Made by a program: the position numbers and the translations under genes. Positions 1 to 64,000 of a DNA stretch of 64,000 nt are shown here, one piece after another. Origin of the DNA: Kaistia sp. 32K. Lineage in GTDB: Bacteria; Pseudomonadota; Alphaproteobacteria; Rhizobiales; Kaistiaceae. How positions within the stretch are numbered: position 1 is the first letter of the stretch; the number at the start of each line of letters is the position of its first letter. The stretch covers positions 3,906,001-3,970,000 of the forward strand of contig NZ_AP024269.1 of NCBI RefSeq assembly GCF_016629525.1, given 5' to 3'. The notes beneath the pieces are model-generated. The model did not search any database. It was given only the letters and a program-made list of their open reading frames with translations, and had not been told where the DNA came from.

Positions 1-1179
1 AACGACATGGGCATGCCGGACCTCTTGAAGTCGATCGAGAAGGTCGACGACCACACGGTCAAGTTCACGCTGAGCCGCCCCGAGGCGCCCTTCCTCGCCA
101 ATCTGGCGATGGACTTCGCCACCATCTTCTCGGCCGAGTTCGCCGACGCGATGCTGAAGGCCGGAACGCCGGAGCAGCTCGACCAGGTGCCGGTCGGCAC
201 CGGTCCCTTCTCCTTCGTCACCTACCAGAAGGATTCCGTGATCCGCTTCAAGGCGTTCGCGGATTATTGGGGCGGCCAGCCCAAGATCGACGGCCTCGTC
301 TTCGCGATCACCAAGGATCCGACGGCGCGCTGGTCGAAGCTGCAGAAGGGCGAATGCCAGATCATGGCCTATCCGAACCCTGCCGACCTGGAGGCGATCG
401 GCAAGGATCCGAACGTCAACCTGTTGCAGCAGGCCGGCCTCAACATCGGCTACCTCGCCTTCAACGTGCAGAAGAAGCCGTTCGACGACAAGCGCGTCCG
501 CCTGGCGATGGCGCATGCCATCGACAAGGACACGATCCTCAAGGACGTCTATCTCGGCGCCGGCCAGTCGGCCAAGAACCTGATCCCGCCGACGATCTGG
601 AGCTACAACGACAAGGTCGTCGACTACGACTACGATCCGGAAAAGGCCAAGGCGCTCCTGAAGGAAGCCGGCCTCGAGGGCGGCTTCGAGACGGATCTCT
701 GGTGGATGCCGGTGCAGCGTCCGTACAACCCGAACGCCAAGCGCGTCGCCGAGATCATCCAGGCCGACCTCGCCAAGCTCAACATCAAGGCCAATCTGGT
801 CTCCTATGAATGGGGCGAGTACCGCAAGCGCATGCAGGCGGGCGAGCACCAGATGGGCCAGCTCGGCTGGACCGGCGACAATGGCGATCCCGACAACTTC
901 TTCTTCCTGCTCAGCTGCGAGGCGGCCCGCCCGGGCGGCCAGAACCTGGCCAAGTGGTGCAACAAGGAGTTCGACGACCGGCTGAACAAGGCCAAGACCC
1001 TGTTCGACAAGGCCGAGCGCACCAAGCTCTATGAAGAGATGCAGGTCATCCAGCACGATGACTATCCGGTGATGCCGATCGCCCACTCGGTCGTGTTCGA
1101 ACCGACCCGCAAGGAGGTCAGCGGCTACAAGGTGAGCCCGCTCGGCCGGCATGAGTTCACGGATGTCGAGCTGAAGTAA
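1..1179 (+). CDS. ABC transporter substrate-binding protein, family 5 (partial, N-terminus outside window)
   Basis: This is the C-terminal 392 residues of a periplasmic peptide/nickel-type (SBP_bac_5, DppA-like) binding protein that delivers its ligand to the permease encoded just downstream. The reading frame is open from base 1, so the gene and its signal peptide begin before the window. Family features include the GTGPF stretch near the left edge, the KPFDDKRVRLAMAHAID segment and the GDNGDPDNFF segment that lines the ligand cleft in this family. The five-gene order (binding protein, two permeases, two ATPases) is the classical dpp/opp layout. The ligand cannot be told from sequence: di- or oligopeptide is the default, other small solutes are possible. 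Confidence 0.93.
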   Translation, partial: NDMGMPDLLKSIEKVDDHTVKFTLSRPEAPFLANLAMDFATIFSAEFADAMLKAGTPEQLDQVPVGTGPFSFVTYQKDSVIRFKAFADYWGGQPKIDGLVFAITKDPTARWSKLQKGECQIMAYPNPADLEAIGKDPNVNLLQQAGLNIGYLAFNVQKKPFDDKRVRLAMAHAIDKDTILKDVYLGAGQSAKNLIPPTIWSYNDKVVDYDYDPEKAKALLKEAGLEGGFETDLWWMPVQRPYNPNAKRVAEIIQADLAKLNIKANLVSYEWGEYRKRMQAGEHQMGQLGWTGDNGDPDNFFFLLSCEAARPGGQNLAKWCNKEFDDRLNKAKTLFDKAERTKLYEEMQVIQHDDYPVMPIAHSVVFEPTRKEVSGYKVSPLGRHEFTDVELK

Positions 1180-1193
1180 GGCTCTCAGGCGAT

Positions 1194-1232
1194 ACCGGAG
1201 CGGGCGGCGGCGACACCGCCCTCCGCTTCGGT
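1194..1232 (+). terminator. Stem-loop between binding protein and permease genes (attenuator-like)
   Basis: An imperfect GC-rich hairpin lies in the 111-bp gap. Arms ACCG, GCGG and GGCGG on the left pair with CCGCC, CCGC and CGGT on the right around a CGACA loop, with small internal loops. It is followed only by a weak T-rich stretch. Such hairpins between a binding-protein gene and its permease often protect the upstream message and lower downstream expression; that role is inferred. Confidence 0.45.
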
Positions 1233-1290
1233 CATCTGTTTCTGGACCAGGCGGCGCAGTCTCTGCGCTCGCCCACCACGGGTCCCCAAA

Positions 1291-2301
1291 ATGCTCGGTT
1301 TCATTGTTCGACGGGTTCTGCTCGTCATCCCGACCTTCATCGCGATCGCGTTCCTGACCTTCATCGCCATCCGCCTGGTTCCCGGCGACCCGATCGAGGT
1401 CCGCACCGGCGAGCGCGGCATCTCGCCGGAACGGCTCGCGCAGTTCCGTCACGAGCTCGGCCTCGACCAGCCGGTCTGGAAGCAGTTTCTCGATTATCTC
1501 TGGCAGCTCGCGCACGGCAATTTCGGCACCTCGACCTCGACCCATGCGCCGGTCCTGACCGAGTTCCTGACGCTGTTCCCGGCGACGCTGGAGCTCGCCA
1601 TCAGCGCCATGCTGTTCGCCACCATCCTCGGCATCCCGGCCGGCGTCATCGCCGCGACGAGGCGTGGCACCGTCGTCGACTACGGGCTGATGGGCGCGGC
1701 GCTGACCGGCTTCTCCATGCCGGTGTTCTGGTGGGGCCTGCTGCTGATCCTGCTGTTCTCGGTCAATCTCGGCTGGACCCCGGTCTCCGGCCGCATCGAC
1801 CTGCTCTATTATTTCGAGCCCGTCACCGGCTTCATGCTGATCGACAGCTGGCTCTCCGGCGAGGAAGGCGCGTTCAGCTCGGCGGTGTCGCATCTGATCC
1901 TGCCAACCATCGTTCTCGGCACCATCCCGCTCGCCACCATCGCCCGCATGACCCGCTCGGCCATGCTGGAAATCCTCGGCGAGGACTATGTCCGCACCGC
2001 CCGCGCCAAGGGACTTTCGCCGTTCCGCGTCGTCGGCGTGCATGCGCTCCGCAACGCACTGATCCCGGTCGTCACCGTGATCGGCCTGCAGGTCGGCGCG
2101 CTGATGGCCGGCGCGGTGCTGACCGAATACATCTTCTCCTGGCCCGGCGTCGGCTCCTGGCTGATCGAATCCATCAACCGCCGCGACTATCCGGTGCTGC
2201 AGGGCGGAATCCTGCTCGTCTCCGCCATCGTCATCCTGATCAACATTCTCGTCGATCTGCTCTACGGCGTGCTCAATCCGAGGATCCGCCATGCCCGCTG
2301 A
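1291..2301 (+). CDS. DppB-like ABC transporter permease
   Basis: Inner-membrane permease subunit of the peptide-type importer, 336 residues, the usual length. The N-terminus has the family pattern: a first membrane helix followed by RLVPGDP near residue 30 and a long periplasmic segment. The cytoplasmic coupling (EAA) loop lies near residues 230-250 with EDYVRTARAKGLS followed by alanine/asparagine-rich sequence. About six membrane helices are evident. It ends with the typical NPRIR tail. It overlaps the next permease gene by 11 bp, so translation is probably coupled. It should pair with the downstream DppC-like subunit as a heterodimer. Confidence 0.95.
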   Translation: MLGFIVRRVLLVIPTFIAIAFLTFIAIRLVPGDPIEVRTGERGISPERLAQFRHELGLDQPVWKQFLDYLWQLAHGNFGTSTSTHAPVLTEFLTLFPATLELAISAMLFATILGIPAGVIAATRRGTVVDYGLMGAALTGFSMPVFWWGLLLILLFSVNLGWTPVSGRIDLLYYFEPVTGFMLIDSWLSGEEGAFSSAVSHLILPTIVLGTIPLATIARMTRSAMLEILGEDYVRTARAKGLSPFRVVGVHALRNALIPVVTVIGLQVGALMAGAVLTEYIFSWPGVGSWLIESINRRDYPVLQGGILLVSAIVILINILVDLLYGVLNPRIRHAR

Positions 2302-3202
2302 CAGCACCGCGACCGCCGCCGCGCCGCGGCCAAAAGCGCCGCCCGGCCCGTTCGTCTCGTTCTTCCGCGACTTCTCCGAAAACCGCGCCGCGCTGGTCGG
2401 ACTGATCCTGCTGTCGCTGCTCGTCTTCGTCGCCATCTTCGCCAATGTGATCGCGCCCTATTCGCCCTACGAGCAGTTCCGCGAATTCACCCGCATCCCG
2501 CCAGCCTGGGCCGAGGGGGGCAACCGCGCCTTCCTGCTGGGCACCGACGAGATCGGCCGCGACATGCTCTCGCGCCTGATCTTTGGCGCGCGGCTGTCGC
2601 TGTTCATCGGCCTTTCGGTCGTCGTCGCCTCGATGGCGGCCGGCATCGCGCTCGGCCTGGTCGCTGCCTTCGCGCCCGGCTGGCCGTCGATCGTCATCAT
2701 GCGGGCGATGGACGTCATCCTGTCGGTGCCGAGCCTGCTGCTCGCCATCGTCATCGTCGCCATCATCGGCCCGAGCCTGACCAACACGATCATCGCCATC
2801 ACGGTGGTCTACCTGCCCTATTACGTCCGCCTGGTGCGCGCCTCGGCGCTGCAGGAGAAGACGCGCGACTATGTGACGGCGGCCCGCGTCGGCGGCGCCG
2901 GCACGTTCCGCATCATGTTCCGCACCGTGCTGCCCAACTGCATGGCGCCGATCATCGTGCAGGCGGCGCTGACCATCTCGAACGCCATCCTCGAGGCGGC
3001 GGCGCTCGGCTTCCTCGGCCTCGGCGCCCAGCCGCCCTCGCCCGAATGGGGCGCGATGCTCGCCTCGGCGCGCGAATTCCTGCAATCGGCGCCCTGGATC
3101 GTCACCGAGCCCGGCCTCGCCATCCTGATCACCGTGCTCGCGATCAACCTGGTCGGCGACGGCCTGCGCGACGCGCTCGACCCGAAGATGCGGAGGAGCT
3201 GA
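2291..3202 (+). CDS. DppC-like ABC transporter permease
   Basis: Second inner-membrane subunit of the peptide-type importer, 303 residues. A short cytoplasmic N-terminus rich in proline and alanine precedes the first helix. The DppC hallmark GTDEIGRDMLSRLIFGARLS is at about residues 84-104 and the coupling loop TRDYVTAARVGGAG at about 190-203. It ends in GDGLRDALDPKMRRS, the standard end of this family. It starts inside the end of the upstream permease gene and stops two bases before the ATPase gene, so the whole set reads as one operon. Confidence 0.95.
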   Translation: MPADSTATAAAPRPKAPPGPFVSFFRDFSENRAALVGLILLSLLVFVAIFANVIAPYSPYEQFREFTRIPPAWAEGGNRAFLLGTDEIGRDMLSRLIFGARLSLFIGLSVVVASMAAGIALGLVAAFAPGWPSIVIMRAMDVILSVPSLLLAIVIVAIIGPSLTNTIIAITVVYLPYYVRLVRASALQEKTRDYVTAARVGGAGTFRIMFRTVLPNCMAPIIVQAALTISNAILEAAALGFLGLGAQPPSPEWGAMLASAREFLQSAPWIVTEPGLAILITVLAINLVGDGLRDALDPKMRRS

Positions 3203-3204
3203 CC

Positions 3205-4208
3205 ATGCCGCTTCTCGAAATCAACGACCTGACGGTCGACTTCCGCACCGGCTCCGGCCAGTTCCGCGCCGTCGACGGCGTTTCGCTCAGCGTCGATCGC
3301 GGCGAGATCCTCGCCATCGTCGGCGAGAGCGGCTCCGGCAAGTCGGTTGCCATGCTCGCCGTGATGGGGCTGCTGCCCTGGACCGCCACCGTCACGGCGA
3401 AGACCCTCGCCTTCGACGGTCGGGACCTGCTGACGCTGACGCCGCGCGAGCGGCGCCGGGTGATCGGCAAGGACATGGCGATGATCTTCCAGGAGCCGAT
3501 GTCGAGCCTCAACCCGTGCTTCACGGTCGGCTATCAGATCGGCGAGAGCCTGAAGACGCATCTCGGCCTCACCAAGCGCGAGCGCCGCGAACGCTCGATC
3601 GAGCTTCTGAACGCCGTCGGCATTCCCGATCCCGAGCGCCGGCTCTCCGCCTTCCCGCACCAGCTCTCCGGCGGCATGAGCCAGCGCGTGATGATCGCCA
3701 TCGCGCTCGCCTGCCGGCCGAAGCTGATCATCGCCGACGAGCCGACGACCGCGCTCGACGTCACCATCCAGGCGCAGATCCTCGAACTCCTCGTCTCGCT
3801 GCAGCGGGAGACCGAGACCGGCCTCGTCCTCATCACGCACGACATGGGCGTCGTCGCCGAAACGGCCGAGCGCGTCTCGGTGCACTATGCCGGGCAGAAG
3901 ATCGAGGAGCAGCCGGTCGGCCCGCTCTTCGCCGATCCGCATCATCCCTATACGGCGGCGCTGCTCGCCGCCCTGCCGGAGCGCGCCAGGGGCAAGCTCC
4001 TGCCCTCGATCCCCGGCGTCGTGCCCGGCCAGTTCGACCGGCCGCCGGCCTGCCTGTTCGAGCCGCGCTGCCGCTTCGCCACCGACCGCTGCCGCACCAA
4101 GGTGCCGCCGCGCCAGGGCGCGATCGCCGGCTTCGCGCTCTGCCACTATCCGCTGACGCATGGCCGGCCGATCGGCCATCCCCACCCCGAAGGCAGGGAG
4201 GTCGCGGC

Positions 4209-4212
<4 letters not shown>
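3205..4212 (+). CDS. DppD-like ABC transporter ATP-binding protein
   Basis: First of two ATPases that power the importer, 335 residues. Walker A GESGSGKS is at residues 40-47, the signature LSGGMSQR at about 154-161 and Walker [13 protein letters not shown] at about 174-185. A C-terminal oligopeptide-transporter extension with the cysteine pattern CLFEPRC (about 283-289) and two later cysteines fits the iron-sulfur-like cluster region seen in this subfamily. The start is the ATG two bases after the permease stop; a longer open frame upstream overlaps the permease and was not used. Its stop overlaps the next start as ATGA. Confidence 0.95.
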
Positions 4213-5195
<983 letters not shown>

Positions 5196-5210
5196 ACAGC
5201 GGAGAAGTCG

Positions 5211-5714
5211 TCAAGGCGCGCCGGGGACGACCATACGGCGCAGCGTGCCGTCGCGCAGCCAGAACTGATGGTAGAGCGCGGCGGCGGCATGCAGCGCGAT
5301 CAGGACGATGAACGCCGGCTTGCCGAGTTCGTGGATGCCTCCGAACGACCGCGAGACATAGATCGCGAGCAGCCCGGTGACCGGTACGGCGACGAGGAGG
5401 ACATAAAAGGCGACGTGGGCGGCGCTCGCCAGCCGGGCGGCGAGGCGCCCCGCCGTTTCCAGCGGGCGCGGCGTGCTTCGGGTCAGCCGAAGGGCGAGCC
5501 GGAGCAGGACGAGAATCAGGATCGCGATCCCGACCCAGTAATGCGCCGTCGCGAGCGCCGCATCCGAGGCGGAGACGGGCGTGCCGCGCAGGGCGCCACG
5601 CTGGGCGTGGCTCATGCTCTCGCCGAAGACGAGCTGGAACAGAACCAGCAGGGCTATGACCCAATGCAGGCCCACCTGCAGGGGCGAATAGCCACGAACA
5701 TCGGAACCAGTCAT
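5211..5714 (-). CDS. Cytochrome b561 family protein
   Basis: Small four-helix inner-membrane di-heme cytochrome, 167 residues, which would move electrons from the quinol pool or to periplasmic partners. Histidines that may ligate heme occur in LHWVIALL (first helix), HYWVG, AHVAFYVLL and ALHAAAALYHQFW. The start chosen is the ATG preceded by GGAGAGAG at good spacing; an in-frame codon 17 residues upstream has no such site. The gene is convergent with the ABC operon and divergent from the CobW-type gene. An Irr-like iron box lies about 50 bp upstream, which would fit iron or heme control. Confidence 0.88.
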   Translation of the reverse strand: MTGSDVRGYSPLQVGLHWVIALLVLFQLVFGESMSHAQRGALRGTPVSASDAALATAHYWVGIAILILVLLRLALRLTRSTPRPLETAGRLAARLASAAHVAFYVLLVAVPVTGLLAIYVSRSFGGIHELGKPAFIVLIALHAAAALYHQFWLRDGTLRRMVVPGAP

Positions 5715-5766
5715 GCGTCTCTCTCCAGGCGAGCCGGCGGGCGGCCGGCGGCGCAACCAGATCAAG

Positions 5767-5783
5767 ATTAGATTCGTTCTAAA
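5767..5783 (-). promoter_or_regulatory. Candidate Irr iron control element (ICE-like box) upstream of cytochrome b561
   Basis: On the minus strand the sequence is TTTAGAA-CGA-ATCTAAT. The known alphaproteobacterial ICE consensus is TTTAGAA-N3-TTCTAAA; the left half matches fully and the right half at 5 of 7 positions. It sits 53 bp before the b561 start and about 120 bp before the divergent CobW-type gene. Control by Irr is inferred. Confidence 0.4.
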
Positions 5784-5901
5784 TTAAGGCGCGAAGCGCC
5801 CGAGCGCTGACCCATCGCAATCGGCGCCGACATCCCTTATATCAGGCGGCAACCCATTCCCCCCTTTTGCGCGGGCTGATGCTCCGCGCCGGAGATCTCT
5901 C

Positions 5902-6978
5902 ATGACGGAAACCCAGATCCCGGTCACCGTGCTCACCGGCTATCTCGGCGCCGGCAAGACGACGCTTCTGAACCGCATCCTGTCGGAAAACCACGGCAAG
6001 AAATACGCCGTCGTCGTCAACGAGTTCGGCGAGATCGGCATCGACAACGACCTCATCGTCGAGAGCGACGAAGAGATCTACGAGATGAACAATGGCTGCG
6101 TCTGCTGCACGGTGCGCGGCGATCTGATCCGCGTCGTCGAGGGACTGATGAAGCGCCCCGGCGGCTTCGACGGCATCCTGGTCGAGACGACCGGCCTCGC
6201 CAATCCGGCCCCCGTCGCGCAGACCTTCTTCATGGATGACGACGTGCGCGCCAAGTCGCGCCTCGACGCCGTCGTCACCGTCGCCGACGCGATGAACCTT
6301 TTGACCCGGCTCGACGACGCTCCGGAAGCCGAAGAGCAGATCGCCTTCGCCGACGTCATCCTGCTCAACAAGTCCGACCTCGTCGACGCCGAGAAGCTGG
6401 CCGCCGTCGAGCGTCGCATCCGTGACATCAACCCGCACGCGACGATCCACCGGACCGAGCGCTGCGCCATCGACCTCTCCAAGGTGCTCGATCGCGGCGC
6501 CTTCGATCTCGACCGCATCCTGACGCTGGACCCGGAATTCCTCGAGGGCGAGGATCACGAGCACGTCCATGACGAGAATTGCGGCCACGACCACCATGGC
6601 CACGATCACCATCATCATGACCACGATCACCACGATCATGATCACGACCATCACCACCACCATCCGCGCCACGACGAATCCGTCTTCTCGGTCTCGCTGC
6701 GCGGCGGCACGCTCGATCCCAACAAGTTCTTCCCCTGGATCCAGGAAGTGACGCAGGTCGAAGGCCCGAACATCCTGCGCCTGAAGGGCATCCTGGCGAT
6801 GGACCGCGATCCCGATCGCTACGTGCTGCAGGGCGTGCACATGATCATCGAGGGCACGCATCAGCGTCCGTGGGCGGAAGGCGAGAAGCGCGAGAGCCGC
6901 CTCGTCTTCATCGGCCGCAAGCTGAACGAGGAGGCCCTGCGCAAGAGCTTCGAAGCCTGCCTGATGCCGGCGGCCTGA
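5902..6978 (+). CDS. CobW/COG0523-family metal GTPase (G3E family)
   Basis: Predicted GTP-dependent metal chaperone or insertase, 358 residues. The P-loop GYLGAGKT is at residues 13-20, the COG0523 metal motif GCVCCT at 65-70 and the guanine-specificity motif NKSD at 156-159. A histidine/aspartate-rich loop of about 40 residues follows near 218-259, then the C-terminal CobW domain. Such histidine loops usually buffer zinc, cobalt or nickel. The family delivers metal to enzymes such as cobaltochelatase or, under zinc limitation, other zinc proteins; which metal applies here is not shown. No convincing Zur operator was seen upstream. A WD40 gene follows in the same direction and may be co-transcribed. 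Confidence 0.92.
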   Translation: MTETQIPVTVLTGYLGAGKTTLLNRILSENHGKKYAVVVNEFGEIGIDNDLIVESDEEIYEMNNGCVCCTVRGDLIRVVEGLMKRPGGFDGILVETTGLANPAPVAQTFFMDDDVRAKSRLDAVVTVADAMNLLTRLDDAPEAEEQIAFADVILLNKSDLVDAEKLAAVERRIRDINPHATIHRTERCAIDLSKVLDRGAFDLDRILTLDPEFLEGEDHEHVHDENCGHDHHGHDHHHHDHDHHDHDHDHHHHHPRHDESVFSVSLRGGTLDPNKFFPWIQEVTQVEGPNILRLKGILAMDRDPDRYVLQGVHMIIEGTHQRPWAEGEKRESRLVFIGRKLNEEALRKSFEACLMPAA

Positions 6979-7043
6979 CGGCCGCATTCCCTTCGACCGC
7001 ATCGCTCCGGCCCCGGCCGGGGCGATCGACGACCTAGCTGACC

Positions 7044-7068
7044 GGCATTTTCTTGCCTCGAAAATGCC
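7044..7068 (+). other. Hairpin between CobW-type and WD40 genes
   Basis: A 9-bp perfect stem GGCATTTTC / GAAAATGCC with a 7-base loop lies in the gap. There is no following T-run, so it may be a processing or mild attenuation site rather than a terminator. Confidence 0.3.
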
Positions 7069-7095
7069 CTGCACGACATCGACCGGAAGAGCCTC

Positions 7096-8079
7096 TTGCC
7101 CACCATCCAGTCCTTTCCTCTCGACGCCTATGTCGTCGCGGCGCAGTTTCTCGGCGCCGAGCCCGTCTTCGCGCTTGGCGACGGCGCGGTCGCCCGGGTC
7201 GACGGCCCCTCGGCCGAAAAGCTCAGCGTTCATTCCGGCGGCCTGCTCGCCGCCGCCCGCACGCAGGACGGCGCGCGCCTGATCACCACGGGCGATGACG
7301 GCCGCGTCTGCGCCATCGACGCGAGCGGCAAGGTCACGGAACTGGCGAGCCAGCCGAAGAAGTGGATCGACCAGGTCGCCTGCGGCCCGGACGGCATCAT
7401 CGCCTATGCCAGCGGCCGCCAGGTCTTCGTCCGTTTCGCCGACGGGCGCGAGCGCGTGCTCGAGCATGAGCGCACCGCCGCCGGCCTCGCCTTCGCGCCG
7501 AAGGGGCTCCGCCTCGCCGTCGCGCGCTACAATGGCGTCTCGCTCTGGTGGATCGGCACCGACGCCAAGCCGACCGAATTCGAATGGAAGGGCTCGCATC
7601 TCAGCGTCACCTTCTCGCCGGACGGCAAGAGCGTGATCACCTCGATGCAGGAGAATTCGCTGCATGGCTGGCGCGTCGCCGATGGCGGCGGCCACATGCG
7701 GATGTCCGGCTATCCCGGCAAGGTGAAGTCGATGTCGTGGTCGCCCAAGGGCCGCTTCCTCGCGACCTCTGGCGCGGAAATGGCGGTGCTCTGGCCGTTC
7801 CACTTCAAGGACGGCCCGATGGGCAAGCAGCCGCTGCAGTTAGGCACCCGCGACCAGGTCGTCACCTTCGTCGCCTGCCACCCGACCGAGGAGGTCGTGG
7901 CGATCGGCTACAAGGACGGCATGGTGCTGGCGGTCCGTTTCGCCGACAGCGACGAGGCGATCCTGCGCAAGCCCGGCGAAGGCGGCGCGGTCAGCGCGCT
8001 CGCCTGGGACAAGAAGGGCGTCCGCCTCGCCTTCGGCACCGAGGGCGGCGAAGCCGGCGTGATCGACCTCGCCGGCTGA
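7096..8079 (+). CDS. WD40 repeat protein paired with CobW-type GTPase
   Basis: Cytoplasmic beta-propeller protein, 327 residues, no signal peptide. Repeated segments of about 40 residues carry the pattern of small residue, S(P/W)DG/KG, hydrophobic strand and terminal W or S, for example SPDGKSVITS and SPKGRFLATSG, consistent with six or seven blades. The chosen start is TTG, because GGAAGAG lies just upstream and no in-frame ATG exists nearby. The gene follows the CobW-type GTPase in the same direction, suggesting a shared role as a scaffold for metal delivery, but the reaction is unknown. Naming beyond the repeat family is not supported. Confidence 0.8.
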   Translation: MPTIQSFPLDAYVVAAQFLGAEPVFALGDGAVARVDGPSAEKLSVHSGGLLAAARTQDGARLITTGDDGRVCAIDASGKVTELASQPKKWIDQVACGPDGIIAYASGRQVFVRFADGRERVLEHERTAAGLAFAPKGLRLAVARYNGVSLWWIGTDAKPTEFEWKGSHLSVTFSPDGKSVITSMQENSLHGWRVADGGGHMRMSGYPGKVKSMSWSPKGRFLATSGAEMAVLWPFHFKDGPMGKQPLQLGTRDQVVTFVACHPTEEVVAIGYKDGMVLAVRFADSDEAILRKPGEGGAVSALAWDKKGVRLAFGTEGGEAGVIDLAG

Positions 8080-8295
8080 GGGCGTCCCGAAACACGGCCC
8101 TCATTCAGAGGTCATCGAAGGCCGTCATGCCGTCTGCGGCGCATGACCAGGACGCGTCGCCCCGGCGGAGGCCGGGGCCCATAGACACCGACCGAGCAAA
8201 CCGTGACCGGCCCTCTGGTCATAAGCCCGTGGGTATGGATCCCGGCCTTCGCCGGGATGACGGCGGAGGCTCACGGCATAGGTGAAGGAAAGCCC
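8080..8295. repeat. Intergenic paired-hairpin repeat (GGATCCAT/GTCATCCC family)
   Basis: The gap between two convergent genes holds one composite element. A left hairpin CCCCGGCGGAGGCCGGGG (about 8160-8177) and a right hairpin CCCGGCCTTCGCCGGG (about 8241-8256) face each other as inverted copies, each flanked by GGAT(C)CAT-like inner and GTCATC-like outer sequence. Related copies occur near 19.6, 22.1, 33.9, 36.3 and 41.2 kb. Confidence 0.7.
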
Positions 8296-8676
8296 TCACG
8301 CCCGGCTTGGCGTGCGGCCGAAGATGGCGACGGCGAACAGCACCATGCCGAGCAGCGTGATGATCGAGCCGGCGATGACGATCGGTTCGCCCGACGGCGC
8401 GCCGCGCAGCGTCAGCACGAGGCCGGGGATCATGATCCAGAGGCCGATCGTCGACACCCAGAACTGGATGGTCGCGAGCCGGCTCGCCGCCTTGGCCGGA
8501 TTGGCGTTGTAATAGAAGCCCATCAGGGCGAGCGACACCCAGCCGATCAGGTTGAGATGGGCATGCGCCGGCGCGAGCGAGAAGTCCTGCTGCGCACCCA
8601 TGATGATGCCGCCGATCATGCCGACGATGACATAGATCACGGCCGTTCCGATGAACCACTGACTGATTTTCGGCAT
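8296..8676 (-). CDS. Small heme-copper-oxidase-like membrane protein
   Basis: Inner-membrane protein of 126 residues with four hydrophobic helices. The segment APAHAHLNLIGW (residues 36-46) resembles the histidine-bearing helix of cytochrome oxidase subunit I and NnrS-type proteins, in which paired histidines ligate heme or copper. It is far shorter than a real oxidase subunit I (about 450 residues or more), so it cannot be a complete oxidase; a heme-binding or sensory membrane protein is more likely. The start ATG has GGAGGGAC upstream. An Irr-like half box lies about 80 bp upstream. Function is not established. Confidence 0.7.
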   Translation of the reverse strand: MPKISQWFIGTAVIYVIVGMIGGIIMGAQQDFSLAPAHAHLNLIGWVSLALMGFYYNANPAKAASRLATIQFWVSTIGLWIMIPGLVLTLRGAPSGEPIVIAGSIITLLGMVLFAVAIFGRTPSRA

Positions 8677-8757
8677 GTCGTCCCTCCAGACGGACAGGGG
8701 CCGACTCAGCCCCGCGAGCGCCCCTCGGCATCCGCGGTACGACGTAACGTAAGGTGA

Positions 8758-8774
8758 GTCAAAATCATTCTAAA
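8758..8774 (-). promoter_or_regulatory. Weak ICE-like box upstream of the oxidase-like gene
   Basis: On the minus strand the sequence is TTTAGAA-TGA-TTTTGAC. The left half equals the Irr box consensus, the right half matches at only 4 of 7 positions. It resembles the box in front of cytochrome b561 3 kb away, which is the main reason to record it. Confidence 0.25.
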
Positions 8775-8922
8775 CAGCGCTGTGACAGGCGTCACAGGCG
8801 GGCGCGATCGGAGCGCCGGGCCGGAAAACCGGCCCTGAAATGAGCGACGCCGGCGCGCGACCGGGAGCTGTACGAGAGCTCGACACGGTCGCGTCTGCCG
8901 GCGCCTTACGCGGTCTGCGCGG

Positions 8923-8964
8923 AAAAGAAAAACGCCCGTCGGGGAGGAGGTCGACGGGCGTTTA
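8923..8964 (-). ncRNA. CcsR-like hairpin 3, also the rho-independent terminator of the DUF1127 transcript
   Basis: On the minus strand a 12-bp perfect stem (AAACGCCCGTCG with its complement) closes a loop with CCTCCTCCC, followed by TTTTTCTTTT. It is the last of three tandem hairpins with the same anti-Shine-Dalgarno loop. The run of T residues makes it a clear intrinsic terminator for the DUF1127 transcript on the minus strand. Confidence 0.75.
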
Positions 8965-8970
8965 GAGGGT

Positions 8971-9004
8971 GGCGCGTTGTCGGGGAGGAGGTCGACGCGG
9001 CGCC
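8971..9004 (-). ncRNA. CcsR-like hairpin 2
   Basis: The middle hairpin of the array. An inner 4-bp stem GTCG/CGAC and an outer GC-rich stem, separated by a small internal loop, present the loop CCTCCTCCCC on the minus strand. The loop is identical to that of hairpin 3. Confidence 0.65.
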
Positions 9005-9006
9005 AA

Positions 9007-9044
9007 TCGCAGAGAACGGAGGGAGGAGGGGATGTCCTCTGCGA
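9007..9044 (-). ncRNA. CcsR-like hairpin 1
   Basis: The hairpin nearest the DUF1127 gene, 23 bases after its stop codon. An 8-bp stem TCGCAGAG/CTCTGCGA closes a 22-base loop that contains CCTCCTCCC on the minus strand. In Rhodobacter sphaeroides, CcsR small RNAs with this loop are processed from the transcript of a DUF1127 gene (ccaF1); the same arrangement here supports the assignment. Confidence 0.65.
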
Positions 9045-9067
9045 ATTCCTTGAAGTCTCTAGAAGTC

Positions 9068-9220
9068 TTAGTAACCGACGGCCTGCTTGGCGACCCGCTC
9101 GATCTCGCCGCGGTGGATGCCGAGGTCAGCAAGCTCGCGGTTGTTCAGGCGGGAGAGCTCGTTGTAGGTCTCGCGGAACTTGCGCCAGGTCTTGTAGGAA
9201 GCGAGGATATTGAGAGCCAT
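9068..9220 (-). CDS. DUF1127 small protein (CcaF1-like)
   Basis: A 50-residue basic protein beginning MALNILASYKTWRKFRETY and ending RGEIERVAKQAVGY, with the DUF1127 core LNNRELADLGIHRGEIER. The start ATG has AAAGGAC at correct spacing. In R. sphaeroides the homologue CcaF1 binds RNA and affects turnover of the CcsR small RNAs made from the same transcript; here three CcsR-like hairpins follow within 150 bp. RNA binding is inferred from family and context. The gene is probably stress-induced, but I could not identify a clear heat-shock sigma promoter. Confidence 0.9.
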   Translation of the reverse strand: MALNILASYKTWRKFRETYNELSRLNNRELADLGIHRGEIERVAKQAVGY

Positions 9221-9576
9221 TTTCGGATGTCCTTTGAATTCGGTCTGATCTCTGTCGAACTAGCGCCGGATTTCTCTGTCGCCGTTCTTGTTGACGTTGA
9301 TATAGGCGGTTGCCAGCGAATTGAGCACTGCGAAAAAGCTCATGCCAGCGATGCGCCTAACGCAGAGCAGCATTAATTCTGGCGTCATATTGCAGCGCAG
9401 CATTAAGGGATACGGCCGGATTGCGGCGGATCGGCGGGGATCAGGTCGCGATTGCGGCCGCCACCGGGCCGAGACATGACGCTGATGCATGTCGAGGCGG
9501 CGAAGCGCCCTGCCCAATCCTTCGGCAGCATCCGGCGCGGCGCCCTGTCCCGCGCCGCCCTCCCCAGCCAATGCAT
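9221..9576. other. Intergenic region upstream of DUF1127
   Basis: This stretch holds the likely promoter of the DUF1127 transcript (minus strand). A direct repeat GCAGCATTAA occurs at about 9367-9376 and again at 9397-9406, roughly three helical turns apart, and could be a regulator binding site. A TATATC hexamer on the minus strand near 9300 could be a -10 element, but no convincing -35 partner was found. Confidence 0.3.
9260..9343 (-). CDS. Possible 27-residue small ORF upstream of DUF1127
   Basis: A short reading frame begins MSFFAVLNSLATAYINV and ends DREIRR, 39 bases before the DUF1127 start and in the same direction. Codon third positions are mostly G or C, as in neighbouring genes. 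The ribosome binding site is weak (AGGCG some 16 bases upstream). The hydrophobic start recalls N-termini of DUF1127-type proteins, but the core is absent. It may be a leader peptide or a decayed copy, or not translated at all. Confidence 0.25.
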   Translation of the reverse strand: MSFFAVLNSLATAYINVNKNGDREIRR

Positions 9577-9603
9577 AAAAAAGACCGGGCCAGAGGCCCG
9601 GTC
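9577..9603 (-). terminator. Rho-independent terminator downstream of homospermidine synthase
   Basis: On the minus strand a 9-bp perfect stem GACCGGGCC/GGCCCGGTC with a 3-base loop is followed by TTTTTT. It ends the homospermidine synthase transcript about 90 bp after the stop codon, with a rhizobial repeat lying between. Confidence 0.85.
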
Positions 9604-9644
9604 TCGATGATCTTCCGACAGGAACCGGCTGAACGATTTGTTAG

Positions 9645-9696
9645 GTCGCGTTTTCTTCACGCGAACCGGTGTCCACTTCGCTCGAAAACGCTCTAG
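9645..9696. repeat. Rhizobial intergenic repeat, copy A (GCGTTTTC...GAAAACGC)
   Basis: An element of about 50 bp bounded by inverted GCGTTTTC and GAAAACGC with inner text CACGCGAACCGG and CCACTTCGCTC. A second copy with the same inner text is near 16.66 kb. This sequence is common between genes in Hyphomicrobiales. It sits at the 3' end of homospermidine synthase. Confidence 0.75.
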
Positions 9697-11132
9697 CCGA
9701 GCTGGTGCACCAGCACGTTGCGGAACTGCCAGGGATCGCTCTCGTCGATGTCTTCCGGGAAGAAGCCGGGACGGTCGGTGAGCGGCGTCCAGTCGGTGTA
9801 GATGCCCTCGACGGTGCCGAGATATGGCTTCTGCACCCGGAGGCACAGGTGGTAGTCCATCTCGTCCGCCTCGACGATGCCGCGGTCCGGATGCGCCAGC
9901 GCCCAGGCCATGCCGGCCACCACCGCCGACGTCACCTGCATGCCGGTGGCGTTCTGGTAGGGCGCGTTCTCGCGCGCCTCGTCGATGGTGAGGCGCGAGC
10001 CGTACCAGTAGGCGTTCTTGGCATGGCCGTAGAGCAGCACGCCGAGCTCGTCGCGGCCGGCGATGATCTCGTCCTCGGAGAGGATGTGGATCTTCGACTG
10101 CCGCTTGCCGGCGCGGCCGAACATCTCGTGCAGCGACAGCATGGCGTCGTTCGACGGATGGTAGGCGTAGTGGCAGGTCGGCCGGTAGATGACCTCGCCG
10201 CCCTCGCGCAGCGTGAAGTGATCGGCGATCGAGATCGCCTCGTTATGCGTCACGAGATAGCCGAGCTGCGGGCCGGGCGTCGGGCACCAGGAACGCACGC
10301 GCGTATCGGCGCCGGGGCCGAGCAGGAAGATCGCAGCGCCACTGCCGGTGTCATGCGTGCGGGCGTGCGCCGGGATCCAGTTCTCGTGCGTGCCCCAGCC
10401 GAGCTCGGCCGGCTGCAGCGCCTCGGAGATGAAGCCCTCGACCGACCAGGTGTTGACGAAGGTGTCGAGCTGCTTGGCGACGCGGGCGCGCTGGGTGTCG
10501 CGCTCGGCGATGTGGATGCCCTTGACGCCGGTCGCGTGCATGAGCGCCGCCCATTCGCGCCGCGTGGTCGGCTCGTCATGCTCGATGCCGAGGTCGCGGG
10601 CGATGTCGAGGAGCGCCTGCTTGACGAACCACGAGACCATGCCGGGATTGGCGCCGGAGCAGGAGACCGCCGTCGGGCCGCCGGGATGGGCGCGCTTCTC
10701 GGCCAGCAGTTCCTCGCGCAGCGCGTAGTTGGAGCGCGACGCCGGATCGGCCTTGTGGTCGTAGTAGAAGCCGGGCCACGGCTCGATCACGGTGTCGATG
10801 TAGAGGCTGCCGAGCTCGCGGGCCAGCTTCATGATGTCGAGCGACGACGTATCGACCGAGAGGTTGACGCAGAAGCCCTGGCCGGACTCGCTCGTCAGAA
10901 GCGGCGTCAGGACTTCCCGGTAATTCTCACGCGTGAGTGCGACCTTGACGTGTTTGACGCCGAAAGTGGCCATCAGGCCGGCGTTTTCGTCGGTCGGCTC
11001 GATGATCGTGATCTGGGGTTGGTCCAGGGCGAAATGGCGCTTCAGCAGCGGGAGAAATCCGCGTCCGATCGAACCGAAGCCTATGATGACCACGGGGCCG
11101 GAGATGCGACCGTAGACAGGCCAATTCGTCAT
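9693..11132 (-). CDS. hss: Homospermidine synthase
   Basis: Cytoplasmic NAD-dependent enzyme that joins two putrescine units to sym-homospermidine, releasing ammonia; 479 residues, the normal size. The N-terminal Rossmann motif GFGSIGRG is at residues 18-25. Long conserved stretches such as NPGMVSWFVKQAL and YHPSNDAMLSLHEM are typical. The start ATG follows GAGGAGTG at good spacing; a frame extension of 22 residues upstream is not preferred. It lies downstream of ornithine decarboxylase and an acetyltransferase gene, but a strong hairpin with a T-run in between suggests partly separate transcription. Homospermidine is the signature polyamine of many alphaproteobacteria. Confidence 0.95.
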   Translation of the reverse strand: MTNWPVYGRISGPVVIIGFGSIGRGFLPLLKRHFALDQPQITIIEPTDENAGLMATFGVKHVKVALTRENYREVLTPLLTSESGQGFCVNLSVDTSSLDIMKLARELGSLYIDTVIEPWPGFYYDHKADPASRSNYALREELLAEKRAHPGGPTAVSCSGANPGMVSWFVKQALLDIARDLGIEHDEPTTRREWAALMHATGVKGIHIAERDTQRARVAKQLDTFVNTWSVEGFISEALQPAELGWGTHENWIPAHARTHDTGSGAAIFLLGPGADTRVRSWCPTPGPQLGYLVTHNEAISIADHFTLREGGEVIYRPTCHYAYHPSNDAMLSLHEMFGRAGKRQSKIHILSEDEIIAGRDELGVLLYGHAKNAYWYGSRLTIDEARENAPYQNATGMQVTSAVVAGMAWALAHPDRGIVEADEMDYHLCLRVQKPYLGTVEGIYTDWTPLTDRPGFFPEDIDESDPWQFRNVLVHQLG

Positions 11133-11167
11133 TGCGAGACACTCCTCAAGGTCGAAATCAACAAGTG

Positions 11168-11180
11168 GGGTACCGTACCC
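11168..11180. promoter_or_regulatory. Palindrome upstream of homospermidine synthase
   Basis: GGGTAC-C-GTACCC forms a perfect 6-bp inverted repeat about 36 bp before the hss start, between the upstream terminator and the gene. It could be an operator or an RNA hairpin in the hss leader. Confidence 0.3.
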
Positions 11181-11190
11181 TTCCTTCATG

Positions 11191-11236
11191 ACAAACAAAA
11201 AGCCGTGGATGGAGGGGCATATGCCCTTCCATCCAC
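11191..11236 (-). terminator. Terminator between acetyltransferase and homospermidine synthase genes
   Basis: A 16-bp nearly perfect inverted repeat (GTGGATGG at both ends, centre CATATG) is followed on the minus strand by CTTTTTGTTTG. One A/C mismatch exists on that strand. It probably ends most transcripts from the decarboxylase-acetyltransferase unit. Confidence 0.75.
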
Positions 11237-11258
11237 GACCGGTTTGGTGCGGGGGAAC

Positions 11259-11831
11259 CTAGCGGCTTGCGTCGACGAGGTCGAGCCCGGAAGGGCTTGC
11301 AACCATCGGAAAGTCCGGCCCGGCGAGCGGCGGGGCCGACCAGTCGCCTGTCGCGACCAGCATTCCGGCGGCGCCGTCGAGCGCGCCTTCCCGGAGTTCC
11401 AGGGCCAGGAACCTTCTGCGGTCGACCGGCCCCGGCATCATCAGGCTCTGCGTCGCCGCGGTCGAAAAACCGAAGCGCGCATAGTATTCGGCGTCCCCCA
11501 CCAGGATGACGGCGGCATGGCCGAACATGGCGGCGCGGTTCAGCGCCGCCCGCATCAGCTTGCCGCCGAGGCCCTCGCCCTGGCGCTCCGGCGCGACCGC
11601 GAGCGGGCCGAGCATGAGCGCGTCGCGGCCGCCGGCCGAGACGTTCCAGAGCCGGACGGAGCCGACGATCTCGTCGCCGTCGCGGGCGACGAGCGCCAGC
11701 CCGGACGCCGGCAGGCGATTCTCGCGCAGCCGCTCCGAGGACTTCAGGTGGCGGTCCGGGCCCATGGTCCGGTCAAGCAGCAGCTCTCGGGCGCCGGCTT
11801 CGCCCGGCGCCTCCACGTCGATATGGATCAT
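11259..11831 (-). CDS. GNAT family N-acetyltransferase in the polyamine cluster
   Basis: Cytoplasmic acetyl-CoA-dependent acetyltransferase, 190 residues. The acetyl-CoA loop is APERQGEGLGGKLM near residues 78-91, followed by the helix GHAAVILVGDAEYYARFGF typical of the YhbS-like branch. It lies 12 bp after the ornithine decarboxylase stop, with AGGA before its ATG, so it is probably translated from the same message. Position between the decarboxylase and homospermidine synthase suggests a polyamine or diamine substrate, but that is inference; YhbS-type enzymes have varied or unknown substrates. Confidence 0.85.
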   Translation of the reverse strand: MIHIDVEAPGEAGARELLLDRTMGPDRHLKSSERLRENRLPASGLALVARDGDEIVGSVRLWNVSAGGRDALMLGPLAVAPERQGEGLGGKLMRAALNRAAMFGHAAVILVGDAEYYARFGFSTAATQSLMMPGPVDRRRFLALELREGALDGAAGMLVATGDWSAPPLAGPDFPMVASPSGLDLVDASR

Positions 11832-11843
11832 CGATGAAGTCCT

Positions 11844-12977
11844 TCAGATCACGAAGGCTTCGAGCGGCTTGAAGCCGTTGAAGGCGACGGCCGAATAGGT
11901 CGTCGTGTAGGCGCCCGTGCCTTCGATCAGCACTTCGTCGCCGATCGAGAGCGACACCGGCAAGTGATACGGCGCCTTCTCGTAGAGGACGTCGGCGGAA
12001 TCGCAGGTCGGGCCGGCGAGCACGCAGGGCGTCTTCTCGTCGTGGTCATGCGCCGTACGGATCGGGTAGCGGATCGATTCGTCCATCGTCTCGGCGAGGC
12101 CGCCGAACTTGCCGATGTCGAGATAGACCCAGCGCAGGTCGTCGGCCGAGTCGCTCTTCTTCGAGATCAGCACGACTTCCGTCTTGATGATGCCCGCATT
12201 GCCGACCATGCCGCGGCCCGGCTCGATGATCGTCTCCGGGATGCGGTTGCCGAAATGGCGCTTCAGCGCGGCGTCGATCGACGAGGCGTAGTTCTCCACG
12301 CCCGGGATCTCCTTGAGATACCGGGTCGGGAAGCCGCCGCCGAGATTGACCATCGAGAGCTGGATGCCCCGCTCGGCCAGCGTCGAGAAGATGCCGGCCG
12401 CCGATGCGAGCGCGCTGTCCCAGGCCTCGGTGTTCGCCTGCTGCGAGCCGACATGGAACGACACGCCATAGGCGCGCAGGCCCGAGCGATGCGCATGCTC
12501 GAGCACGCCGACAGCCATTTCGGGCTCGCAGCCGAACTTGCGCGACAGCGGCCATTCGGCGCCGGCGCCGTCGCAGAGGATGCGGCAGAACACGCGGGTG
12601 CCGGGAGCGGCGCGGGCGACCTTCTCGACCTCGGCCTCGCAATCGACCGCATAGAGGTCGATGCCACGGGCGAAGGCGGCGGCGACGTCGCGCTCCTTCT
12701 TGATCGTGTTGCCGAAGGAGATGCGGTCGGGAGTCGCGCCGGCGGCCAGCGCCATGTCGATCTCGGCGACCGAGGCGCAGTCGAAGTTCGAGCCCAGCGA
12801 GGCGAGCAGCGACAGCACTTCCGGCGCCGGGTTGGCCTTCACCGCGTAAAAGACGCGGGTGTCGGGCAGCGCATGCGCGAAGGCGAGATAGTTTTCCCGC
12901 ACGACATCAAGGTCGACCACGAGGCACGGGCCGTCGGGACGTCGGGTGTTGAGGAAATCGATGATGCGTGCGGTCAT
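11844..12977 (-). CDS. odc: Ornithine decarboxylase (PLP fold type III)
   Basis: Converts ornithine to putrescine, the precursor of homospermidine; 377 residues, as in alphaproteobacterial ornithine/lysine decarboxylases. The PLP lysine is K48 in YAVKANP, the glycine loop is NLGGGFP, and the catalytic cysteine is C325 in GPTCDSADVLYE, with EGTGAYT near the C-terminus. This is the alanine-racemase-fold type, not the large fold type I enzyme of enterobacteria. The start ATG is preceded by GGAG at about ten bases. Some homologues also take lysine. A leader of nearly 480 nt with several hairpins precedes it and probably regulates it. Confidence 0.93.
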   Translation of the reverse strand: MTARIIDFLNTRRPDGPCLVVDLDVVRENYLAFAHALPDTRVFYAVKANPAPEVLSLLASLGSNFDCASVAEIDMALAAGATPDRISFGNTIKKERDVAAAFARGIDLYAVDCEAEVEKVARAAPGTRVFCRILCDGAGAEWPLSRKFGCEPEMAVGVLEHAHRSGLRAYGVSFHVGSQQANTEAWDSALASAAGIFSTLAERGIQLSMVNLGGGFPTRYLKEIPGVENYASSIDAALKRHFGNRIPETIIEPGRGMVGNAGIIKTEVVLISKKSDSADDLRWVYLDIGKFGGLAETMDESIRYPIRTAHDHDEKTPCVLAGPTCDSADVLYEKAPYHLPVSLSIGDEVLIEGTGAYTTTYSAVAFNGFKPLEAFVI

Positions 12978-12989
12978 TTGGAGGGTCTC

Positions 12990-13460
12990 CCCGTGGCCTG
13001 CCAAGGCCAAAAAACGTTGCGAAAGCGATGACGAAACCGGAGCGCAGCCCTCGCGCCAATCGCTATGGACGCGATCGGAACGGTGACGACGAGCCGTTTT
13101 TGCCGGGGTGAGCCGGCAGTTTTCGCGGGTAGCAGTCGCTTGGACGAACGGGAGCGTTCATCGTGAGCGCTGCCTTCGCTTGGAACGGGAGACCCGATCC
13201 GCACGCCCGGCAAGGATGTAGTGCCTCTTCAGTGACCACGGCCTTTGGAGAGCCGGCAGAGACCAAAAAAGCCCGCTACGTCGTTGCTTCAAGTCGCGTC
13301 CTCCGCGGAGACGGAGTTCACCGGTTTCGCTTTCCGGCTGCCGACCTTTCTCGGGATCGCTCCCGAACTCCTGGGACCCTCTTGCGGAGGATCTTGGGCG
13401 TCGCTTCGGCCTCTTGTCCGAAGCCCCACCGGTCGGCACGCAACCACAGGCACGTGCGAT
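12990..13460 (-). ncRNA. Structured leader upstream of ornithine decarboxylase (speF RNA motif candidate)
   Basis: The non-coding stretch before odc is long and rich in hairpins on the minus strand: GCTTCGG/CCGAAGC (13403-13424), TCGGGA-loop-TCCCGA with a GCGA-type tetraloop (13351-13366), a CTCCGCGGAG palindrome, and a U-rich tract TTTTTT (about 13265-13270). The speF RNA motif is known upstream of ornithine decarboxylase genes in alphaproteobacteria, and position and structure fit. I could not run a covariance model, so this is a strong guess from context. A promoter with TTAAGC and AATTAT 18 bases apart lies near 13460-13489. Confidence 0.5.
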
Positions 13461-13718
13461 AATTGGGCGAGGAGGTACGTATGCTTAACCCGCTTCACAT
13501 TCAAGCGGATTTTACGCCTCGGGCACAAATTTCATGCATGGGCCGCCTGCATATACGGCATGGCTCCGAAACCCGGCAATTCTGCCACATTTTTGCAGGT
13601 TTGGCTGCCCCTTCCGCCGCCGCCGAGACGGTCCGCGACGCCGCTTTCCGCCTCTGATTCGCGCTTCCTGCCACCTGTCGTTTCGCCTATGCAGGAACGG
13701 CAAACAGGAGAGACACGC

Positions 13719-15308
13719 GTGAGCGAAACCATCGTCGGCGAAAAGGGTATGGTTGTGGCCCCGCACCGGGCCGCCGCGGAGGCCGGCGCCGAGATTCTCC
13801 GGGCCGGCGGCAACGCCATCGAGGCGGCGATCGCCGCCGCCGCCACCATCGCCGTCGTCTATCCGCACATGAACGGCATCGGCGGCGACGGCTTCTGGCT
13901 GATCCGCGAGCCGGGCAAGGAGCCGCGCTATCTGGAGGCCTGCGGCGCCGCAGGATCCGGCGCCACCATCAAGGCCTATCGCAGCAAGGGCTATGACACG
14001 ATCCCGACGCGCGGCCCCGACTCGGCGCTGACGGTCGCCGGCGCGATCTCGGGCTGGCATACGGCCTTCGAGCTGTCGCAGAGCCTGGGCGGCCGGCTCG
14101 ACCGCCCCACCCTCCTCGCCAACGCCATCGCCCACGCGCGAGACGGCATCACCGTCACCCGCTCGCAGGCGCGGCTGACCGCCACGCACCACGCCGTGCT
14201 TTCCGAACAGCCGGGCTTCGGCGACGTCTTCCTGGTTGACGGCAAGGCGCCGGAGACAGGCGCCCAACTCCGCCAGGAACGCCTCGCCGACACGCTCGAC
14301 CATCTCGCCCGCGCCGGCTTCCTCGATTTTTATCGCGGTGACGTCGCCAGCGAGATCGCGGCCGACCTCAACCGCGTCGGCAGCGCCGTCACACGCGGGG
14401 ATCTCGAAGCACATGAGGCGCGGCTGCGCGCGCCGCTCTCGGTCCGGTTCCAGCAGGGCACCGTCTACAATTCGCCGCCGCCGACCCAGGGCCTCGCCTC
14501 GCTCCTGATCCTCGGCATCTTCGAGCGCCTCGGCGTCAAGCGCGGCGAAAGCTTCGAGCATGTGCACGGCCTGATCGAGGCGACCAAGCGCGCCTTCCTC
14601 AAGCGCGACCAGCACGTCACCGACCCGATCTTCGCCGGCGACCTCTCGATGCATCTTTCGCCGCGCATGCTCGAGCGCGAGGCGGCCCAGATCGACATGA
14701 CCCGCGCCGCGCCCTGGCCGCAGCCGGCGAAGAAGGGCGACACGGTCTGGATCGGCGCCATCGACGCCTCCGGCCTCACCGTCTCCTATATCCAGTCGAT
14801 CTTCTGGGAGTTCGGCTCCGGCGTCGTGCTGCCGGCGACCGGCATCACCTGGCAGAATCGCGGCGCCAGCTTCTCGCTCGATCCGAAATCGCTCAACCCG
14901 CTGGAGCCCGGCCGCAAGCCGTTCCACACGCTGAACCCCGCCATCGCCCGCTTCGACGACGGCCGGATCCTGAGCTACGGCACGATGGGCGGTGACGGCC
15001 AGCCGCAGACCCAGGGCGCGGTCTTCACCCGCCATGTCCTCTTCGGCATGGAGCTCGGCGAGGCGATCGCCGCGCCGCGCTGGCTGCTCGGCCGCACCTG
15101 GGGCTCCGACCACACCAACCTTCGCGTCGAGAACCGGCTCGATCCCGACATCATCCTGGCGCTGGAACGCGCCGGCCACGAGGTCGAGGTGCTGGACGAG
15201 GCCTATTCCGACACGATGGGCCATGCCGGCGCGCTCGTCCGCCGCAAGGACGGCCGCATCTTCGGCGCCAGCGATCCGCGCTCCGACGGCGCGGCGGTCG
15301 CCGCCTGA
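13719..15308 (+). CDS. Gamma-glutamyltransferase family hydrolase (possible oxamate amidohydrolase-like)
   Basis: Self-processing Ntn-hydrolase of the gamma-glutamyltransferase family, 529 residues. The nucleophile at the cleavage site should be T342 in GDTVWIGAID, replacing the more usual TTHxSVxD. The N-terminal AAGAEILRAGGNAIEAA and the GGDG segments are conserved. The chosen start is GTG with AGGAG eight bases upstream; an in-frame ATG ten codons earlier lacks such a site. No signal peptide is visible, so it acts in the cytoplasm, unlike classical GGT. Length and the amidase neighbour recall HpxW-type oxamate amidohydrolases, but the substrate is unproven. Confidence 0.88.
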   Translation: MSETIVGEKGMVVAPHRAAAEAGAEILRAGGNAIEAAIAAAATIAVVYPHMNGIGGDGFWLIREPGKEPRYLEACGAAGSGATIKAYRSKGYDTIPTRGPDSALTVAGAISGWHTAFELSQSLGGRLDRPTLLANAIAHARDGITVTRSQARLTATHHAVLSEQPGFGDVFLVDGKAPETGAQLRQERLADTLDHLARAGFLDFYRGDVASEIAADLNRVGSAVTRGDLEAHEARLRAPLSVRFQQGTVYNSPPPTQGLASLLILGIFERLGVKRGESFEHVHGLIEATKRAFLKRDQHVTDPIFAGDLSMHLSPRMLEREAAQIDMTRAAPWPQPAKKGDTVWIGAIDASGLTVSYIQSIFWEFGSGVVLPATGITWQNRGASFSLDPKSLNPLEPGRKPFHTLNPAIARFDDGRILSYGTMGGDGQPQTQGAVFTRHVLFGMELGEAIAAPRWLLGRTWGSDHTNLRVENRLDPDIILALERAGHEVEVLDEAYSDTMGHAGALVRRKDGRIFGASDPRSDGAAVAA

Positions 15309-15418
15309 GACGGCGCCGCCGGATTTTGGCAAAGGCGGCGGAATAGCGTTATGAATCGGGAGAACGCGGTGCCGCCGGCGCCGAGCCGATGTCCCTCCAC
15401 AGGAAATCGATAGAGCCC

Positions 15419-16603
15419 ATGCTTCTCGCCCAAGACCCGGTCAACGCGTTTCTCGACTATCCCGCCGTCGAAGTGCCGTCGGCGGCGACCGGCCCGCTCG
15501 CCGGGCTCACCATGGCGGTCAAGGATCTCTATGACGTCGCCGGCTATCCGACCGGCGTCGGCCATCCGCTGAAGCGGGCCGAGAGCGACATCAAGACGGT
15601 GACCGCGCCGGCCGTGCAGGTGCTGCTCGACGCCGGCGCCCGCTTCGTCGGCAAGGTGCACACCGACGAGTTCGCCTATTCGATGAACGGCGAGAATTTC
15701 CATTACGGCACGCCGATCAACGTCCGCGCGCCGGGCCGCATCCCGGGCGGCTCCTCCTCCGGCTCGGCCGCCGCCGTCAGCGCCGGCCTGGTCGATTTCG
15801 CGCTCGGCACCGACACGGGCGGCTCGGTTCGCGCGCCCGCCTCCTATAACGGCCTGATCGGCCTGCGCCCGACGCATGGCCGGATCGACATCTCGCGCGT
15901 CGCGCCGCTCGCCGAGAGCTTCGACACGGTCGGCTGGTTCGCGCGCGACATCGACACCTTCACCCGCGTCGGCGACGTGCTGCTCGGCGCGGACGTCGCC
16001 GGGCCGCCGCTGACGCGCTTCCTCGTCGGCGACGACATCCACGCGCTGCTGCTCGGCGAGCTGGAAGAGGCCGCCGTCCGCTCGGCGACGCCCCGCATCG
16101 CCGCCCACCTGACGCCGGCCGGCGCCGTCATCGTCTCGCCGGACGGGCTCGCCGCCTGGCGGATGATCTTCCGCACCATGCAGGCCTATGAGGCCTGGCA
16201 GGCGAACGGCGAATGGATCACCAGCCGCAACCCCGTCTTCGGCCCCGGCGTGCGCGAGCGCTTCGAATGGGCGAGCCACGTTTCGCGCGAGGATTATGAG
16301 GCGGCGGCGCAGCGCCGCGCGCAGGTGCGCGAGCGCCTGGACGGCCTGCTCGGTGACGATACCGTGCTCGCCATCCCGACCACGCCCGGCATCGCGCCGG
16401 AGCGCGGCCGCGACGGCGACGAACTCGAATCCTACCGCAACCGCGCCCTCGCCATGACCTGCACGGCGAGCTTGACCGGCCTGCCGCAGATCAGCCTGCC
16501 GCTGGCCGAGCACGAGGGCTGCCCGCTCGGCGTCTCGCTGATCGCGCCCAGGGGCCGCGACAAGGCCCTGATCAAGCTTGCAGCCAGGATCCTGGCCGGC
16601 TAA
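15419..16603 (+). CDS. Amidase signature family protein
   Basis: Cytoplasmic amide hydrolase, 394 residues. The Ser-cisSer-Lys triad is visible: K35 in MAVKDLYDVAG, S112 in GGSSSGS and nucleophile S136 in GTDTGGSVR. Overall it is on the short side for the family (usually 450-500) and resembles plant AMI1-type amidases. The start at the second ATG has AGGAA upstream though rather far; an ATG ten codons earlier is the alternative. It follows the GGT-like gene in the same direction at about 110 bp, which suggests a joint role in breaking down an amide or ureide compound. Substrate unknown. Confidence 0.87.
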   Translation: MLLAQDPVNAFLDYPAVEVPSAATGPLAGLTMAVKDLYDVAGYPTGVGHPLKRAESDIKTVTAPAVQVLLDAGARFVGKVHTDEFAYSMNGENFHYGTPINVRAPGRIPGGSSSGSAAAVSAGLVDFALGTDTGGSVRAPASYNGLIGLRPTHGRIDISRVAPLAESFDTVGWFARDIDTFTRVGDVLLGADVAGPPLTRFLVGDDIHALLLGELEEAAVRSATPRIAAHLTPAGAVIVSPDGLAAWRMIFRTMQAYEAWQANGEWITSRNPVFGPGVRERFEWASHVSREDYEAAAQRRAQVRERLDGLLGDDTVLAIPTTPGIAPERGRDGDELESYRNRALAMTCTASLTGLPQISLPLAEHEGCPLGVSLIAPRGRDKALIKLAARILAG

Positions 16604-16652
16604 GGCGCTTCATCATTTCGCGAATACGATGAAATGCTCTAGGTCTTTGTTC

Positions 16653-16706
16653 TATCGCGTTTTCTGCACGCGAACCGACTTTCCACTTCGCTCGAAAACG
16701 CTCTAG
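16653..16706. repeat. Rhizobial intergenic repeat, copy B
   Basis: Second copy of the element bounded by GCGTTTTC and GAAAACGC, with the shared inner text CACGCGAACCG and CCACTTCGCTC. It lies directly before the LysR gene and ends in CTCTAG as does copy A, so copies are oriented alike in this window. It may carry or disturb promoter signals of the LysR gene. Confidence 0.75.
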
Positions 16707-16714
16707 GCGGCAGT

Positions 16715-17623
16715 ATGGACACGCTCACCCGAATGAAGACCTTCGTCGAGGTCGTCGAGGCCGGCGGCTTCTCCGCCGCGGCGCGCAAGATGGGCCGCTC
16801 GAAGGCCCTGATCTCGAAATATGTGCGCGAGCTCGAGGACGAGCTCGGCGCCCGCCTGCTCAACCGGACGACGCGGACGCTGTCGCTGACCGAGGTCGGC
16901 CAGGGCTACGCCCGCGACGCCACCGAGATCCTGCAGCGGATCGAGGATCTGCAATCCTCGGTCGGCGACGCGCATGCCGCGCCGCGCGGCCGCCTCAAGG
17001 TCTCGGCGCCGCGCACCTTCGGCGACGGCGAACTCGGCCGCGCCATCATGGAATTCGTCGTCAGCGAGCCGGAAATCTCGCTGGAGCTGCATCTGGAAGA
17101 CCGCTTCGTCGATCTGGTCGACGAGGGCTTCGACGTGGCGATCCGCATCTCGACGCTCACCGATTCGAGCCTGATCGCCCGCCGCCTGTCCTCGTTCCGC
17201 ATCGCCATCGTCGTCAGCCCGGAACTGCTGGCGCAATATGGCAGGCCTGAAACCCCGGAGGATCTCTCGGGCAAGCCTTGCGTCATCGATTCCAACGTCG
17301 CCTACCGCACCAACTGGCCGTTCATGATCGACGGCGAGCGCATCTCGGTGCCGGTGAAGGGCCGCGTCGAGGTCGACAGCCCGAACGCGGCGCGCCAGGC
17401 GGCGCTCGCCGGCCTCGGCTTCGCCATCGTGCCGCATCTGGTGGTGAAGGACGACCTCGAGGCGGGCCGGCTGATCGCCGTGCTGGAACCCTACGAGCCC
17501 GCCAGCGCTGCCATCCACGCCGTCTATCCGCATCGGCGCCATCTCTCCGGCAAGGTCCGCAGCTTCATCGACTTCCTGGTGAAGTGGTTCGACAAGAAGA
17601 CGTCCGAGGGAAACCCCTGCTAG
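16715..17623 (+). CDS. LysR family transcriptional regulator
   Basis: DNA-binding regulator of 302 residues. The N-terminal winged helix-turn-helix spans about residues 1-60 (FVEVVEAGGFSAAARKMGRS then the recognition helix), followed by the effector-binding domain starting near RGRLKVSAPRTFGDGEL at about residue 90. The ALISKYVRELEDELGARLLN stretch fits the branch of LysR proteins similar to AaeR/DsdC-like regulators. LysR genes usually control a divergent neighbour, but here no divergent gene adjoins; the target may be the upstream amidase pair or the gene itself. The start ATG follows the rhizobial repeat by nine bases. Confidence 0.9.
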   Translation: MDTLTRMKTFVEVVEAGGFSAAARKMGRSKALISKYVRELEDELGARLLNRTTRTLSLTEVGQGYARDATEILQRIEDLQSSVGDAHAAPRGRLKVSAPRTFGDGELGRAIMEFVVSEPEISLELHLEDRFVDLVDEGFDVAIRISTLTDSSLIARRLSSFRIAIVVSPELLAQYGRPETPEDLSGKPCVIDSNVAYRTNWPFMIDGERISVPVKGRVEVDSPNAARQAALAGLGFAIVPHLVVKDDLEAGRLIAVLEPYEPASAAIHAVYPHRRHLSGKVRSFIDFLVKWFDKKTSEGNPC

Positions 17624-17750
17624 CCGCGCAGCGCGGGGCGCGGTGCGACCTTGCGCCGCCTTCCGGCACCCCCGATCGGCGCGAGCCGACACGATCTGGC
17701 CGTACTTGTCTGGCCCCCTCTGGCTCCGTCCGCCGCAAAGACCCATCATC

Positions 17751-18395
17751 ATGATCCGAGCTCTGGTCGCCTTCGTCTTCTGCGCGCTCGTCGCGACCGC
17801 CGCCGAGGCGCATCCGCATGTCTTCGTCGACGCCAAGGAAGAAATCGTGTTCGACGCGACCGGCAAGATGACGGCGATCCGCCACATCTGGCAGTTCGAC
17901 CCGGCCTTCACCGCCTTCGCCGTACAGGGCCTCGACAAGAACGGCGACGGCAAGCTCTCCGACGACGAGCTGCAGCCGCTCGCCAAGGTGAACGTCGAAT
18001 CGCTCAAGGATTTCCACTATTTCACCCGGCTCAAGGTGAATGGCGTGCGCGCGCCGGTCGAGGCGCCGGACGAATACTGGCTCGACTTCCACGACGCCCG
18101 GCTGACGCTGTTCTACACCTTGCCGCTGAAGACGCCGACGGCGGTCGGGCCGAACACGACGCTGGAAGTCTTCGATCCCGAGTATTTCGTGGCCTTCAAC
18201 TTCATCCCCCAGCACGCGATCACGCTCACGGGCGCGCCGGCCGGCTGCAAGGGCCACTACACGCCCCCCAAGGAACTGGACGAGAAGACGATGTCCCTGC
18301 TCGCGGCCGTCCCCGCCGATCAGCCCAACCTCCCGGATGACCTCGCCGACATCGCGGCGACGCTTGCCAGCGTCATCTCGATCCGGTGCCATTGA
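17751..18395 (+). CDS. DUF1007 family secreted protein
   Basis: Exported protein of 214 residues. A signal peptide runs to about residue 20 (ends ATAAEA) and the mature protein starts HPHVFV, a His-containing N-terminus that could bind metal. A calcium-loop-like (EF-hand) motif DKNGDGKLSDDE is at about residues 62-73. DUF1007 genes are regularly found beside NicO nickel/cobalt transporter genes, as here; the stop and next start overlap (TGATG). It is probably a periplasmic metal-binding partner of the transporter. The exact metal and role are not known. Confidence 0.88.
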   Translation: MIRALVAFVFCALVATAAEAHPHVFVDAKEEIVFDATGKMTAIRHIWQFDPAFTAFAVQGLDKNGDGKLSDDELQPLAKVNVESLKDFHYFTRLKVNGVRAPVEAPDEYWLDFHDARLTLFYTLPLKTPTAVGPNTTLEVFDPEYFVAFNFIPQHAITLTGAPAGCKGHYTPPKELDEKTMSLLAAVPADQPNLPDDLADIAATLASVISIRCH

Positions 18396-19495
18396 TGCGT
18401 CGCCTTGCCAGCCTGTGGGCGGGCGCGCTCGTCGCGCTTGCGCCCGTCGTCGCGCTCGCCGCGCCGAGTCCGTTCGGCATCGCGACACCCGACGGCTCCG
18501 GCTCGACCGCCTGGGCCGGGCCGTTCGCGCCGATCTTCGTCTGGATCGCCCGCCAGCAATCGGTGTTCTACCGCGACCTGACCTCGGCGCTCATGCAACT
18601 GACGCAGAGCGGCCACGCGGCGACGGTTCTGATCGGGCTCTCCTTCCTCTACGGCATCTTCCACGCCGTCGGCCCCGGCCATGGCAAGGCGGTCATCTCA
18701 TCCTATCTGCTCGCGACCGGCGACCGGCTGAAGCGCGGCGTCGTCATCTCCTTCGCCTCCGCCCTCGCCCAGGCCGTCACCGCCATCCTCGTGGTGTCGA
18801 TCGGCACGCTGGTGCTGAACGTCACGGCGGTCACCATGACGCGGGCGACCGACGCGCTCGAGATCGCCAGCTACGCGCTGATCACGCTCTGCGGCGCCTG
18901 GTTGCTCTGGACCAAGCTGACCGGCCGCGGCCACAGCCACGCCGGACATGACCACGCCGGACATGACCATGCGGGCCATAGTCATGCGGGCCATGATCAC
19001 GCCGGGCATAGCCACGCGGCGCACAGCCACGCTCACCACGACCATCCCCATCATGACCATTCTCACCATGATCATGACCACGGCCACGATCACGCGCACA
19101 ATCACGAGCATGGCCTGACCTGCGACTGCGGCCATTCGCATGCGCCGGATCCGGCGACGCTCGACAAGCCGCTGACCCTCGCTCGCGCCTGGACGGCGAT
19201 CCTCGCCGTCGGCGTGCGGCCCTGCTCGGGCGCCGTCATCGTCCTCGTCTTCGCCGTATCGCAGAAGCTCTACTGGGCCGGCATCCTGTCGGTGCTGATG
19301 ATGGCGCTCGGCACCGGCATCACGGTTTCGGCGCTGGCAATCTTCGCCGTCAAGGCAAAGGACATCGCGCTGCGCTTTTCCGGCGGCGAGAGCCGCGCGC
19401 AGGTGCGGATCGTCAACGGCCTGCAGATCGTCGCGGCAAGCGGCATCCTGATCTTCGGCCTGCTGATGCTCGGCGGCGCGATGGCGATGGCGTAG
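18395..19495 (+). CDS. Nickel/cobalt (NicO/RcnA-like) transporter
   Basis: Inner-membrane metal transporter of 366 residues with an N-terminal signal-like helix followed by about six further helices. The family motif HAVGPGHGK is at residues 90-98 and the second motif GVRPCSGAVIV is in the later half. A long histidine/aspartate/glycine-rich cytoplasmic loop separates them (about residues 178-245). These loops sense or buffer Ni, Co or Zn. The start ATG overlaps the stop of the DUF1007 gene by one base; a GTG nine bases earlier is less likely. Exporters (RcnA) and importers both occur in NicO, so direction of transport is not settled. Confidence 0.88.
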   Translation: MRRLASLWAGALVALAPVVALAAPSPFGIATPDGSGSTAWAGPFAPIFVWIARQQSVFYRDLTSALMQLTQSGHAATVLIGLSFLYGIFHAVGPGHGKAVISSYLLATGDRLKRGVVISFASALAQAVTAILVVSIGTLVLNVTAVTMTRATDALEIASYALITLCGAWLLWTKLTGRGHSHAGHDHAGHDHAGHSHAGHDHAGHSHAAHSHAHHDHPHHDHSHHDHDHGHDHAHNHEHGLTCDCGHSHAPDPATLDKPLTLARAWTAILAVGVRPCSGAVIVLVFAVSQKLYWAGILSVLMMALGTGITVSALAIFAVKAKDIALRFSGGESRAQVRIVNGLQIVAASGILIFGLLMLGGAMAMA

Positions 19496-19824
19496 CGGCT
19501 CCTTCACCTCTCCCTGAGGGAAAGGCCGACGGCCGAAGGCCGGCGGGTGAGGGTCTACGGCGTCGAAAGTCTTGCCTCGCAACCGGCCCCACGCTCGCCG
19601 TCATCCCGGCCTCCGAGCCGGGATCCATTTCCGCCGGGTTGCCAGCCGTCGAGGTTACCGCGGCGGAGGCATGGATCCCTGCTTTCGCAGGGATGACGGC
19701 GGAGGGTTCTGCGGCGGGGCCGGCGCAACGAGCCGTGTCGAAGGCGGCACAACGGGCAAGCCGTGCCCCCCTCCTCAGCTCAGCGCGAGGAAGAAGGCGC
19801 CAAGCCGCCGGAAGCGACCCGCCC
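19496..19824. repeat. Intergenic repeats between convergent transporter and PuuD-like genes
   Basis: Two elements are visible. The first (about 19501-19560) is of the CACCTCTCCCTGAGGG...GGCCGAAGGCCGGCGGGTGAGGG family. The second (about 19590-19705) is a paired-hairpin element: left CCCGGCCTCCGAGCCGGG and right CCCTGCTTTCGCAGGG, with GGATCCAT facing inward and GTCATCCC outward. The rest to the next gene end shows nothing clear. Confidence 0.7.
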
Positions 19825-20610
19825 CTACTCCGCCGCGACGCGCTGCGTCTGAGCCGCGGCGCGGGCACGCATCGCCTCGCCGAAGGCGCGGAACAGGCGC
19901 GCCGACGGCGCGTCGGTCGTCACCCAGTATTCGGGATGCCACTGCACGCCGACCGCGAAGCCCGGCGCATCGCGGACGCTGACCGCCTCGATCGTGCCGT
20001 CGGCGGCGACCGCCTCAATGTCGAGGCCTTCCGCCAGCTGGCCGATCGCCTGCCTGTGCAGCGAATTGACCGCGATCGTGTCGCGATCGAGGATCCGCGC
20101 GAAGCAGCCGCCGGGCACGATCTCGACGGGATGGCGGATGGCGAAGCGCTCCTCCTGGATCTCGGAGGCCGGCGACCGGTGGTCGTCCCGGCCGGGCAGG
20201 TCCTGGATTTCCGAGGCCAGCGTGCCGCCGAGCGCGACGTTGAGCTCCTGCTGGCCACGGCAGATGGCGAGCAGCGGAACGCCGTTGCGGATGGCGGCGC
20301 GGATCAGCGGCAGCGTCGTCGAGTCGCGCGCGGGATCATAGGGTTCGGTGCGCGCGTCGACCGCCGCGCCATAGAGCGCGGGGTGGACGTTGGAGCGGCT
20401 GCCGGTCACCAGCACGCCGTCAACGCGGGCGAGCAGCGCCTCGATGTCGAGCGCGTCGCCGAGCGACGGCACGATGACCGGGATGCCGCCGGCGCCGGTC
20501 AGCACGGCCTTCACATAGGTCTCGGAAGCCGCGTGCCAGCGATAGCCGTCGGCGTCGCGCACGTCGGCCGTCACGGCGACGAGGGGCGAAAAACTCTTCG
20601 GGTCGGTCAT
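19825..20610 (-). CDS. PuuD-like gamma-glutamyl-GABA hydrolase (class I glutamine amidotransferase fold)
   Basis: Cytoplasmic hydrolase of 261 residues of the peptidase C26 family. The catalytic cysteine is C117 in LLAICRGQQELN and the His-Glu pair is H225 and E227 in GVQWHPEYW. In the putrescine pathway PuuD releases GABA from gamma-glutamyl-GABA. The start used is the ATG giving MTDPKSFSPLVAVTADVRDA; the upstream Shine-Dalgarno is weak (TCTGGACC). No other puu genes adjoin, so the pathway link is inferred from family; polyamine genes lie 7 kb away. Other C26 enzymes act on different gamma-glutamyl amides. Confidence 0.85.
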   Translation of the reverse strand: MTDPKSFSPLVAVTADVRDADGYRWHAASETYVKAVLTGAGGIPVIVPSLGDALDIEALLARVDGVLVTGSRSNVHPALYGAAVDARTEPYDPARDSTTLPLIRAAIRNGVPLLAICRGQQELNVALGGTLASEIQDLPGRDDHRSPASEIQEERFAIRHPVEIVPGGCFARILDRDTIAVNSLHRQAIGQLAEGLDIEAVAADGTIEAVSVRDAPGFAVGVQWHPEYWVTTDAPSARLFRAFGEAMRARAAAQTQRVAAE

Positions 20611-20793
20611 GGTCCAGATCGCATTCTGTCGGGCGACAGGAACGTCGCCACCGTCGCGGGCAGGATACCGCCGCCGCTCCGCCGATGTCACGGCCTTTCA
20701 CGGACCGAATGGATCCTCCCGGACGTATCGTTGCCCGCTTGCAACCAAGCCCGACGCTGCGTCATCTTGACCATGGAAGAGCGGAAAATCGCG

Positions 20794-20805
20794 TTGACAC
20801 TGTCA
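20794..20805. promoter_or_regulatory. TTGACA hexamer overlapping a perfect palindrome
   Basis: TTGACACTGTCA contains an ideal -35 hexamer and the perfect palindrome TGACA-C-TGTCA in the divergent space before the TRAP binding-protein gene. It could be a regulated promoter; the matching -10 is poor. Confidence 0.3.
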
Positions 20806-20859
20806 CCGTGCATGCGATTGGTCAGGCCCCGGCAATCGCGGACAGGAAGGTGTCTAACC

Positions 20860-21996
20860 ATGCGCTCGGATCTCCTGAACCGGCGACGCTTCCTCCGCTC
20901 GGCCGGGCTGCGCTCCGGGACGGCGCTGGCGGGCGCCGCGCTCGGCGCGCCGGTCCTGGCGACGCCCGCGCTGGCGCAGGTGCTGCCGACGGTGCAATGG
21001 CGGCTGCACTCGGATTTCCCGCGCGCGATCGGCGCCACGTATCGCGGCGCCACCGGCATCGCCCGGACCGTCGCCAGCCTGACGGACGGCCGCTTCCAGA
21101 TCGAGATCCGCACCGCCGACGACGTCGACGGCGACCCGGCGCGGACGTTCGACGCCGTCGAGGCCGGCGCCATCGAGGCCTGCCACACCCTCTCCGCCTA
21201 CAATATCCGGCGCGACCCGGCCTTCGCCTTCGGCACAGCCCTGCCCTTCGGGCTCAATGCGCGCATGCAGAATGCCTGGATCGCCGAGGGCGGCGGCCAG
21301 TCGCTGCTCGACGATTTCTACGCCAGCTACAATCTGGTCTCCTTCGCCGCCGGCAATACCGGGGCGCAGATGGGCGGCTGGTTCCGCAAGGAGATCAAGA
21401 GCCTGCCGGAAATCGCCGGCATGAAGATGCGGATCGCCGGGCTCGGAGCGCTGGTGATGAACCGGCTCGGCGTCGAGACGCAGACCCTGTCGCCAGACGA
21501 GGCCCGCAAGGCGCTCGAGAGCGGCGCGATCGACGCGGCCGAATTCGCGGGACCGGCGGCCGACGAGGCTTTCGGCTTCCACGAGGTCGCGCCCTATTAC
21601 TACTATCCGGGCTGGTGGGAAGGCGGGCCGTCGCTGCACCTCTTCGCCAACAAGCCGGCCTTCGAGGCGCTGCCGCCGAGCTACCAGGCGGCGCTCCGGG
21701 CCGCCGCCGCGCAGGCGAACGTGACGATCCCGGCCCGCTTCGACATCCAGAACAACGCCGCCATCCGCCGCCTCGTCGCCGACGGCGTGCGGCTACGACC
21801 GTTCCCGCAGGATCTGCTCGACGCCGCCTACAGGGCGTCGTTCGAGCTCTATGCCGAACTCGCGGCTAAGAGCCCGAGCTTCAAGACGATCTACGAGCCC
21901 TGGAAGCATTTTCGCGACGAGATGTACCAATGGTACCGCGTCGCCGAGCACGCCTTCGACTCATTCGGCTTCGCCCAGCAATCGCGGGGGCTGTGA
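20860..21996 (+). CDS. TRAP transporter substrate-binding protein (DctP family, orphan)
   Basis: Periplasmic solute receptor of 378 residues. A twin-arginine type signal is visible (NRRRFLRSAGLRSG, then hydrophobic core, cleavage near ALA). The mature part has the DctP layout: VQWRLHSDFP at the start, the conserved arginine region in MRIAGLGALVMNRLGV, and a GWWEGGPSLHLFANKPAF segment, the pattern of receptors for 2-oxo or aromatic/mannonate-like organic acids. AGGAAGG precedes the ATG. No DctQ or DctM membrane genes are nearby, so it must use subunits encoded elsewhere or act alone. Ligand not determined. Confidence 0.88.
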   Translation: MRSDLLNRRRFLRSAGLRSGTALAGAALGAPVLATPALAQVLPTVQWRLHSDFPRAIGATYRGATGIARTVASLTDGRFQIEIRTADDVDGDPARTFDAVEAGAIEACHTLSAYNIRRDPAFAFGTALPFGLNARMQNAWIAEGGGQSLLDDFYASYNLVSFAAGNTGAQMGGWFRKEIKSLPEIAGMKMRIAGLGALVMNRLGVETQTLSPDEARKALESGAIDAAEFAGPAADEAFGFHEVAPYYYYPGWWEGGPSLHLFANKPAFEALPPSYQAALRAAAAQANVTIPARFDIQNNAAIRRLVADGVRLRPFPQDLLDAAYRASFELYAELAAKSPSFKTIYEPWKHFRDEMYQWYRVAEHAFDSFGFAQQSRGL

Positions 21997-22227
21997 GGGT
22001 GGCGGGTGAGGGTCTACGGCCTCAACGGCCGATCTCCATCCTCGTAGTGAGAACGGGCCTGCAAAGCCGATAGTCCACCCTCCGCCGTCATCCCTGCGAA
22101 AGCAGGGATCCATGCCGACCCACGCTCGAGCGCCACGTGCGACAAACAACCCGGCGGAAATGGATCCCGGCTCGGAGGCCGGGATGACGGCGAGCGTGGG
22201 GCTGGGAACGAGGCCCGGTCCCCTCCG
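21997..22227. repeat. Intergenic paired-hairpin repeat, inverted copy
   Basis: The convergent gap contains GGCGGGTGAGGGTCTACGG, the same text as at about 19543-19561, then hairpins CCCTGCGAAAGCAGGG and CCCGGCTCGGAGGCCGGG. The hairpins are the same pair as in the 19.6-kb element but in reverse order, so this is an inverted copy of that element. Confidence 0.7.
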
Positions 22228-23730
22228 CTAGTTGAACAAAATCCGTCCCTCGACCTTCGGCGCGATGGTCTTCGCCGTCGTGACGTAGTCGATCACGTCG
22301 CTCGCCATCAGCTTGGCGTCGACCGGGCTGATCAGGCGCGCAGCGTCCTTGAAGGCGAGGTAGCCGTCGCCGCCGCCGGCGAGATAGTCGTTGGTCGCCA
22401 GCGTATATTTGCGCTCGGGATCGAGCGGCGCGCCGTTCACCAGCACGCTGCGGACGCGCATGCCCGGCAGCTTGGAAAGATCGACCTCGACGACGAGGCC
22501 CGAGACCTGCGGGAAGCGGCCGGCGGCCGCCTCGGTCAGGCTGAAGCCGCTCTCCAGCGCCTGGCGCAGCTTCTCGCCGGTGACGACCAGCTTCACCGTC
22601 TTATTGCCGAAGGGGAGTTCGGCGAAGACGTCGGCCCGGGTCAGCGTGGCGCCGGCCGGATATTCACGATCTGCGCGGATGCCGCCGCCATTGGTGATCG
22701 CCACCTCGGCGTCGACGGCGTGGCGCATCGCGTCGGCGATCAGATTGCCGATCGCCGCCTCCTCGCCGCGCACCGTGGCGCGGCGGCTGTCGAGTGCCGT
22801 CTCACTCGTGCCGATCGCGACCTTCAGCTCGGCATCGAGCTTGTCCTGGTAGGATTTCACCACGGCGGCGATCTCCGGATCCGGCGTCACGGTGGCGCTG
22901 TCGACGATCTCGAAATGCGGCCGCCAGTGGACGGTCGTCTTGCCGTCCTTCTCCTGCTTGTCGACGGTGACGCGGGTAATCACGATGTTTTCGGCCTGCG
23001 CGCACGATTCCGTCAGCACCGTCTTGCCGTCATAGAAGGCGAGCAGATGCTCGTCATGGCCGGAGAAGACGAGGTCGGCGGCGCGATTGCGCACCAGCGC
23101 CATGTCGAGGGAAAGCGGCGTGTGCACCACGGCGACGACAAGATCGGCGCCGGCGGCGCGCAGCGCCTCGCCCTTCGCCTTGCCGGTCTCGATCGACGAG
23201 TTGAAGATCGTGTCGCCGGGCGAGGCGACGGTGCGGGTGTCTTCGGTGGTCAGGCCGTAGATGCCGATCCTGACGCCCTCGATCTCGACGATCCTCTCGT
23301 CGACCGTGTTCTTCGGCTGGCTGCCGTCCGGCTCGCGGATGTTCGAGGTCACGACCGGGAAGGTCGCCTCGCCGATCCGGGCATGGAAGACATCGGGGCC
23401 GAAATCGAACTCGTGATTGCCCGGCGTCAGGACGTCGAGCTTCATCCGGTTCAGGATGTCGATGATGTGGACGCCCTTATCGATGCCGGAGAGCAGCGAC
23501 GGCGAGATGGTGTCGCCGGAATGGACGAAGAGCGTCGGCCCCTTGGCCCTCTCGGCCGCGACCACCGTCGCGAGCCGGGCGAAGCCGCCGCGACCGTCCA
23601 GATCCTCCATGCGGTCGATGTCGTTGGTCTGGACGAAGGAAATGGTCACCGGCTCGGCGAGCAGCGGCCCCGTGGCCAGCGTCGCGAGAAGGAAGAGACC
23701 CAGTCCCAGGCTGCGCGTGCGTCCGATCAT
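22228..23730 (-). CDS. Periplasmic 5'-nucleotidase / metallophosphatase
   Basis: Secreted calcineurin-like phosphoesterase with a 5'-nucleotidase C-terminal domain, 500 residues. A signal peptide ends near LLA at residue 25. Metal-binding motifs include TNDID at the start, SGDT, GNHEFD and GHDEH in the first 270 residues; the substrate domain carries NGGGIR and GGDGY. It would release nucleosides and phosphate from nucleotides or related compounds in the periplasm. The first motif has TNDID instead of the usual TNDxHG, a small departure. The start ATG has GGGAG ten bases upstream. Monocistronic, convergent with the TRAP receptor gene. Confidence 0.9.
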   Translation of the reverse strand: MIGRTRSLGLGLFLLATLATGPLLAEPVTISFVQTNDIDRMEDLDGRGGFARLATVVAAERAKGPTLFVHSGDTISPSLLSGIDKGVHIIDILNRMKLDVLTPGNHEFDFGPDVFHARIGEATFPVVTSNIREPDGSQPKNTVDERIVEIEGVRIGIYGLTTEDTRTVASPGDTIFNSSIETGKAKGEALRAAGADLVVAVVHTPLSLDMALVRNRAADLVFSGHDEHLLAFYDGKTVLTESCAQAENIVITRVTVDKQEKDGKTTVHWRPHFEIVDSATVTPDPEIAAVVKSYQDKLDAELKVAIGTSETALDSRRATVRGEEAAIGNLIADAMRHAVDAEVAITNGGGIRADREYPAGATLTRADVFAELPFGNKTVKLVVTGEKLRQALESGFSLTEAAAGRFPQVSGLVVEVDLSKLPGMRVRSVLVNGAPLDPERKYTLATNDYLAGGGDGYLAFKDAARLISPVDAKLMASDVIDYVTTAKTIAPKVEGRILFN

Positions 23731-23900
23731 GCGAGCGATCTCCCTATGGATGTCCCGGCCAGTATGCCCGTGAATTGCTGCATCGGGATAACATCGAACG
23801 AGAAGCGCCGAAACGGCGCCGGCGCTGCGACAACGCGCAACGGCCGAAAATGCACCCGGCCCCTTCGCGGCGGAGCGGGGAACCGCTAAGTTCCGGCACG

Positions 23901-24959
23901 ATGACCAGCCAGATGACCGCACCCAGCACAACCGCCCCCGACAGCAAGCCCGCCGGCCATCCGCCGGTCGCGGCCGCGAAGGTCGGTGTCCTCCTCATCA
24001 ATCTCGGGACGCCCGACGCGACCGACTACTGGTCGATGCGGCGCTATCTCAAGGAATTCCTCTCCGATCCTCGCGTCATCGAGATTCCGAAGCTCGCCTG
24101 GTGGCCGATCCTGAACGGCATCATCCTGACGACGCGGCCGTCGAAGTCGGGCAAGAACTACGCCTCGATCTGGAACAACGAGCGCAACGAATCGCCGCTC
24201 CGCACCATCACGCGCGCACAGTCGGAAAAGCTCGCCGCCGCCTTCGCCGGCGAGGGCAAGATCGTCGTCGACTGGGGCATGCGCTATGGCACGCCCTCGA
24301 TCGCCGAGAAGATCGACGGCCTGAAGCGCGCCGGCTGCGACAGGATCCTGATCGCGCCGCTCTATCCGCAATATTCCGCAACGACGACGGCGACGGCGAA
24401 CGACAAGGCCTTCGACAAGCTGAAGACGATGCGCTGGCAGCCGGCCGTGCGCACGCTTCCCGCCTATCACGACGATCCCGTCTATATCGCGGCGCTCGCC
24501 ACTTCGGTCGAGCGCTCGATCGCGGCGCTCGATTTCGAGCCGGAGATCGTGCTCGCCTCCTTCCACGGCCTGCCGAAGCGCAATCTGGAGCTCGGCGACC
24601 CCTATCACTGCCACTGCCTGAAGACGGCAAGGCTGCTGCGCGAGCAGCTCGGCTGGCCGGAAGGGAAGCTGCGCGCCACATTCCAGTCGCGTTTCGGCAA
24701 GGCCGAATGGCTGCAGCCCTATACCGACAAGACGGTCGAGGCGCTGGCGAAGAGCGGCGTCAAGCGCATCGCCGCGGTGATGCCCGGCTTCTCGGCCGAT
24801 TGCGTCGAGACGCTGGAGGAGATCGCCGGCGAGAACGCCGAAATCTTCCGCCACAATGGCGGCGAGCATTTTGCCGCCCTCCCCTGCCTGAACGACAGCC
24901 CGGAAGGCATGGCGGTCATCGAACACATCGTCCGCCGGGAATTGCTCGGCTGGGTGTGA
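23901..24959 (+). CDS. hemH: Ferrochelatase
   Basis: Inserts ferrous iron into protoporphyrin IX in the last step of heme synthesis; 352 residues, peripheral to the inner membrane. Conserved motifs include GVLLINLGTP near residue 29, the VDWGMRYGTPSI region, LYPQYSATTTA and the signature SFHGLPKRNLELGDPYHCHC with the metal-handling histidine. The C-terminus has VMPGFSADCVETLEEI. The start ATG gives a 20-residue polar extension before the core, which is common in alphaproteobacteria. It is alone between a divergent nucleotidase gene and a convergent isomerase gene. No Irr-like box was found directly upstream. Confidence 0.96.
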   Translation: MTSQMTAPSTTAPDSKPAGHPPVAAAKVGVLLINLGTPDATDYWSMRRYLKEFLSDPRVIEIPKLAWWPILNGIILTTRPSKSGKNYASIWNNERNESPLRTITRAQSEKLAAAFAGEGKIVVDWGMRYGTPSIAEKIDGLKRAGCDRILIAPLYPQYSATTTATANDKAFDKLKTMRWQPAVRTLPAYHDDPVYIAALATSVERSIAALDFEPEIVLASFHGLPKRNLELGDPYHCHCLKTARLLREQLGWPEGKLRATFQSRFGKAEWLQPYTDKTVEALAKSGVKRIAAVMPGFSADCVETLEEIAGENAEIFRHNGGEHFAALPCLNDSPEGMAVIEHIVRRELLGWV

Positions 24960-25112
24960 GGGGGCGGGTCTTCTTAAGCACCCTCACCCCAACCCTCTCC
25001 CGCCAGCGGGAGAGGGAGCTCGCTTCAGCGCGCTAAAACGCCCGAGCCGATGCAACGCCCGGACGGAGCCCTCGCCCGCTTGCGGGAGAGGGTTGGGTGA
25101 GGGTCTTTCCGT
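24960..25112. repeat. Intergenic CCCTCTCCCGC / GCGGGAGAGGG repeat pair
   Basis: Between two convergent genes, inverted copies CCTCACCCCAACCCTCTCCC (about 24982-25001) and GGGAGAGGGTTGGGTGAGGG (about 25084-25103) flank about 80 bp. Similar pairs recur near 31.6, 44.8, 47.1 and 55.9 kb. Confidence 0.7.
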
Positions 25113-26111
25113 TCACGCCACGCCGATGCGCAGCAGGTCGTGCATGTGCAGCACGCCGACCGGCTTGCCGGCCTCGACGACGAAGAGCACCGTGATCTTG
25201 GCGCCGTTCAGCCGGTCGATCGCAGCCCCCACCAGCATGTCGGGCGGGATCGTCTTCGGCGCACGCGTCATCACCTCGTCGACATTGCGCGAGAGCAGGT
25301 CCGGGCCGATGTGACGGCGCAAGTCGCCGTCGGTGATCATGCCGATCAGCGCGCCATCACCGTCGACGACGCCGAGGCAGCCGAGCCCCTTCGCGGTCAT
25401 GGTGACGATCGCCTCGGTCATCGGCGATCCCGACGAGGCGACCGGCATCGAGGCGCCCTGGTGCATGATGTCGCGCACGAAATGCAGGCTGGCGCCCAGC
25501 TTGCCGCCGGGGTGGAACAGGCGGAAATCCTGCGCCGTGAAACCGCGCGTCTCCAGCAGCGCGATGGCGAGCGCATCGCCCAGCGCCAGCTGCATCACGG
25601 CTGACGTCGTCGGCGCCAGGCCGTGCGGGCAGGCCTCCTCGGCGCGTGGCAGCGTCAGCACATGCGTCGCCTGGCGGCCGAGCGCGCTGTCGGCGTTCGA
25701 AGTGACGGCGATCAGCGGCGTGCGAAAACGGCTCGCATATTCGACCACGGGGCGCAGCTCCGCCGTCTCGCCCGACCAGGAAAGCGCCAGGATGATGTCG
25801 TCACGCCCGACCATGCCGAGATCGCCATGGCTCGCCTCGGCGGCATGGACGAAGAAGGCCGGCGTGCCGGTCGAGGCGAGGGTCGCGGCGATCTTGACGC
25901 CGACATGGCCGCTCTTGCCGACGCCGGTGACGACGACGCGGCCGGCATGCTCGCGGATCAGGCGCACGACGTCGCCGAACGGGGCGGCGAGCGGTCCGGC
26001 AAGCGCCCCGGCGAGCGCATCGAGGCCGGCGCGCTCGCTCGAAAGCGTCCTCAGCGCCGATTCGACCGACTGGTTCGCGCGTTCCGCGTCCGGCTCGTCC
26101 TGAACCCGCAT
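25113..26111 (-). CDS. kdsD: D-arabinose 5-phosphate isomerase (KpsF/GutQ family)
   Basis: Converts ribulose 5-phosphate to arabinose 5-phosphate, the first step towards Kdo for lipopolysaccharide; cytoplasmic, 332 residues. The N-terminal SIS domain carries VVVTGVGKSGHV and ALSWSGETAEL with the sugar-phosphate loop; two CBS domains fill residues from about 210 to the end. The HPGGKLG motif joins the domains. This is the full-length architecture of the housekeeping enzyme. The start ATG follows GGAGTGAAGG. Kdo genes are not adjacent. Confidence 0.94.
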   Translation of the reverse strand: MRVQDEPDAERANQSVESALRTLSSERAGLDALAGALAGPLAAPFGDVVRLIREHAGRVVVTGVGKSGHVGVKIAATLASTGTPAFFVHAAEASHGDLGMVGRDDIILALSWSGETAELRPVVEYASRFRTPLIAVTSNADSALGRQATHVLTLPRAEEACPHGLAPTTSAVMQLALGDALAIALLETRGFTAQDFRLFHPGGKLGASLHFVRDIMHQGASMPVASSGSPMTEAIVTMTAKGLGCLGVVDGDGALIGMITDGDLRRHIGPDLLSRNVDEVMTRAPKTIPPDMLVGAAIDRLNGAKITVLFVVEAGKPVGVLHMHDLLRIGVA

Positions 26112-26275
26112 CCTTCACTCCAAAACTGTTTGCGCGCGGGCTTTTAGCACGAGCGTGCGGCCATCGTCGCTCGAAAATGCCGCCGGACAAACGGGGCCAC
26201 GACAACGATCCCTTAACCAAGCCCGTTTACGGTTCGGAAACCATAGGGTCCGGCACGCCGGATCCCGGCTTCAAC

Positions 26276-27745
26276 ATGCAAGGGTCACGGCAAGCGGCAA
26301 TGCAATTTCCTGTCCGGCTCCTCCTGTCGGCGGCGCTCCTCGCAGCGCTGGCTCCGATGACGGTTGCCGTCGCGCAGGACGCCACTGCGCCGGTCGGGCC
26401 GTTCGACGCCGATGCCGATTTCGGGCGCCTGCGCGGCAGCGACGGGCAGGAAGCCGTCGACCTGTTCAACACGACGCTCACGAACCAGCCACTGCCAACC
26501 GAGACGCCGGAGGCCGGACGCGCCCAGCGCGGCGAGCGGCTGGCGCCGACGATCGCGCAGGAGGACGAGGCGCCGCTTCGCCCGCGCGCCCGCACCGCCG
26601 ACGCCCGCGACGCCTCCGCCTATGACCCGCTCGGCATCCGCGTCGGCAGCTTCGTCGTGCTGCCCTCGATCGAGATGCGCGGCGGCTACACCACCAACGC
26701 CGCCGGCTCCTCGACCGGCGGGCCGTCCGCCGTCTGGACGCTGGTGCCGGATTTGACCGTGCGCTCCGACTGGAGCCGGCACGAGCTCGGCTTCGTGCTG
26801 CACGGCACCTACGATTATTTCTCCGATACGTCGGTGGCGCCGCTGCCGACCGTCAACGCCGGGGCCAATGCCCGCATCGACCTGCCGCGCGACTGGGCGC
26901 TGCGGCTTCGCGGCAATTACAACTACCAGACCCAGTCGATCTCGAGCCTCGACTATCCGACCGGGGTCGAGAAGCCGCCGGGCATCAACACCTATGTCGG
27001 CGGCGCGACGCTCGACGGCAGCGTCGGGCGCACCGTGCTGCAGCTGCGCGGCAACGTCGCCTATTCGCAGTATAATGATGGCCATGTCGGCGACATCGTC
27101 GTGCCGCAGGGCGACCGCGACAACACGCTGGTGAGCGGCGCGGCCCGCGTCGGCTACGAGGTGACGCCGGCCTTCACGCCCTTCGTCGAGGCGGAGCTGT
27201 CGGACCGCAGCTTCAAGCAGAAGATCGACAACAACGGCTTCAACCGCGCCAGCCAGGGCGTGACGCTGCGCGGCGGCATCGCCTATTCCGCGGCCCCCGT
27301 CCTCACGGGCGAGGTCGCGCTCGGCTGGCACCACGAGCGTTACGACGACGCGGTGTTCAAGCCGTTCGACGCGATGACGGTCGACGCCTCGGTGATCTGG
27401 TCGCCGACGCCGCTCACCAACTTCACGCTGCGCGCCGCCACCTTCGTCAATCCGACCACCGATCCGAACTCGGCCGGCTCGATCGTCTACGACGCCGGCA
27501 TCCGCGCCGAGCACGCGCTCCGCCGCAACCTGACGCTCGAGGGCGACCTCGGCTGGCGGCGCGAATATTACGAAGGAATCAATGTCGCCGACGTCACCTA
27601 CCAAGCCGGCTTCGGGGTGACGTGGAAGCTCAATCGCGAGGCCTGGGTAGTCGGCCGCTTTTCGCAGGAATACTATCATAGCGCCGTGCCGGGCGGCAGC
27701 TATCCGACGACTACGGTCAGTGTCGGACTCCGGCTCCAGCGCTGA
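26276..27745 (+). CDS. Outer membrane beta-barrel protein (BBP2-like)
   Basis: Predicted outer-membrane protein of 489 residues with a signal peptide (MQFPVRLLLSAALLAALA core, cleavage after VAVAQ). A polar, acidic linker of about 100 residues leads to a barrel region of alternating polar and hydrophobic strands with many aromatic ends, finishing in TVSVGLRLQR. The family is used for exopolysaccharide or unknown outer-membrane roles. Two ATGs compete: the first is used, the second eight codons later would give a shorter signal. No close partners adjoin, so the role is open. Confidence 0.78.
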   Translation: MQGSRQAAMQFPVRLLLSAALLAALAPMTVAVAQDATAPVGPFDADADFGRLRGSDGQEAVDLFNTTLTNQPLPTETPEAGRAQRGERLAPTIAQEDEAPLRPRARTADARDASAYDPLGIRVGSFVVLPSIEMRGGYTTNAAGSSTGGPSAVWTLVPDLTVRSDWSRHELGFVLHGTYDYFSDTSVAPLPTVNAGANARIDLPRDWALRLRGNYNYQTQSISSLDYPTGVEKPPGINTYVGGATLDGSVGRTVLQLRGNVAYSQYNDGHVGDIVVPQGDRDNTLVSGAARVGYEVTPAFTPFVEAELSDRSFKQKIDNNGFNRASQGVTLRGGIAYSAAPVLTGEVALGWHHERYDDAVFKPFDAMTVDASVIWSPTPLTNFTLRAATFVNPTTDPNSAGSIVYDAGIRAEHALRRNLTLEGDLGWRREYYEGINVADVTYQAGFGVTWKLNREAWVVGRFSQEYYHSAVPGGSYPTTTVSVGLRLQR

Positions 27746-27798
27746 CGATCGTTTGCCGTGTCATCAACCCGACACGTTTACCCGGTATGCGGAGCATC

Positions 27799-28323
27799 AT
27801 GGCTTTTAACCACCGCAAAACGATCACCTTCCGCCTCGCCCAGTCAGCTCGCGCTGCCCGCGCGCGCTCGGGCGGTCACCTCATGCGGATCGGCCTCCAC
27901 CCGGGCCAGGAGAGCGTGCTGAAGGCGCTCGCCGAGCAGGACGGGCTGTCGATGAGCCAGCTGGCACAGGCCCTGTCTGTGCAGCCCCCCACCGTCACCA
28001 AGATGGTGAGCCGTCTCGCCGCCCAGGGCTATGTCGAGCGCAAGGCCTCGAAGGGCGACGGCCGCCAGGCCCATGTCCACCTGACCGAGCAGGGACGCGG
28101 CACGCTTGTCGACATCGACAAGGGCTGGAAGCGCCTCGAGCGGGAAGCGCTGGAAGGGCTCGACGACAAGGACGTCAAGAAGCTCCGCAAGCTCCTGCGC
28201 CAGATCGAGCGCAATCTTTCCGCTTCGTTCGACGACAGCGCCGAGCCGGGCGACGAAGATGCCGAGCCCGAGACCGAAACGCCGGCGGCCGAGCCGGTGG
28301 AGAGCGTCGCTCCCACGACTTGA
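27799..28323 (+). CDS. MarR family regulator with acidic tail
   Basis: Winged helix DNA-binding protein of 174 residues. The MarR core spans about residues 25-125 (GQESVLKALAEQDGLSMSQL, recognition helix PPTVTKMVSRL, wing KASKGDGRQAHVHL). The N-terminus is unusually basic (FRLAQSARAARARSGGHL) and the last 30 residues are acidic and proline-rich, which is not typical for MarR and may be a flexible interaction tail. GGAG lies four bases before the ATG, close but acceptable. An ATG four codons earlier is possible. The downstream EamA transporter gene is 90 bp away in the same direction and could be a target. Confidence 0.88.
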   Translation: MAFNHRKTITFRLAQSARAARARSGGHLMRIGLHPGQESVLKALAEQDGLSMSQLAQALSVQPPTVTKMVSRLAAQGYVERKASKGDGRQAHVHLTEQGRGTLVDIDKGWKRLEREALEGLDDKDVKKLRKLLRQIERNLSASFDDSAEPGDEDAEPETETPAAEPVESVAPTT

Positions 28324-28413
28324 GCGACGCGGTGCAATCTGATTGAGTACAGGCGGCCCGATCTTCCGATAGCGCCTGCCCTCTGGGCAATTTCCTGATT
28401 TCCCGGAGTGCGG

Positions 28414-29313
28414 ATGTCCCCGTTGCCGACCGCGGATGCGGAGGCTCAGCAGCGCCTGCGCGGCATCGGGCTTTATTGCCTGGCCATGCTCTGCTTCACC
28501 ATGCTCGACGCCAGCGCGAAATACGCCAGCCAGTTCATACCGGTGCTGTCGATCGTCTGGGTCCGCTTCGCCGTCCACGCGCTGCTTGCGCTCGTCGTGT
28601 TCCAGCCCTGGCGCCACTGGGTGCTCTACCGGACGAAACGGCCGGTGCTGCAGGCGCTGCGCGCCCTGTTCCTCGCGGGCTCGACCTTCTTCAATTTCCT
28701 CGCCGTGCACGAGCTGCAGCTCGACATGACGATATCGATCGGCTTTTCCGCGCCCTTCATCACGGCGGCGCTGGCGGGGCCGATCCTCGGCGAATGGGCG
28801 GGCCCGCGCCGCTGGGCAGCGATCATCGTCGGCTTCGTCGGCGTGCTGATCATCACCATGCCGGGCTTCGGCGATTTGAACCCAGCCGTGTTCCTGTCGC
28901 TCGCCGCCGCCTGCTGCAACGCTTGCTACATCCTCTCGACCCGCATGCTCACCCGCTCGGATTCGAGCGTCGGCATGCTGCTCTATTCGGCCGTCGTGCC
29001 GCTGATCCTGGTGACGCCGGTGGCCGATCCGCTCGCCGCCGCCCCGCCGAGCGTCGTGGTCGGCATCTGCCTCCTGCTCACGGGTTCGCTCGGCTTCATC
29101 GGACACTGGTTCCTGATCCGCGCCCACCACCATACCGCCGTGCCGGTGCTGGCGCCGTTCATGTATACCGGGCTGATCTGGATGATCCTGCTCGGCTATT
29201 TCATCTTCGACGATGTCCCCGCGCCGCGCACGCTGGTCGGCGCCTCGATCATCATCGCGAGCGGCCTCTATCTGCTCTATCGCGAGCGCGTCCGCGTGCC
29301 GGGCGAGGCCTGA
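28414..29313 (+). CDS. EamA/DMT family transporter
   Basis: Ten-helix inner-membrane carrier of the drug/metabolite transporter superfamily, 299 residues, with two EamA repeats (about 15-145 and 155-290). The first helix pair LYCLAMLCFTMLDASAKY and the repeat-end GPILGEWAGPRRW are typical of the RhaT/YdcZ-like branch. CGGAG precedes the ATG by five bases. Such carriers move amino acids, nucleosides or other metabolites outward; the substrate is not evident. It follows the MarR gene. Confidence 0.88.
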   Translation: MSPLPTADAEAQQRLRGIGLYCLAMLCFTMLDASAKYASQFIPVLSIVWVRFAVHALLALVVFQPWRHWVLYRTKRPVLQALRALFLAGSTFFNFLAVHELQLDMTISIGFSAPFITAALAGPILGEWAGPRRWAAIIVGFVGVLIITMPGFGDLNPAVFLSLAAACCNACYILSTRMLTRSDSSVGMLLYSAVVPLILVTPVADPLAAAPPSVVVGICLLLTGSLGFIGHWFLIRAHHHTAVPVLAPFMYTGLIWMILLGYFIFDDVPAPRTLVGASIIIASGLYLLYRERVRVPGEA

Positions 29314-29445
29314 ACGGCCGCAGAAAGCTGCGGCGCGCCAAACTAAAACGCGCTACAAGCTCCCTGCCCGCCTCGATGCCGTCATCGTCCGGACCACCCC
29401 GCATACCATCCCGAACAGAGCGCCCCCAGCGCTTCCGGACACCCC

Positions 29446-30645
29446 ATGGACCGCCCCGCCAATCGCCAGGCGCGCTTCTTCGTCGCCCTCGCCATCATGG
29501 TCGCGCTGCTGAACAGCACGGCCGCCTCGCCGCTCTATACGAGCTACCGCGTGATGTGGTCGCTCGACGCCTTCACCGTGGCGTTCATCTTCGCGATCTA
29601 CGCCGTCGGCACGCTGATCGCGCTGTTCGTGCTCGGGCGCCTGTCCGACCGGCTGCCGGACCGGCGGCTCCTGATCCTGCTTTCACTCGGCATCGTCATC
29701 GCCGGCGCGCTGATCTTCGCCTCGGCCGGCAATCTGCCGACGCTTCTCGTCGGCCGGCTTCTCGCCGGCGCTGGCACGGGCGGGCTGACCGGCGTCGCCA
29801 ACGCCGCACTGATCGAGCTCGACCCCAAGGCCGACGCGCGCGCCAACGCCGTGCTCGCCACCGCCGTCTTCACCGCCGGCTGCGCGCTCGGCCCGATGAT
29901 CAGTTCGGCCGCGCTCTATTTCGACGCCTGGCCGCTGCAACTGCCCTTCATCCTGATCGCCACGCTGGCGCTGATCGCCATTCTCGGCCTCGCCACGGCA
30001 TCCTGGCAGCCGGCGCCGCGCGCGCTGCCCGTCGCCTCGAGCCCGGCCGGAACCGCCGCGCCGGCCGGCCGTTACACAGCCTTCGCCGTCGCCGCCGGCG
30101 CGGTCATCCTCGCCTGGGCGGTCGGCTCGACCTTCGCCGGCCTCGGCGTCACCTTCGTGCACGAGCTGCTGAAGGTCGAAAGCCAGGCGGCGTCGGGCGT
30201 CATCGTCGCCGCCTTCCAGCTCGTCGCCGGCATCAGCCAGCTCGCCAGCCAGCGCGTCGATTCGAACCGCGCCATGGTCTGGGGCACGACGCTGCTCGCG
30301 CTGGCAATCCTGCTGTGCGCCTTCGCGATCTGGACCGGCTCGCCGCTGCTCTTCGTGCTCGGCACGGTCGGCAGCGGCATCGGCTACGGCGCCGCCTTCG
30401 TCGGCTCGGCCGGCATCGTCAACCGCATCGCGCCGCCGGATCGCCGCGCCACCTGGGTCTCGGCCTATTACATCACCGGCTATCTCGCCAACGCGCTGCC
30501 GGTTCTGGCGCTCGGCTTCCTCGGCGACAGGCTCGGCCTCTTCGGCGCCTTCCTGTGCCTGACCGCCTTCACCGCGATCGGCACCGTCTTCGTCAACGGC
30601 GCGGCGCAGATCGTGCTGCGGCCGGCGTCGCGCCGCCGGCCGTGA
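29446..30645 (+). CDS. Major facilitator superfamily transporter
   Basis: Twelve-helix inner-membrane carrier of 399 residues. The MFS loop motif after helix 2 is GRLSDRLPDRRLLI, and the RLLAGAGTGGLTG stretch in helix 4 resembles drug or sugar-efflux MFS proteins. The central loop after helix 6 is short and proline/alanine-rich. It ends three bases before the end of a convergent dehydrogenase gene, leaving no room for a private terminator. The substrate cannot be told; proton-driven efflux is the likely mode. Confidence 0.88.
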   Translation: MDRPANRQARFFVALAIMVALLNSTAASPLYTSYRVMWSLDAFTVAFIFAIYAVGTLIALFVLGRLSDRLPDRRLLILLSLGIVIAGALIFASAGNLPTLLVGRLLAGAGTGGLTGVANAALIELDPKADARANAVLATAVFTAGCALGPMISSAALYFDAWPLQLPFILIATLALIAILGLATASWQPAPRALPVASSPAGTAAPAGRYTAFAVAAGAVILAWAVGSTFAGLGVTFVHELLKVESQAASGVIVAAFQLVAGISQLASQRVDSNRAMVWGTTLLALAILLCAFAIWTGSPLLFVLGTVGSGIGYGAAFVGSAGIVNRIAPPDRRATWVSAYYITGYLANALPVLALGFLGDRLGLFGAFLCLTAFTAIGTVFVNGAAQIVLRPASRRRP

Positions 30646-30648
30646 TCG

Positions 30649-31416
30649 TCAGTCGAGTTCCTGCGTGCCGCCGCCGGAGACGGTCAGCACCTGGCCGCTA
30701 ATCCATGCGGCCGCCGGCGAGCAAAGGAACAGCGCCGCATTGGCGATGTCCGAAGGCTGGCCGAGCCGGCCGAGCGGCGTGTGCTTCAGCATCGCCTGCT
30801 CGATCTCGGGCGTCAGCACGCTCTCGAGCGCATCGGTCTTGGTCGCCCCCGGCGCGATCGCGTTGACGCGGATGCCCATCGGGCCGAGATCGAAGGCGGC
30901 GTTGCGGGTCAAATGATTGACGGCAGCCTTCGAGGACCCATAGGAGGCCATCCGCTGGTTCCTGTTCTCGCCTGCCATCGACGAGATGTTGAGGATCGCC
31001 CCACCACCGGCTTCGCGCATGTGCGGCGCGCAGAGCTGCATCAGCCGAAACGGCGCGAAGACGTTCAGCGCATAGGCCCAGTGAAAGTCCTTCATCGGCA
31101 TGTCGAACGGCTTCGGGCCGCCGCCGCCGGCATTGTTGACGAGAAGCGTCAGCCGGCCATAGGCGGCAATCGTCGCGTCGACGACGGCAGCGAGATGCGC
31201 GTCCTCCGTGACATTGCATTCGAGGCCGATCGCCCTTCCGCCCGCTTCGGTGATCGCGTCGGCCACCGCGAGCGCGCCTTCGAGCTTCAGATCGGTGACG
31301 ACGACGGCGGCGCCGGCCTCGGCAAAGGTCTGCGCGATGGCGCGACCGATACCGGCCGCGGCGCCGGTGACGATGGCGACGTCCGAACCGAGATCGAGGA
31401 GATGGTTGATCGGCAT
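30649..31416 (-). CDS. Short-chain dehydrogenase/reductase
   Basis: NAD(P)-dependent oxidoreductase of 255 residues, classical SDR. The cofactor motif TGAAAGIG is near residue 17, the structural NNAGG motif near 93, and the catalytic set is S in NISSMAG, then Y and K in ASYGSSKAAVNH. An acidic residue after the second strand (VVVTDLKLEG) favours NAD. The tail AWISGQVLTVSGGGTQELD is standard. Similar enzymes include 7-alpha-hydroxysteroid and sugar-alcohol dehydrogenases, so the substrate is open. Confidence 0.9.
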   Translation of the reverse strand: MPINHLLDLGSDVAIVTGAAAGIGRAIAQTFAEAGAAVVVTDLKLEGALAVADAITEAGGRAIGLECNVTEDAHLAAVVDATIAAYGRLTLLVNNAGGGGPKPFDMPMKDFHWAYALNVFAPFRLMQLCAPHMREAGGGAILNISSMAGENRNQRMASYGSSKAAVNHLTRNAAFDLGPMGIRVNAIAPGATKTDALESVLTPEIEQAMLKHTPLGRLGQPSDIANAALFLCSPAAAWISGQVLTVSGGGTQELD

Positions 31417-31697
31417 AAGGCACCTGAGCTTTGACCAGACAGGAAAGTCAGTCTGGCATGGCCGCCCGCCGCCGTCATCCGCGCCGCCCAGCCCCGGTGT
31501 CTGGCAAGCCGGGCGTGCCGCCGCGTTTCCCTCTTAGGGAGAGAAGCCAAGCAAGCCCCTCACCCTACCCTCTCCCGCAAGCGGGCGAGGGTTTCGGCCG
31601 GCACCCCTTTAGCAATCTCATTGCGTAGCGACGGGCGCAGGCGATCCCCCTCTCCCGCTTGCGGGAGAGGGTCGGGGTGAGGGTCTGCCCTTAGCCC
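31417..31697. repeat. Intergenic CCCTCTCCCGC repeat pair
   Basis: Between the SDR gene start and the end of the molybdoenzyme gene, inverted copies CCTCACCCTACCCTCTCCCG (about 31559-31578) and GGGAGAGGGTCGGGGTGAGG (about 31663-31682) occur. The remaining bases hold the upstream region of the SDR gene. Confidence 0.65.
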
Positions 31698-32480
31698 TCA
31701 GATCCCGGCATACCATTCGTAGCCGCGATCTTCCCAAAACCCGCCCTTGCCGCCGTCGATGTCGGCGAAGCCGGCCACCGCCTCGATGCGCATGACATAT
31801 TTCGCCATCTTGTAGCCGAGCTGGCGCTCGACCCGGAGCCGCAGCGGCGCGCCATGCGGCACCGGCAACGGCTGGTCGTTCATCTCGTAGGCGAGGATGG
31901 TCTGGGCGTGATAGGCGTCCTCGAAGCCGAGGCTCTCATAGTATTTCGAGTCCCCCGCCAGCGTCTGCTCCAGCGTATCGGCGCAGTAGAACACGATGTA
32001 GCGCGCCTCCGGCTTCAGCCCGGCCTTGTCGAGCAGGAGCTTCAGCGGCACGCCCTTCCACTTGCCGATGCAGCTCCAGCCCTCGACGCAGTCATGCCGG
32101 GTGATCTGGGTGCGCGACGGCATGGCGCGCAGATCCGCCAGCGACCATTCCGCCGGCCGCTCCACCAGCCCGCCGATCTTGAGCCGCCAGTCGACGAAGC
32201 CGTTCGCCGAGAGCGCCAGATAGTCGGCGTCCTGCGGATCGATGCTGCCGTTCGGCTTGAAGTCGGGCGAGATGTCCGCCTCGCTGTATTCGCGCGCCAT
32301 GTCGTTGGGTCCGAGGACGGCGCGCTGCGCCGTGCGGGTCAGCGTTTCCGCCCGGACCAGCATGCGGCGGACCCAGTCGACATTCGAGAGTTCCTCGCAG
32401 CCGGAGAGCAACAGCGCGCCGCCGAGGACGAGCGACCGCTTCAGAAAGCCGCGACGATCGAGACCCTTCTCAGCGCGCAT
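31698..32480 (-). CDS. Molybdopterin-dependent oxidoreductase, Tat-exported, sulfite-oxidase fold
   Basis: Periplasmic molybdenum enzyme of 260 residues. A twin-arginine signal (DRRGFLKRS) leads to LLLSGC, which also fits a lipoprotein box with the lipidated cysteine at residue 28. The Mo-ligand cysteine is in HDCVEGWSCIGKW. The downstream parts PHGAPLRLRVERQLGYKMAKYV are conserved in the family. The gene overlaps the end of the cytochrome b gene by 11 bp, so the cytochrome is very likely its membrane electron partner. Substrate unknown; the arrangement recalls MsrPQ, but the cytochrome is of a different type. Confidence 0.88.
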   Translation of the reverse strand: MRAEKGLDRRGFLKRSLVLGGALLLSGCEELSNVDWVRRMLVRAETLTRTAQRAVLGPNDMAREYSEADISPDFKPNGSIDPQDADYLALSANGFVDWRLKIGGLVERPAEWSLADLRAMPSRTQITRHDCVEGWSCIGKWKGVPLKLLLDKAGLKPEARYIVFYCADTLEQTLAGDSKYYESLGFEDAYHAQTILAYEMNDQPLPVPHGAPLRLRVERQLGYKMAKYVMRIEAVAGFADIDGGKGGFWEDRGYEWYAGI

Positions 32481-33309
32481 CGGACTTCTCCTCGGGCTCG
32501 ATGACATAGCGGCCGGAGATCATCGAGCGCAGATTGTTGAAGACGCCGGAGACCAGCACCATGACGAGGTGGACGACGATGAACAGCACCACCAGCGTCG
32601 CGCAGATGAAATGGATGGTGCGCGCCGTCTGGCGGCCGCCGAAGAGATCGACCAGCCAGGGAAAGGCGGCGTCGACGCCGGGCGACATGGTGAGGCCGGC
32701 GAGCACCAGCAGCGGCAGCACGACGAGGGCGATGCCGAAATAGGCGAGCTTCTGCAGCACGTTGTAGTGCCGGGCCTCCTCCCCCTTCGGGAAGCGGAGC
32801 CGCATGTGCTCCCATATCGAGCCGCCGATATGGCGGAGCTGGTCGCGCGAGGGCACCAGCTCGCGCAGATGGCCACTGGCCGCGCTCCAGGCGAGATAGA
32901 CGAGGCCGTTGGCGACGAACAGCCAGGCGAAGAAGAAGTGCCAGCGCCGGCCGGTGGCGAGATCCTGATAGCTAGGCAACGTCGCCCAGCTCGGGAAGCC
33001 GCGCTCGACCCATTCGCCATTCTCGCGCGACACGCCGAGCACGCCGGTGGTGGTGAAGTCGTGGCCGAAAACAGTGGTGACGCCGACCGGCTTTTCCGTA
33101 TCCGGCCCCTGCCGCATGGCGAGCACGGGGTGGTCGAAATGCGAGCGCTGGCCGAGATAGAGCGCCGGGTGGGCGTTGAAGATCTGCATGCCGCTCATCA
33201 GCAGCACGGCGACGCAGAGGACATTGATCCAGTGCGTGATCCGGACCGCCAGCCGGTGGCGATAGATCAGGCGGCGTTCAGGAACGCCTTCTTCGGAAAT
33301 CGCAGACAT
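32470..33309 (-). CDS. Cytochrome b (b561-like di-heme) partner of the molybdoenzyme
   Basis: Inner-membrane cytochrome of 279 residues with four to five helices. Histidines likely to ligate heme occur in YRHRLAVRITHWIN at the first helix, in the WHFFFAWLFV helix, and in the last helices (IHFICATL, VVHLVM). A long hydrophilic insert lies between helices 1 and 2. The start ATG has GGAG ten bases upstream; eight further codons upstream are not needed. Translationally coupled to the molybdoenzyme gene. It probably passes electrons between quinone and that enzyme. Confidence 0.86.
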   Translation of the reverse strand: MSAISEEGVPERRLIYRHRLAVRITHWINVLCVAVLLMSGMQIFNAHPALYLGQRSHFDHPVLAMRQGPDTEKPVGVTTVFGHDFTTTGVLGVSRENGEWVERGFPSWATLPSYQDLATGRRWHFFFAWLFVANGLVYLAWSAASGHLRELVPSRDQLRHIGGSIWEHMRLRFPKGEEARHYNVLQKLAYFGIALVVLPLLVLAGLTMSPGVDAAFPWLVDLFGGRQTARTIHFICATLVVLFIVVHLVMVLVSGVFNNLRSMISGRYVIEPEEKSDAR

Positions 33310-34069
33310 GGCCGGACTCCGCCGACCCGGCACGCGGTCAAAACGGCCGCCCTCTTTCCGGGCCCAACCATTCTACGCCGATTTTGCCCAAGAGGTTTCG
33401 CTGGGGAGGCTCCCCCTCCATCCAAACATCAAAAGCCATCATCCTGAGGTGCCCGGCAAAGCCGGGCCTCGAAGGAGGGTCCAGGGAATGCCTACAGGAC
33501 CGTGAGCCGGATCCGACCGCAACCCGGAGCTACGCTGGAGCCTCCTTCGAGGCTTCGCTCCCGCGAAGCACCTCAGGATGACGGCGGAGCCGGGCCAGTC
33601 GACCTGGAGGGGTCAGAGGTCGGGGCAACCGCCGCACGCCAGCAAGCCGAAGGACGCCCGGCGGATATAGCGCCTGACCTTCACCTCTCCCATGGGGAGA
33701 GGTCGACGGCCGAAGGCCGGCGGGTGAGGGGTTGGGAATTCTCCGGAGAGGACGTACCCCCTCACCCGGACCTGCGGTCCGACCTCTCCCCATGGGAGAG
33801 GTGAAGGCAGAGGCTGCTCCGCCGTCCCCCGCCCACTCCCCGTCATCCCGGCGGAGGCCGGGATCCATACGGCTGCGCCCTCGGGAGGATCGCGCGGTCA
33901 GCAACCCGGCGAAGTGGATCCCGGGTCAAGCCCGGGATGACGGCGAGCGGGGCACGTGGGCCGGTGCGTGAGAGGTTCGTGAATCCACCGGAGAGCACGT
34001 ACCCCCTCACCCGGACCTATGGCCCGACCTCTCCCCATTGGAGCAGTGAAGACAGAGGCGAGCAGCCCC
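33310..34069. repeat. Gene-free region filled with four repeat elements
   Basis: No gene was found in this 760-bp gap. It contains: a CATCCTGAGGTGCCCGGC...AGCACCTCAGGATG element (33438-33582, arms facing each other); CACCTCTCCCATGGGGAGAGG with its inverse CCTCTCCCCATGGGAGAGG (about 33681-33803); a paired-hairpin GTCATCCCGGCGGAGGCCGG element (about 33841-33943); and a partial CCTCACCCGGACCTATGG copy (about 34004-34030). All four families recur elsewhere in the window. Confidence 0.75.
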
Positions 34070-34969
34070 TCAGTCCTTCAGCTTCGTGCCGTTCTGCGCG
34101 GCGATGAAGTCGGCGATCATCGGCACGAACTTCTCCGCCTGGCCCGACGCCGCCATGGCGGCGAAATTGTTCTTCACCGCCTCGCCCAGCGTGTTCACGG
34201 CGCGGGCGTCGTCGGCCATCGAGGCGAGGTAGCGCAGGTCCTTGTAGGCGTTCGAGATGGTGAAGGGATGGGCGTTCTCGTTGCGGTCGATGACGTAGTT
34301 CATGAAGGTATCGTAGAAGCCGCAGCGCATGCGGCCCTTGCTGATCACCGAATGGAACGTGTCCGGCGTGATGCCGACCTTCTGGCCGACGGCCAGCGCC
34401 TCGGAATAGAGCGCGGCATAGCCGAGCGACAGGAAGTTGTTGAGCAGCTTCATCTTGTGGCCGGCGCCGACGGGGCCGACATGCACGATGGTCGCGGCCC
34501 AGCAGGCGATGAGCGGCTCGATCGAGGCGAACACCTCGTCGGAGGCGCCGACCAGCGCCTGCAGCGTGCCGGCCGCGGCGTTCGCCGGCGTGCCGCCGAG
34601 CGGCGCATCGACGAAATGCGCGCCGATCGCCTCCAGCCGCCCGGCGAGGCGGGTGGTCGAGGTCGGCTCGGCGGTCGAGCAATCGACGACGACCAGGCCC
34701 TTGCGCGCGCCGGCCAGGATGCCGTCGGCGCCCTCGATGACGTTTTCGACGTCGGAAGAGCCTGTGACGCAGAGGAAGATGACATCGGCGCCGCGCGCCA
34801 TTTCGGCCGGCGTCTTGACCTCGCTGGCGCCGAGCGCGACCAGGCGCTCGACCGCCTCGCGGCGGCGGTTGGCCATGACCAGCAGCGGATTGCCCTTGGT
34901 CAGGAGGTTGGTCGCCATCCCCTCGCCCATGAATCCAAGTCCGATGAAGCCAACGGTGCGGTTCGCCAT
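34070..34969 (-). CDS. NAD-dependent 3-hydroxyacid dehydrogenase (3-hydroxyisobutyrate dehydrogenase family)
   Basis: Cytoplasmic beta-hydroxyacid dehydrogenase of 299 residues. The Rossmann motif GFIGLGFMGEGMA starts at residue 7; the substrate signature is VDAPLGGTPANAAAGTL, and the catalytic lysine is in GAGHKMKLLNNF near residue 170. Close families reduce tartronate semialdehyde, succinic semialdehyde or 3-hydroxyisobutyrate; which one is not clear. GGAAGGGG precedes the ATG. It is divergent from a 2-hydroxyacid dehydrogenase gene, and the pair may share control, which fits glyoxylate/tartronate metabolism. Confidence 0.92.
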   Translation of the reverse strand: MANRTVGFIGLGFMGEGMATNLLTKGNPLLVMANRRREAVERLVALGASEVKTPAEMARGADVIFLCVTGSSDVENVIEGADGILAGARKGLVVVDCSTAEPTSTTRLAGRLEAIGAHFVDAPLGGTPANAAAGTLQALVGASDEVFASIEPLIACWAATIVHVGPVGAGHKMKLLNNFLSLGYAALYSEALAVGQKVGITPDTFHSVISKGRMRCGFYDTFMNYVIDRNENAHPFTISNAYKDLRYLASMADDARAVNTLGEAVKNNFAAMAASGQAEKFVPMIADFIAAQNGTKLKD

Positions 34970-35198
34970 TGCAGCAACCCCTTCCTGGGTGTTTGCATTT
35001 GATTTCGTTCGCAGATTAGAGTGCGTCGCGGGTTCAGGACAAGGCGGCGAGCGGCCTGTCCGTCCAGGAATGTCCATCGAATTCGATCGTCCGGCCGTTT
35101 CCCGACGCGGCGATCGGATTTTCCTGTTATCGATCACAGCGATCCGGCCGAGGCACGCGCCGGCCGGGATCGCGCGCAGCCACATCCAAGGAGCGTCC

Positions 35199-36164
35199 AT
35201 GTCTCGGCCAGAACTTCTCATGCCCGGCCGCATGCAGCAGAACATCAACGATGCCCTCGACGCCAAGTTCGTCGTGCATCGGCTCTACGAGGCGAAGGAC
35301 CCGGCCGCGACGCTGGCCGAGATCGCGCCGCGCATCCAGGCTGTTGCCGTCGGCGGCGCCGTCGACGCGGCGCTGATCGACAAGCTGCCGAAGCTCGAGA
35401 TCATTGCCTCGTTCGGCGTCGGCTATGACGCGGTCGACGCCAAGCATGCGGCGACCAAGGGCGTCATCGTCACCAACACGCCGGATGTGCTGACCGAGGA
35501 AGTCGCCGACACGGCGCTCGGCCTCCTGCTGATGACCGTGCGCGAGCTCTCTGCTTCGGAGCGCTATCTGCGCGCCGGCAAGTGGCCGTCGGGCAACTAC
35601 CGGCTCAGCGGCTCGCTGCGCGACCGCACCGTCGGCATCGTCGGTCTCGGCCGCATCGGCAAGGCGATCGCCCGCCGCCTCGAGGCGTTCGACGTCAAGG
35701 TCGTCTACCACAACCGCCGCCCGGCCTCGGACGTCGCCTACAAGTACTATGCCGACCTGACCGAGATGGCCCGCGACGTCGATACGCTGCTCTCCGTGCT
35801 GCCGGGCGGCGCCTCGACTGAGAAGGTGATCAACCGCGCCGTCCTCGACGCGCTCGGCCCCGAGGGCGTGCTGATCAATATCGGCCGCGGCACGGTGGTC
35901 GACGAGCCGGAACTGATCAAGGCCCTGCAAGAGAAGCGGATCCTCGCCGCAGGCCTCGACGTGTTCGAGAAGGAGCCGCAGGTTCCGGCCGAGCTGATCG
36001 CGCTCGAGAACGTCGTGCTGCTGCCGCATGTCGGCTCGGCCTCGGTCTATACGCGCAACGCCATGGGCCAGCGCGTCATCGACAACCTCTTCGCCTTCGC
36101 CGACGACAAGCCGCCGCTCAGCCCCGTCCACGAGACGCCGTTCACCGGCTGGAAGAAGAAGTAA
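35199..36164 (+). CDS. D-2-hydroxyacid dehydrogenase (glyoxylate/hydroxypyruvate reductase-like)
   Basis: Cytoplasmic NAD(P)-dependent enzyme of 321 residues. The cofactor motif GIVGLGRIGKAIA is in the middle third. The catalytic arginine is in NIGRGTVVDE, the glutamate in FEKEPQVP and the histidine in LLPHVGSAS. After the cofactor motif the stretch VVYHNRRP, with arginines at the end of the second strand, favours NADPH. AAGGAG lies six bases before the ATG. It is divergent from the 3-hydroxyacid dehydrogenase; together they could reduce glyoxylate, hydroxypyruvate or tartronate semialdehyde. Confidence 0.92.
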   Translation: MSRPELLMPGRMQQNINDALDAKFVVHRLYEAKDPAATLAEIAPRIQAVAVGGAVDAALIDKLPKLEIIASFGVGYDAVDAKHAATKGVIVTNTPDVLTEEVADTALGLLLMTVRELSASERYLRAGKWPSGNYRLSGSLRDRTVGIVGLGRIGKAIARRLEAFDVKVVYHNRRPASDVAYKYYADLTEMARDVDTLLSVLPGGASTEKVINRAVLDALGPEGVLINIGRGTVVDEPELIKALQEKRILAAGLDVFEKEPQVPAELIALENVVLLPHVGSASVYTRNAMGQRVIDNLFAFADDKPPLSPVHETPFTGWKKK

Positions 36165-36434
36165 GGCGCTCCAGGCGTTCGAAGTCCCCTCTCCCGCACG
36201 CGGGAGGGGGTTTTCCTTCACCTCTCCCTGAGGGCGAGGTGAATAGAGTGCCGGCCTGGAGTCACATTCCGGCCTTTCGCGCCGCCGTCGCCCCACGCTC
36301 GCCGTCATCCCGGCCTCCGAGCCGGGATCCATTCAGACGAAGCCTTGGGGAGTTCGCACGCCCCGGAACCCGGCTGCATGGATCCCCGCCTTCGCGGGGA
36401 TGACGACGGAGCATCCCCCCGCTGACAGCGCCCC
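36165..36434. repeat. Intergenic repeats between convergent genes
   Basis: Contains CCCTCTCCCGCACGCGGGAG (about 36186-36205) joined to CACCTCTCCCTGAGGG, then a paired-hairpin element (about 36292-36413) with left arm CCCGGCCTCCGAGCCGGG, as at 19.6 kb, and right arm CCCCGCCTTCGCGGGG. Confidence 0.7.
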
Positions 36435-37190
36435 TCAGAGCGAGAAGCCGCCGTCCGACAGGTAGACCTGGCCGGTCGTGTAGCGCGACTCGTCGGACGC
36501 CAGGTAGATCGCGAGCGACGCGATTTCCTCGGCGGTGCCGAGGCGGCCCATCGGCTGGCGGTCGATGAACTGCTGGCGGATTTCTTCCACCGTCTTGCCC
36601 TGCTTTTCCGCCTGCTCGGCGATGCGGCCGTCGAGCGAGGGCGACTGGATCGTGCCGGGCGCGATCGAATTGGCGCGGATGCCCTGGCGGATATAGTCGG
36701 CGGCGATCGCCTTGGTCAGGCCGACGACGGCGGCCTTCGACGCGCCATAGGCGTAGCGGTTCGGGATGCCGCGCACCGAGCTCGCGCCCGACGAGATGTT
36801 GATGATCGAGCCCTCGCCCTTTTCCAACATGCCAGGCAGGAAGGCGCGGATGGTGCGGTGCATCGCCTTGACGTTGATGTCGAAGGAGAAATCCCAGTCG
36901 TCATCGGACGTCGTCAGCACCGTGCCGTGATGCACGAAGCCGGCGCAGTTGAAGAGGATGTCGACCGGGCCGACTTGTCTCGACAGCGCGTCGACCGCCT
37001 CGGTCGAGCGCACGTCGAGCGTATGCACCTCGGCGACGCCGCCGGCCTTCAGATCGGCCATCCCTTCCGCCTTCAGGTCGGTCGCGATGACGTAGGCGCC
37101 CTCGGCCGCGAAGGCGAGCGCCGTGGCATGGCCGATGCCGGCGCCCGCCGCCGTCAGAAAGGCGCGCTTGCCCGTGAGACGTCCCGTCAT
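36435..37190 (-). CDS. Short-chain dehydrogenase (2-keto-3-deoxy-L-fuconate dehydrogenase / DHRS6-like)
   Basis: Classical SDR of 251 residues. The cofactor motif is atypical, TAAGAGIG instead of TGxxxGIG (residues 13-20). An acidic residue after strand 2 (VIATDLKAEG) favours NAD. The catalytic set is S in NISSGASS and Y, K in YAYGASKAAV. The SDESRYTTGQVYLSDGG tail is typical. The TAAGAGIG variant is a mark of the BDH2/DHRS6 group, whose bacterial members oxidise 2-keto-3-deoxy sugar acids. A sugar-acid dehydratase and KDPG aldolase lie within 10 kb, in keeping with that. Confidence 0.88.
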   Translation of the reverse strand: MTGRLTGKRAFLTAAGAGIGHATALAFAAEGAYVIATDLKAEGMADLKAGGVAEVHTLDVRSTEAVDALSRQVGPVDILFNCAGFVHHGTVLTTSDDDWDFSFDINVKAMHRTIRAFLPGMLEKGEGSIINISSGASSVRGIPNRYAYGASKAAVVGLTKAIAADYIRQGIRANSIAPGTIQSPSLDGRIAEQAEKQGKTVEEIRQQFIDRQPMGRLGTAEEIASLAIYLASDESRYTTGQVYLSDGGFSL

Positions 37191-37209
37191 GAATTCTCTC
37201 CCGTTCTTC

Positions 37210-37659
37210 TCAGCTTGTTGTCTTGATCATATGAATGAGAACGCGATCGGCGAGCGCCTCCCGCCTTTCGATCGCGTAGCCGTGTCGCCGGTACCAGGCG
37301 ATGTTGTCGACGAGCTTCTCGCCCGTGTAGAGCCGGAGCGTCGAAAGCCCGAGCTCGCGCGCCCGCGCCTCGGCGAAGGCGAGCAGCCGGTTGCCGACGC
37401 CCTCACCCCGCGCTTCCGGCGCCGTCGCGACGCTCCAGATCAGGAGGTCCTCCGGCCGGACTTCCAGCACCAGCGCGCCCGCGAGGCCCTCGTTCCCGTC
37501 GAGCAGCCAGAATTCGTGGCTCGCGAACAGGCCCGCATAATCGGCCAGAAGCGGCAGCGGCTCGACGCCGAGCCTGGCGCGGTTCGGCGCATAGGCGGCC
37601 CGCTGCAGCGCCTCGATGTCAGCGCGATCCTCCGGACCGCCGCGACGCGGCTGGCTCAC
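37210..37659 (-). CDS. GNAT acetyltransferase, copy B (149 residues)
   Basis: Single-domain acetyltransferase. The acetyl-CoA loop is TAPEARGEGVGNRLL near residues 79-93, and the motif LRLYTGEKLVDNIAWYRRHGY fits the RimI/YpeA-like branch. The start is GTG overlapping the stop of the fused gene as GTGA; a longer frame upstream is only the shadow of the previous gene. It is about 90 percent identical to the N-terminal domain of the fused gene (14 differences over 140 residues) and lies in the second unit of a 1043-bp tandem duplication. Substrate unknown. Confidence 0.85.
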   Translation of the reverse strand: MSQPRRGGPEDRADIEALQRAAYAPNRARLGVEPLPLLADYAGLFASHEFWLLDGNEGLAGALVLEVRPEDLLIWSVATAPEARGEGVGNRLLAFAEARARELGLSTLRLYTGEKLVDNIAWYRRHGYAIERREALADRVLIHMIKTTS

Positions 37660-39326
37660 GTCTCCGCCCCGCAGTCGAGGCTCGTCTTCTGCTTCCCCTC
37701 GGCGTCGAAATTGGCGGGATCGAGCCACGCCTCGAAGCCCTTTTTCACGCGCGGCCATTCGTGGTCGAGGATCGAGAACCAGGCGGTGTCGCGGTTGCGG
37801 CCCTTGATGATCATGTGCTGGCGGAACGTGCCCTCGTAGCGGAAGCCGTAGCGCTTCGCCGCGCGCCGTGACGGCGCGTTCAGGTCGTTGCACTTCCACT
37901 CGTAACGGCGATAGCCGAGATCGTCGAAGGCATGCCGCGCCATCAGATACATCGCCTCGGTGGCGCCGATCGTGCGCTGCAGAGCGGGCGTGAACAGGAT
38001 GTTGCCGACCTCGATCGCGCGATCCTGCGGCGCGATGCGGAGATAGGTGGCGTGCCCGACGGCCTTGCCCGTCGCCCGATCGAGGATCGCGAAGAGGAGC
38101 GGATCCTCCTTCTTCGCGGCCGCCTCGTAATGGGCCGAAAAGCTCTCGAAATCGGCGAAGGGTCCGTGGCCGAGATAGGCCCAGAGGCCGTCATTGGCGG
38201 CGCCGGCCGACAGCTCGTAGATGTCGCGGCCATGCGCCGCGAGATCGAACGGCACGATCTCGACATAGCGGCCCTCGAGCGGCACGCGATCGGCGAGCTC
38301 CTCCCGCCGTTCGATCGCGTAGCCGTGTCGCCCGTACCAGGCGATGTTGTCGACGAGCTTCTCGCCCGTGTAGAGCCGGAGCGTCAAAAGCCCGAGCTCG
38401 CGCGCCCGCGCCTCGGCGAAGGCGAGCAGCCGGTTGCCGACGCCCTGCCCCCGCGCGTCGGGCGACGTCGCGACGCTCCAGATCAGGAGGTCCTCCGGCC
38501 GGATCTCCAGCACCAGCGCGCCCGAAAGCCCCGTGTCTCCGTCGAGCAGCCAGAATTCGTGGCTTTCGAGCAGCCCCGCATAATCGGCCAGCAGCGGCAG
38601 CGGCTCGACGCCGAGCTTGGCGCGGTTCGGCGCATAGGCGGCCCGCTGCAGCGCCTCGATCTCCGCGCGATCCTCCGGACCGCCGCGACGCGGCTGGCTC
38701 ACGTCTCCGCCCCGCAGTCGAGGCTCGTCTTCTGCTTCCCCTCGGCGTCAAAATTGGCGGGATCGAGCCACGCCTCGAAGCCCTGTTTTACGCGCGGCCA
38801 TTCGTGGTCGAGGATCGAGAACCAGGCGGTGTCGCGATTGCGGCCCTTGATGATCATGTGCTGGCGGAACGTGCCCTCGTAGCGGAAGCCGTAGCGCTTC
38901 GCCGCGCGCCGCGACGGCGCGTTCAGATCGTTGCACTTCCACTCGTAACGGCGATAGCCGAGATCGTCGAAGGCGTGCCGCGCCATCAGATACATCGCCT
39001 CGGTGGCGCCGATGGTGCGTTGCAGAGCGGGCGTGAACAGGATGTTGCCGACCTCGATGGCGCGGTCCTGCGGCGCGATGCGGAGATAGGTGGCATGCCC
39101 GACGGCCTTGCCCGTCGCGCGATCGAGGATCGCGAAGAGAAGCGGATCCTCCTTCTTCGCGGCCTCGGCGTAATAGGCCGAAAAACCATCGAAATCGGCG
39201 AAGGGCCCATGCCCGAGATAGGCCCAGAGGCCGTCATTGGCGGCGCCGGCCGATAGCTCGTAGATGTCGCGGCCGTGCGCCGCGAGATCGAACGGCACGA
39301 TCTCGACGTGGCGGCCCTCGAGGGGC
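37241..39326 (-). repeat. Tandem duplication of a 1043-bp acetyltransferase unit
   Basis: Two direct copies abut, at 37241-38283 and 38284-39326. The hexamer ACGCGA occurs at 37241, 38284 and 39327, exactly 1043 bp apart, marking the joint and both ends. Each unit carries most of gene A (RimJ/RimL-like) and gene B (RimI-like). The event fused B of the first unit in frame to A of the second. Confidence 0.9.
37656..38702 (-). CDS. Fused double GNAT acetyltransferase (B' joined to A')
   Basis: Protein of 348 residues with two complete acetyltransferase domains. Residues 1-139 copy the single-domain gene B (acetyl-CoA loop TSPDARGQGVGNRLL), and from PLEGRYVEIVPF near residue 140 to the end it copies gene A, a RimJ/RimL-like domain. 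The join is at ADRV|PLEG, exactly at the boundary of the tandem duplication, and the frame is kept because the unit is 1043 bp (2 modulo 3) and B starts in a shifted frame through the GTGA overlap. Start is GTG overlapping the stop of gene A. Both domains look intact, with no stop or gap. Confidence 0.88.
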   Translation of the reverse strand: MSQPRRGGPEDRAEIEALQRAAYAPNRAKLGVEPLPLLADYAGLLESHEFWLLDGDTGLSGALVLEIRPEDLLIWSVATSPDARGQGVGNRLLAFAEARARELGLLTLRLYTGEKLVDNIAWYGRHGYAIERREELADRVPLEGRYVEIVPFDLAAHGRDIYELSAGAANDGLWAYLGHGPFADFESFSAHYEAAAKKEDPLLFAILDRATGKAVGHATYLRIAPQDRAIEVGNILFTPALQRTIGATEAMYLMARHAFDDLGYRRYEWKCNDLNAPSRRAAKRYGFRYEGTFRQHMIIKGRNRDTAWFSILDHEWPRVKKGFEAWLDPANFDAEGKQKTSLDCGAET

Positions 39327-39397
39327 ACGCGAGCGGGGCGCGGCGCGGGCGTCGGGTCGACGGCGACGCCGACCGGATAGGTTTCAGACGATGTCAC
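38699..39397 (-). CDS. GNAT acetyltransferase, copy A (RimJ/RimL-like)
   Basis: Acetyltransferase of 232 residues of the type that modifies protein N-termini or small amines. Visible motifs are RVPLEGRHVEIVPF at the start, ATGKAVGHATYLRI, the acetyl-CoA part LQRTIGATEAMYLMARHAF and the tail YEWKCNDLNAPSRRAAKRYG. The start is GTG overlapping the stop of the upstream gene by four bases (GTGA). It is about 97 percent identical over 208 residues to the C-terminal half of the fused gene downstream, so the A domain is better conserved between copies than the B domain. Confidence 0.88.
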   Translation of the reverse strand: MTSSETYPVGVAVDPTPAPRPARVPLEGRHVEIVPFDLAAHGRDIYELSAGAANDGLWAYLGHGPFADFDGFSAYYAEAAKKEDPLLFAILDRATGKAVGHATYLRIAPQDRAIEVGNILFTPALQRTIGATEAMYLMARHAFDDLGYRRYEWKCNDLNAPSRRAAKRYGFRYEGTFRQHMIIKGRNRDTAWFSILDHEWPRVKQGFEAWLDPANFDAEGKQKTSLDCGAET

Positions 39398-40227
39398 GAT
39401 TGGGAACCTCCGGCGAAGGGCGCGAAGAAACGGTTCAGCTCGGCGCCGGGCTCGGCATGGGCGAGTTCGGTCAACGTGCCGGACCCGGCCACCTCGCGCG
39501 CGAGGCGCAGGAAGCCGCCATAGGCGGCACGCGCCAGCGCGGTCGCGAGCGAGACACGGCGGACGCCGGCCTCGGCGAGATCGGCGATCGACTGCGCGGG
39601 ATCGAGCGCGATGACGTTGACCGGCTTGCCGCCGGCGGCGTCGATCACCTTGGCGATCGAAGCGGCATCGGGCTTGCCCGGCACGAAGAGCACGTCGGCG
39701 CCGGCCTCCGCGAAGGCGGCGATGCGGCGGCAGGCCTCGTCCAGCCCGCCCGGATGACCGGTGAGCAGCGCCTCGCTGCGCGCCGTCAGAAGCACGTCCG
39801 GTCCGGCCGCGTCGATGGCGGCGCGCGCCGCGCGCACCCGGGCGACGGCGTGGTCGAATTCATAGAGCGAGCGATCCGCCGCCATGTCCTCGACCGAAAG
39901 CCCGGCGACGCCCGCCTCGACGCAAAGCGCGACATTGGTCGCGACCGCCTCGGCGGCGTCGGCGAAGGCGTTGCCGAAATCGGCGTTCACCGGCAGCTCG
40001 GTGGCGGCGACGATCTCGGCGATATGCGCCAGCATGGTGTCGCGGTCGACGGCGCCGTCCGGCAGGCCGCGGCTGAAGGCGAAGCCGCCCGAGGTCGTCG
40101 CCAGCGCCGGGAAACCGAGGCCGGCGGAAAGCCGGGCGCTGCCGATGTCCCATGGATTGGGCATGACGAAGCAGCCCGCGTCATGCAGCTTGCGGAAATT
40201 GGCGCGACGCGCCGCGATCGATGTCAT
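39394..40227 (-). CDS. Isocitrate lyase/phosphoenolpyruvate mutase family protein
   Basis: Alpha/beta-barrel C-C or P-C bond enzyme of 277 residues. The N-terminal FVMPNPWDIGSARL, the metal-binding LPVNADFGNAF and the region AGLSVEDM fit the small bacterial branch annotated as PEP mutase-like or oxaloacetate decarboxylase-like. The key residues for isocitrate lyase proper (KKCGH) are absent, so that activity is excluded. GAGGAAC precedes the ATG. Its stop overlaps the acetyltransferase A start (GTGA), so it heads a four-gene, tightly overlapped operon. The reaction is not known. Confidence 0.87.
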   Translation of the reverse strand: MTSIAARRANFRKLHDAGCFVMPNPWDIGSARLSAGLGFPALATTSGGFAFSRGLPDGAVDRDTMLAHIAEIVAATELPVNADFGNAFADAAEAVATNVALCVEAGVAGLSVEDMAADRSLYEFDHAVARVRAARAAIDAAGPDVLLTARSEALLTGHPGGLDEACRRIAAFAEAGADVLFVPGKPDAASIAKVIDAAGGKPVNVIALDPAQSIADLAEAGVRRVSLATALARAAYGGFLRLAREVAGSGTLTELAHAEPGAELNRFFAPFAGGSQS

Positions 40228-40264
40228 GGTGTTCCTCGCCCTCGACCCCCGCCGATCTTAGCGA

Positions 40265-40474
40265 TCAGGCGTCCGATGTCGATGCATCCGCGCCGCTTTC
40301 GCGCCGTTGCGGAAGGTTGATCCCCCGCCGCGCCAGTTCCTCGGCGATCCGGCGGGGCACGGCGCGGCAGCCGCAATTCGCGGCATGGGCGAGATGCCAG
40401 TCGACGCGCTGGTCGAGCGTCGGGTTTCGCGGCATCGGATGGGCCTCGTGCCAGGCGGCGTTGAGTTTACCCAT
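40265..40474 (-). CDS. Small hypothetical protein (69 residues)
   Basis: Short cytoplasmic protein starting MGKLNAAWHEAHPMPRNPTL and containing AHAANCGCRAVPRRIAEEL, with cysteines spaced CGC that might bind metal. The ATG has GAGAGGAAC at good spacing. The N-terminal part, with WHxxHxMP, is a conserved pattern of a small alphaproteobacterial family of unknown function. It lies 27 bp after another small gene and 38 bp before the PEP mutase-like gene. Confidence 0.75.
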   Translation of the reverse strand: MGKLNAAWHEAHPMPRNPTLDQRVDWHLAHAANCGCRAVPRRIAEELARRGINLPQRRESGADASTSDA

Positions 40475-40500
40475 GACGTTCCTCTCCCGATGCGCCCGGC

Positions 40501-40794
40501 TCAGAACCGGGCTTCGATGTCCCAGTCGTCGTCGAGTTCGTCGCGGATCGCGGCGACCAGCATCTGCCCTTCGGCGCGCCAGACCACTTCCGCCTCGGCG
40601 CTCGGGAAACGCGAGCCCTTCGGATCCTCGGGATCGAAGATGGCGTCGAAGGCGTCGCTCCACGCCTCGATCCGGTCGAGCAGATCATCGGAAAGGTCGA
40701 GATCGTCCGGCTCGATCGCATAGGCGGGCTTGTTGTCCGGAACCAGCCAGAAATGCGTGCCGATGCCCTCGGGCGAAATTCTCAGACGCGGCAA
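40501..40794 (-). CDS. Small acidic hypothetical protein (97 residues)
   Basis: Acidic cytoplasmic protein with many aspartates (DDLDLSDDLLDRIEAWSD) and a central Trp-rich part. The proposed start is TTG with GGAGG six bases upstream, because the only in-frame ATG is far upstream in repeat sequence. No known domain recognised. It is probably co-transcribed with the following 69-residue gene. Confidence 0.65.
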   Translation of the reverse strand: MPRLRISPEGIGTHFWLVPDNKPAYAIEPDDLDLSDDLLDRIEAWSDAFDAIFDPEDPKGSRFPSAEAEVVWRAEGQMLVAAIRDELDDDWDIEARF

Positions 40795-41547
40795 GAGAGC
40801 CTCCAACGGAATGGGAATGACGACAATTAAGACAAGATCGGTCCGGATGATATCCGTCCCGGAGCGATCCTCAGAGAGCTTTGCCGGGCGCCTCAGGATG
40901 AGGCGCGGCGGTGGCTTTCCCCCTCCCCCTTGTGGGGAGGGTCGGGGTGGGGGTACCGGCACCGACCCGTCCGAAAGCAATCCACTCTTTCCGGCGACCC
41001 GCGAGGTGGTACCCCCTCCCTAACCCTCCCCACAAGGGGGAGGGAATGCGGGTCGTTCCCCTGCCCCGGGGCGAGGCCCGGCTTTGCCGGGCACCTCAGG
41101 ATGATGGTGGAGTCTCGGGAATGGGGAAAAATCCCGGCGACGTCCTCTGCCGTCATCCCGGCGAAGGCCGGGATCCAGACACACCGGCCCAGAGCTGGGC
41201 CGAATGCTTCCTGGCCGGTGTTCATGGGCCCCGGCCTCCGCCGGGGCGACGGAGCCCTGCCCGTGGACCGTGCTCCGCGTGGCGACCTCTCTCCCCCTCC
41301 TTCACCTCTCCCTGAGGGAGAGGTCGGCTCGAAGAGCCGGGTGAGGGTTTAGGAAACCCTCAGGATAAGGCGCGAGGAAGATCTGACTTTTGAGGCCGTA
41401 AACCCTCACCCGCCGCACGTCGTGCGTCGACCTCTCCCTCAGGGAGAGGTGAGGAAGCAGCTCGCCAGAAACGACATGACCGGCCGCAAGGGCCGGTCAT
41501 GCAATGTTGGAAACACTGGGAAAGCCGGGGCTTTCCGAAACCACGCG
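40795..41547. repeat. Gene-free region with several repeat families
   Basis: No gene was found in this 750-bp gap. It contains CCCCTCCCCCTTGTGGGGAG with its inverse near 40919-41046, a CCTCAGGATGATGG fragment (about 41093-41106), a paired-hairpin element (about 41151-41250) with CCCGGCGAAGGCCGGG and CCCCGGCCTCCGCCGGGG, and CACCTCTCCCTGAGGGAGAGG with a second facing copy (about 41302-41452). Upstream signals of the 97-residue gene lie at the left edge. Confidence 0.7.
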
Positions 41548-43344
41548 TCAGTGGTTGTCGCGCGGGATGCCGTAGGTCTGGTGGACCCGCTGGTACTTGA
41601 CCGCGGGCTTCAACACCATGCCGTCGGCCAGCTGGTCGGTCAGCGCGCGCTGGATCTCCTGCCACGGCGTCTGGCTCGGCGGGATCGGGAAACCGCCGGC
41701 GGCGTTGAGGGCCGCGCGGCGAGCCGCCAGTTCCTCGTCCGAGATCAGGATGTTGGCCGAGCCCTTGTTCAGGTCGACGCGGACGCGGTCCCCCGTCTGC
41801 AGCAGCGCGAGGCCACCGCCGGCGGCGGCTTCCGGCGAGGCGTTCAGGATCGACGGCGAGCCCGACGTGCCCGACTGGCGGCCGTCGCCGATGCAGGGCA
41901 GCGAGAGGATGCCGCGCTTGATGAGGGCTGCCGGCGGCTGCATGTTCACGACCTCGGCCGCACCCGGATAGCCGATCGGGCCGGTGCCGCGGATGAACAG
42001 GATGCAGTTCTCGTCGATGTTCAGCTCGGGATCGTCGAGGCGGTGGTGGTAGTCCTCCGGACCGTCGAACACGATCGCGCGGCCCTCAAACGCCTCCGGA
42101 TCGTTCGGGTTCGACAGGTAGCGGTCGCGGAACTCCTTCGAGATCACGCTGGTCTTCATGATCGCGCTGTCGAACAGATTGCCGCGCAGCACGATGAAGC
42201 CGGCGTCCTGCACCAGCGCCGTCTCGAAGGTGCGGATGACGTCCGGCAGCTCGATCTCGGCGTTGCGGCAGTTGTCGCCCATCGTCTTGCCGTTGACGGT
42301 CATCGCATTCTCATGGATGAGGCCGTGCTTCATCAGCTCGTTGACGACGGCCGGCACGCCGCCGGCATGCTGGTAGTCTTCACCCAGATACTTGCCGGCC
42401 GGCTGCAGATTGACCAGCAGCGGCACCTTGTGGCCGACCGTCTGCCAGTCGTCGACGGTGACGTCGACGCCGATGTGACGGGCGATGGCGTTGATGTGGA
42501 TCGGCGCGTTGGTCGAGCCGCCGATCGCCGAGTTGACGACGATGGCGTTCTCGATCGCCTCGCGGGTGATGATGTCGGACGGCTTCAGGTCTTCCCAGAC
42601 CATCTCGACAGCGCGCTTGCCGGTCTCGTAGGCGATCTGCTGGCGCTCGCGATACGGCGCCGGAATGGCGGCCGAACCGGGCAGCTGCATGCCGAGCGCC
42701 TCGGCGAGCGAGTTCATCGTCGACGCCGTGCCCATCGTGTTGCAATAGCCGGTCGACGGCGCGGACGAAGCGACGATCTCCATGAACTCTTCATAGTCGA
42801 TCTCGCCGGCGGCGAGGCGCTCGCGCTGCTTCCAGACGATCGTGCCCGAGCCGGTGCGCTCGCCCTTGTACCAGCCGTTCAGCATCGGGCCGACCGACAG
42901 CGCGATCGCCGGGATGTTGACGGTTGCCGCGGCCATCAGGCAGGCCGGGGTCGTCTTGTCGCAGCCGATCGTCAGCACGACGCCGTCGAGCGGATAGCCG
43001 TAGAGGAGCTCGACCAGGCCGAGATAGGCGAGGTTGCGGTCAAGCGCGGCGCCCGGACGCTTGCCGGTCTCCTGGATCGGATGGACCGGGAATTCCATGA
43101 CCAGGCCGCCGGCTTCGCGCACGCCCTCGCGGACGCGCTCGGCGAGCACCAGGTGGTGGCGGTTGCACGGCGACAGGTCCGAACCCGTCTGCGCGATGCC
43201 GATGATCGGCTTGCCGGACTGCAGTTCCTTGCGGGTCAGGCCGTAGTTCAGATAGCGCTCCATATAGAGCGCGGTCATGCCGGGATTGTCCGGATTGTCG
43301 AACCAGGACTGGGAACGAAGCTTGCGGGGTGTGGTGGACGACAT
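41548..43344 (-). CDS. IlvD/Edd family sugar-acid dehydratase
   Basis: Cytoplasmic iron-sulfur dehydratase of 598 residues. Cluster cysteines are visible in [25 protein letters not shown] and [13 protein letters not shown]. The length and the motif set fit pentonate/hexonate dehydratases (L-arabinonate, D-xylonate, gluconate type) rather than the branched-chain enzyme IlvD, though the family does not separate sharply by eye. GGGAGAGCC precedes the ATG. It is divergent from an aminotransferase gene. With the nearby KDPG aldolase and SDR genes it suggests aldonic acid use. Confidence 0.9.
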
Positions 43345-43401
43345 GGTAAGAGGCTCTCCCGGAAAATCGGATTTGATTTTGGCCTGAGGATGCGCTGAAA
43401 C

Positions 43402-43451
43402 ATCATACGAAATCAATGGCCGTGTCGTCGCGGCCATCAACAAAATCATAC
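43402..43451. promoter_or_regulatory. Direct repeat ATCATAC in divergent promoter region
   Basis: ATCATAC occurs at 43402-43408 and 43445-43451, 43 bp (about four turns) apart, in the space between the divergent dehydratase and aminotransferase genes. It could be a regulator site controlling one or both; weak evidence. Confidence 0.25.
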
Positions 43452-43481
43452 CCCGCAAAGACATAGCCCGGGAGGAAAGAA

Positions 43482-44666
43482 ATGTTCCAGACAGTCGCCA
43501 ACTTCGAACGCATCGGCGAGGAGAACGCCTTCGCCGTGCTCGCCCGCGCCACCGACCTGGCGCGCCAGGGCCGCGACATCATCAATCTCGGCATCGGCCA
43601 GCCCGATTTCCGCACGCCCGACCATATCGTCGAGGCGGCGGTGAAGGCGCTGCGCGACGGCGAGCACGGCTATACGCCGGCGACCGGCATCCTGCCGCTG
43701 CGCGAGGCCGTCGCCGCCGACGTATCGAAGCGCACCGGCGCGCCGGTATCGCCCGACAATGTCGTGGTGGTTCCCGGCGGCAAGGTGACGATGTTCGCGG
43801 CGATCCTGATGTTCGGCGAGCCCGGCGCCGACATCCTCTATCCGGATCCTGGCTTCCCGATCTATCGCTCGATGATCGAGTTCACCGGCGCCAATCCGAT
43901 CCCGGTGCCGATCCGCGAGGAGAACGGCTTCGCCTTCTCGGCCGAGGAGACGCTGGCGCTGATCACGCCGAAGACGCGGCTGATCATCCTGAATTCGCCC
44001 GCCAACCCGACCGGCGGCGTCACGCCGAAGGCAGAGATTGACAAGCTCGTCGCCGGCCTCGCCAAGTGGCCCGACGTCGCGATTATGTCCGACGAGATCT
44101 ACGGCCAGATGATCTATGACGGGCTGGAGCACACCTCGCTGCTCTCCTATCCGGAGATCCGCGACCGCGTCATCCTGCTCGATGGCTGGTCGAAGACCTA
44201 TGCGATGACCGGCTGGCGCATGGGCTATTCGGTCTGGCCGACGGCGCTGATCGACAAGGTGCGCAAGCTCGCGGTGAACTGCTGGTCCTGCGTCAACGCC
44301 CCGGCGCAGTTCGCCGGCCTCGCCGCGCTGACCGGCCCGCAGGACGCGGTGCATGCGATGGTCGCCGAGTTCGACCGCCGCCGCGCCGTCGTGGTCGAGG
44401 AGATGAACAAGATCTCCGGCATCACCTGCGCGACGCCGAAGGGCGCGTTCTACGCCTTCCCGAACATCAAGGCGACGGGCTGGAAGGCCAAGCCGCTCGC
44501 CTCGGCGCTGCTGGAACAGGCCGGCGTCGCCACCATCGGCGGCCCCGATTTCGGCGTCTATGGCGAGGGCTATATCCGCCTCTCCTACGCCAATTCGACG
44601 GAAAACATCCGCAAGGCGATCGCCCGCATCGACGAATTCCTGCAGGCGAACATCAAGGCGGCATAG
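43482..44666 (+). CDS. PLP-dependent aminotransferase, class I fold
   Basis: Cytoplasmic aminotransferase of 394 residues. The N-terminal [16 protein letters not shown], the NSPANPTGG loop and the lysine that binds PLP (K238 in [14 protein letters not shown]) are clear. It resembles aspartate/alanine-type aminotransferases of the AspC-like gamma group. GGGAGG stands before the ATG. It is divergent from the sugar-acid dehydratase gene and ends before a repeat. The amino donor and acceptor are not known. Confidence 0.92.
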
Positions 44667-44798
44667 TGCGGGCTTCGAGGCTCGCTGCGCTCGCACCTCA
44701 GCCTGATGAGACTGGGTGCGAGGCGTATCTCCCTCAGGGGGAGCCGAAGAAAAACTCCCTCTCCCGCATGCGGGAGAGGGTTGGGGTGAGGGTCTTCC
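44667..44798. repeat. Short intergenic repeat cluster
   Basis: A CTTCGAGGCTCGCTGCGCTC fragment of the CATCCTGAGG family (about 44673-44692) and a CCCTCTCCCGCATGCGGGAG hairpin with GAGGGTTGGGGTGAGGG (about 44757-44792) lie between convergent genes. Confidence 0.65.
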
Positions 44799-45746
44799 TT
44801 AGGCCGACGCGCCGGCGACCGCCTTCTCGATCGACGCCTTCAGGTCGGCATCGAGGCCGAGGCGGGCGGCGAGCATGTCGAGATAGCCGCGCTCGGCCGG
44901 ATGATCGGGATTGATGGCCAGGATCGACGCGGCATAAAGCTGGATCGCGTGCTCGGGACCGGTGGCCGAATCCACGATCTTGTTGATGTCGAGCGGAGCG
45001 GCGAACTCCTTGTTGAGGAACTCGCGCTCCTCGCCGGTCAGGCCGCCCTCGCCGAGCTTGCCGAGGATCCTCTGCTTCTCGTCGGCGTCGATGCTGCCGT
45101 CGGCCTTGGCCGCCGCGATCATCGCCGAGACGATCGAGAGCGCAACCGCATCGGAGCCACCCGGGGCATTGGCGGGATGGAAGGCGGAATCGGCCGGCGG
45201 CAACGCCGCCGGGGTGCCGGTCGGCGCCGAACTCGCCGGCGCATCGGGATTGTTGACCTTGTATTGCTGGTAGGCCTTGTAGGCGAGCGTGCCGATCGCG
45301 GCGAGACCGCCCAGCGTCAGCGCGTCGGCCTTGAGCTTCGGACCCTTGCCGCCGAACAGCACCGCCGCAAGGCCACCGGCCGCGGCGGTCGAGAGACCGG
45401 GATTCTGCTTGGCGTATTCGGTCACCTTGCCGACGACGTCGCCGATGCCGCCCCCGCCGGAGCCGCCTGCGGCCGAATTGCCGTTGCCGCCCAGAATGCC
45501 GCCGAGGAGATCACCAAGACCGCCGGCACCGCCGCCCTGGCCACCGGCCTGACCGCCTTGGCCGCCGAGAACGCTGCCCAGAAGGTCGCCGAGGCCGCCC
45601 GCCTCGCCGCCGGCCGGCTGGCCGCCGCCGCTGCCGAGCGAGCCGCTCATCCGGCTGAGATCACCGAAGCTGCCTTGTCCCTGGCCGCCGCCTGCCCCGG
45701 TTGCCGCGCCGAGTAGCTGGTCGAGAATGCTTTTGCCGTCGATCAT
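44799..45746 (-). CDS. DUF533/TerB-like protein with glycine-rich N-terminus
   Basis: Protein of 315 residues. The first 130 residues are low-complexity Gly/Gln/Ser (repeats of GGLGDLLG(S/G)(V/I)LGG), followed by a short hydrophobic part near 140-170 (AALGGLAAIGTLAYKAYQ type) and a TerB/DUF533 helical domain from about 205 (IAAAKADGSIDADEKQRI then DINKIVDSATGPEHAIQL). The family (YebE-like) is often membrane-associated and of unknown role. GGGAAGAG precedes the ATG. It is monocistronic; a terminator of the upstream gene stands before it. Confidence 0.85.
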   Translation of the reverse strand: MIDGKSILDQLLGAATGAGGGQGQGSFGDLSRMSGSLGSGGGQPAGGEAGGLGDLLGSVLGGQGGQAGGQGGGAGGLGDLLGGILGGNGNSAAGGSGGGGIGDVVGKVTEYAKQNPGLSTAAAGGLAAVLFGGKGPKLKADALTLGGLAAIGTLAYKAYQQYKVNNPDAPASSAPTGTPAALPPADSAFHPANAPGGSDAVALSIVSAMIAAAKADGSIDADEKQRILGKLGEGGLTGEEREFLNKEFAAPLDINKIVDSATGPEHAIQLYAASILAINPDHPAERGYLDMLAARLGLDADLKASIEKAVAGASA

Positions 45747-45872
45747 CTCACTCTTCCCTATCTGGAACCGCGTCCATACGCATGGGGGAAGTAGTGAGCA
45801 CCGATTGCCGCGACAAGGCAAGATGGCGACCGAACGGACAGAATCCTTCCGGCGAGATCGTTCGTCGCGAAA

Positions 45873-45908
45873 GAAAAAGGCCGCCCCTGCACAGCGCAGA
45901 AGCGGCCC
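45873..45908 (-). terminator. Rho-independent terminator of the KDPG aldolase gene
   Basis: On the minus strand GGCCGC pairs with GCGGCC around a 17-base loop with internal pairing, followed by CTTTTTC. It lies about 90 bp after the aldolase stop. Confidence 0.75.
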
Positions 45909-45999
45909 GTTTGTCTCATCCTGCCGTTGCGGAGCGGGCCTTCCGGATCCCTGGAGATCTTTGCAGGCAGCTCTCTTCTACAGAAGGACGATCCGTAAT

Positions 46000-46641
46000 T
46001 CAGGCGGCGCGGAGCTCGAACGCTTCGCGCGCCAGCGTGGTGATCGCCGCCCAGTCGCCGGCAGCGATCGCGGCGGCCGGGGCCACCCACGAGCCGCCGA
46101 CGCACATGACGTTCGGCAGCGACAGGTAGCTCAGCGCGTTCTTCAGGCTGACGCCGCCGGTCGGGCAGAACTGCAGCCCCGGCAGCGGCGAGGCCAGCGC
46201 CTTCAGATAGGGCGCGCCGCCGGCCTGCTCGGCCGGGAAGAATTTTGCCGCGCCGTAGCCTTCCTCGAGCAGGAACATCGCCTCGCCGGCCGTGGCGACG
46301 CCCGGCAGCAGCGGCACCGGCGAACCGGCCGCATGCGCGATCAGCTTCGGGCTGGCGCCGGGGCTGACCAGGAAGCTGGAGCCGGCCGAGACGGCCTCGT
46401 CGAACTGCTTCGGGTTCAGGATGGTGCCGGCGCCGACATTGGCGCCCTCGACCTCGGCCTTGATGGCGCGGATGCAGTCGAGGGCGGCCGGCGTGCGCAG
46501 CGTCACCTCGAGCGCGGTCAGGCCGCCGGCGACGAGCGCGCGGGCCAGCGGCACGGCGGTCTTGACGTCTTCGATGATCAGCACCGGGACGACCGGCGCG
46601 GCTTTCACGATCGGGAGAAGGGCGGAGAGGTTCTGGGTCAT
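46000..46641 (-). CDS. eda: 2-keto-3-deoxy-6-phosphogluconate aldolase
   Basis: Entner-Doudoroff aldolase that splits KDPG to pyruvate and glyceraldehyde 3-phosphate; 213 residues. Catalytic residues visible are E45 in LEVTLRT, R49 and the Schiff-base lysine K133 in [20 protein letters not shown] and [10 protein letters not shown] complete the phosphate site. Monocistronic, with a terminator downstream. Other 2-keto-3-deoxy acids could also be substrates, in line with the nearby dehydratase. Confidence 0.93.
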
Positions 46642-47418
46642 GAACTGCTTTTAGCCAAAGGGGGTCTCAGGGCGGAATCGCTGCCGGATCGTATCCGATG
46701 AGAGGCGGAAAAAATACCGGCGGACGGATGGGCGATACTGGTAGCGCCAAGACTACCCTCTCTCGGAAGACCTTCGCTGAGCGCCGCCCCACGCTCCCGC
46801 GGTCGATCGGTCGCCGAGACCGTCCTCCCGAACAAACCTCCCCCATCATCCTGAGGTATCAGGCGAAGCCGGGCCTCGAAGGAGGGTCCAGGGAACACCT
46901 GGAGACTGCGGGCAGATTTCGTCCGAGCATTGCAGTGCCCTCTGGATCCTCCTTCGAGGCTTCGCTGACGCGAAGCACCTCAGGATGATGGTGGAGGCGG
47001 TTGATCGGCTGGAAGGCTCCAAGATTTGGACAAACCTGCCTTCCCAAGCAGCCCCCTCACCCCACCTTCTCCCGCAACGGGAGAGGGCTTTTGGCCGGCG
47101 CGCTTCATCGATTCCGAAACGCTGCGACAGGCACAGACGCGCGCCCTCTCCCCTTGTGGGAGAGGGTTGGGGTGAGGGTTCTTCACCCCACGCTCCGCCG
47201 TCATCCCGGCGAAGGCCGGGATCCATGCAACGGAAGACCGTGACGGCCAGATCCTTGGTCCTCCTCGAGCAGGCAAGCCTCAAGCAAGGCCCTCACCCGA
47301 CCCTCTCGTGATAAAATTCCGCCAGCCTGTCGAAGTCGCCGCCCCTCGTTCGTCGGGGTTGCTGTAGGGCAGCGGTCGGTTGCGCCCGTGCGAAGTCCCT
47401 TTTTGAAGGATACACAGC
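46642..47418. repeat. Gene-free divergent region with several repeats
   Basis: No gene was seen in this 777-bp gap between divergent genes, the only repeat-rich gap here that is flanked by two gene starts. Elements: a CATCCTGAGGTATCAGGC...AGCACCTCAGGATG pair (about 46852-46987), CCCCACCTTCTCCCGCAACG with an inverse copy (about 47052-47180), and a single GTCATCCCGGCGAAGGCCGG hairpin (about 47202-47221). The promoters of eda and of the MFS gene must lie at the edges. Confidence 0.7.
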
Positions 47419-48624
47419 ATGACCGGTTTCAATCGCTGGCTCGTCGTCTTCGCGGGCGCCTTGATGGGCTGCGTCGCCATCGGGGCCATGTTCTCGCTCG
47501 CCGTCTTCCTCGATCCGATGTCCACGGACACCGGATGGTCGCGGGCCGGCATATCGAGCGCCATGACGCTCAACTTCCTGATCATGGGCGTCGCCGGCAT
47601 CGGCTGGGGCGCGGCGAGCGACCGTTTCGGGCCGCGCGTCGTCGTGCTGATCGGCTCGCTTCTGCTCGGACTGGCGCTCGTTCTCGCCAGCCGGGCGACC
47701 TCGCTTCTCGCCTTCCAGCTGACCTTCGGCATTCTCGTCGGCCTCGCCGCGAGCGCCTTCTTCGCCCCGGTGATCGCCGCCGTCACCGGCTGGTTCGACA
47801 CCAACCGCAGCCTCGCCGTCTCGCTGGTCTCGGCCGGAATGGGCATGGCGCCGATGACCATCTCGCCCTTCGCCCGCTGGCTGATCACCGCCTATGACTG
47901 GCGCGTCGCCATGCTCGCGATCGGCATCGGCACCTGGGTCGTGCTGCTGCCGGCGACGATGCTGTTGCGCACCCCTCCCAGGACCACGGCTCCCGCCGCG
48001 ATCCCCGCCGCCGACGGCTCCGCGGTCGGCGGCATGACGATGCAGGGCGCCCTGCGCTCGCCGCAGTTCTGGATCCTCGGCCTCACCTTCTTTGCCTGCT
48101 GCGCGGCGCATTCGGGGCCGATCTTCCACATGGTGAGCTATGCCATCGTCTGCGGCGTCTCGCCGATGGCGGCCGTCAGCATCTACAGCGTCGAGGGGCT
48201 TGCCGGGCTCGGCGGCCGCATCCTGCTCGGCGTCGGCGCCGACAGGCTCGGCGTCAAGCCGGTGCTGGTGGCGGGACTGCTGGTGCAGGCCCTCGTCATC
48301 GCCGCCTACAGCCTCGTCGGCCAACTCGAGCAATTCTATCTGCTGGCGCTGATCTTCGGGGCCGCCTATGGCGGCGTGATGCCGCTCTATGCCGTGCTCG
48401 CGCATGATTATTTCGGCCAGAAGAACCTCGGCGCGGTGCTCGGCGCGGCGACCCTGCTGTCGAGCCTCGGCATGGCGCTCGGGCCCTGGATCGGCGGCTG
48501 GATCTTCGACACCTACCAGAACTATGCGTGGCTCTTCATCGGCTCGTCGATCGTCGGCCTCGGCGCGGTCGCCATCGCCCTCACCTTCCCGCCGCTCCGC
48601 CAGAGGCAGGCGCAGCCGGCCTGA
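47419..48624 (+). CDS. MFS transporter (monocarboxylate/oxalate-formate-like)
   Basis: Twelve-helix carrier of 401 residues. The early LAVFLDPMSTDTGWSRAGIS pattern, the loop AASDRFGPRVVV and the later GRILLGVGADRLGVKPV fit the monocarboxylate/oxalate-formate antiporter branch. GAAGGAT stands before the ATG. It is followed by a perfect 13-bp hairpin. Likely substrates are organic acids, which would match the sugar-acid enzymes nearby, but this is inference. Confidence 0.87.
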   Translation: MTGFNRWLVVFAGALMGCVAIGAMFSLAVFLDPMSTDTGWSRAGISSAMTLNFLIMGVAGIGWGAASDRFGPRVVVLIGSLLLGLALVLASRATSLLAFQLTFGILVGLAASAFFAPVIAAVTGWFDTNRSLAVSLVSAGMGMAPMTISPFARWLITAYDWRVAMLAIGIGTWVVLLPATMLLRTPPRTTAPAAIPAADGSAVGGMTMQGALRSPQFWILGLTFFACCAAHSGPIFHMVSYAIVCGVSPMAAVSIYSVEGLAGLGGRILLGVGADRLGVKPVLVAGLLVQALVIAAYSLVGQLEQFYLLALIFGAAYGGVMPLYAVLAHDYFGQKNLGAVLGAATLLSSLGMALGPWIGGWIFDTYQNYAWLFIGSSIVGLGAVAIALTFPPLRQRQAQPA

Positions 48625-48640
48625 GGCGCGACCCGACAGG

Positions 48641-48673
48641 AGGCGGGAGCGTCAACAAACGACGCTCCCGCCT
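48641..48673 (+). terminator. Perfect hairpin after MFS gene
   Basis: AGGCGGGAGCGTC and its exact complement form a 13-bp stem with a 7-base loop, 16 bp after the MFS stop codon. No T-run follows, so it is a strong hairpin that may terminate or protect the transcript. Confidence 0.55.
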
Positions 48674-48844
48674 CCAACGACGATTTGGCTCGCCGTTGGA
48701 CGAGACCATCATCCAGCCTTTGAAGGAGCGCCCGTCTTCCTGCATGATGGGAAGATCCCGCCTCGGCGGGCTGGATGAAGCCTACCGCTGCCGGAAGCGC
48801 ATGGAACGCCGCCATCCAACGTTCCTGCGAATCCGAGAGTGTCG

Positions 48845-49483
48845 ATGCACTGGCAGCCCTTTCCGCAAGGTCCCTTCCGTTTCTTCGCGCTGGATGTGGA
48901 GACGGCCAACAACGATCGAGGCAGCATCTGCCAGATCGGCGTCGCCTGCGTGCGGGCCGATCATTCGATCGAGACATGGGTGACCTGCGTCGACCCGAGG
49001 ACCGATGTCTGGCTCTGGAGCGGCCTGCACGGCATCACGGCCGACAAGGTGCGGGGCGCTCCGACGTTCCTGGAGGTTCTGCCCGTTCTGGAAACCGCGC
49101 TGGACGGCGCGATCATCTATCAGCATTCCGGCTTCGACCGCAGCGCCATTTCCGCCGCCTGCACGAATGCGGGGCGTGCCGCGCCGAGCTGGTCCTGGCG
49201 CGACAGCGTTCAGGTCGCCCGGAACGCCTGGCCCGAACTGAAGGGCAATGGCGGGCATGGATTGGCCCATCTCAAGATCCATCTCGGGCTTGAATTCCAT
49301 CACCACGATGCCGGCGAAGACGCGCGGGCCGCGGCGGAAGTGGTGCTGCGCGCCGAAGGCATCACGCCAATTCGCGTCCCTTCCAGAGCAGCAACCGTGG
49401 CGGCGATGCTGGATAGGCCCGACGGGATCGGCAATCTCGACGAATTCGTCGTGCGCAGCGCCTCCCCCACCTGCGACAATTGA
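48845..49483 (+). CDS. DEDDh 3'-5' exonuclease (DnaQ-like)
   Basis: Exonuclease of 212 residues. Catalytic acids are D17 and E19 in FALDVETANNDRGSICQIG, a further aspartate in HSGFDRSAI, and H, D in HHHDAGEDARAAAEVV. This is the pattern of the stand-alone DNA polymerase III epsilon-like exonucleases. The ATG used follows GAGAG; a GTG two codons earlier is possible. It probably trims DNA or RNA ends; the exact process is unknown. It precedes the biotin transporter genes by 66 bp in the same direction. Confidence 0.88.
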   Translation: MHWQPFPQGPFRFFALDVETANNDRGSICQIGVACVRADHSIETWVTCVDPRTDVWLWSGLHGITADKVRGAPTFLEVLPVLETALDGAIIYQHSGFDRSAISAACTNAGRAAPSWSWRDSVQVARNAWPELKGNGGHGLAHLKIHLGLEFHHHDAGEDARAAAEVVLRAEGITPIRVPSRAATVAAMLDRPDGIGNLDEFVVRSASPTCDN

Positions 49484-49549
49484 CCCGGCGAAGGACACGC
49501 TCTATCGCATGCGGCATCGCACAATCCGCAAGCGGGGGCCGAAGGCTCA

Positions 49550-50224
49550 ATGATCGTGCTCGAAGCGGTCAGCCATGATTTCGATGGCCGGCCCGTCCTG
49601 ACCGGGATCGATCTCGCGCTCGCCGAGCGCCGCATCGGCATCGTCGGCGCCAACGGCTCCGGCAAGAGCACGTTGGCGCGGCTGCTGAACGGGCTGGTCC
49701 TGCCGAAGGCGGGGCGCGTGCTGGTCGACGGCGTCGACACGAGGAAGGACGTCAAGGCGATCCGCCGCAAGGTCGGCTTCGTGTTCCAGAACCCCGACCA
49801 CCAGATCGTCATGCCGATCGTCGGCGAGGACCTCGCCTTCGGGCTGAAGGCGCGCAAGATCCCGAAGGCGGAGATCGATGCGCGCATCGACGCGGCGCTG
49901 GCGCGATACGATCTCGGCCATCTGCGCGAGCGGCCGGTGCATCTGCTCTCCGGCGGCGAGAAGCAGCTGGTGGCGATGTCGGCGGTGCTCGTCACCGATC
50001 CCGAGATCCTCGTCTTCGACGAGCCGACGACGCTGCTCGACCTCCGCAACCGCAACCGCGTCGCCGCCGCCATCGACGCGCTGCCGCACCCGGCCCTCGT
50101 CGTCAGCCACGACCTCGAGCTGATCGCCGGCTTCGAGCGCGTGTTGATGATCGAGGATGGCCGCGTCGCCGCCGACGGATTGCCTGGCGAAGTGCTGCCG
50201 TTCTATCGCGAGCGGATGCGATGA
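49550..50224 (+). CDS. bioM: Biotin ECF transporter ATPase BioM
   Basis: ATP-binding subunit of a three-part biotin importer, 224 residues. Walker A GANGSGKS is at residues 33-40, the signature LSGGEKQL in the middle, and Walker B EILVFDEPTTLLD after it. It is short like other CbiO/BioM ATPases. The stop overlaps the next start (ATGA). Neighbours bioN and bioY complete the system. No BioR-type operator (TTATAGATAA-like) was seen upstream. Confidence 0.92.
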   Translation: MIVLEAVSHDFDGRPVLTGIDLALAERRIGIVGANGSGKSTLARLLNGLVLPKAGRVLVDGVDTRKDVKAIRRKVGFVFQNPDHQIVMPIVGEDLAFGLKARKIPKAEIDARIDAALARYDLGHLRERPVHLLSGGEKQLVAMSAVLVTDPEILVFDEPTTLLDLRNRNRVAAAIDALPHPALVVSHDLELIAGFERVLMIEDGRVAADGLPGEVLPFYRERMR

Positions 50225-50820
50225 CCATCGGGCTCTATCATCCGGGCCATTCGAGGCTGCACCGCGCGACGGCCGGCGCCAAGCTTTCGGCGCTGCTCGT
50301 CATCTCGCTGGCGCTGTTCCTGGTGCCGTCCGAGATCGCCGTCTTCGCCAGCGTACCGCTTGCCTTCGCCGTCTATCTCTCGACCGGCGCGCCGTTCCGC
50401 AGCCTGATGGCGCAACTGCGCGGCCCGGCGATCCTGCTCGGCATCATCTTCCTGTTCCATCTCGTCTTCGGGTCGATCGCGGAAGGCGCGCTTACCGTGG
50501 CGCGCTTCGCGACGCTGATCCTGCTCGCCAGCGCCGTAACGCTGACGACGCCGGTCTCGGAAATGGCGGAGCTGGTCGAATGGCTACTTGGGCCGTTCCG
50601 GCCGATTGGCGTCAATCCGGAGAAGGTCGGGCTCGCCATCGCGCTCGCCATCCGCTTCGTGCCGCTGATATCAGAGGAATTCCGTCATATCCGCGAGGCG
50701 CAGGCGGCGCGCGGGCTCGCCGCCAATCCGCTGGCGCTGATCGTGCCGCTGATCATCCGCACGCTGAAATCCGCCGACGAACTTGCCGACGCCATCGAGG
50801 CGCGCGGCTACGAGACTTGA
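50221..50820 (+). CDS. bioN: Biotin ECF transporter T-component BioN
   Basis: Energy-coupling membrane subunit of 199 residues with about five helices. The coupling motif in the C-terminal half, IREAQAARGLA with a later ADAIEARGYET, fits the two Ala-Arg-Gly signatures of T-components. It joins the ATPase and the S-component. It overlaps bioM by four bases and is 49 bp before bioY. Confidence 0.9.
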   Translation: MTIGLYHPGHSRLHRATAGAKLSALLVISLALFLVPSEIAVFASVPLAFAVYLSTGAPFRSLMAQLRGPAILLGIIFLFHLVFGSIAEGALTVARFATLILLASAVTLTTPVSEMAELVEWLLGPFRPIGVNPEKVGLAIALAIRFVPLISEEFRHIREAQAARGLAANPLALIVPLIIRTLKSADELADAIEARGYET

Positions 50821-50830
50821 AGACTAAGCC

Positions 50831-50849
50831 TTGGGGATCCTGGATCCCC
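50831..50849 (+). promoter_or_regulatory. Hairpin before bioY
   Basis: GGGGATCC-T-GGATCCCC forms an 8-bp stem between bioN and the bioY ribosome binding site. It may regulate bioY expression relative to bioMN, or be incidental. Confidence 0.3.
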
Positions 50850-50869
50850 CAACAGGAGACGACAATCCG

Positions 50870-51430
50870 ATGAGCCGGGACGTTTCGACGCGTGACATCG
50901 TTTATATCGCGCTGTTCGCAGCCCTGATGGCGGCGATCAATCTGGTGCCGGCCTTCCAGGTCGGCTTCCTGCCGGTGCCGATCACGGCCCAGACGCTCGG
51001 CGTCATGCTGGCCGGCAGCCTGATCGGCGCCAAGCGGGGCGCGCTCGCCATCCTGCTCTTCGTGCTGCTGGTGGCGCTCGGTCTGCCGCTGCTCTCCGGC
51101 GGCCATGGCGGCCTCTCGGTCTTCTTCGGCCCGACCGCCGGCTTCATCATCGCCTGGCCGTTCGCCGCCTTCGTCACCGGCTGGCTGACCGAATTGAACT
51201 GGCGGCGGATGAACGCCGTCTGGTTCTTTGTCTTCTCGGCGATCGGCGGCATCGGCGTGGTCTATCTGATCGGCATCCCCTGGCTCGCCATGGTCGCCAA
51301 GCTGTCGCTCTGGGATGCCGCCAAGGGATCGCTGATCTTCGTGCCGGGCGATCTGATCAAGGCGGCCGTCGCCGCCGTCATCGCCGAGACGGTCCGGCGG
51401 TCCTACCCGCTGATGCAGGCGGCGCGCTAA
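50870..51430 (+). CDS. bioY: Biotin transporter S-component BioY
   Basis: Six-helix biotin-binding membrane subunit of 186 residues. Conserved parts include LVPAFQVGFLPVPITAQTLGVM near residues 27-48, then GLPLLSGGHGGLSVFFGPTAGF, the family signature. AGGAG lies 12 bases before the ATG. It is the last gene of the exonuclease-bioMNY run and converges with a monooxygenase gene 36 bp away. Confidence 0.94.
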   Translation: MSRDVSTRDIVYIALFAALMAAINLVPAFQVGFLPVPITAQTLGVMLAGSLIGAKRGALAILLFVLLVALGLPLLSGGHGGLSVFFGPTAGFIIAWPFAAFVTGWLTELNWRRMNAVWFFVFSAIGGIGVVYLIGIPWLAMVAKLSLWDAAKGSLIFVPGDLIKAAVAAVIAETVRRSYPLMQAAR

Positions 51431-51466
51431 CGCTTCGCTACCGGAACGCTAACGCGATCGGCGCTG

Positions 51467-52459
51467 TTAACCGGCGCCGATCCCGCCGGCTCTAGCGATC
51501 AGCTCGATCGAGCGCAGCCGCGCGGCATGGTCGTAGACATCCGAGACGAGGATCAGCTCGTCGGCACCGGTCTCCTTCACCAGCGCCTGCATGCCCGCCC
51601 GGACGGTATCCGGTGAGCCGACGATCGAGCGGGCCAGCATCTGCCTCGCCTGCGCCCGCTCCATCGGCGACCAGTAGGTCTCGATATCGTCGATCGGCGG
51701 CTTGGAAAGGCCCCGCGCACCGCGAAAAATGTCGGCGAACGACATCTGCTGCGTCGTCGCCAGCCGCCTTGCCTCGTCGTCCGTCTCGGCCGCGATCACG
51801 TTGACGCCGACCATGGCATAGGGCCGGTCGAGCTGTTCCGAAGGCTTGAAGCGGCTCCGGTAGATTTCGAGCGCCGGCAAAAGCAGGTCGGGTGCGAAAT
51901 GCGAGGCGAAAGCGTAGGGCAGGCCCAGTTCCGCCGCCAGCATGGCGCCAAAGTTGCTGGAGCCGAGGATCCAGAGCGGCACCTCGGTTCCGGCCGCCGG
52001 CACGGCGACGATGCGCTGGCTGGGACCGGCCGGCGCCAGAAACGCCTGCAATTCCAGCACGTCCTGCGGAAAATTCTCGGCATTGTCGGGCGAACGGCGC
52101 AGCGCCCGGAGCGTGATCTGGTCCGTTCCCGGAGCCCGGCCGAGGCCGAGATCGATGCGGCCGGGGAAGAGCCTGGCCAGTGTGCCGAACTGCTCGGCGA
52201 TCACATAGGGCGCATGGTTCGGCAGCATGATGCCGCCGGCGCCGATGCGGATGGTCTTGGTGCCGGCCGCGATATGGGCCAGCACGATCGAGGTCGCGGC
52301 GCTGGCGATGCCCGGCATGTTGTGATGCTCGGCAACCCAGATGCGGTTGTAGCCCCAGCGCTCGGCATGCGCCGCGACATCGCGGGCGCTGTCGAGCGCG
52401 CCGCGCGCATCGGTCTCCTCGGTCACGCGGACGAGCTCGAGAATGGACAAAGGCGTCAT
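51467..52459 (-). CDS. Luciferase-like monooxygenase (LLM flavin-dependent oxidoreductase)
   Basis: FMN-dependent barrel oxidoreductase of 330 residues of the single-chain luciferase-like family with many bacterial uncharacterised members. The start [30 protein letters not shown] and [20 protein letters not shown] are conserved in this MsnO8-like group. GGGGGACTG precedes the ATG. It is alone, 86 bp after the end of the IleS gene. The substrate is unknown. Confidence 0.9.
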
Positions 52460-52545
52460 TTCAGTCCCCCGATCGTCCGGCCGAAACCGGGAAAATTTCG
52501 CCCGGCCGCGACCGGCCGGGCGAAAACATCAATCCTCGCCGCGCC

Positions 52546-55500
52546 TTAGCGCGCGACGCGGACGCCGATGGCGATCGGCTCGTCGAGCAGGCTCGTCTCG
52601 GAGACGAAGCCCTCCGGCTGGCCGTCGGTCGGGCGCAGCGTCTCGGCCAGCGTCTCGGCGCGGACCTGGTCCTCGTGCGCGAGGATCGCGGCGGCGGCGC
52701 CGTTGGCGATCTTCACCTCGATGTGGATCCGGTCCGAGATGTTGAGGCCGGCTTCCTTGCGCGCCGTCTGCACCAGGCGGATGAAGTCGCGGGCGACACC
52801 CTCGCGCTCCAGCGCCTCGTCGACATGGGTATCGAGCACGACCACACCGGCGGCGCCGTCGAAGGCGACCGCGTCGAGGCCTTCATTGGCCTTGAAGCGC
52901 AGCTCGTATTCGCCCGGCTCGATGGTCTGGCCCGCGACCGCATAGCGGCCGTCGCCGAGATCTTCCCACTCGCCGGCCCGCGCCGCGTTGAGCACGTCCT
53001 TCAGACCCTTGCCGAGCCGCTTGCCGATCTTCGGATCGACGGCGAGCACGACCTGGCCGAAGGCGGACGGATCGACCGCCAGCACGACTTCCTTGACGTT
53101 CACCTCGTCGGCGATGACGTCCTTCAAGAGCGCCAGCTTCTCGAAGCCCCGATGCGCGACGGTGAGGCTGCGCAGCGGCAGGCGCGTGCGCAGGTTCTTG
53201 ACCGTGCGGATCGAGGCGGCTGCCGACGCGACCGTCCGGGCCAGATCCATGCGCTCGACCAGCGCCTTGTCGTCGACCAGCGCCGAAGCGTCCGGCCAGT
53301 TGGCCAGATGCACGCTCTCGCCGTCGACCAGCGCCCGATGGATGTGCTCGGTCAGGAACGGCAGGAACGGCGCCAGGGCGCGCGTCATCGTCACGAGCAC
53401 GGTGTAGAGCGTGTCGTAGGCGGCCTGCTTGTCGGCGTCCTTCTCCGACTTCCAGAACCGGTCGCGCGAGCGGCGGATGAACCAGTTGTTCAGCGCCTCG
53501 ATGAAGGGCGGGAAGGCGTTGGTCGCGCCGGCGAGGTCGAGCTTTTCCATCGACGCCTCGATGCCGCGGATCAGATCGGCGGTCTTGGCGAGGATGTAGC
53601 GATCGAGCTCGGCGTCGGCGGTCGTGACCAGCCGGCCCTTGATGCCGTCGATATTGGCGTAGAGCGTGAAGAACGAATAGGCGTTCCAGATCGGCAGCAT
53701 GACCTGGCGCACCGTCTCGGCGATGGCGCGGCCGTCCTTCGGCATGGCGAGATCGCCGCCGGAGAGCAGCGGCGACGACACCAGATACCAGCGCAGCGCA
53801 TCGGCGCCATAGGTATTGAAGACCTCGATCGGGTCCGGATAGTTGCGGAGCCGCTTCGAGAGCTTCTGCTTGTTCTCGTCGAGCACGACGCCGTGGCAAA
53901 CGACCGAGCGGAACGGCGCCTTGTCGAACAGGGCGGTCGCCATCACCATCAGCGTGTAGAACCAGCCGCGCGTCTGCGCGACATACTCGACGATGAAATC
54001 GCCGGGGAAGTGGCCCTCGAACCAGTCCTTGTTCTCGAACGGGTAATGCACCTGCGCGAACGGCATCGACCCGCTCTCGAACCAGCAGTCGAGCACGTCC
54101 TCGACGCGGCGCATCACCGACTTGCCGGTCGGATCATCCGGGTTCGGGCGGGTCAGGTCGTCGATATAGGGCCGGTGCAGATCCTTCGGGCGCACGCCGA
54201 AATCCCGCTCGAGTTCGTCGAGCGAGCCATAGACGTCCAGGCGCGGATAGTTCGGATCATCCGACTTCCAGACCGGGATCGGCGAGCCCCAGAAGCGGTT
54301 GCGGCCGATGTTCCAGTCGCGCGCATTCTCCAGCCACTTGCCGAACAGGCCGTCCTTGATATGGCCCGGCACCCAGTCGATGCCCTGGTTCAGCTCGACC
54401 ATCCGATCCTTGAACGCCGACACCTGGACATACCAGGAGCGCAGCGCCTTGTAGATCAGCGGCTGGTCGGTGCGCCAGCAATGCGGGTAGTTGTGGTCAT
54501 AGGTCTCGTGGCGCAGCACGGCGCCCTGAGCCTTGACCTCGCGGATCACTTCCTTGTTGGCGTCGAAGACGTTCTGGCCCTCGAAGGACGGCGCCTCGGC
54601 GGTGAAATTGCCGGCGAAGTCGACGGGGTCGACGACCGGGATGCCGTTCGACTGCGCCAGCGCCATGTCGTCCTCGCCGAAGGCGGGAGCGATATGGACG
54701 ACGCCGGTGCCGTCGGTCATCTCGATGAAGGCGGCCGCATGCACGCGGAAGGCGCCCTCTTCGCGCTTCGAGGCGAAGAAGGGGAACAGCGGCTGGTAGG
54801 TGCGGCCGACGAGATCGGCGCCCGAGACGGTCGCGACCTCCTGGTAATCGGCCAGCTCATGCGCGTAGTTCGCCACCAGCGGCGCGCCGAGGATGACGCG
54901 CTCATTGCCCTTCTGGAGCACGGCGTAGTCGGCATCGGCCTTGACCGCCAGCGCCATGTTGGACGGCAGGGTCCAGGGCGTCGTCGTCCAGGCGAGCAGG
55001 CGCGTCGGCACGGTCTCGCCCTCGACGGGATCGAGCAGGAAGCCGACCGTCAGCGCCGGGTCCTGGCGCATGCGGTAGGAATTGTCGAGGCGGGTCTCGA
55101 AGTTCGACAGCGGCGTCTGCGCGGCCCAGCTATAGGGCACGACGCGGTAGCCCTCATAGATCAGGCCCTTGTCGTGCAGCTGCTTGAACGCCCACATGAC
55201 GCTCTCCATGAAGGAGAGGTCCATCGTCTTGTAGTCGTTCTTGAAATCGACCCAGCGCGCCGAGCGCGTGACATAGTATTCCCAGTCCGCCGTGAACTGC
55301 TGCACCGAGGTGCGGCAATGCTCGTTGAAGCGGGCGACGCCGTATTTCAGGATCTCGAGGCGACCGGAGACGCCGAGTTCCTTCTCCGACTGCATCTCGG
55401 CCGGCAGGCCGTGGCAATCCCAGCCGAAACGGCGGTCGACGACCTTGCCGCGCATCGTCTGATAGCGCGGCACCAGATCCTTGACGAAGCCGGTGACCAG

Positions 55501-55698
55501 ATGGCCGTAATGCGGCAGGCCGTTGGCGAAGGGCGGTCCGTCATAGAAGACGAATTCCGACGCGCCCTGCTCCCGACGCTGTTCGATCGAGCGCTCGAAG
55601 ATCTCGTTCTCTTTCCACCATGCGCCGATCGCTTCCTCGATCTTGGGGAAGGAGGGCGACGACTCGGCGGCGGGATAGACGGTCTTCGGCTCTGTCAT
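52546..55698 (-). CDS. ileS: Isoleucyl-tRNA synthetase, eukaryote-like (IleS2-type)
   Basis: Attaches isoleucine to tRNA; cytoplasmic, 1050 residues. The class I signatures read PPFANGLPHYGH (residues 55-66, instead of bacterial PPYANGxxHxGH) and KLSKRLRNYPDP (about residue 610, instead of KMSKS). The second and the long C-terminal domain are like those of eukaryotic and IleS2 enzymes, known in some bacteria to resist mupirocin. The editing region (CP1) and the anticodon domain are intact. The start ATG gives the normal N-terminus; the ribosome binding site is weak. Only this copy is in the window; whether a bacterial IleS1 exists elsewhere is unknown. Confidence 0.95.
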   Translation of the reverse strand: MTEPKTVYPAAESSPSFPKIEEAIGAWWKENEIFERSIEQRREQGASEFVFYDGPPFANGLPHYGHLVTGFVKDLVPRYQTMRGKVVDRRFGWDCHGLPAEMQSEKELGVSGRLEILKYGVARFNEHCRTSVQQFTADWEYYVTRSARWVDFKNDYKTMDLSFMESVMWAFKQLHDKGLIYEGYRVVPYSWAAQTPLSNFETRLDNSYRMRQDPALTVGFLLDPVEGETVPTRLLAWTTTPWTLPSNMALAVKADADYAVLQKGNERVILGAPLVANYAHELADYQEVATVSGADLVGRTYQPLFPFFASKREEGAFRVHAAAFIEMTDGTGVVHIAPAFGEDDMALAQSNGIPVVDPVDFAGNFTAEAPSFEGQNVFDANKEVIREVKAQGAVLRHETYDHNYPHCWRTDQPLIYKALRSWYVQVSAFKDRMVELNQGIDWVPGHIKDGLFGKWLENARDWNIGRNRFWGSPIPVWKSDDPNYPRLDVYGSLDELERDFGVRPKDLHRPYIDDLTRPNPDDPTGKSVMRRVEDVLDCWFESGSMPFAQVHYPFENKDWFEGHFPGDFIVEYVAQTRGWFYTLMVMATALFDKAPFRSVVCHGVVLDENKQKLSKRLRNYPDPIEVFNTYGADALRWYLVSSPLLSGGDLAMPKDGRAIAETVRQVMLPIWNAYSFFTLYANIDGIKGRLVTTADAELDRYILAKTADLIRGIEASMEKLDLAGATNAFPPFIEALNNWFIRRSRDRFWKSEKDADKQAAYDTLYTVLVTMTRALAPFLPFLTEHIHRALVDGESVHLANWPDASALVDDKALVERMDLARTVASAAASIRTVKNLRTRLPLRSLTVAHRGFEKLALLKDVIADEVNVKEVVLAVDPSAFGQVVLAVDPKIGKRLGKGLKDVLNAARAGEWEDLGDGRYAVAGQTIEPGEYELRFKANEGLDAVAFDGAAGVVVLDTHVDEALEREGVARDFIRLVQTARKEAGLNISDRIHIEVKIANGAAAAILAHEDQVRAETLAETLRPTDGQPEGFVSETSLLDEPIAIGVRVAR

Positions 55699-55986
55699 GG
55701 CGAATGTCTTTGTTCTTGTCGGAAATCGTGGGCGGAAATCGGGCCTTCGATAGCGCCTTTGCGGCAATGGCGCCACCCCTGACGGCAAGGGCCCTGATAT
55801 GGGAGCCGGCGCAGGAACTTGAAAGGGTCGGGATTGGCCGGCCGTCTAGGCAAAAGGCAAGGAAGCCCCCTCACCCAACCCTCTCCCGCAAGCGGGCGAG
55901 GGCTTTTCGGCCAGTGCCAGTGTCGATATCGGCACCGTGTGATGCGCTCCCTCTCCCGCGTGCGGGAGAGGGTTGGGGTGAGGGTC
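55699..55986. repeat. Intergenic repeat before IleS
   Basis: CCTCACCCAACCCTCTCCCG (about 55870-55889) and its inverse GGGAGAGGGTTGGGGTGAGG (about 55965-55984) flank about 75 bp. The left part holds the upstream region of ileS, in which no clear promoter was found. Confidence 0.65.
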
Positions 55987-57066
55987 TTACGCGCCCTTGG
56001 GCGAAATCCGGTTCACGTGCCCCATCTTGCGGCCAGGTCGGCTCTCGCTCTTGCCGTAGAGATGCAGCCGCGCGCCCGGCTCGGCGGCGAGATCCAGCCA
56101 TGCATCCGCCTCGGCGCCGACCAGATTGGTCATCACCGCATCCGAATGGCGCTCGGTCGAGCCGAGCGGCCAGCCGGCGATGGCGCGAATATGGTTCTCG
56201 AACTGCGAGACCAGGCAGCCGTCCTGAGTCCAGTGGCCGGAATTGTGGACGCGCGGGGCGATCTCGTTGACGAGGAGCCGCTCCGAGCCCGCCTCCTCGA
56301 CGACGAACATCTCGACCGCCAGCAGGCCGACATAATCGAGCGCTTCCGCCACTTTAGCCGCGATCGCCCGCGCCGCGTCGGCGGTCGCGTCCGAGAGCTG
56401 GGCCGGCACGGTGGAGGTGGCGAGGATGTGGTTGCGGTGGACGTTCTCGACGATGTCGTAGACCGCCGTCTCGCCGCTTCGGCCGCGAACGACCAGCGCC
56501 GAAACCTCGCGCGCGAAGGTGATGAAGCCTTCGAGCACGGCCGGCTTGCCGGCGATCGCCGTGAAGGCGGCTGCCGCGTCGTCGCCGGCGCGGATCGCCA
56601 CCTGGCCCTTGCCGTCATAGCCGAAGCGTCGGGTCTTCAGGATTGACGGCCGGCCGAGCGCGTCGAGGGCAGCCTCGAGCCCGGCGACATCATCGACGGC
56701 GGCAAAAGGGGCGACCGGAATGCCGAGGCTCCGCATCAGCTCCTTTTCCGACAGCCGGTCCTGCGACACCGACAGCGCGCGCGGCCCGGGTAGAACCGCG
56801 ACCTGCTCGCCGAGAAAGGCGGCGGTGGCCGCCGGCACGTTCTCGAACTCGTAGGTCACGACATCGACGGATCCCGCGAAGGCGGAAAGCGCACTCTCGT
56901 TCTCATAGGCCGCGACGGTTCGGGCCGCCGCGACGTCGAAGGCGGGACTTTCGCCGTCCGGGCAATAGACATGGCAGCGGAAGCCGAGCTCGGCCGCCGC
57001 GGTCGCCAGCATCCGGCCGAGCTGACCGCCGCCCAGGATGCCGATGGTGGAACCGGGCTTCAGCAT
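55987..57066 (-). CDS. purK: 5-(carboxyamino)imidazole ribonucleotide synthase PurK
   Basis: ATP-grasp enzyme of purine synthesis that carboxylates AIR to N5-CAIR; 359 residues. The N-terminal GILGGGQLGRML, the ATP-grasp parts KTRRFGYDGKGQ and EMFVVEEAG, then NEIAPRVHNSGHWTQDGC are standard. The start ATG is preceded by GAAGG and lies just after the PurE stop; an ATG 15 bases earlier, overlapping purE, is the alternative. It works directly with PurE. Confidence 0.94.
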   Translation of the reverse strand: MLKPGSTIGILGGGQLGRMLATAAAELGFRCHVYCPDGESPAFDVAAARTVAAYENESALSAFAGSVDVVTYEFENVPAATAAFLGEQVAVLPGPRALSVSQDRLSEKELMRSLGIPVAPFAAVDDVAGLEAALDALGRPSILKTRRFGYDGKGQVAIRAGDDAAAAFTAIAGKPAVLEGFITFAREVSALVVRGRSGETAVYDIVENVHRNHILATSTVPAQLSDATADAARAIAAKVAEALDYVGLLAVEMFVVEEAGSERLLVNEIAPRVHNSGHWTQDGCLVSQFENHIRAIAGWPLGSTERHSDAVMTNLVGAEADAWLDLAAEPGARLHLYGKSESRPGRKMGHVNRISPKGA

Positions 57067-57070
57067 CGCA

Positions 57071-57568
57071 TCAGCCTTCATCGGAAGGGCTTTCGGCGAC
57101 GCGGGCGGTCTGCGCGGCGCGCCATGCGTCAAGCCTGCCCGCCAGCTCGGGATCGTTCAGGGCGAGGATCGACACGGCGAGCAGCGCGGCGTTGATGGCG
57201 CCGGCCTTGCCGATCGCGAGCGTGCCCACCGGGATGCCGCCCGGCATCTGCACGATCGAAAGCAGGCTGTCCTGACCGGAAAGCGCCTTCGATTCCACCG
57301 GCACGCCGAGCACCGGCAGCGGCGTCATCGACGCGCACATGCCGGGCAGATGCGCCGCGCCGCCGGCGCCGGCGATGACGACCTTGAAACCCTGGTCGCG
57401 GGCGGATTTCGCGAAGTCGACCAGCCGGTCCGGCGTCCGGTGCGCGGAGACGATCCGGTCGTCATGCGCGACACCGAGCGCGTCCAGCGTTTCGGCCGCG
57501 TGCCGCATCGTCTGCCAATCGGATTGGCTGCCCATGATGATGGCGACTGGCGCCGTCTTGTCTGCCAA
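57071..57568 (-). CDS. purE: N5-carboxyaminoimidazole ribonucleotide mutase PurE
   Basis: Converts N5-CAIR to CAIR; octameric cytoplasmic enzyme of 165 residues. The phosphate loop GSQSDWQTM and the SAHRTPDRL motif with the catalytic histidine are present, and the C-terminal helix is normal. The start appears to be TTG, because the codon for the usual first residue is TTG and GGAG lies about a dozen bases upstream; no ATG is near. First gene of purEK. Confidence 0.94.
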
Positions 57569-57692
57569 GTTCTCGTCTCCGACCTTGGGGGAAGGCGGCG
57601 GATTATAGAGAGGGACGCCCCGGCCGCAAGGCGCGGTTCAGGACTTACGCGTCGTTAACCAGAATTGAACCAAGCCACGGCAAAGATTGGCC

Positions 57693-58358
57693 ATGTCCAG
57701 CGCCCCGGCTCCCATCCCCCGTCCCCAAACCCCGATCGAACGCGATCCGGCCCCCGCTTCGCGCCGTCGCGAAATCACGTCCAACGACGCCTTGCCGGAC
57801 CTGCCGGTCGAGCAGCGCTCGCTGGTCATGCGCCTGGCCGAAGAGGTGGCGACGCTCCGCCGCGCGCTCGACGCCAGCCAGCACCGCATCGCGGCGCTGG
57901 AGGTCGAGGCAGCCGAGGAACCGATCTCCGGCCTGTTCAACCGGCGCGCCTTCCTGCGCGAGATCGAGCGCGCCATCGCCTTCCAGACCCGCTATCCGAT
58001 GACCTGCGGCATCGCCCTGATCGACATCGACGGCCTCGACGCCATCCGCTCGGCCGGCGGGCAAGGCGGCCTCAATCGCGCCCTGCGCGCCATCGGCCAA
58101 ACGCTGCGCGCCGGCATCCGCTCCTGCGACGTCGCCGCGCGGACGGGCAACGAGCAGTTCGCGGTCGTGCTCTGGAACTCGACGCCGGCCGATTGCGGCC
58201 ATCGCGTCAACGGATTGCAGCGGGCGATTGCCGGCCTGCAGCTGTCGGCCGACGCCGGCATCACGTCGCAGTCGGCGGTCGTGATGATCGAAGCGGGCAT
58301 GACGGTCGACGGGCTGATCGCGGCGGCAGAAACGCTGTTGCCGGGAAGCGGCGGCTGA
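57693..58358 (+). CDS. Degenerate GGDEF domain protein
   Basis: Protein of 221 residues with a proline-rich N-terminus, a short coiled part (about 45-75) and a GGDEF-like domain (about 80-215). The domain begins ISGLFNRRAFLREIERA, but the active-site motif reads GNEQF instead of GG(D/E)EF, so cyclase activity is unlikely. The inhibitory-site motif RSCD, at the right distance before GNEQF, is retained, so the domain might bind c-di-GMP as a receptor. The start ATG follows a weak site. Its stop abuts the stop of the convergent YdcH-family gene. Confidence 0.82.
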   Translation: MSSAPAPIPRPQTPIERDPAPASRRREITSNDALPDLPVEQRSLVMRLAEEVATLRRALDASQHRIAALEVEAAEEPISGLFNRRAFLREIERAIAFQTRYPMTCGIALIDIDGLDAIRSAGGQGGLNRALRAIGQTLRAGIRSCDVAARTGNEQFAVVLWNSTPADCGHRVNGLQRAIAGLQLSADAGITSQSAVVMIEAGMTVDGLIAAAETLLPGSGG

Positions 58359-58565
58359 TCAGGCGATGATATCCGGCAGAAGCTGATCCTCCAGCGAGAC
58401 CATGCGGTCCTTCAGCGCCAGCTTGCGCTTCTTCAGGCGCTGGATGCGCAAGGGATCGATCTTGCCGGTTTCGGACATCACCGAAATCGCGGCATCGAGG
58501 TCGCTATGTTCCTGGCGGAGCCGTGCCAGTTCGAAGCGGATTTCCTGTTCTTCTTCCTCGGTCAT
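58359..58565 (-). CDS. YdcH/DUF465 family small protein
   Basis: Helical, charged protein of 68 residues. The core EIRFELARLRQEHSDLDAAI and LKKRKLALKDRMVSLEDQL is the DUF465 pattern, a coiled helical hairpin of unknown role. GGGGTGA stands before the ATG. A relative is 250 bp away on the other strand. Confidence 0.88.
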   Translation of the reverse strand: MTEEEEQEIRFELARLRQEHSDLDAAISVMSETGKIDPLRIQRLKKRKLALKDRMVSLEDQLLPDIIA

Positions 58566-58812
58566 TCACCCCAACCTTGCCGAGTTTGGACGGCCCTGGC
58601 GCCAAGGATACATGCTTGGCCCCGGCCAAGCGAGAGGCGGATCGCGCCTTGCCCCCTTGAACCTCGCCTCCCCGGGCCACAGATCAGAAGAGAGCCGGGG
58701 TTGCCACGACGACGTCCCGTGACGTGGTCGTGCGTCAGTTCCGGTTCGACAGCAACCCGCGTCCATGGCACGATCGCGTGCCGTCATCGATCAACGAAGG
58801 GAGGCAGTATTA
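58566..58812. other. Intergenic region between two divergent YdcH-family genes
   Basis: About 250 bp separate two divergent small genes. Nothing beyond the two upstream regions, with GGGAGG before the right-hand gene, was recognised. Confidence 0.4.
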
Positions 58813-58992
58813 ATGTCCATCGATTCGCATCTTGCCGAACTGGAACGGCGCCACGAGGCGCTCTCCAGGGAGATCGACCAGGCAGCCAACCACCCGAGTG
58901 CCGATACGCTTGAATTGGCTGCCATGAAGAGACGCAAGCTGCAGCTCAAGGACGAGATAGCCCGGTTGAAGGGCAACAGCACCGTTCACTGA
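58813..58992 (+). CDS. YdcH/DUF465 family small protein, second copy
   Basis: 59-residue helical protein starting MSIDSHLAELERRHEALSRE with the DUF465 pattern AAMKRRKLQLKDEIARLKG. GGGAGG is ten bases before the ATG. It is followed by a strong terminator. Its divergent neighbour belongs to the same family but is only distantly similar, so this is an old pair. Confidence 0.88.
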   Translation: MSIDSHLAELERRHEALSREIDQAANHPSADTLELAAMKRRKLQLKDEIARLKGNSTVH

Positions 58993-59012
58993 TTGGTGAC
59001 ATCTTACTTGCG

Positions 59013-59039
59013 AAGCGCCGCGAATTTCGCGGCGCTTTT
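59013..59039 (+). terminator. Rho-independent terminator after YdcH-family gene
   Basis: An 11-bp perfect stem AAGCGCCGCGA/TCGCGGCGCTT with a 3-base loop is followed by TTTTGCTTT. The stem can also serve the convergent opgC gene, which stops 12 bp further on. Confidence 0.88.
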
Positions 59040-59050
59040 GCTTTGACGAG

Positions 59051-60247
59051 CTACTCGGCCGCCACCATGCCGGACGAGTTCGCCCCGCTCGGAGCCGTCT
59101 CAGCCGCCGGCCGGCGCTTCGGCTGCGGACGGATCCAGTCGAGATAGGCGGCCAGCGCGAACAGCGCGGCGAGCCCTGCGCCGATCAGCACCGTGTCGGC
59201 CACAAGGCTGTAACCCGTGAAGATCGGATCGTTCGGCAGCCCCAGCACGTTCTCGCGGACGATATGGCCGGCGACGCTGAGCAGCGTTCCGAGCCAGAAC
59301 ACCGGCAGGGTGTGGCGCCCGAGGCGGACGATCCAGTTGCCCTCGTCGAGCCAGCGCTTCAGGATCCCCGGCAGCGGGCTGAAGATCACGACATAGGCGA
59401 GCGACAGCACATGCAGCAGGCGGAAGACGCCGACCCATGTCTTGTTGAAGCCGGACAGCCAGAACCACTCGGGCAGCCTCGGGAACGTGCCCCAAAGGCC
59501 GCCATAGACCAGCCCGGCGGCCGCGACGAGATAGAACAGCGCGAACCAGTAGACGGCGCGGGAAAATGGCAGTCGCTCGCCGCGACGGAGCAGGACGCCG
59601 CCGACGAAGCCGATCGTGAACAGGAACTGCCAGGCGAGCGGATTGAAGTACCAGCCGCCATCGCCCGGGAAGTTCGGGATGGTCAGGCGGAAGATGTTGG
59701 TGACCAGCCAGAGGGCGAAGCTGGCGCCCAGCACCAGTCCGAGATGGACGCGGGCGAGCAGCATCATCAGCGGCAGCATCGCCATCATGACCATGTACAT
59801 CGGCAGGATGTTGAAGTTGCCGGTCTGGTAGGTGAGCATGCCGATGCCGGCGAGCGCCTGGACGGGCTGCTCGACGAGCCAGTGCCGCTCGTCCGGCAGC
59901 ATCAGCCCCGGCGCATCGAGCGAGATCGAGGCGGCCGCGTAGATGGCAAAGCCCGCCGCCATCGCCGCCAGATGGGCGATGTAGAGCGTGCCGATCCGCT
60001 TCCCCACCAGTCCCGTCGAGGCCACCGCCTGCCCCGACGCGAAACGCGGGAAATAAGCGAGCGCCGCGGAGACGCCGGCAAGCAGGACGAAGATCTCGGC
60101 CGCGTCGGAAAGGCCAAAATTTCTATGCGTGAAATTCGAATACAGATTGCCGGGAATGTGATTGACGAAAATCGAGATCAGCGCCAACCCGCGGAAGAAA
60201 TCGATCCGATAGTCACGCGGCATGGGATTGGGAAAGGCGCGATACAT
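59051..60247 (-). CDS. opgC: OpgC-like acyltransferase
   Basis: Inner-membrane acyltransferase of 398 residues with about ten helices, of the OpgC family that adds succinyl groups to osmoregulated periplasmic glucans. The start RDYRIDFFRGLALISIFVNH is the diagnostic first helix with the conserved DFFRG and H; SDAAEIFVLLAG and the last helices are also conserved. The start at MYRAFPNP is preceded by AGGG; an ATG eight codons later has none. No other glucan genes adjoin. Confidence 0.88.
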   Translation of the reverse strand: MYRAFPNPMPRDYRIDFFRGLALISIFVNHIPGNLYSNFTHRNFGLSDAAEIFVLLAGVSAALAYFPRFASGQAVASTGLVGKRIGTLYIAHLAAMAAGFAIYAAASISLDAPGLMLPDERHWLVEQPVQALAGIGMLTYQTGNFNILPMYMVMMAMLPLMMLLARVHLGLVLGASFALWLVTNIFRLTIPNFPGDGGWYFNPLAWQFLFTIGFVGGVLLRRGERLPFSRAVYWFALFYLVAAAGLVYGGLWGTFPRLPEWFWLSGFNKTWVGVFRLLHVLSLAYVVIFSPLPGILKRWLDEGNWIVRLGRHTLPVFWLGTLLSVAGHIVRENVLGLPNDPIFTGYSLVADTVLIGAGLAALFALAAYLDWIRPQPKRRPAAETAPSGANSSGMVAAE

Positions 60248-60349
60248 ACGAGAACCCTGGAATTCCGGCGATCCGTTACGATGTCGCCGAACTAGCCGGC
60301 GAACAAGGCGGGCTTACGGCAGCGGCCCGGCTTCTTCAATGCCAGCTCT

Positions 60350-61111
60350 TCAATGAACGAGCAGGGACATGGCTCCGTCCCAGGTCAGCTTCAGCCCGAT
60401 CACGGCGACGAAAACATAGGAAAGACCGTAGAAAAGGGTCTGATCGATGACCCGCACGATCCAGATTCCGGCCACCGTCATCAGCGCCGCGAACGGAAAA
60501 AGCACCGCCGCCGTCGTGAGATTGGCCGTGTCGAACTGGCCGAGGAAAAAATACGGGACGAGCTTCACGGCGTTGGTAACCGCGAAAAAGATCACCGAGG
60601 TGCCGACGAAGACCTGCTTGTCGAGCCGCAGCGGCAGCGCATACATCTGGAAGGGTGGCGCCCCCGCGTGGCTGACGAAAGATGTGAACCCGGCGATCCC
60701 GCCCCAGAACGCGCCCTTGGGTCCGCTGGACGGCCGGGGCTCGGCCCGCAGCCGGTCGCCAAACCAGTAGTTCAGCGCGAACAGGATGGAGATCAGGCCG
60801 ACCAGCAATCGAACGAAATCTTCCTTCACGTAGGCGGCCGTCATCCACCCGACGGCGATGCCGAGGATCGAGGCCGGCAGCATGACATGGAGCGTCCGGC
60901 GATCGAACATCCGCCGGTAGAAGAACAGGCTGATGCCATCCATGACGAGAAGGATCGGCAACATGATACCGGCGGCCTGGATCGGCGAGATCACGAGGGC
61001 GAGCACCGGAACCGCCAGCATGCCCATTGCGCCGCCAAAGCCGCCCTTGGACAGCCCGGCAAGCGCCACGGCAGGCAGCGCGGCAGCATAAAATGCTATA
61101 TCGGTGAACAT
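60350..61111 (-). CDS. TauE/SafE family anion permease
   Basis: Inner-membrane carrier of 253 residues with about eight helices. The start has AGLSKGGFGGAMGMLAVP, the first family motif, and the second repeat has GGIAGFTSFVSHAGAPP. Family members export sulfite, sulfoacetate or other organic anions. It is divergent from a MarR gene and may be controlled by it. The ribosome binding site is weak. Confidence 0.9.
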   Translation of the reverse strand: MFTDIAFYAAALPAVALAGLSKGGFGGAMGMLAVPVLALVISPIQAAGIMLPILLVMDGISLFFYRRMFDRRTLHVMLPASILGIAVGWMTAAYVKEDFVRLLVGLISILFALNYWFGDRLRAEPRPSSGPKGAFWGGIAGFTSFVSHAGAPPFQMYALPLRLDKQVFVGTSVIFFAVTNAVKLVPYFFLGQFDTANLTTAAVLFPFAALMTVAGIWIVRVIDQTLFYGLSYVFVAVIGLKLTWDGAMSLLVH

Positions 61112-61224
61112 GCGGAAGGCGATTGGCGGAAAGGGCTAGGTCTTCTTGAATCGATTTATCCTGCTTCGCCGTCGAAATCCACCATTTCCCCCGTTTTCCG
61201 CGCGGCCGGCCCAATAAAGTCACA

Positions 61225-61253
61225 TTGCGTAATATTCACGAGCTTATTATATA
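61225..61253 (+). promoter_or_regulatory. Promoter of MarR gene, possible leaderless start
   Basis: TTGCGT and TATATA are 17 bp apart, a good sigma-70 type promoter. The -10 element ends only 7 bp before the ATG of the MarR gene, so the mRNA would start at or within a base or two of the start codon. Confidence 0.6.
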
Positions 61254-61260
61254 GGTAGTC

Positions 61261-61761
61261 ATGAATACTCCGCCCTCAGAGAATGATCTCGGCTTCCTGA
61301 TCAACGACGTTGCGCGTTTGATTCGACGTGCCTTCGATCAGCGGGCGCAGAGTTGCCAATTGACGCGCGCCCAGTGGCAGGTTCTGGCCTATTTGTTCCA
61401 CAATGAGGGCTCGAACCAGGCTTCGGTCGCCGACGCGCTCGACGTCGAGCCGATCACCCTCTCCCGTCACATCGACAGGCTGGAAGCGCTGGGCTATGTC
61501 GCGCGCGTTCCGGATCCTGCCGATCGTCGGGCCCGGCGCCTGCACCTGACCGAGAAGGTCCGCCCCCTTCTGGACCAGATGAAGATCATCGGCTCCAACG
61601 TGATGGCGGAAGCTCTCGAAGGCGCCTCCGCGTCCGAGACCGAGCTGATGGCCAAGCTCCTCGGCCGCATGCGCAGCAACATGACCGGCCGCGGCTTCGA
61701 AACGCTGGTGGCCGAGCCGGCCAAGAGCCCCGCGATCAAGGTGCCGCAAAAGGTCGTCTGA
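61261..61761 (+). CDS. MarR family transcriptional regulator
   Basis: Winged helix regulator of 166 residues. The recognition helix EPITLSRHIDRLEALGYV is near residues 62-80 and the wing motif VPDPADRRARRLHLTEK follows. It resembles SlyA/MarR-type sensors of small phenolic or other effectors. It is divergent from the TauE gene and convergent with the ChrA gene; the TauE exporter is the likely target. Its promoter suggests a leaderless or near-leaderless message. Confidence 0.9.
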   Translation: MNTPPSENDLGFLINDVARLIRRAFDQRAQSCQLTRAQWQVLAYLFHNEGSNQASVADALDVEPITLSRHIDRLEALGYVARVPDPADRRARRLHLTEKVRPLLDQMKIIGSNVMAEALEGASASETELMAKLLGRMRSNMTGRGFETLVAEPAKSPAIKVPQKVV

Positions 61762-61810
61762 CCGGCGCCTGCCAGGTACGAGCGGCTAGCTGCCGCCGCT
61801 CTACCGCGCT

Positions 61811-63028
61811 TTAGTGGATCCACCACCCGCCGAAGGCCGCGAACAGAACTACGCCCCAGGCCGGAATGCGCGCCGGGACGAGCAGCGCGTAGCAGGCGAG
61901 CGCCAGCAGCAATTCCCGCATCCCGTGGATCGCCGTCGTGAAGACGGGATCATAGAGCGCCGCCGCGAGCAGGCCGACCACCGCCGCGTTGATCCCCGCG
62001 AGCGCGCGACGGACCGGGGCGATCCGCCTAAGGGATTGCCAGAACGGCATGACGGCCAGGACAAGCAGAAGCCCCGGCGCGAACAGCGCCAGCACGGCAA
62101 GCAGCGCGCCGGAAACCGGGTCCGGCAAGCCGGCGGCAACCCCGATCCACGCCGACAGGCTGAAGAGCGGCCCCGGCATGGCCTGGGCGGCGCCATAGCC
62201 CGCGACGAAAGCGCGATCCGAGATGAAGCCGGGCGCCACCACGGCATCCTGCAGCAGCGGCAGGACGACATGGCCGCCGCCGAACACGAGCGCGCCCGAG
62301 CGATACAGCCCGCCGAACAGAGCCAATTCCGGCTGCGAGGCGAGATGGGCGGCGAGCGGCAGGCCGAACAACAGCAGGAAGAACACCAGCAGCGAGGCGA
62401 GCCCGGCCCCGCGCGAAATGCCGGGATGCGCCGCGACGACAGTCGCCGCGCCCACGGACGGCCCGAGAGCATAGCCGGCAAGGCCGGCGGCGAGCAGGAT
62501 GGCGATCTGCGTCGCGCCGCCCGGCGACAGCACGACAAGGATCGTCGCGGCAACGGCGATGCCCCCGAGCCACCAGCCTCGGGCGAGCGACATCGCCATG
62601 CCGCGGACCGCTTCCGCCACCACGGCGACGGCGACGACTGCGAGCCCCGACAGCACGCCGGCGTCGAGGCGATCGCCGCCGGCGGCGAAGCCGAACGCCA
62701 ACACCGCCATGATCAACGCGGAGGGCAGCGTGAAGCCGACGAAGGCCGCCAGCGCCCCGCCCAGTCCCGCCTTTTCGAGGCCGATCGCCATGCCGAGCTG
62801 GCTCGAGGCCGGTCCGGGCAGGAACTGGCACAGCGCCAGCAGATCGGCGAAGGCTTCTTCATCCAGCCATCGCAGGCGGCGGACGAAGCGATCGCGGAAA
62901 TAGCCGATATGCGCCACCGGCCCGCCGAAGGAGGTCAGGCCGAGCTTCAGGAACTCCAGGAAAACCCGGCCGGCCGACACCTCTGGGGGCGGCTCGGATG
63001 GAAGGGGGCCGGTCCGAAGTTCGTTCAT
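61811..63028 (-). CDS. chrA: Chromate transporter ChrA
   Basis: Long-chain CHR family membrane protein of 405 residues, two homologous halves in one chain. Motifs are FLKLGLTSFGGPVAHIGYF and PGPASSQLGMAIG in the first half, and GALVFGGGHVVLPLLQ with AMPGPLFSLSAWIG in the second. It exports chromate from the cytoplasm using the proton motive force. The start ATG (MNELRTG) was chosen as the nearest to the conserved core; two earlier ATGs are possible. Confidence 0.92.
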   Translation of the reverse strand: MNELRTGPLPSEPPPEVSAGRVFLEFLKLGLTSFGGPVAHIGYFRDRFVRRLRWLDEEAFADLLALCQFLPGPASSQLGMAIGLEKAGLGGALAAFVGFTLPSALIMAVLAFGFAAGGDRLDAGVLSGLAVVAVAVVAEAVRGMAMSLARGWWLGGIAVAATILVVLSPGGATQIAILLAAGLAGYALGPSVGAATVVAAHPGISRGAGLASLLVFFLLLFGLPLAAHLASQPELALFGGLYRSGALVFGGGHVVLPLLQDAVVAPGFISDRAFVAGYGAAQAMPGPLFSLSAWIGVAAGLPDPVSGALLAVLALFAPGLLLVLAVMPFWQSLRRIAPVRRALAGINAAVVGLLAAALYDPVFTTAIHGMRELLLALACYALLVPARIPAWGVVLFAAFGGWWIH

Positions 63029-63101
63029 GCCGTCAATCTGACCCATCGTCATGACGCGGATACGAAAACGGCGCCCTGGGGCGCCGTTTTCTTTTCGGTT
63101 G

Positions 63102-64000
63102 TCAGTGGGCCGGAGCCGGTGTCTCGCCAGAGGCGGGCGCCGTCGGCTCGTCCTCTTCGCGCTTCGCATGAGCGCTGGAGAGGTAGGTGTAGAACATCGG
63201 CACGACGAACAGCGTGAAGATGGTGCCGATCGACATGCCCGTCGCGATGACGAGGCCCATCGAGAAGCGCGCCTTGGCGCCTGCGCCCTCCGCGAACAGC
63301 AGCGGCACGACACCGAACACCATGGCGGCCGTGGTCATCAGGATCGGCCGCAGGCGAACGCGGGCCGCCTCGACGATCGCGTCATGACGGTTGAGACCAC
63401 GCTCCTCGCGCTGCTGGTTGGCGAACTCCACCATCAGAATGCCGTGCTTGGTAATCAAGCCGACAAGGGTAATGAGGCCCACCTGCGAGTAGATGTTCAG
63501 CGACGCCGCGCCCAGATTGAGCGGTATGAGCGCACCGAAGATCGAGAGCGGCACCGACATCATGATGATGAGCGGATCGCGGAAGCTCTCGAACTGCGCC
63601 GCCAGCACCAGGTAGATCACGATGATGGCGAGGCCGAAGACGATCAGCAGCGAATTGCCGGTCTCGAGCTCGGTACGGGACTGTCCGGCATATTCGATGA
63701 AATAGCCGGGCGGCAGCACCTGGCTCGCGATCTGCTGCAGCTCCGCCAGGCCATCGCCCGACGTCACGGTCGGCCGCGGCAGCGCGGCCAGCGTCGCCGA
63801 GTTGAGCTGGTTGAACTGCTCGATCGCGGGCGCCGAACCGACCGTGTCGATGGTCACGACCGATGACAACGGCACCATGGCCCCCGATTGCGCGCGCACG
63901 AAGAAGGCGCCGAGGCTCTCGGGATTAAGCCGGTACTTCTCCGGCACTTGGGTGATGATGTCGTAGGCGCGAGCCTCACGGTCGAACTTCGAGATGCCGT
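63102..64000 (-). CDS. RND efflux pump membrane protein (partial, N-terminus outside window)
   Basis: The last 299 or so residues of an inner-membrane resistance-nodulation-division pump. Parts visible are QVPEKYRLNPESLGAFFVRA with the substrate-binding porter domain, the transmembrane segments GNSLLIVFGLAIIVIYLVLA and SVPLSIFGALIPLNLG, and LITKHGILMVEFANQQREER, with two of the usual charged relay residues beyond the edge. The tail is short. The protein runs past the window end. It is AcrB/MexB-like; the class of substrates cannot be told. Confidence 0.92.
   Translation of the reverse strand, partial: GISKFDREARAYDIITQVPEKYRLNPESLGAFFVRAQSGAMVPLSSVVTIDTVGSAPAIEQFNQLNSATLAALPRPTVTSGDGLAELQQIASQVLPPGYFIEYAGQSRTELETGNSLLIVFGLAIIVIYLVLAAQFESFRDPLIIMMSVPLSIFGALIPLNLGAASLNIYSQVGLITLVGLITKHGILMVEFANQQREERGLNRHDAIVEAARVRLRPILMTTAAMVFGVVPLLFAEGAGAKARFSMGLVIATGMSIGTIFTLFVVPMFYTYLSSAHAKREEDEPTAPASGETPAPAH

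Follow-up and report, generated by a model that had tools for sequence, protein, structure and literature searches.

Locus and surroundings

The window, meaning the whole 64-kb stretch of DNA that was analyzed, carries on its minus strand a short DUF1127 gene with a predicted promoter before it and three hairpins behind it. In the direction of reading, the following features were assigned.

9352-9364, minus: predicted LysR-type box of the form T-N11-A, TGCGTTAGGCGCA; with the −10 hexamer starting at −12, its first base falls at about −71
9340-9352, minus: VtlR-box-like site ATCGCTGGCATGA, with five of the seven fixed positions of A-N3-CA-N3-ATGC and its first A shared with the T-N11-A box
9323-9328, minus: −35 region GTGCTC, a weak hexamer 17 nt before the −10
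9300-9305, minus: −10 hexamer CTATAT, predicted transcript start near 9293
9068-9220, minus: DUF1127 gene, 50 amino acids (PF06568, 52.6 bits; cut-off 23.3)
8927-9049, minus: αr14 sRNA (RF02344), 123 nt (70.6 bits, E 4.9e-12), probably the 3′ part of a DUF1127 mRNA
9007-9044, minus: hairpin 1 (fold), 16-nt loop at 9018-9033 with CCUCCUCCCUCC
8970-9005, minus: hairpin 2 (fold), 10-nt loop ACCUCCUCCC at 8983-8992
8930-8963, minus: hairpin 3 (fold), 10-nt loop ACCUCCUCCC at 8942-8951, then TTCTTTT (8929-8923)

The DUF1127 stop codon and the αr14 region are separated by 18 nt, and an NCBIfam search gave no name for the window's DUF1127 protein. The first-pass annotation had read a 50-residue DUF1127 gene on the minus strand, followed by three hairpins with a common loop motif and a T-run behind the last; the reading frame and Pfam score, the fold with its motif positions, and TTCTTTT behind hairpin 3 bear this out.

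Eight loci of the genus, the window counted, are syntenic for this DUF1127 gene. All eight have the same upstream neighbor, which carries Pfam saccharopine dehydrogenase domains and which we take to be homospermidine-synthase-like. The downstream gene was matched at seven of the eight loci (window counted; exception G003c) and encodes in the window (8296-8676, minus) a 126-residue COX1-like small membrane protein at 23.2 bits, below the Pfam cut-off of 34.8. Judged from reading frames, the region at ~8110-8270 looks like a dispersed intergenic repeat.

Behind the presumed homospermidine-synthase-like gene lies a strong terminator-like hairpin with a T-run (9577-9630, minus); the low-scoring SorX match there (22.4 bits; cut-off 46.6) probably reflects just this hairpin. 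Farther upstream (13105-13468, minus), a speF leader (RF00518, 52.9 bits) adjoins ar45 (RF02347, 47.9 bits), both above cut-off and upstream of an ornithine/diaminopimelate-type decarboxylase gene (11844-13010). The DUF1127-αr14 unit stands downstream of this apparent polyamine cluster.

A small upstream open reading frame (27 codons, ATG at 9343), prompted by an attenuation paper on S. meliloti (PMC12218461), was set aside; its ATG precedes the predicted start of transcription, and the same frame ends after 13 codons in paralog L001. It is retained as a slight possibility because in paralog L003 (G000:C1:1976701-1979823, minus) the same frame, opened by an ATG that precedes the predicted promoter, continues into the DUF1127 gene (128 open codons).

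Sequence and fold of the hairpins

The 9-mer CCTCCTCCC occurs on the minus strand at 9021-9029, 8983-8991 and 8942-8950, three copies within 88 nt, all unpaired in loops of the minimum-free-energy fold; each of the three loops carries CCUCCUCCC. Only one further copy lies in the 64 kb (four in all, 1.0 expected per window), a total reached by 1 of 100 shuffles. The three-hairpin fold has a free energy of −52.3 kcal/mol (z −7.06), and none of 200 shuffles was equally stable. Folded singly, hairpins 1, 2 and 3 gave z values of −5.2, −3.4 and −6.7, with 0, 1 and 0 of 200 shuffles equally stable. By inspection, hairpin 3 with TTCTTTT looks like a Rho-independent terminator; a simple terminator scan of the window found none, its rules admitting loops of at most 8 nt, so that a hairpin with a 10-nt loop was out of range.

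Two details of the earlier reading had to be amended. The first loop, counted there as 22 bases, measures 16 nt in the fold, where G-U, A-U and C-G pairs lengthen the stem. The stems, described as unrelated, include 19 nt common to hairpins 2 and 3 (CGTCGACCTCCTCCCCGAC); otherwise the description stands.

Assignment to an RNA family

RF02344 (αr14) matched the region end to end at 70.6 bits, above the gathering cut-off of 58.8, and the RNA is thus a member of this family. RF02791 (CcsR1) reached 14.4 bits against a gathering cut-off of 65.3, and CcsR membership was rejected. The proposal of a new CcsR variant is therefore replaced by assignment to αr14/NfeR1. As a CcsR-like operon in another order, the locus had been placed correctly in kind, the arrangement being that of the published CIN1 locus, but its RNA family is αr14 and its promoter LsrB/VtlR-like.

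The αr14 RNAs are described as three hairpins, each with an 'ultraconserved' CCUCCUCCC, and highly variable stems (PMC10746234). The fold and pair counts show the same for the window: three hairpins, the anti-Shine-Dalgarno (aSD) motif unpaired in every loop, and variable stems. Six copies are reported for S. meliloti (PMC7143759), where SmelA075 has three hairpins and SmelA099 four (PMC3927594), and three-hairpin CCUCCUCCC RNAs of Rhizobiales were already published in 2011 (PMC3927594) and 2023 (PMC10746234). The CIN1 locus is described, in a passage citing the original, as a short DUF1127 gene associated with CcsR-like RNAs (PMC10253847), and the window unit, with its PF06568 gene and RNA family match, agrees with that definition. 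It also agrees with the definition of a cuckoo RNA, summarized as 2-4 hairpins with a conserved loop and no conservation of helix sequence (PMC4504443): the stems vary with compensation, and hairpin 3 keeps five invariant pairs in the family.

A promoter directly before the RNA, as in NfeR1, was not found; the promoter is similar, but the DUF1127 gene lies between. A second, hidden promoter directly before the window RNA is possible. A consensus promoter scan gave no site between the DUF1127 gene and the hairpins, a result that counts little, as the scan also misses the proposed promoter.

Copies in the genome, the family and the class

The own genome (5.35 Mb, one contig) contains three αr14 matches, all above cut-off (window 70.6, paralogs 80.2 and 67.4 bits) and each behind a different one of its five DUF1127 genes. 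At the remaining two DUF1127 loci (L007, L008), CCTCCTCCC was not found within ~1.5 kb. Among 31 genomes (own plus 30 relatives), 25 gave an αr14 match, which exceeded the cut-off in 18; among the latter are all 14 genomes of the genus, each of which has at least one DUF1127-linked copy.

The family set comprised 50 αr14 matches of at least 53.6 bits from 19 genomes; four weaker ones (31.9-36.3 bits: G001e, G005c, G007c, G009d) were excluded from the RNA alignment. In 48 of the 50, the distance from a DUF1127 stop codon to the RNA behind it is −1 to 34 nt. The remaining two are G018a, the second RNA of a tandem, and G013b, which is without a DUF1127 gene. In the tandem (G018, L051/L024) two αr14 RNAs stand behind a single DUF1127 gene. 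A class-wide RF02344 survey, an even draw of 289 genomes under stricter filters whose counts are a floor, gave a match in 15 and a match over cut-off in one, the own genome.

The DUF1127-αr14 locus is an ordinary, well-conserved member of a kind known for rhizobia and relatives. New here are the three units in one genome with the 48/50 linkage, the fixed promoter geometry, the relative without the DUF1127 gene and the drift of loop 1.

Conservation of loops and stems

Mean column entropies were calculated from the 50-row alignment after dropping columns with >20% gaps. Loops 1, 2 and 3 gave 0.72, 0.31 and 0.27 bits, the stems 0.58, the linkers 1.28 and the inner bulge of hairpin 2 1.71 bits. 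The suggested selection on the loop agrees with loops 2 and 3, both below the stems and linkers, but not with loop 1. The exact 9-mer CCTCCTCCC is kept in loops 1/2/3 in 35, 45 and 34 of 50 rows, and CTCCTCCC in 40, 48 and 45.

Changes on both sides were found in 23 of 33 pairs, and 91.6% of cells are paired in the same alignment. Four of five covariation measures were reached by none of 500 shuffles, the fifth by 3. Structures slid along the alignment pair 38-50% of cells (at most 49.7%) against 91.6% for the actual one, a comparison that favors the latter in that the structure was taken from the window row. One pair, that of columns 50-87, cannot form in 46 of 49 rows.

Loop 1 drifts, and the loops are not fixed as first supposed. 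In seven of the eight syntenic orthologs it is enlarged to 13-17 nt and contains at least two CCUCC cores, which overlap in some cases; just three of these seven (G000b, G003c, G010c) have the exact 9-mer. The enlarged loop is probably the derived state, because the eighth syntenic locus (G009a) has an ordinary loop of 10 nt.

Promoter and candidate regulator

Alignment of 43 upstream regions of the genus revealed a single conserved block. For the family, 50 promoters were compared, consisting of the 48 adjacent loci, G013b and the truncated weak match G007c; G018a and three weak matches without DUF1127 were dropped. In 47 of the 50, a −10 matching NTANNT is preceded by TGCRN6GCA at a distance of exactly 59 nt. 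The box at this spacing is absent from G014a, G015a and G017a; as all three lie outside the genus, the family-wide claim is weaker there.

In the NfeR1 promoter (PnfeR1), the LsrB site is placed at −72 to −60 (PMC10746234), close to where the T-N11-A box (about −71) lies here. The reported VtlR box, GCAT-N3-TG-N3-T (PMC7486931), was read in reverse for comparison. Directly after the T-N11-A box, all 47 boxed promoters match it in at least 5 of 7 letters, 17 of them in 7/7 and the window promoter itself in 5/7; shuffles reach at least 5 in ~1.2%, and if the one letter common with the T-N11-A box is taken as given, the expectation is ~4% by simple arithmetic. A 29-nt promoter pattern matched the 5.35-Mb genome three times, each before a DUF1127-αr14 unit (control 0); because it was written from the three sites found, it tells us only that there are no others. 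The conserved block looks like an LsrB/VtlR-type LysR promoter to which such a regulator would bind, and the weak −35 hexamer would be expected for an activator-dependent promoter.

In the own genome, trxB (TIGR01292, above cut-off) is followed by a LysR gene (L193:2773-3663). Its product matched PDB 9hh1 at 425 bits over all 296 residues, the next PDB match reaching 105 bits; 9HH1 is the LsrB structure of A. tumefaciens (PMC11975290). The order trxB-vtlR is reported to be well conserved (PMC7486931), and the trxB-linked gene is, by protein match, the LsrB/VtlR ortholog. AbcR was looked for next to the regulator, but the 6.5 kb surrounding trxB-lysR gave no Rfam match at E values up to 0.1. 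VtlR is reported to activate atu1667, an ortholog of two Brucella small proteins (PMC7486931) that are treated elsewhere as DUF1127 proteins (PMC12595884), and NfeR1 is activated by LsrB (PMC10746234).

A relative without the DUF1127 gene, and wider spread

In G013b (L034 1501-1622), the promoter stands directly before an αr14 RNA with three exact loops and no DUF1127 gene, which is the NfeR1 layout within one genus. G013b and its sister locus G006b (L047) have the upstream gene end, the promoter and the αr14 region in common; the upstream gene end, presumably of a gamma-glutamyltransferase-like gene, also occurs in G008b and G001c. The DUF1127 gene is present in G006b, G008b and G001c, and G013b lacks ~300 nt that include it. 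Loss in G013b would be the simpler reading than gain, because three loci have the gene and one does not. That the RNA persists without the gene argues that it is conserved in its own right.

When named genomes were scanned for three consecutive copies of CCTCCTCCC, at least 120 records came up, ten of them non-alphaproteobacterial by title. The others comprised at least 105 triple arrays with at least 450 nt upstream and six more with less. Among the matches listed (n = 105), a DUF1127 gene lay within 60 nt in 27 and at 60-420 nt in 17, and none was found by profile in 61. The linked triples among those listed belong to Mesorhizobium, Phyllobacterium, Martelella, Roseibium, one Brucella and Rhodobacterales, the stand-alone ones mostly to Rhizobium, Sinorhizobium, Mesorhizobium and Devosia. 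A relaxed form of the promoter rule fitted, among the matches listed, 14/27 linked, 22/71 stand-alone (a count that includes the ten non-alphaproteobacterial records) and 3/17 farther triples, and 9 of 2300 shuffles; none of the six linked Mesorhizobium loci listed fitted. Since the rule fits only part of these triples, the promoter design is not universal.

Proposed mechanism and alternatives

We consider it probable that the unit yields an LsrB/VtlR-driven DUF1127 mRNA whose 3′ end is an anti-Shine-Dalgarno sRNA, cut free and silencing GGAGG mRNAs. A LysR activator of the LsrB/VtlR kind would turn on the promoter at ~9300-9365 (minus), and RNA polymerase would transcribe the DUF1127 gene and the αr14 region as one transcript, stopping at hairpin 3. 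The three-hairpin RNA of ~120 nt would then be released from the DUF1127 mRNA by a nuclease such as RNase E. Through CCUCCUCCC, a copy of the 16S anti-Shine-Dalgarno core, its loops would pair with GGAGG-type ribosome-binding sites of other mRNAs and block their translation, as for NfeR1 on ntrB. The DUF1127 protein would be a co-expressed partner that may help process or deliver the RNA like CcaF1, or act separately.

Cutting of the window RNA from the DUF1127 mRNA and silencing of GGAGG-bearing mRNAs are proposed by analogy. NfeR1 silences ntrB through its aSD loops, independently of Hfq (PMC10746234), and CcsR1-4 are cut by RNase E from a DUF1127 co-transcript (PMC7866481, PMC10253847). Processing need not be required, because NfeR1 has its own start site. 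CcaF1 (71 residues) is reported to bind RNA, and DUF1127 proteins of Agrobacterium bind and act on PhoR (PMC12501420); because of the latter, the DUF1127 protein may be unconnected with the RNA.

A start codon could be assigned by rule to 47 of 49 DUF1127 genes. These are preceded by AAGGA (34), AGGA (1), GAGG (1) or other sequences (11) and in no case by GGAGG, and the predicted pairing of their ribosome-binding sites with the loop is weak (mean −5.1, strongest −9.0 kcal/mol, n = 47). For these two reasons, DUF1127 mRNAs would largely escape their own RNA. Before ntrC lies a gene that we take, by position only, to be ntrB, and GAGGAG in its start region pairs with the loop at −10.5 kcal/mol; this was not counted as evidence, because many strong ribosome-binding sites would pair.

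It is improbable that the unit instead encodes a CcsR-type stress RNA, with RpoH sigma factors driving the operon upon heat and oxidative stress and the DUF1127 protein maturing the RNAs, as in Rhodobacter. Gene order and loop 9-mer are identical, and CcsR is described as processed from a DUF1127 co-transcript, but the CcsR1 model (RF02791) stays at 14.4 bits under its cut-off of 65.3, the window protein has 50 residues against 71 reported for CcaF1, and the conserved promoter block resembles a LysR-type site in a comparison made with LysR-type boxes only.

Just as unlikely is a role of the hairpins as a mere 3′ untranslated region that stabilizes or ends the DUF1127 mRNA, or feeds back on its own ribosome-binding site, with no trans-acting sRNA. 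The terminator-like hairpin 3, the gap of just 18 nt and the promoter scan, empty between gene and hairpins although of little weight as it missed the proposed promoter too, would fit such a role. Against it, G013b keeps the promoter and all three exact loops without the gene, 61 of the 105 arrays listed have no DUF1127 gene found within 420 nt, and loops 2 and 3 are more conserved than the stems, which a stabilizer does not need. Feedback on the own site is opposed by the poor fit to the loop given above (mean −5.1, strongest −9.0 kcal/mol; 0/47 GGAGG). Chance, or a DNA palindrome without RNA role, is refuted by conservation and hardly deserves consideration: stable hairpins do arise in GC-rich genomes and CCTCCTCCC is expected about once per window, but not three copies in 88 nt with a fold at z −7.06, compensatory changes and αr14 in 14/14 genus genomes examined, each with at least one DUF1127-linked copy.

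Significance of the sRNA reading

Taking the LsrB/VtlR-driven aSD RNA as the preferred reading, we tentatively propose, at somewhat less than even confidence, that NfeR1 on the one hand and the VtlR/LsrB-activated DUF1127 genes on the other go back to a single ancestral operon, made up of an LsrB/VtlR promoter with a DUF1127 gene and an αr14 RNA, of which they would be two forms. Stand-alone NfeR1 would have arisen by gene loss, as apparently in G013b, and in one ortholog group loop 1 would have been rebuilt, gaining length and repeated CCUCC cores and perhaps changing its targets. If this is true, an aSD RNA may be lost unnoticed whenever a 'DUF1127 gene' or 'regulator' is deleted elsewhere.

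The proposal joins two literatures, that on LsrB/VtlR-regulated DUF1127 genes and that on the LsrB-activated sRNA NfeR1; in the own family, both form one apparent transcription unit with one promoter design. No paper naming both 'NfeR1' and 'DUF1127' was found, a weak result given that most subscription literature, including the cuckoo paper, lay outside the search; within it, three papers name both 'DUF1127' and 'LsrB'. Sister loci with and without the DUF1127 gene make the mutual need of protein and RNA directly testable, a question raised by reports of RNA binding for one DUF1127 protein (CcaF1) and of partnership with PhoR for others (PMC12501420).

Comparison with known systems

With the αr14 founder NfeR1 of Sinorhizobium meliloti, the window RNA has in common 123 positions, three hairpins with CCUCCUCCC in all loops, variable stems, several copies per genome and a LysR-type box at about −71. 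It differs in its 16-nt loop 1 and in the DUF1127 gene between promoter and RNA, whereas NfeR1 has its own start site.

The CIN1 locus and its cuckoo RNAs (Reinkensmeier and Giegerich 2015) likewise combine a short DUF1127 gene with 2-4 hairpins that have CCUCCUCCC loops and free stems; by the short descriptions in citing papers, no difference from the window unit was found. The ccaF1-CcsR1-4 locus of Rhodobacter sphaeroides (RF02791) has the same order of DUF1127 gene, aSD-loop RNAs and terminator. It is described with four CcsR RNAs and an RpoHI/RpoHII promoter (PMC10253847) and with a 71-residue protein (PMC12501420), in contrast to the 50-residue protein of the window and its failure with the CcsR1 model.

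The VtlR/LsrB-activated DUF1127 genes (the Brucella small proteins, Agrobacterium atu1667) resemble the unit in the LysR-type box before a small DUF1127-type gene and in the trxB-vtlR order. They differ in that aSD hairpins behind the genes go unmentioned in the available portions of their descriptions. A record of the genus Brucella (L145) contains a DUF1127-linked triple with a boxed promoter.
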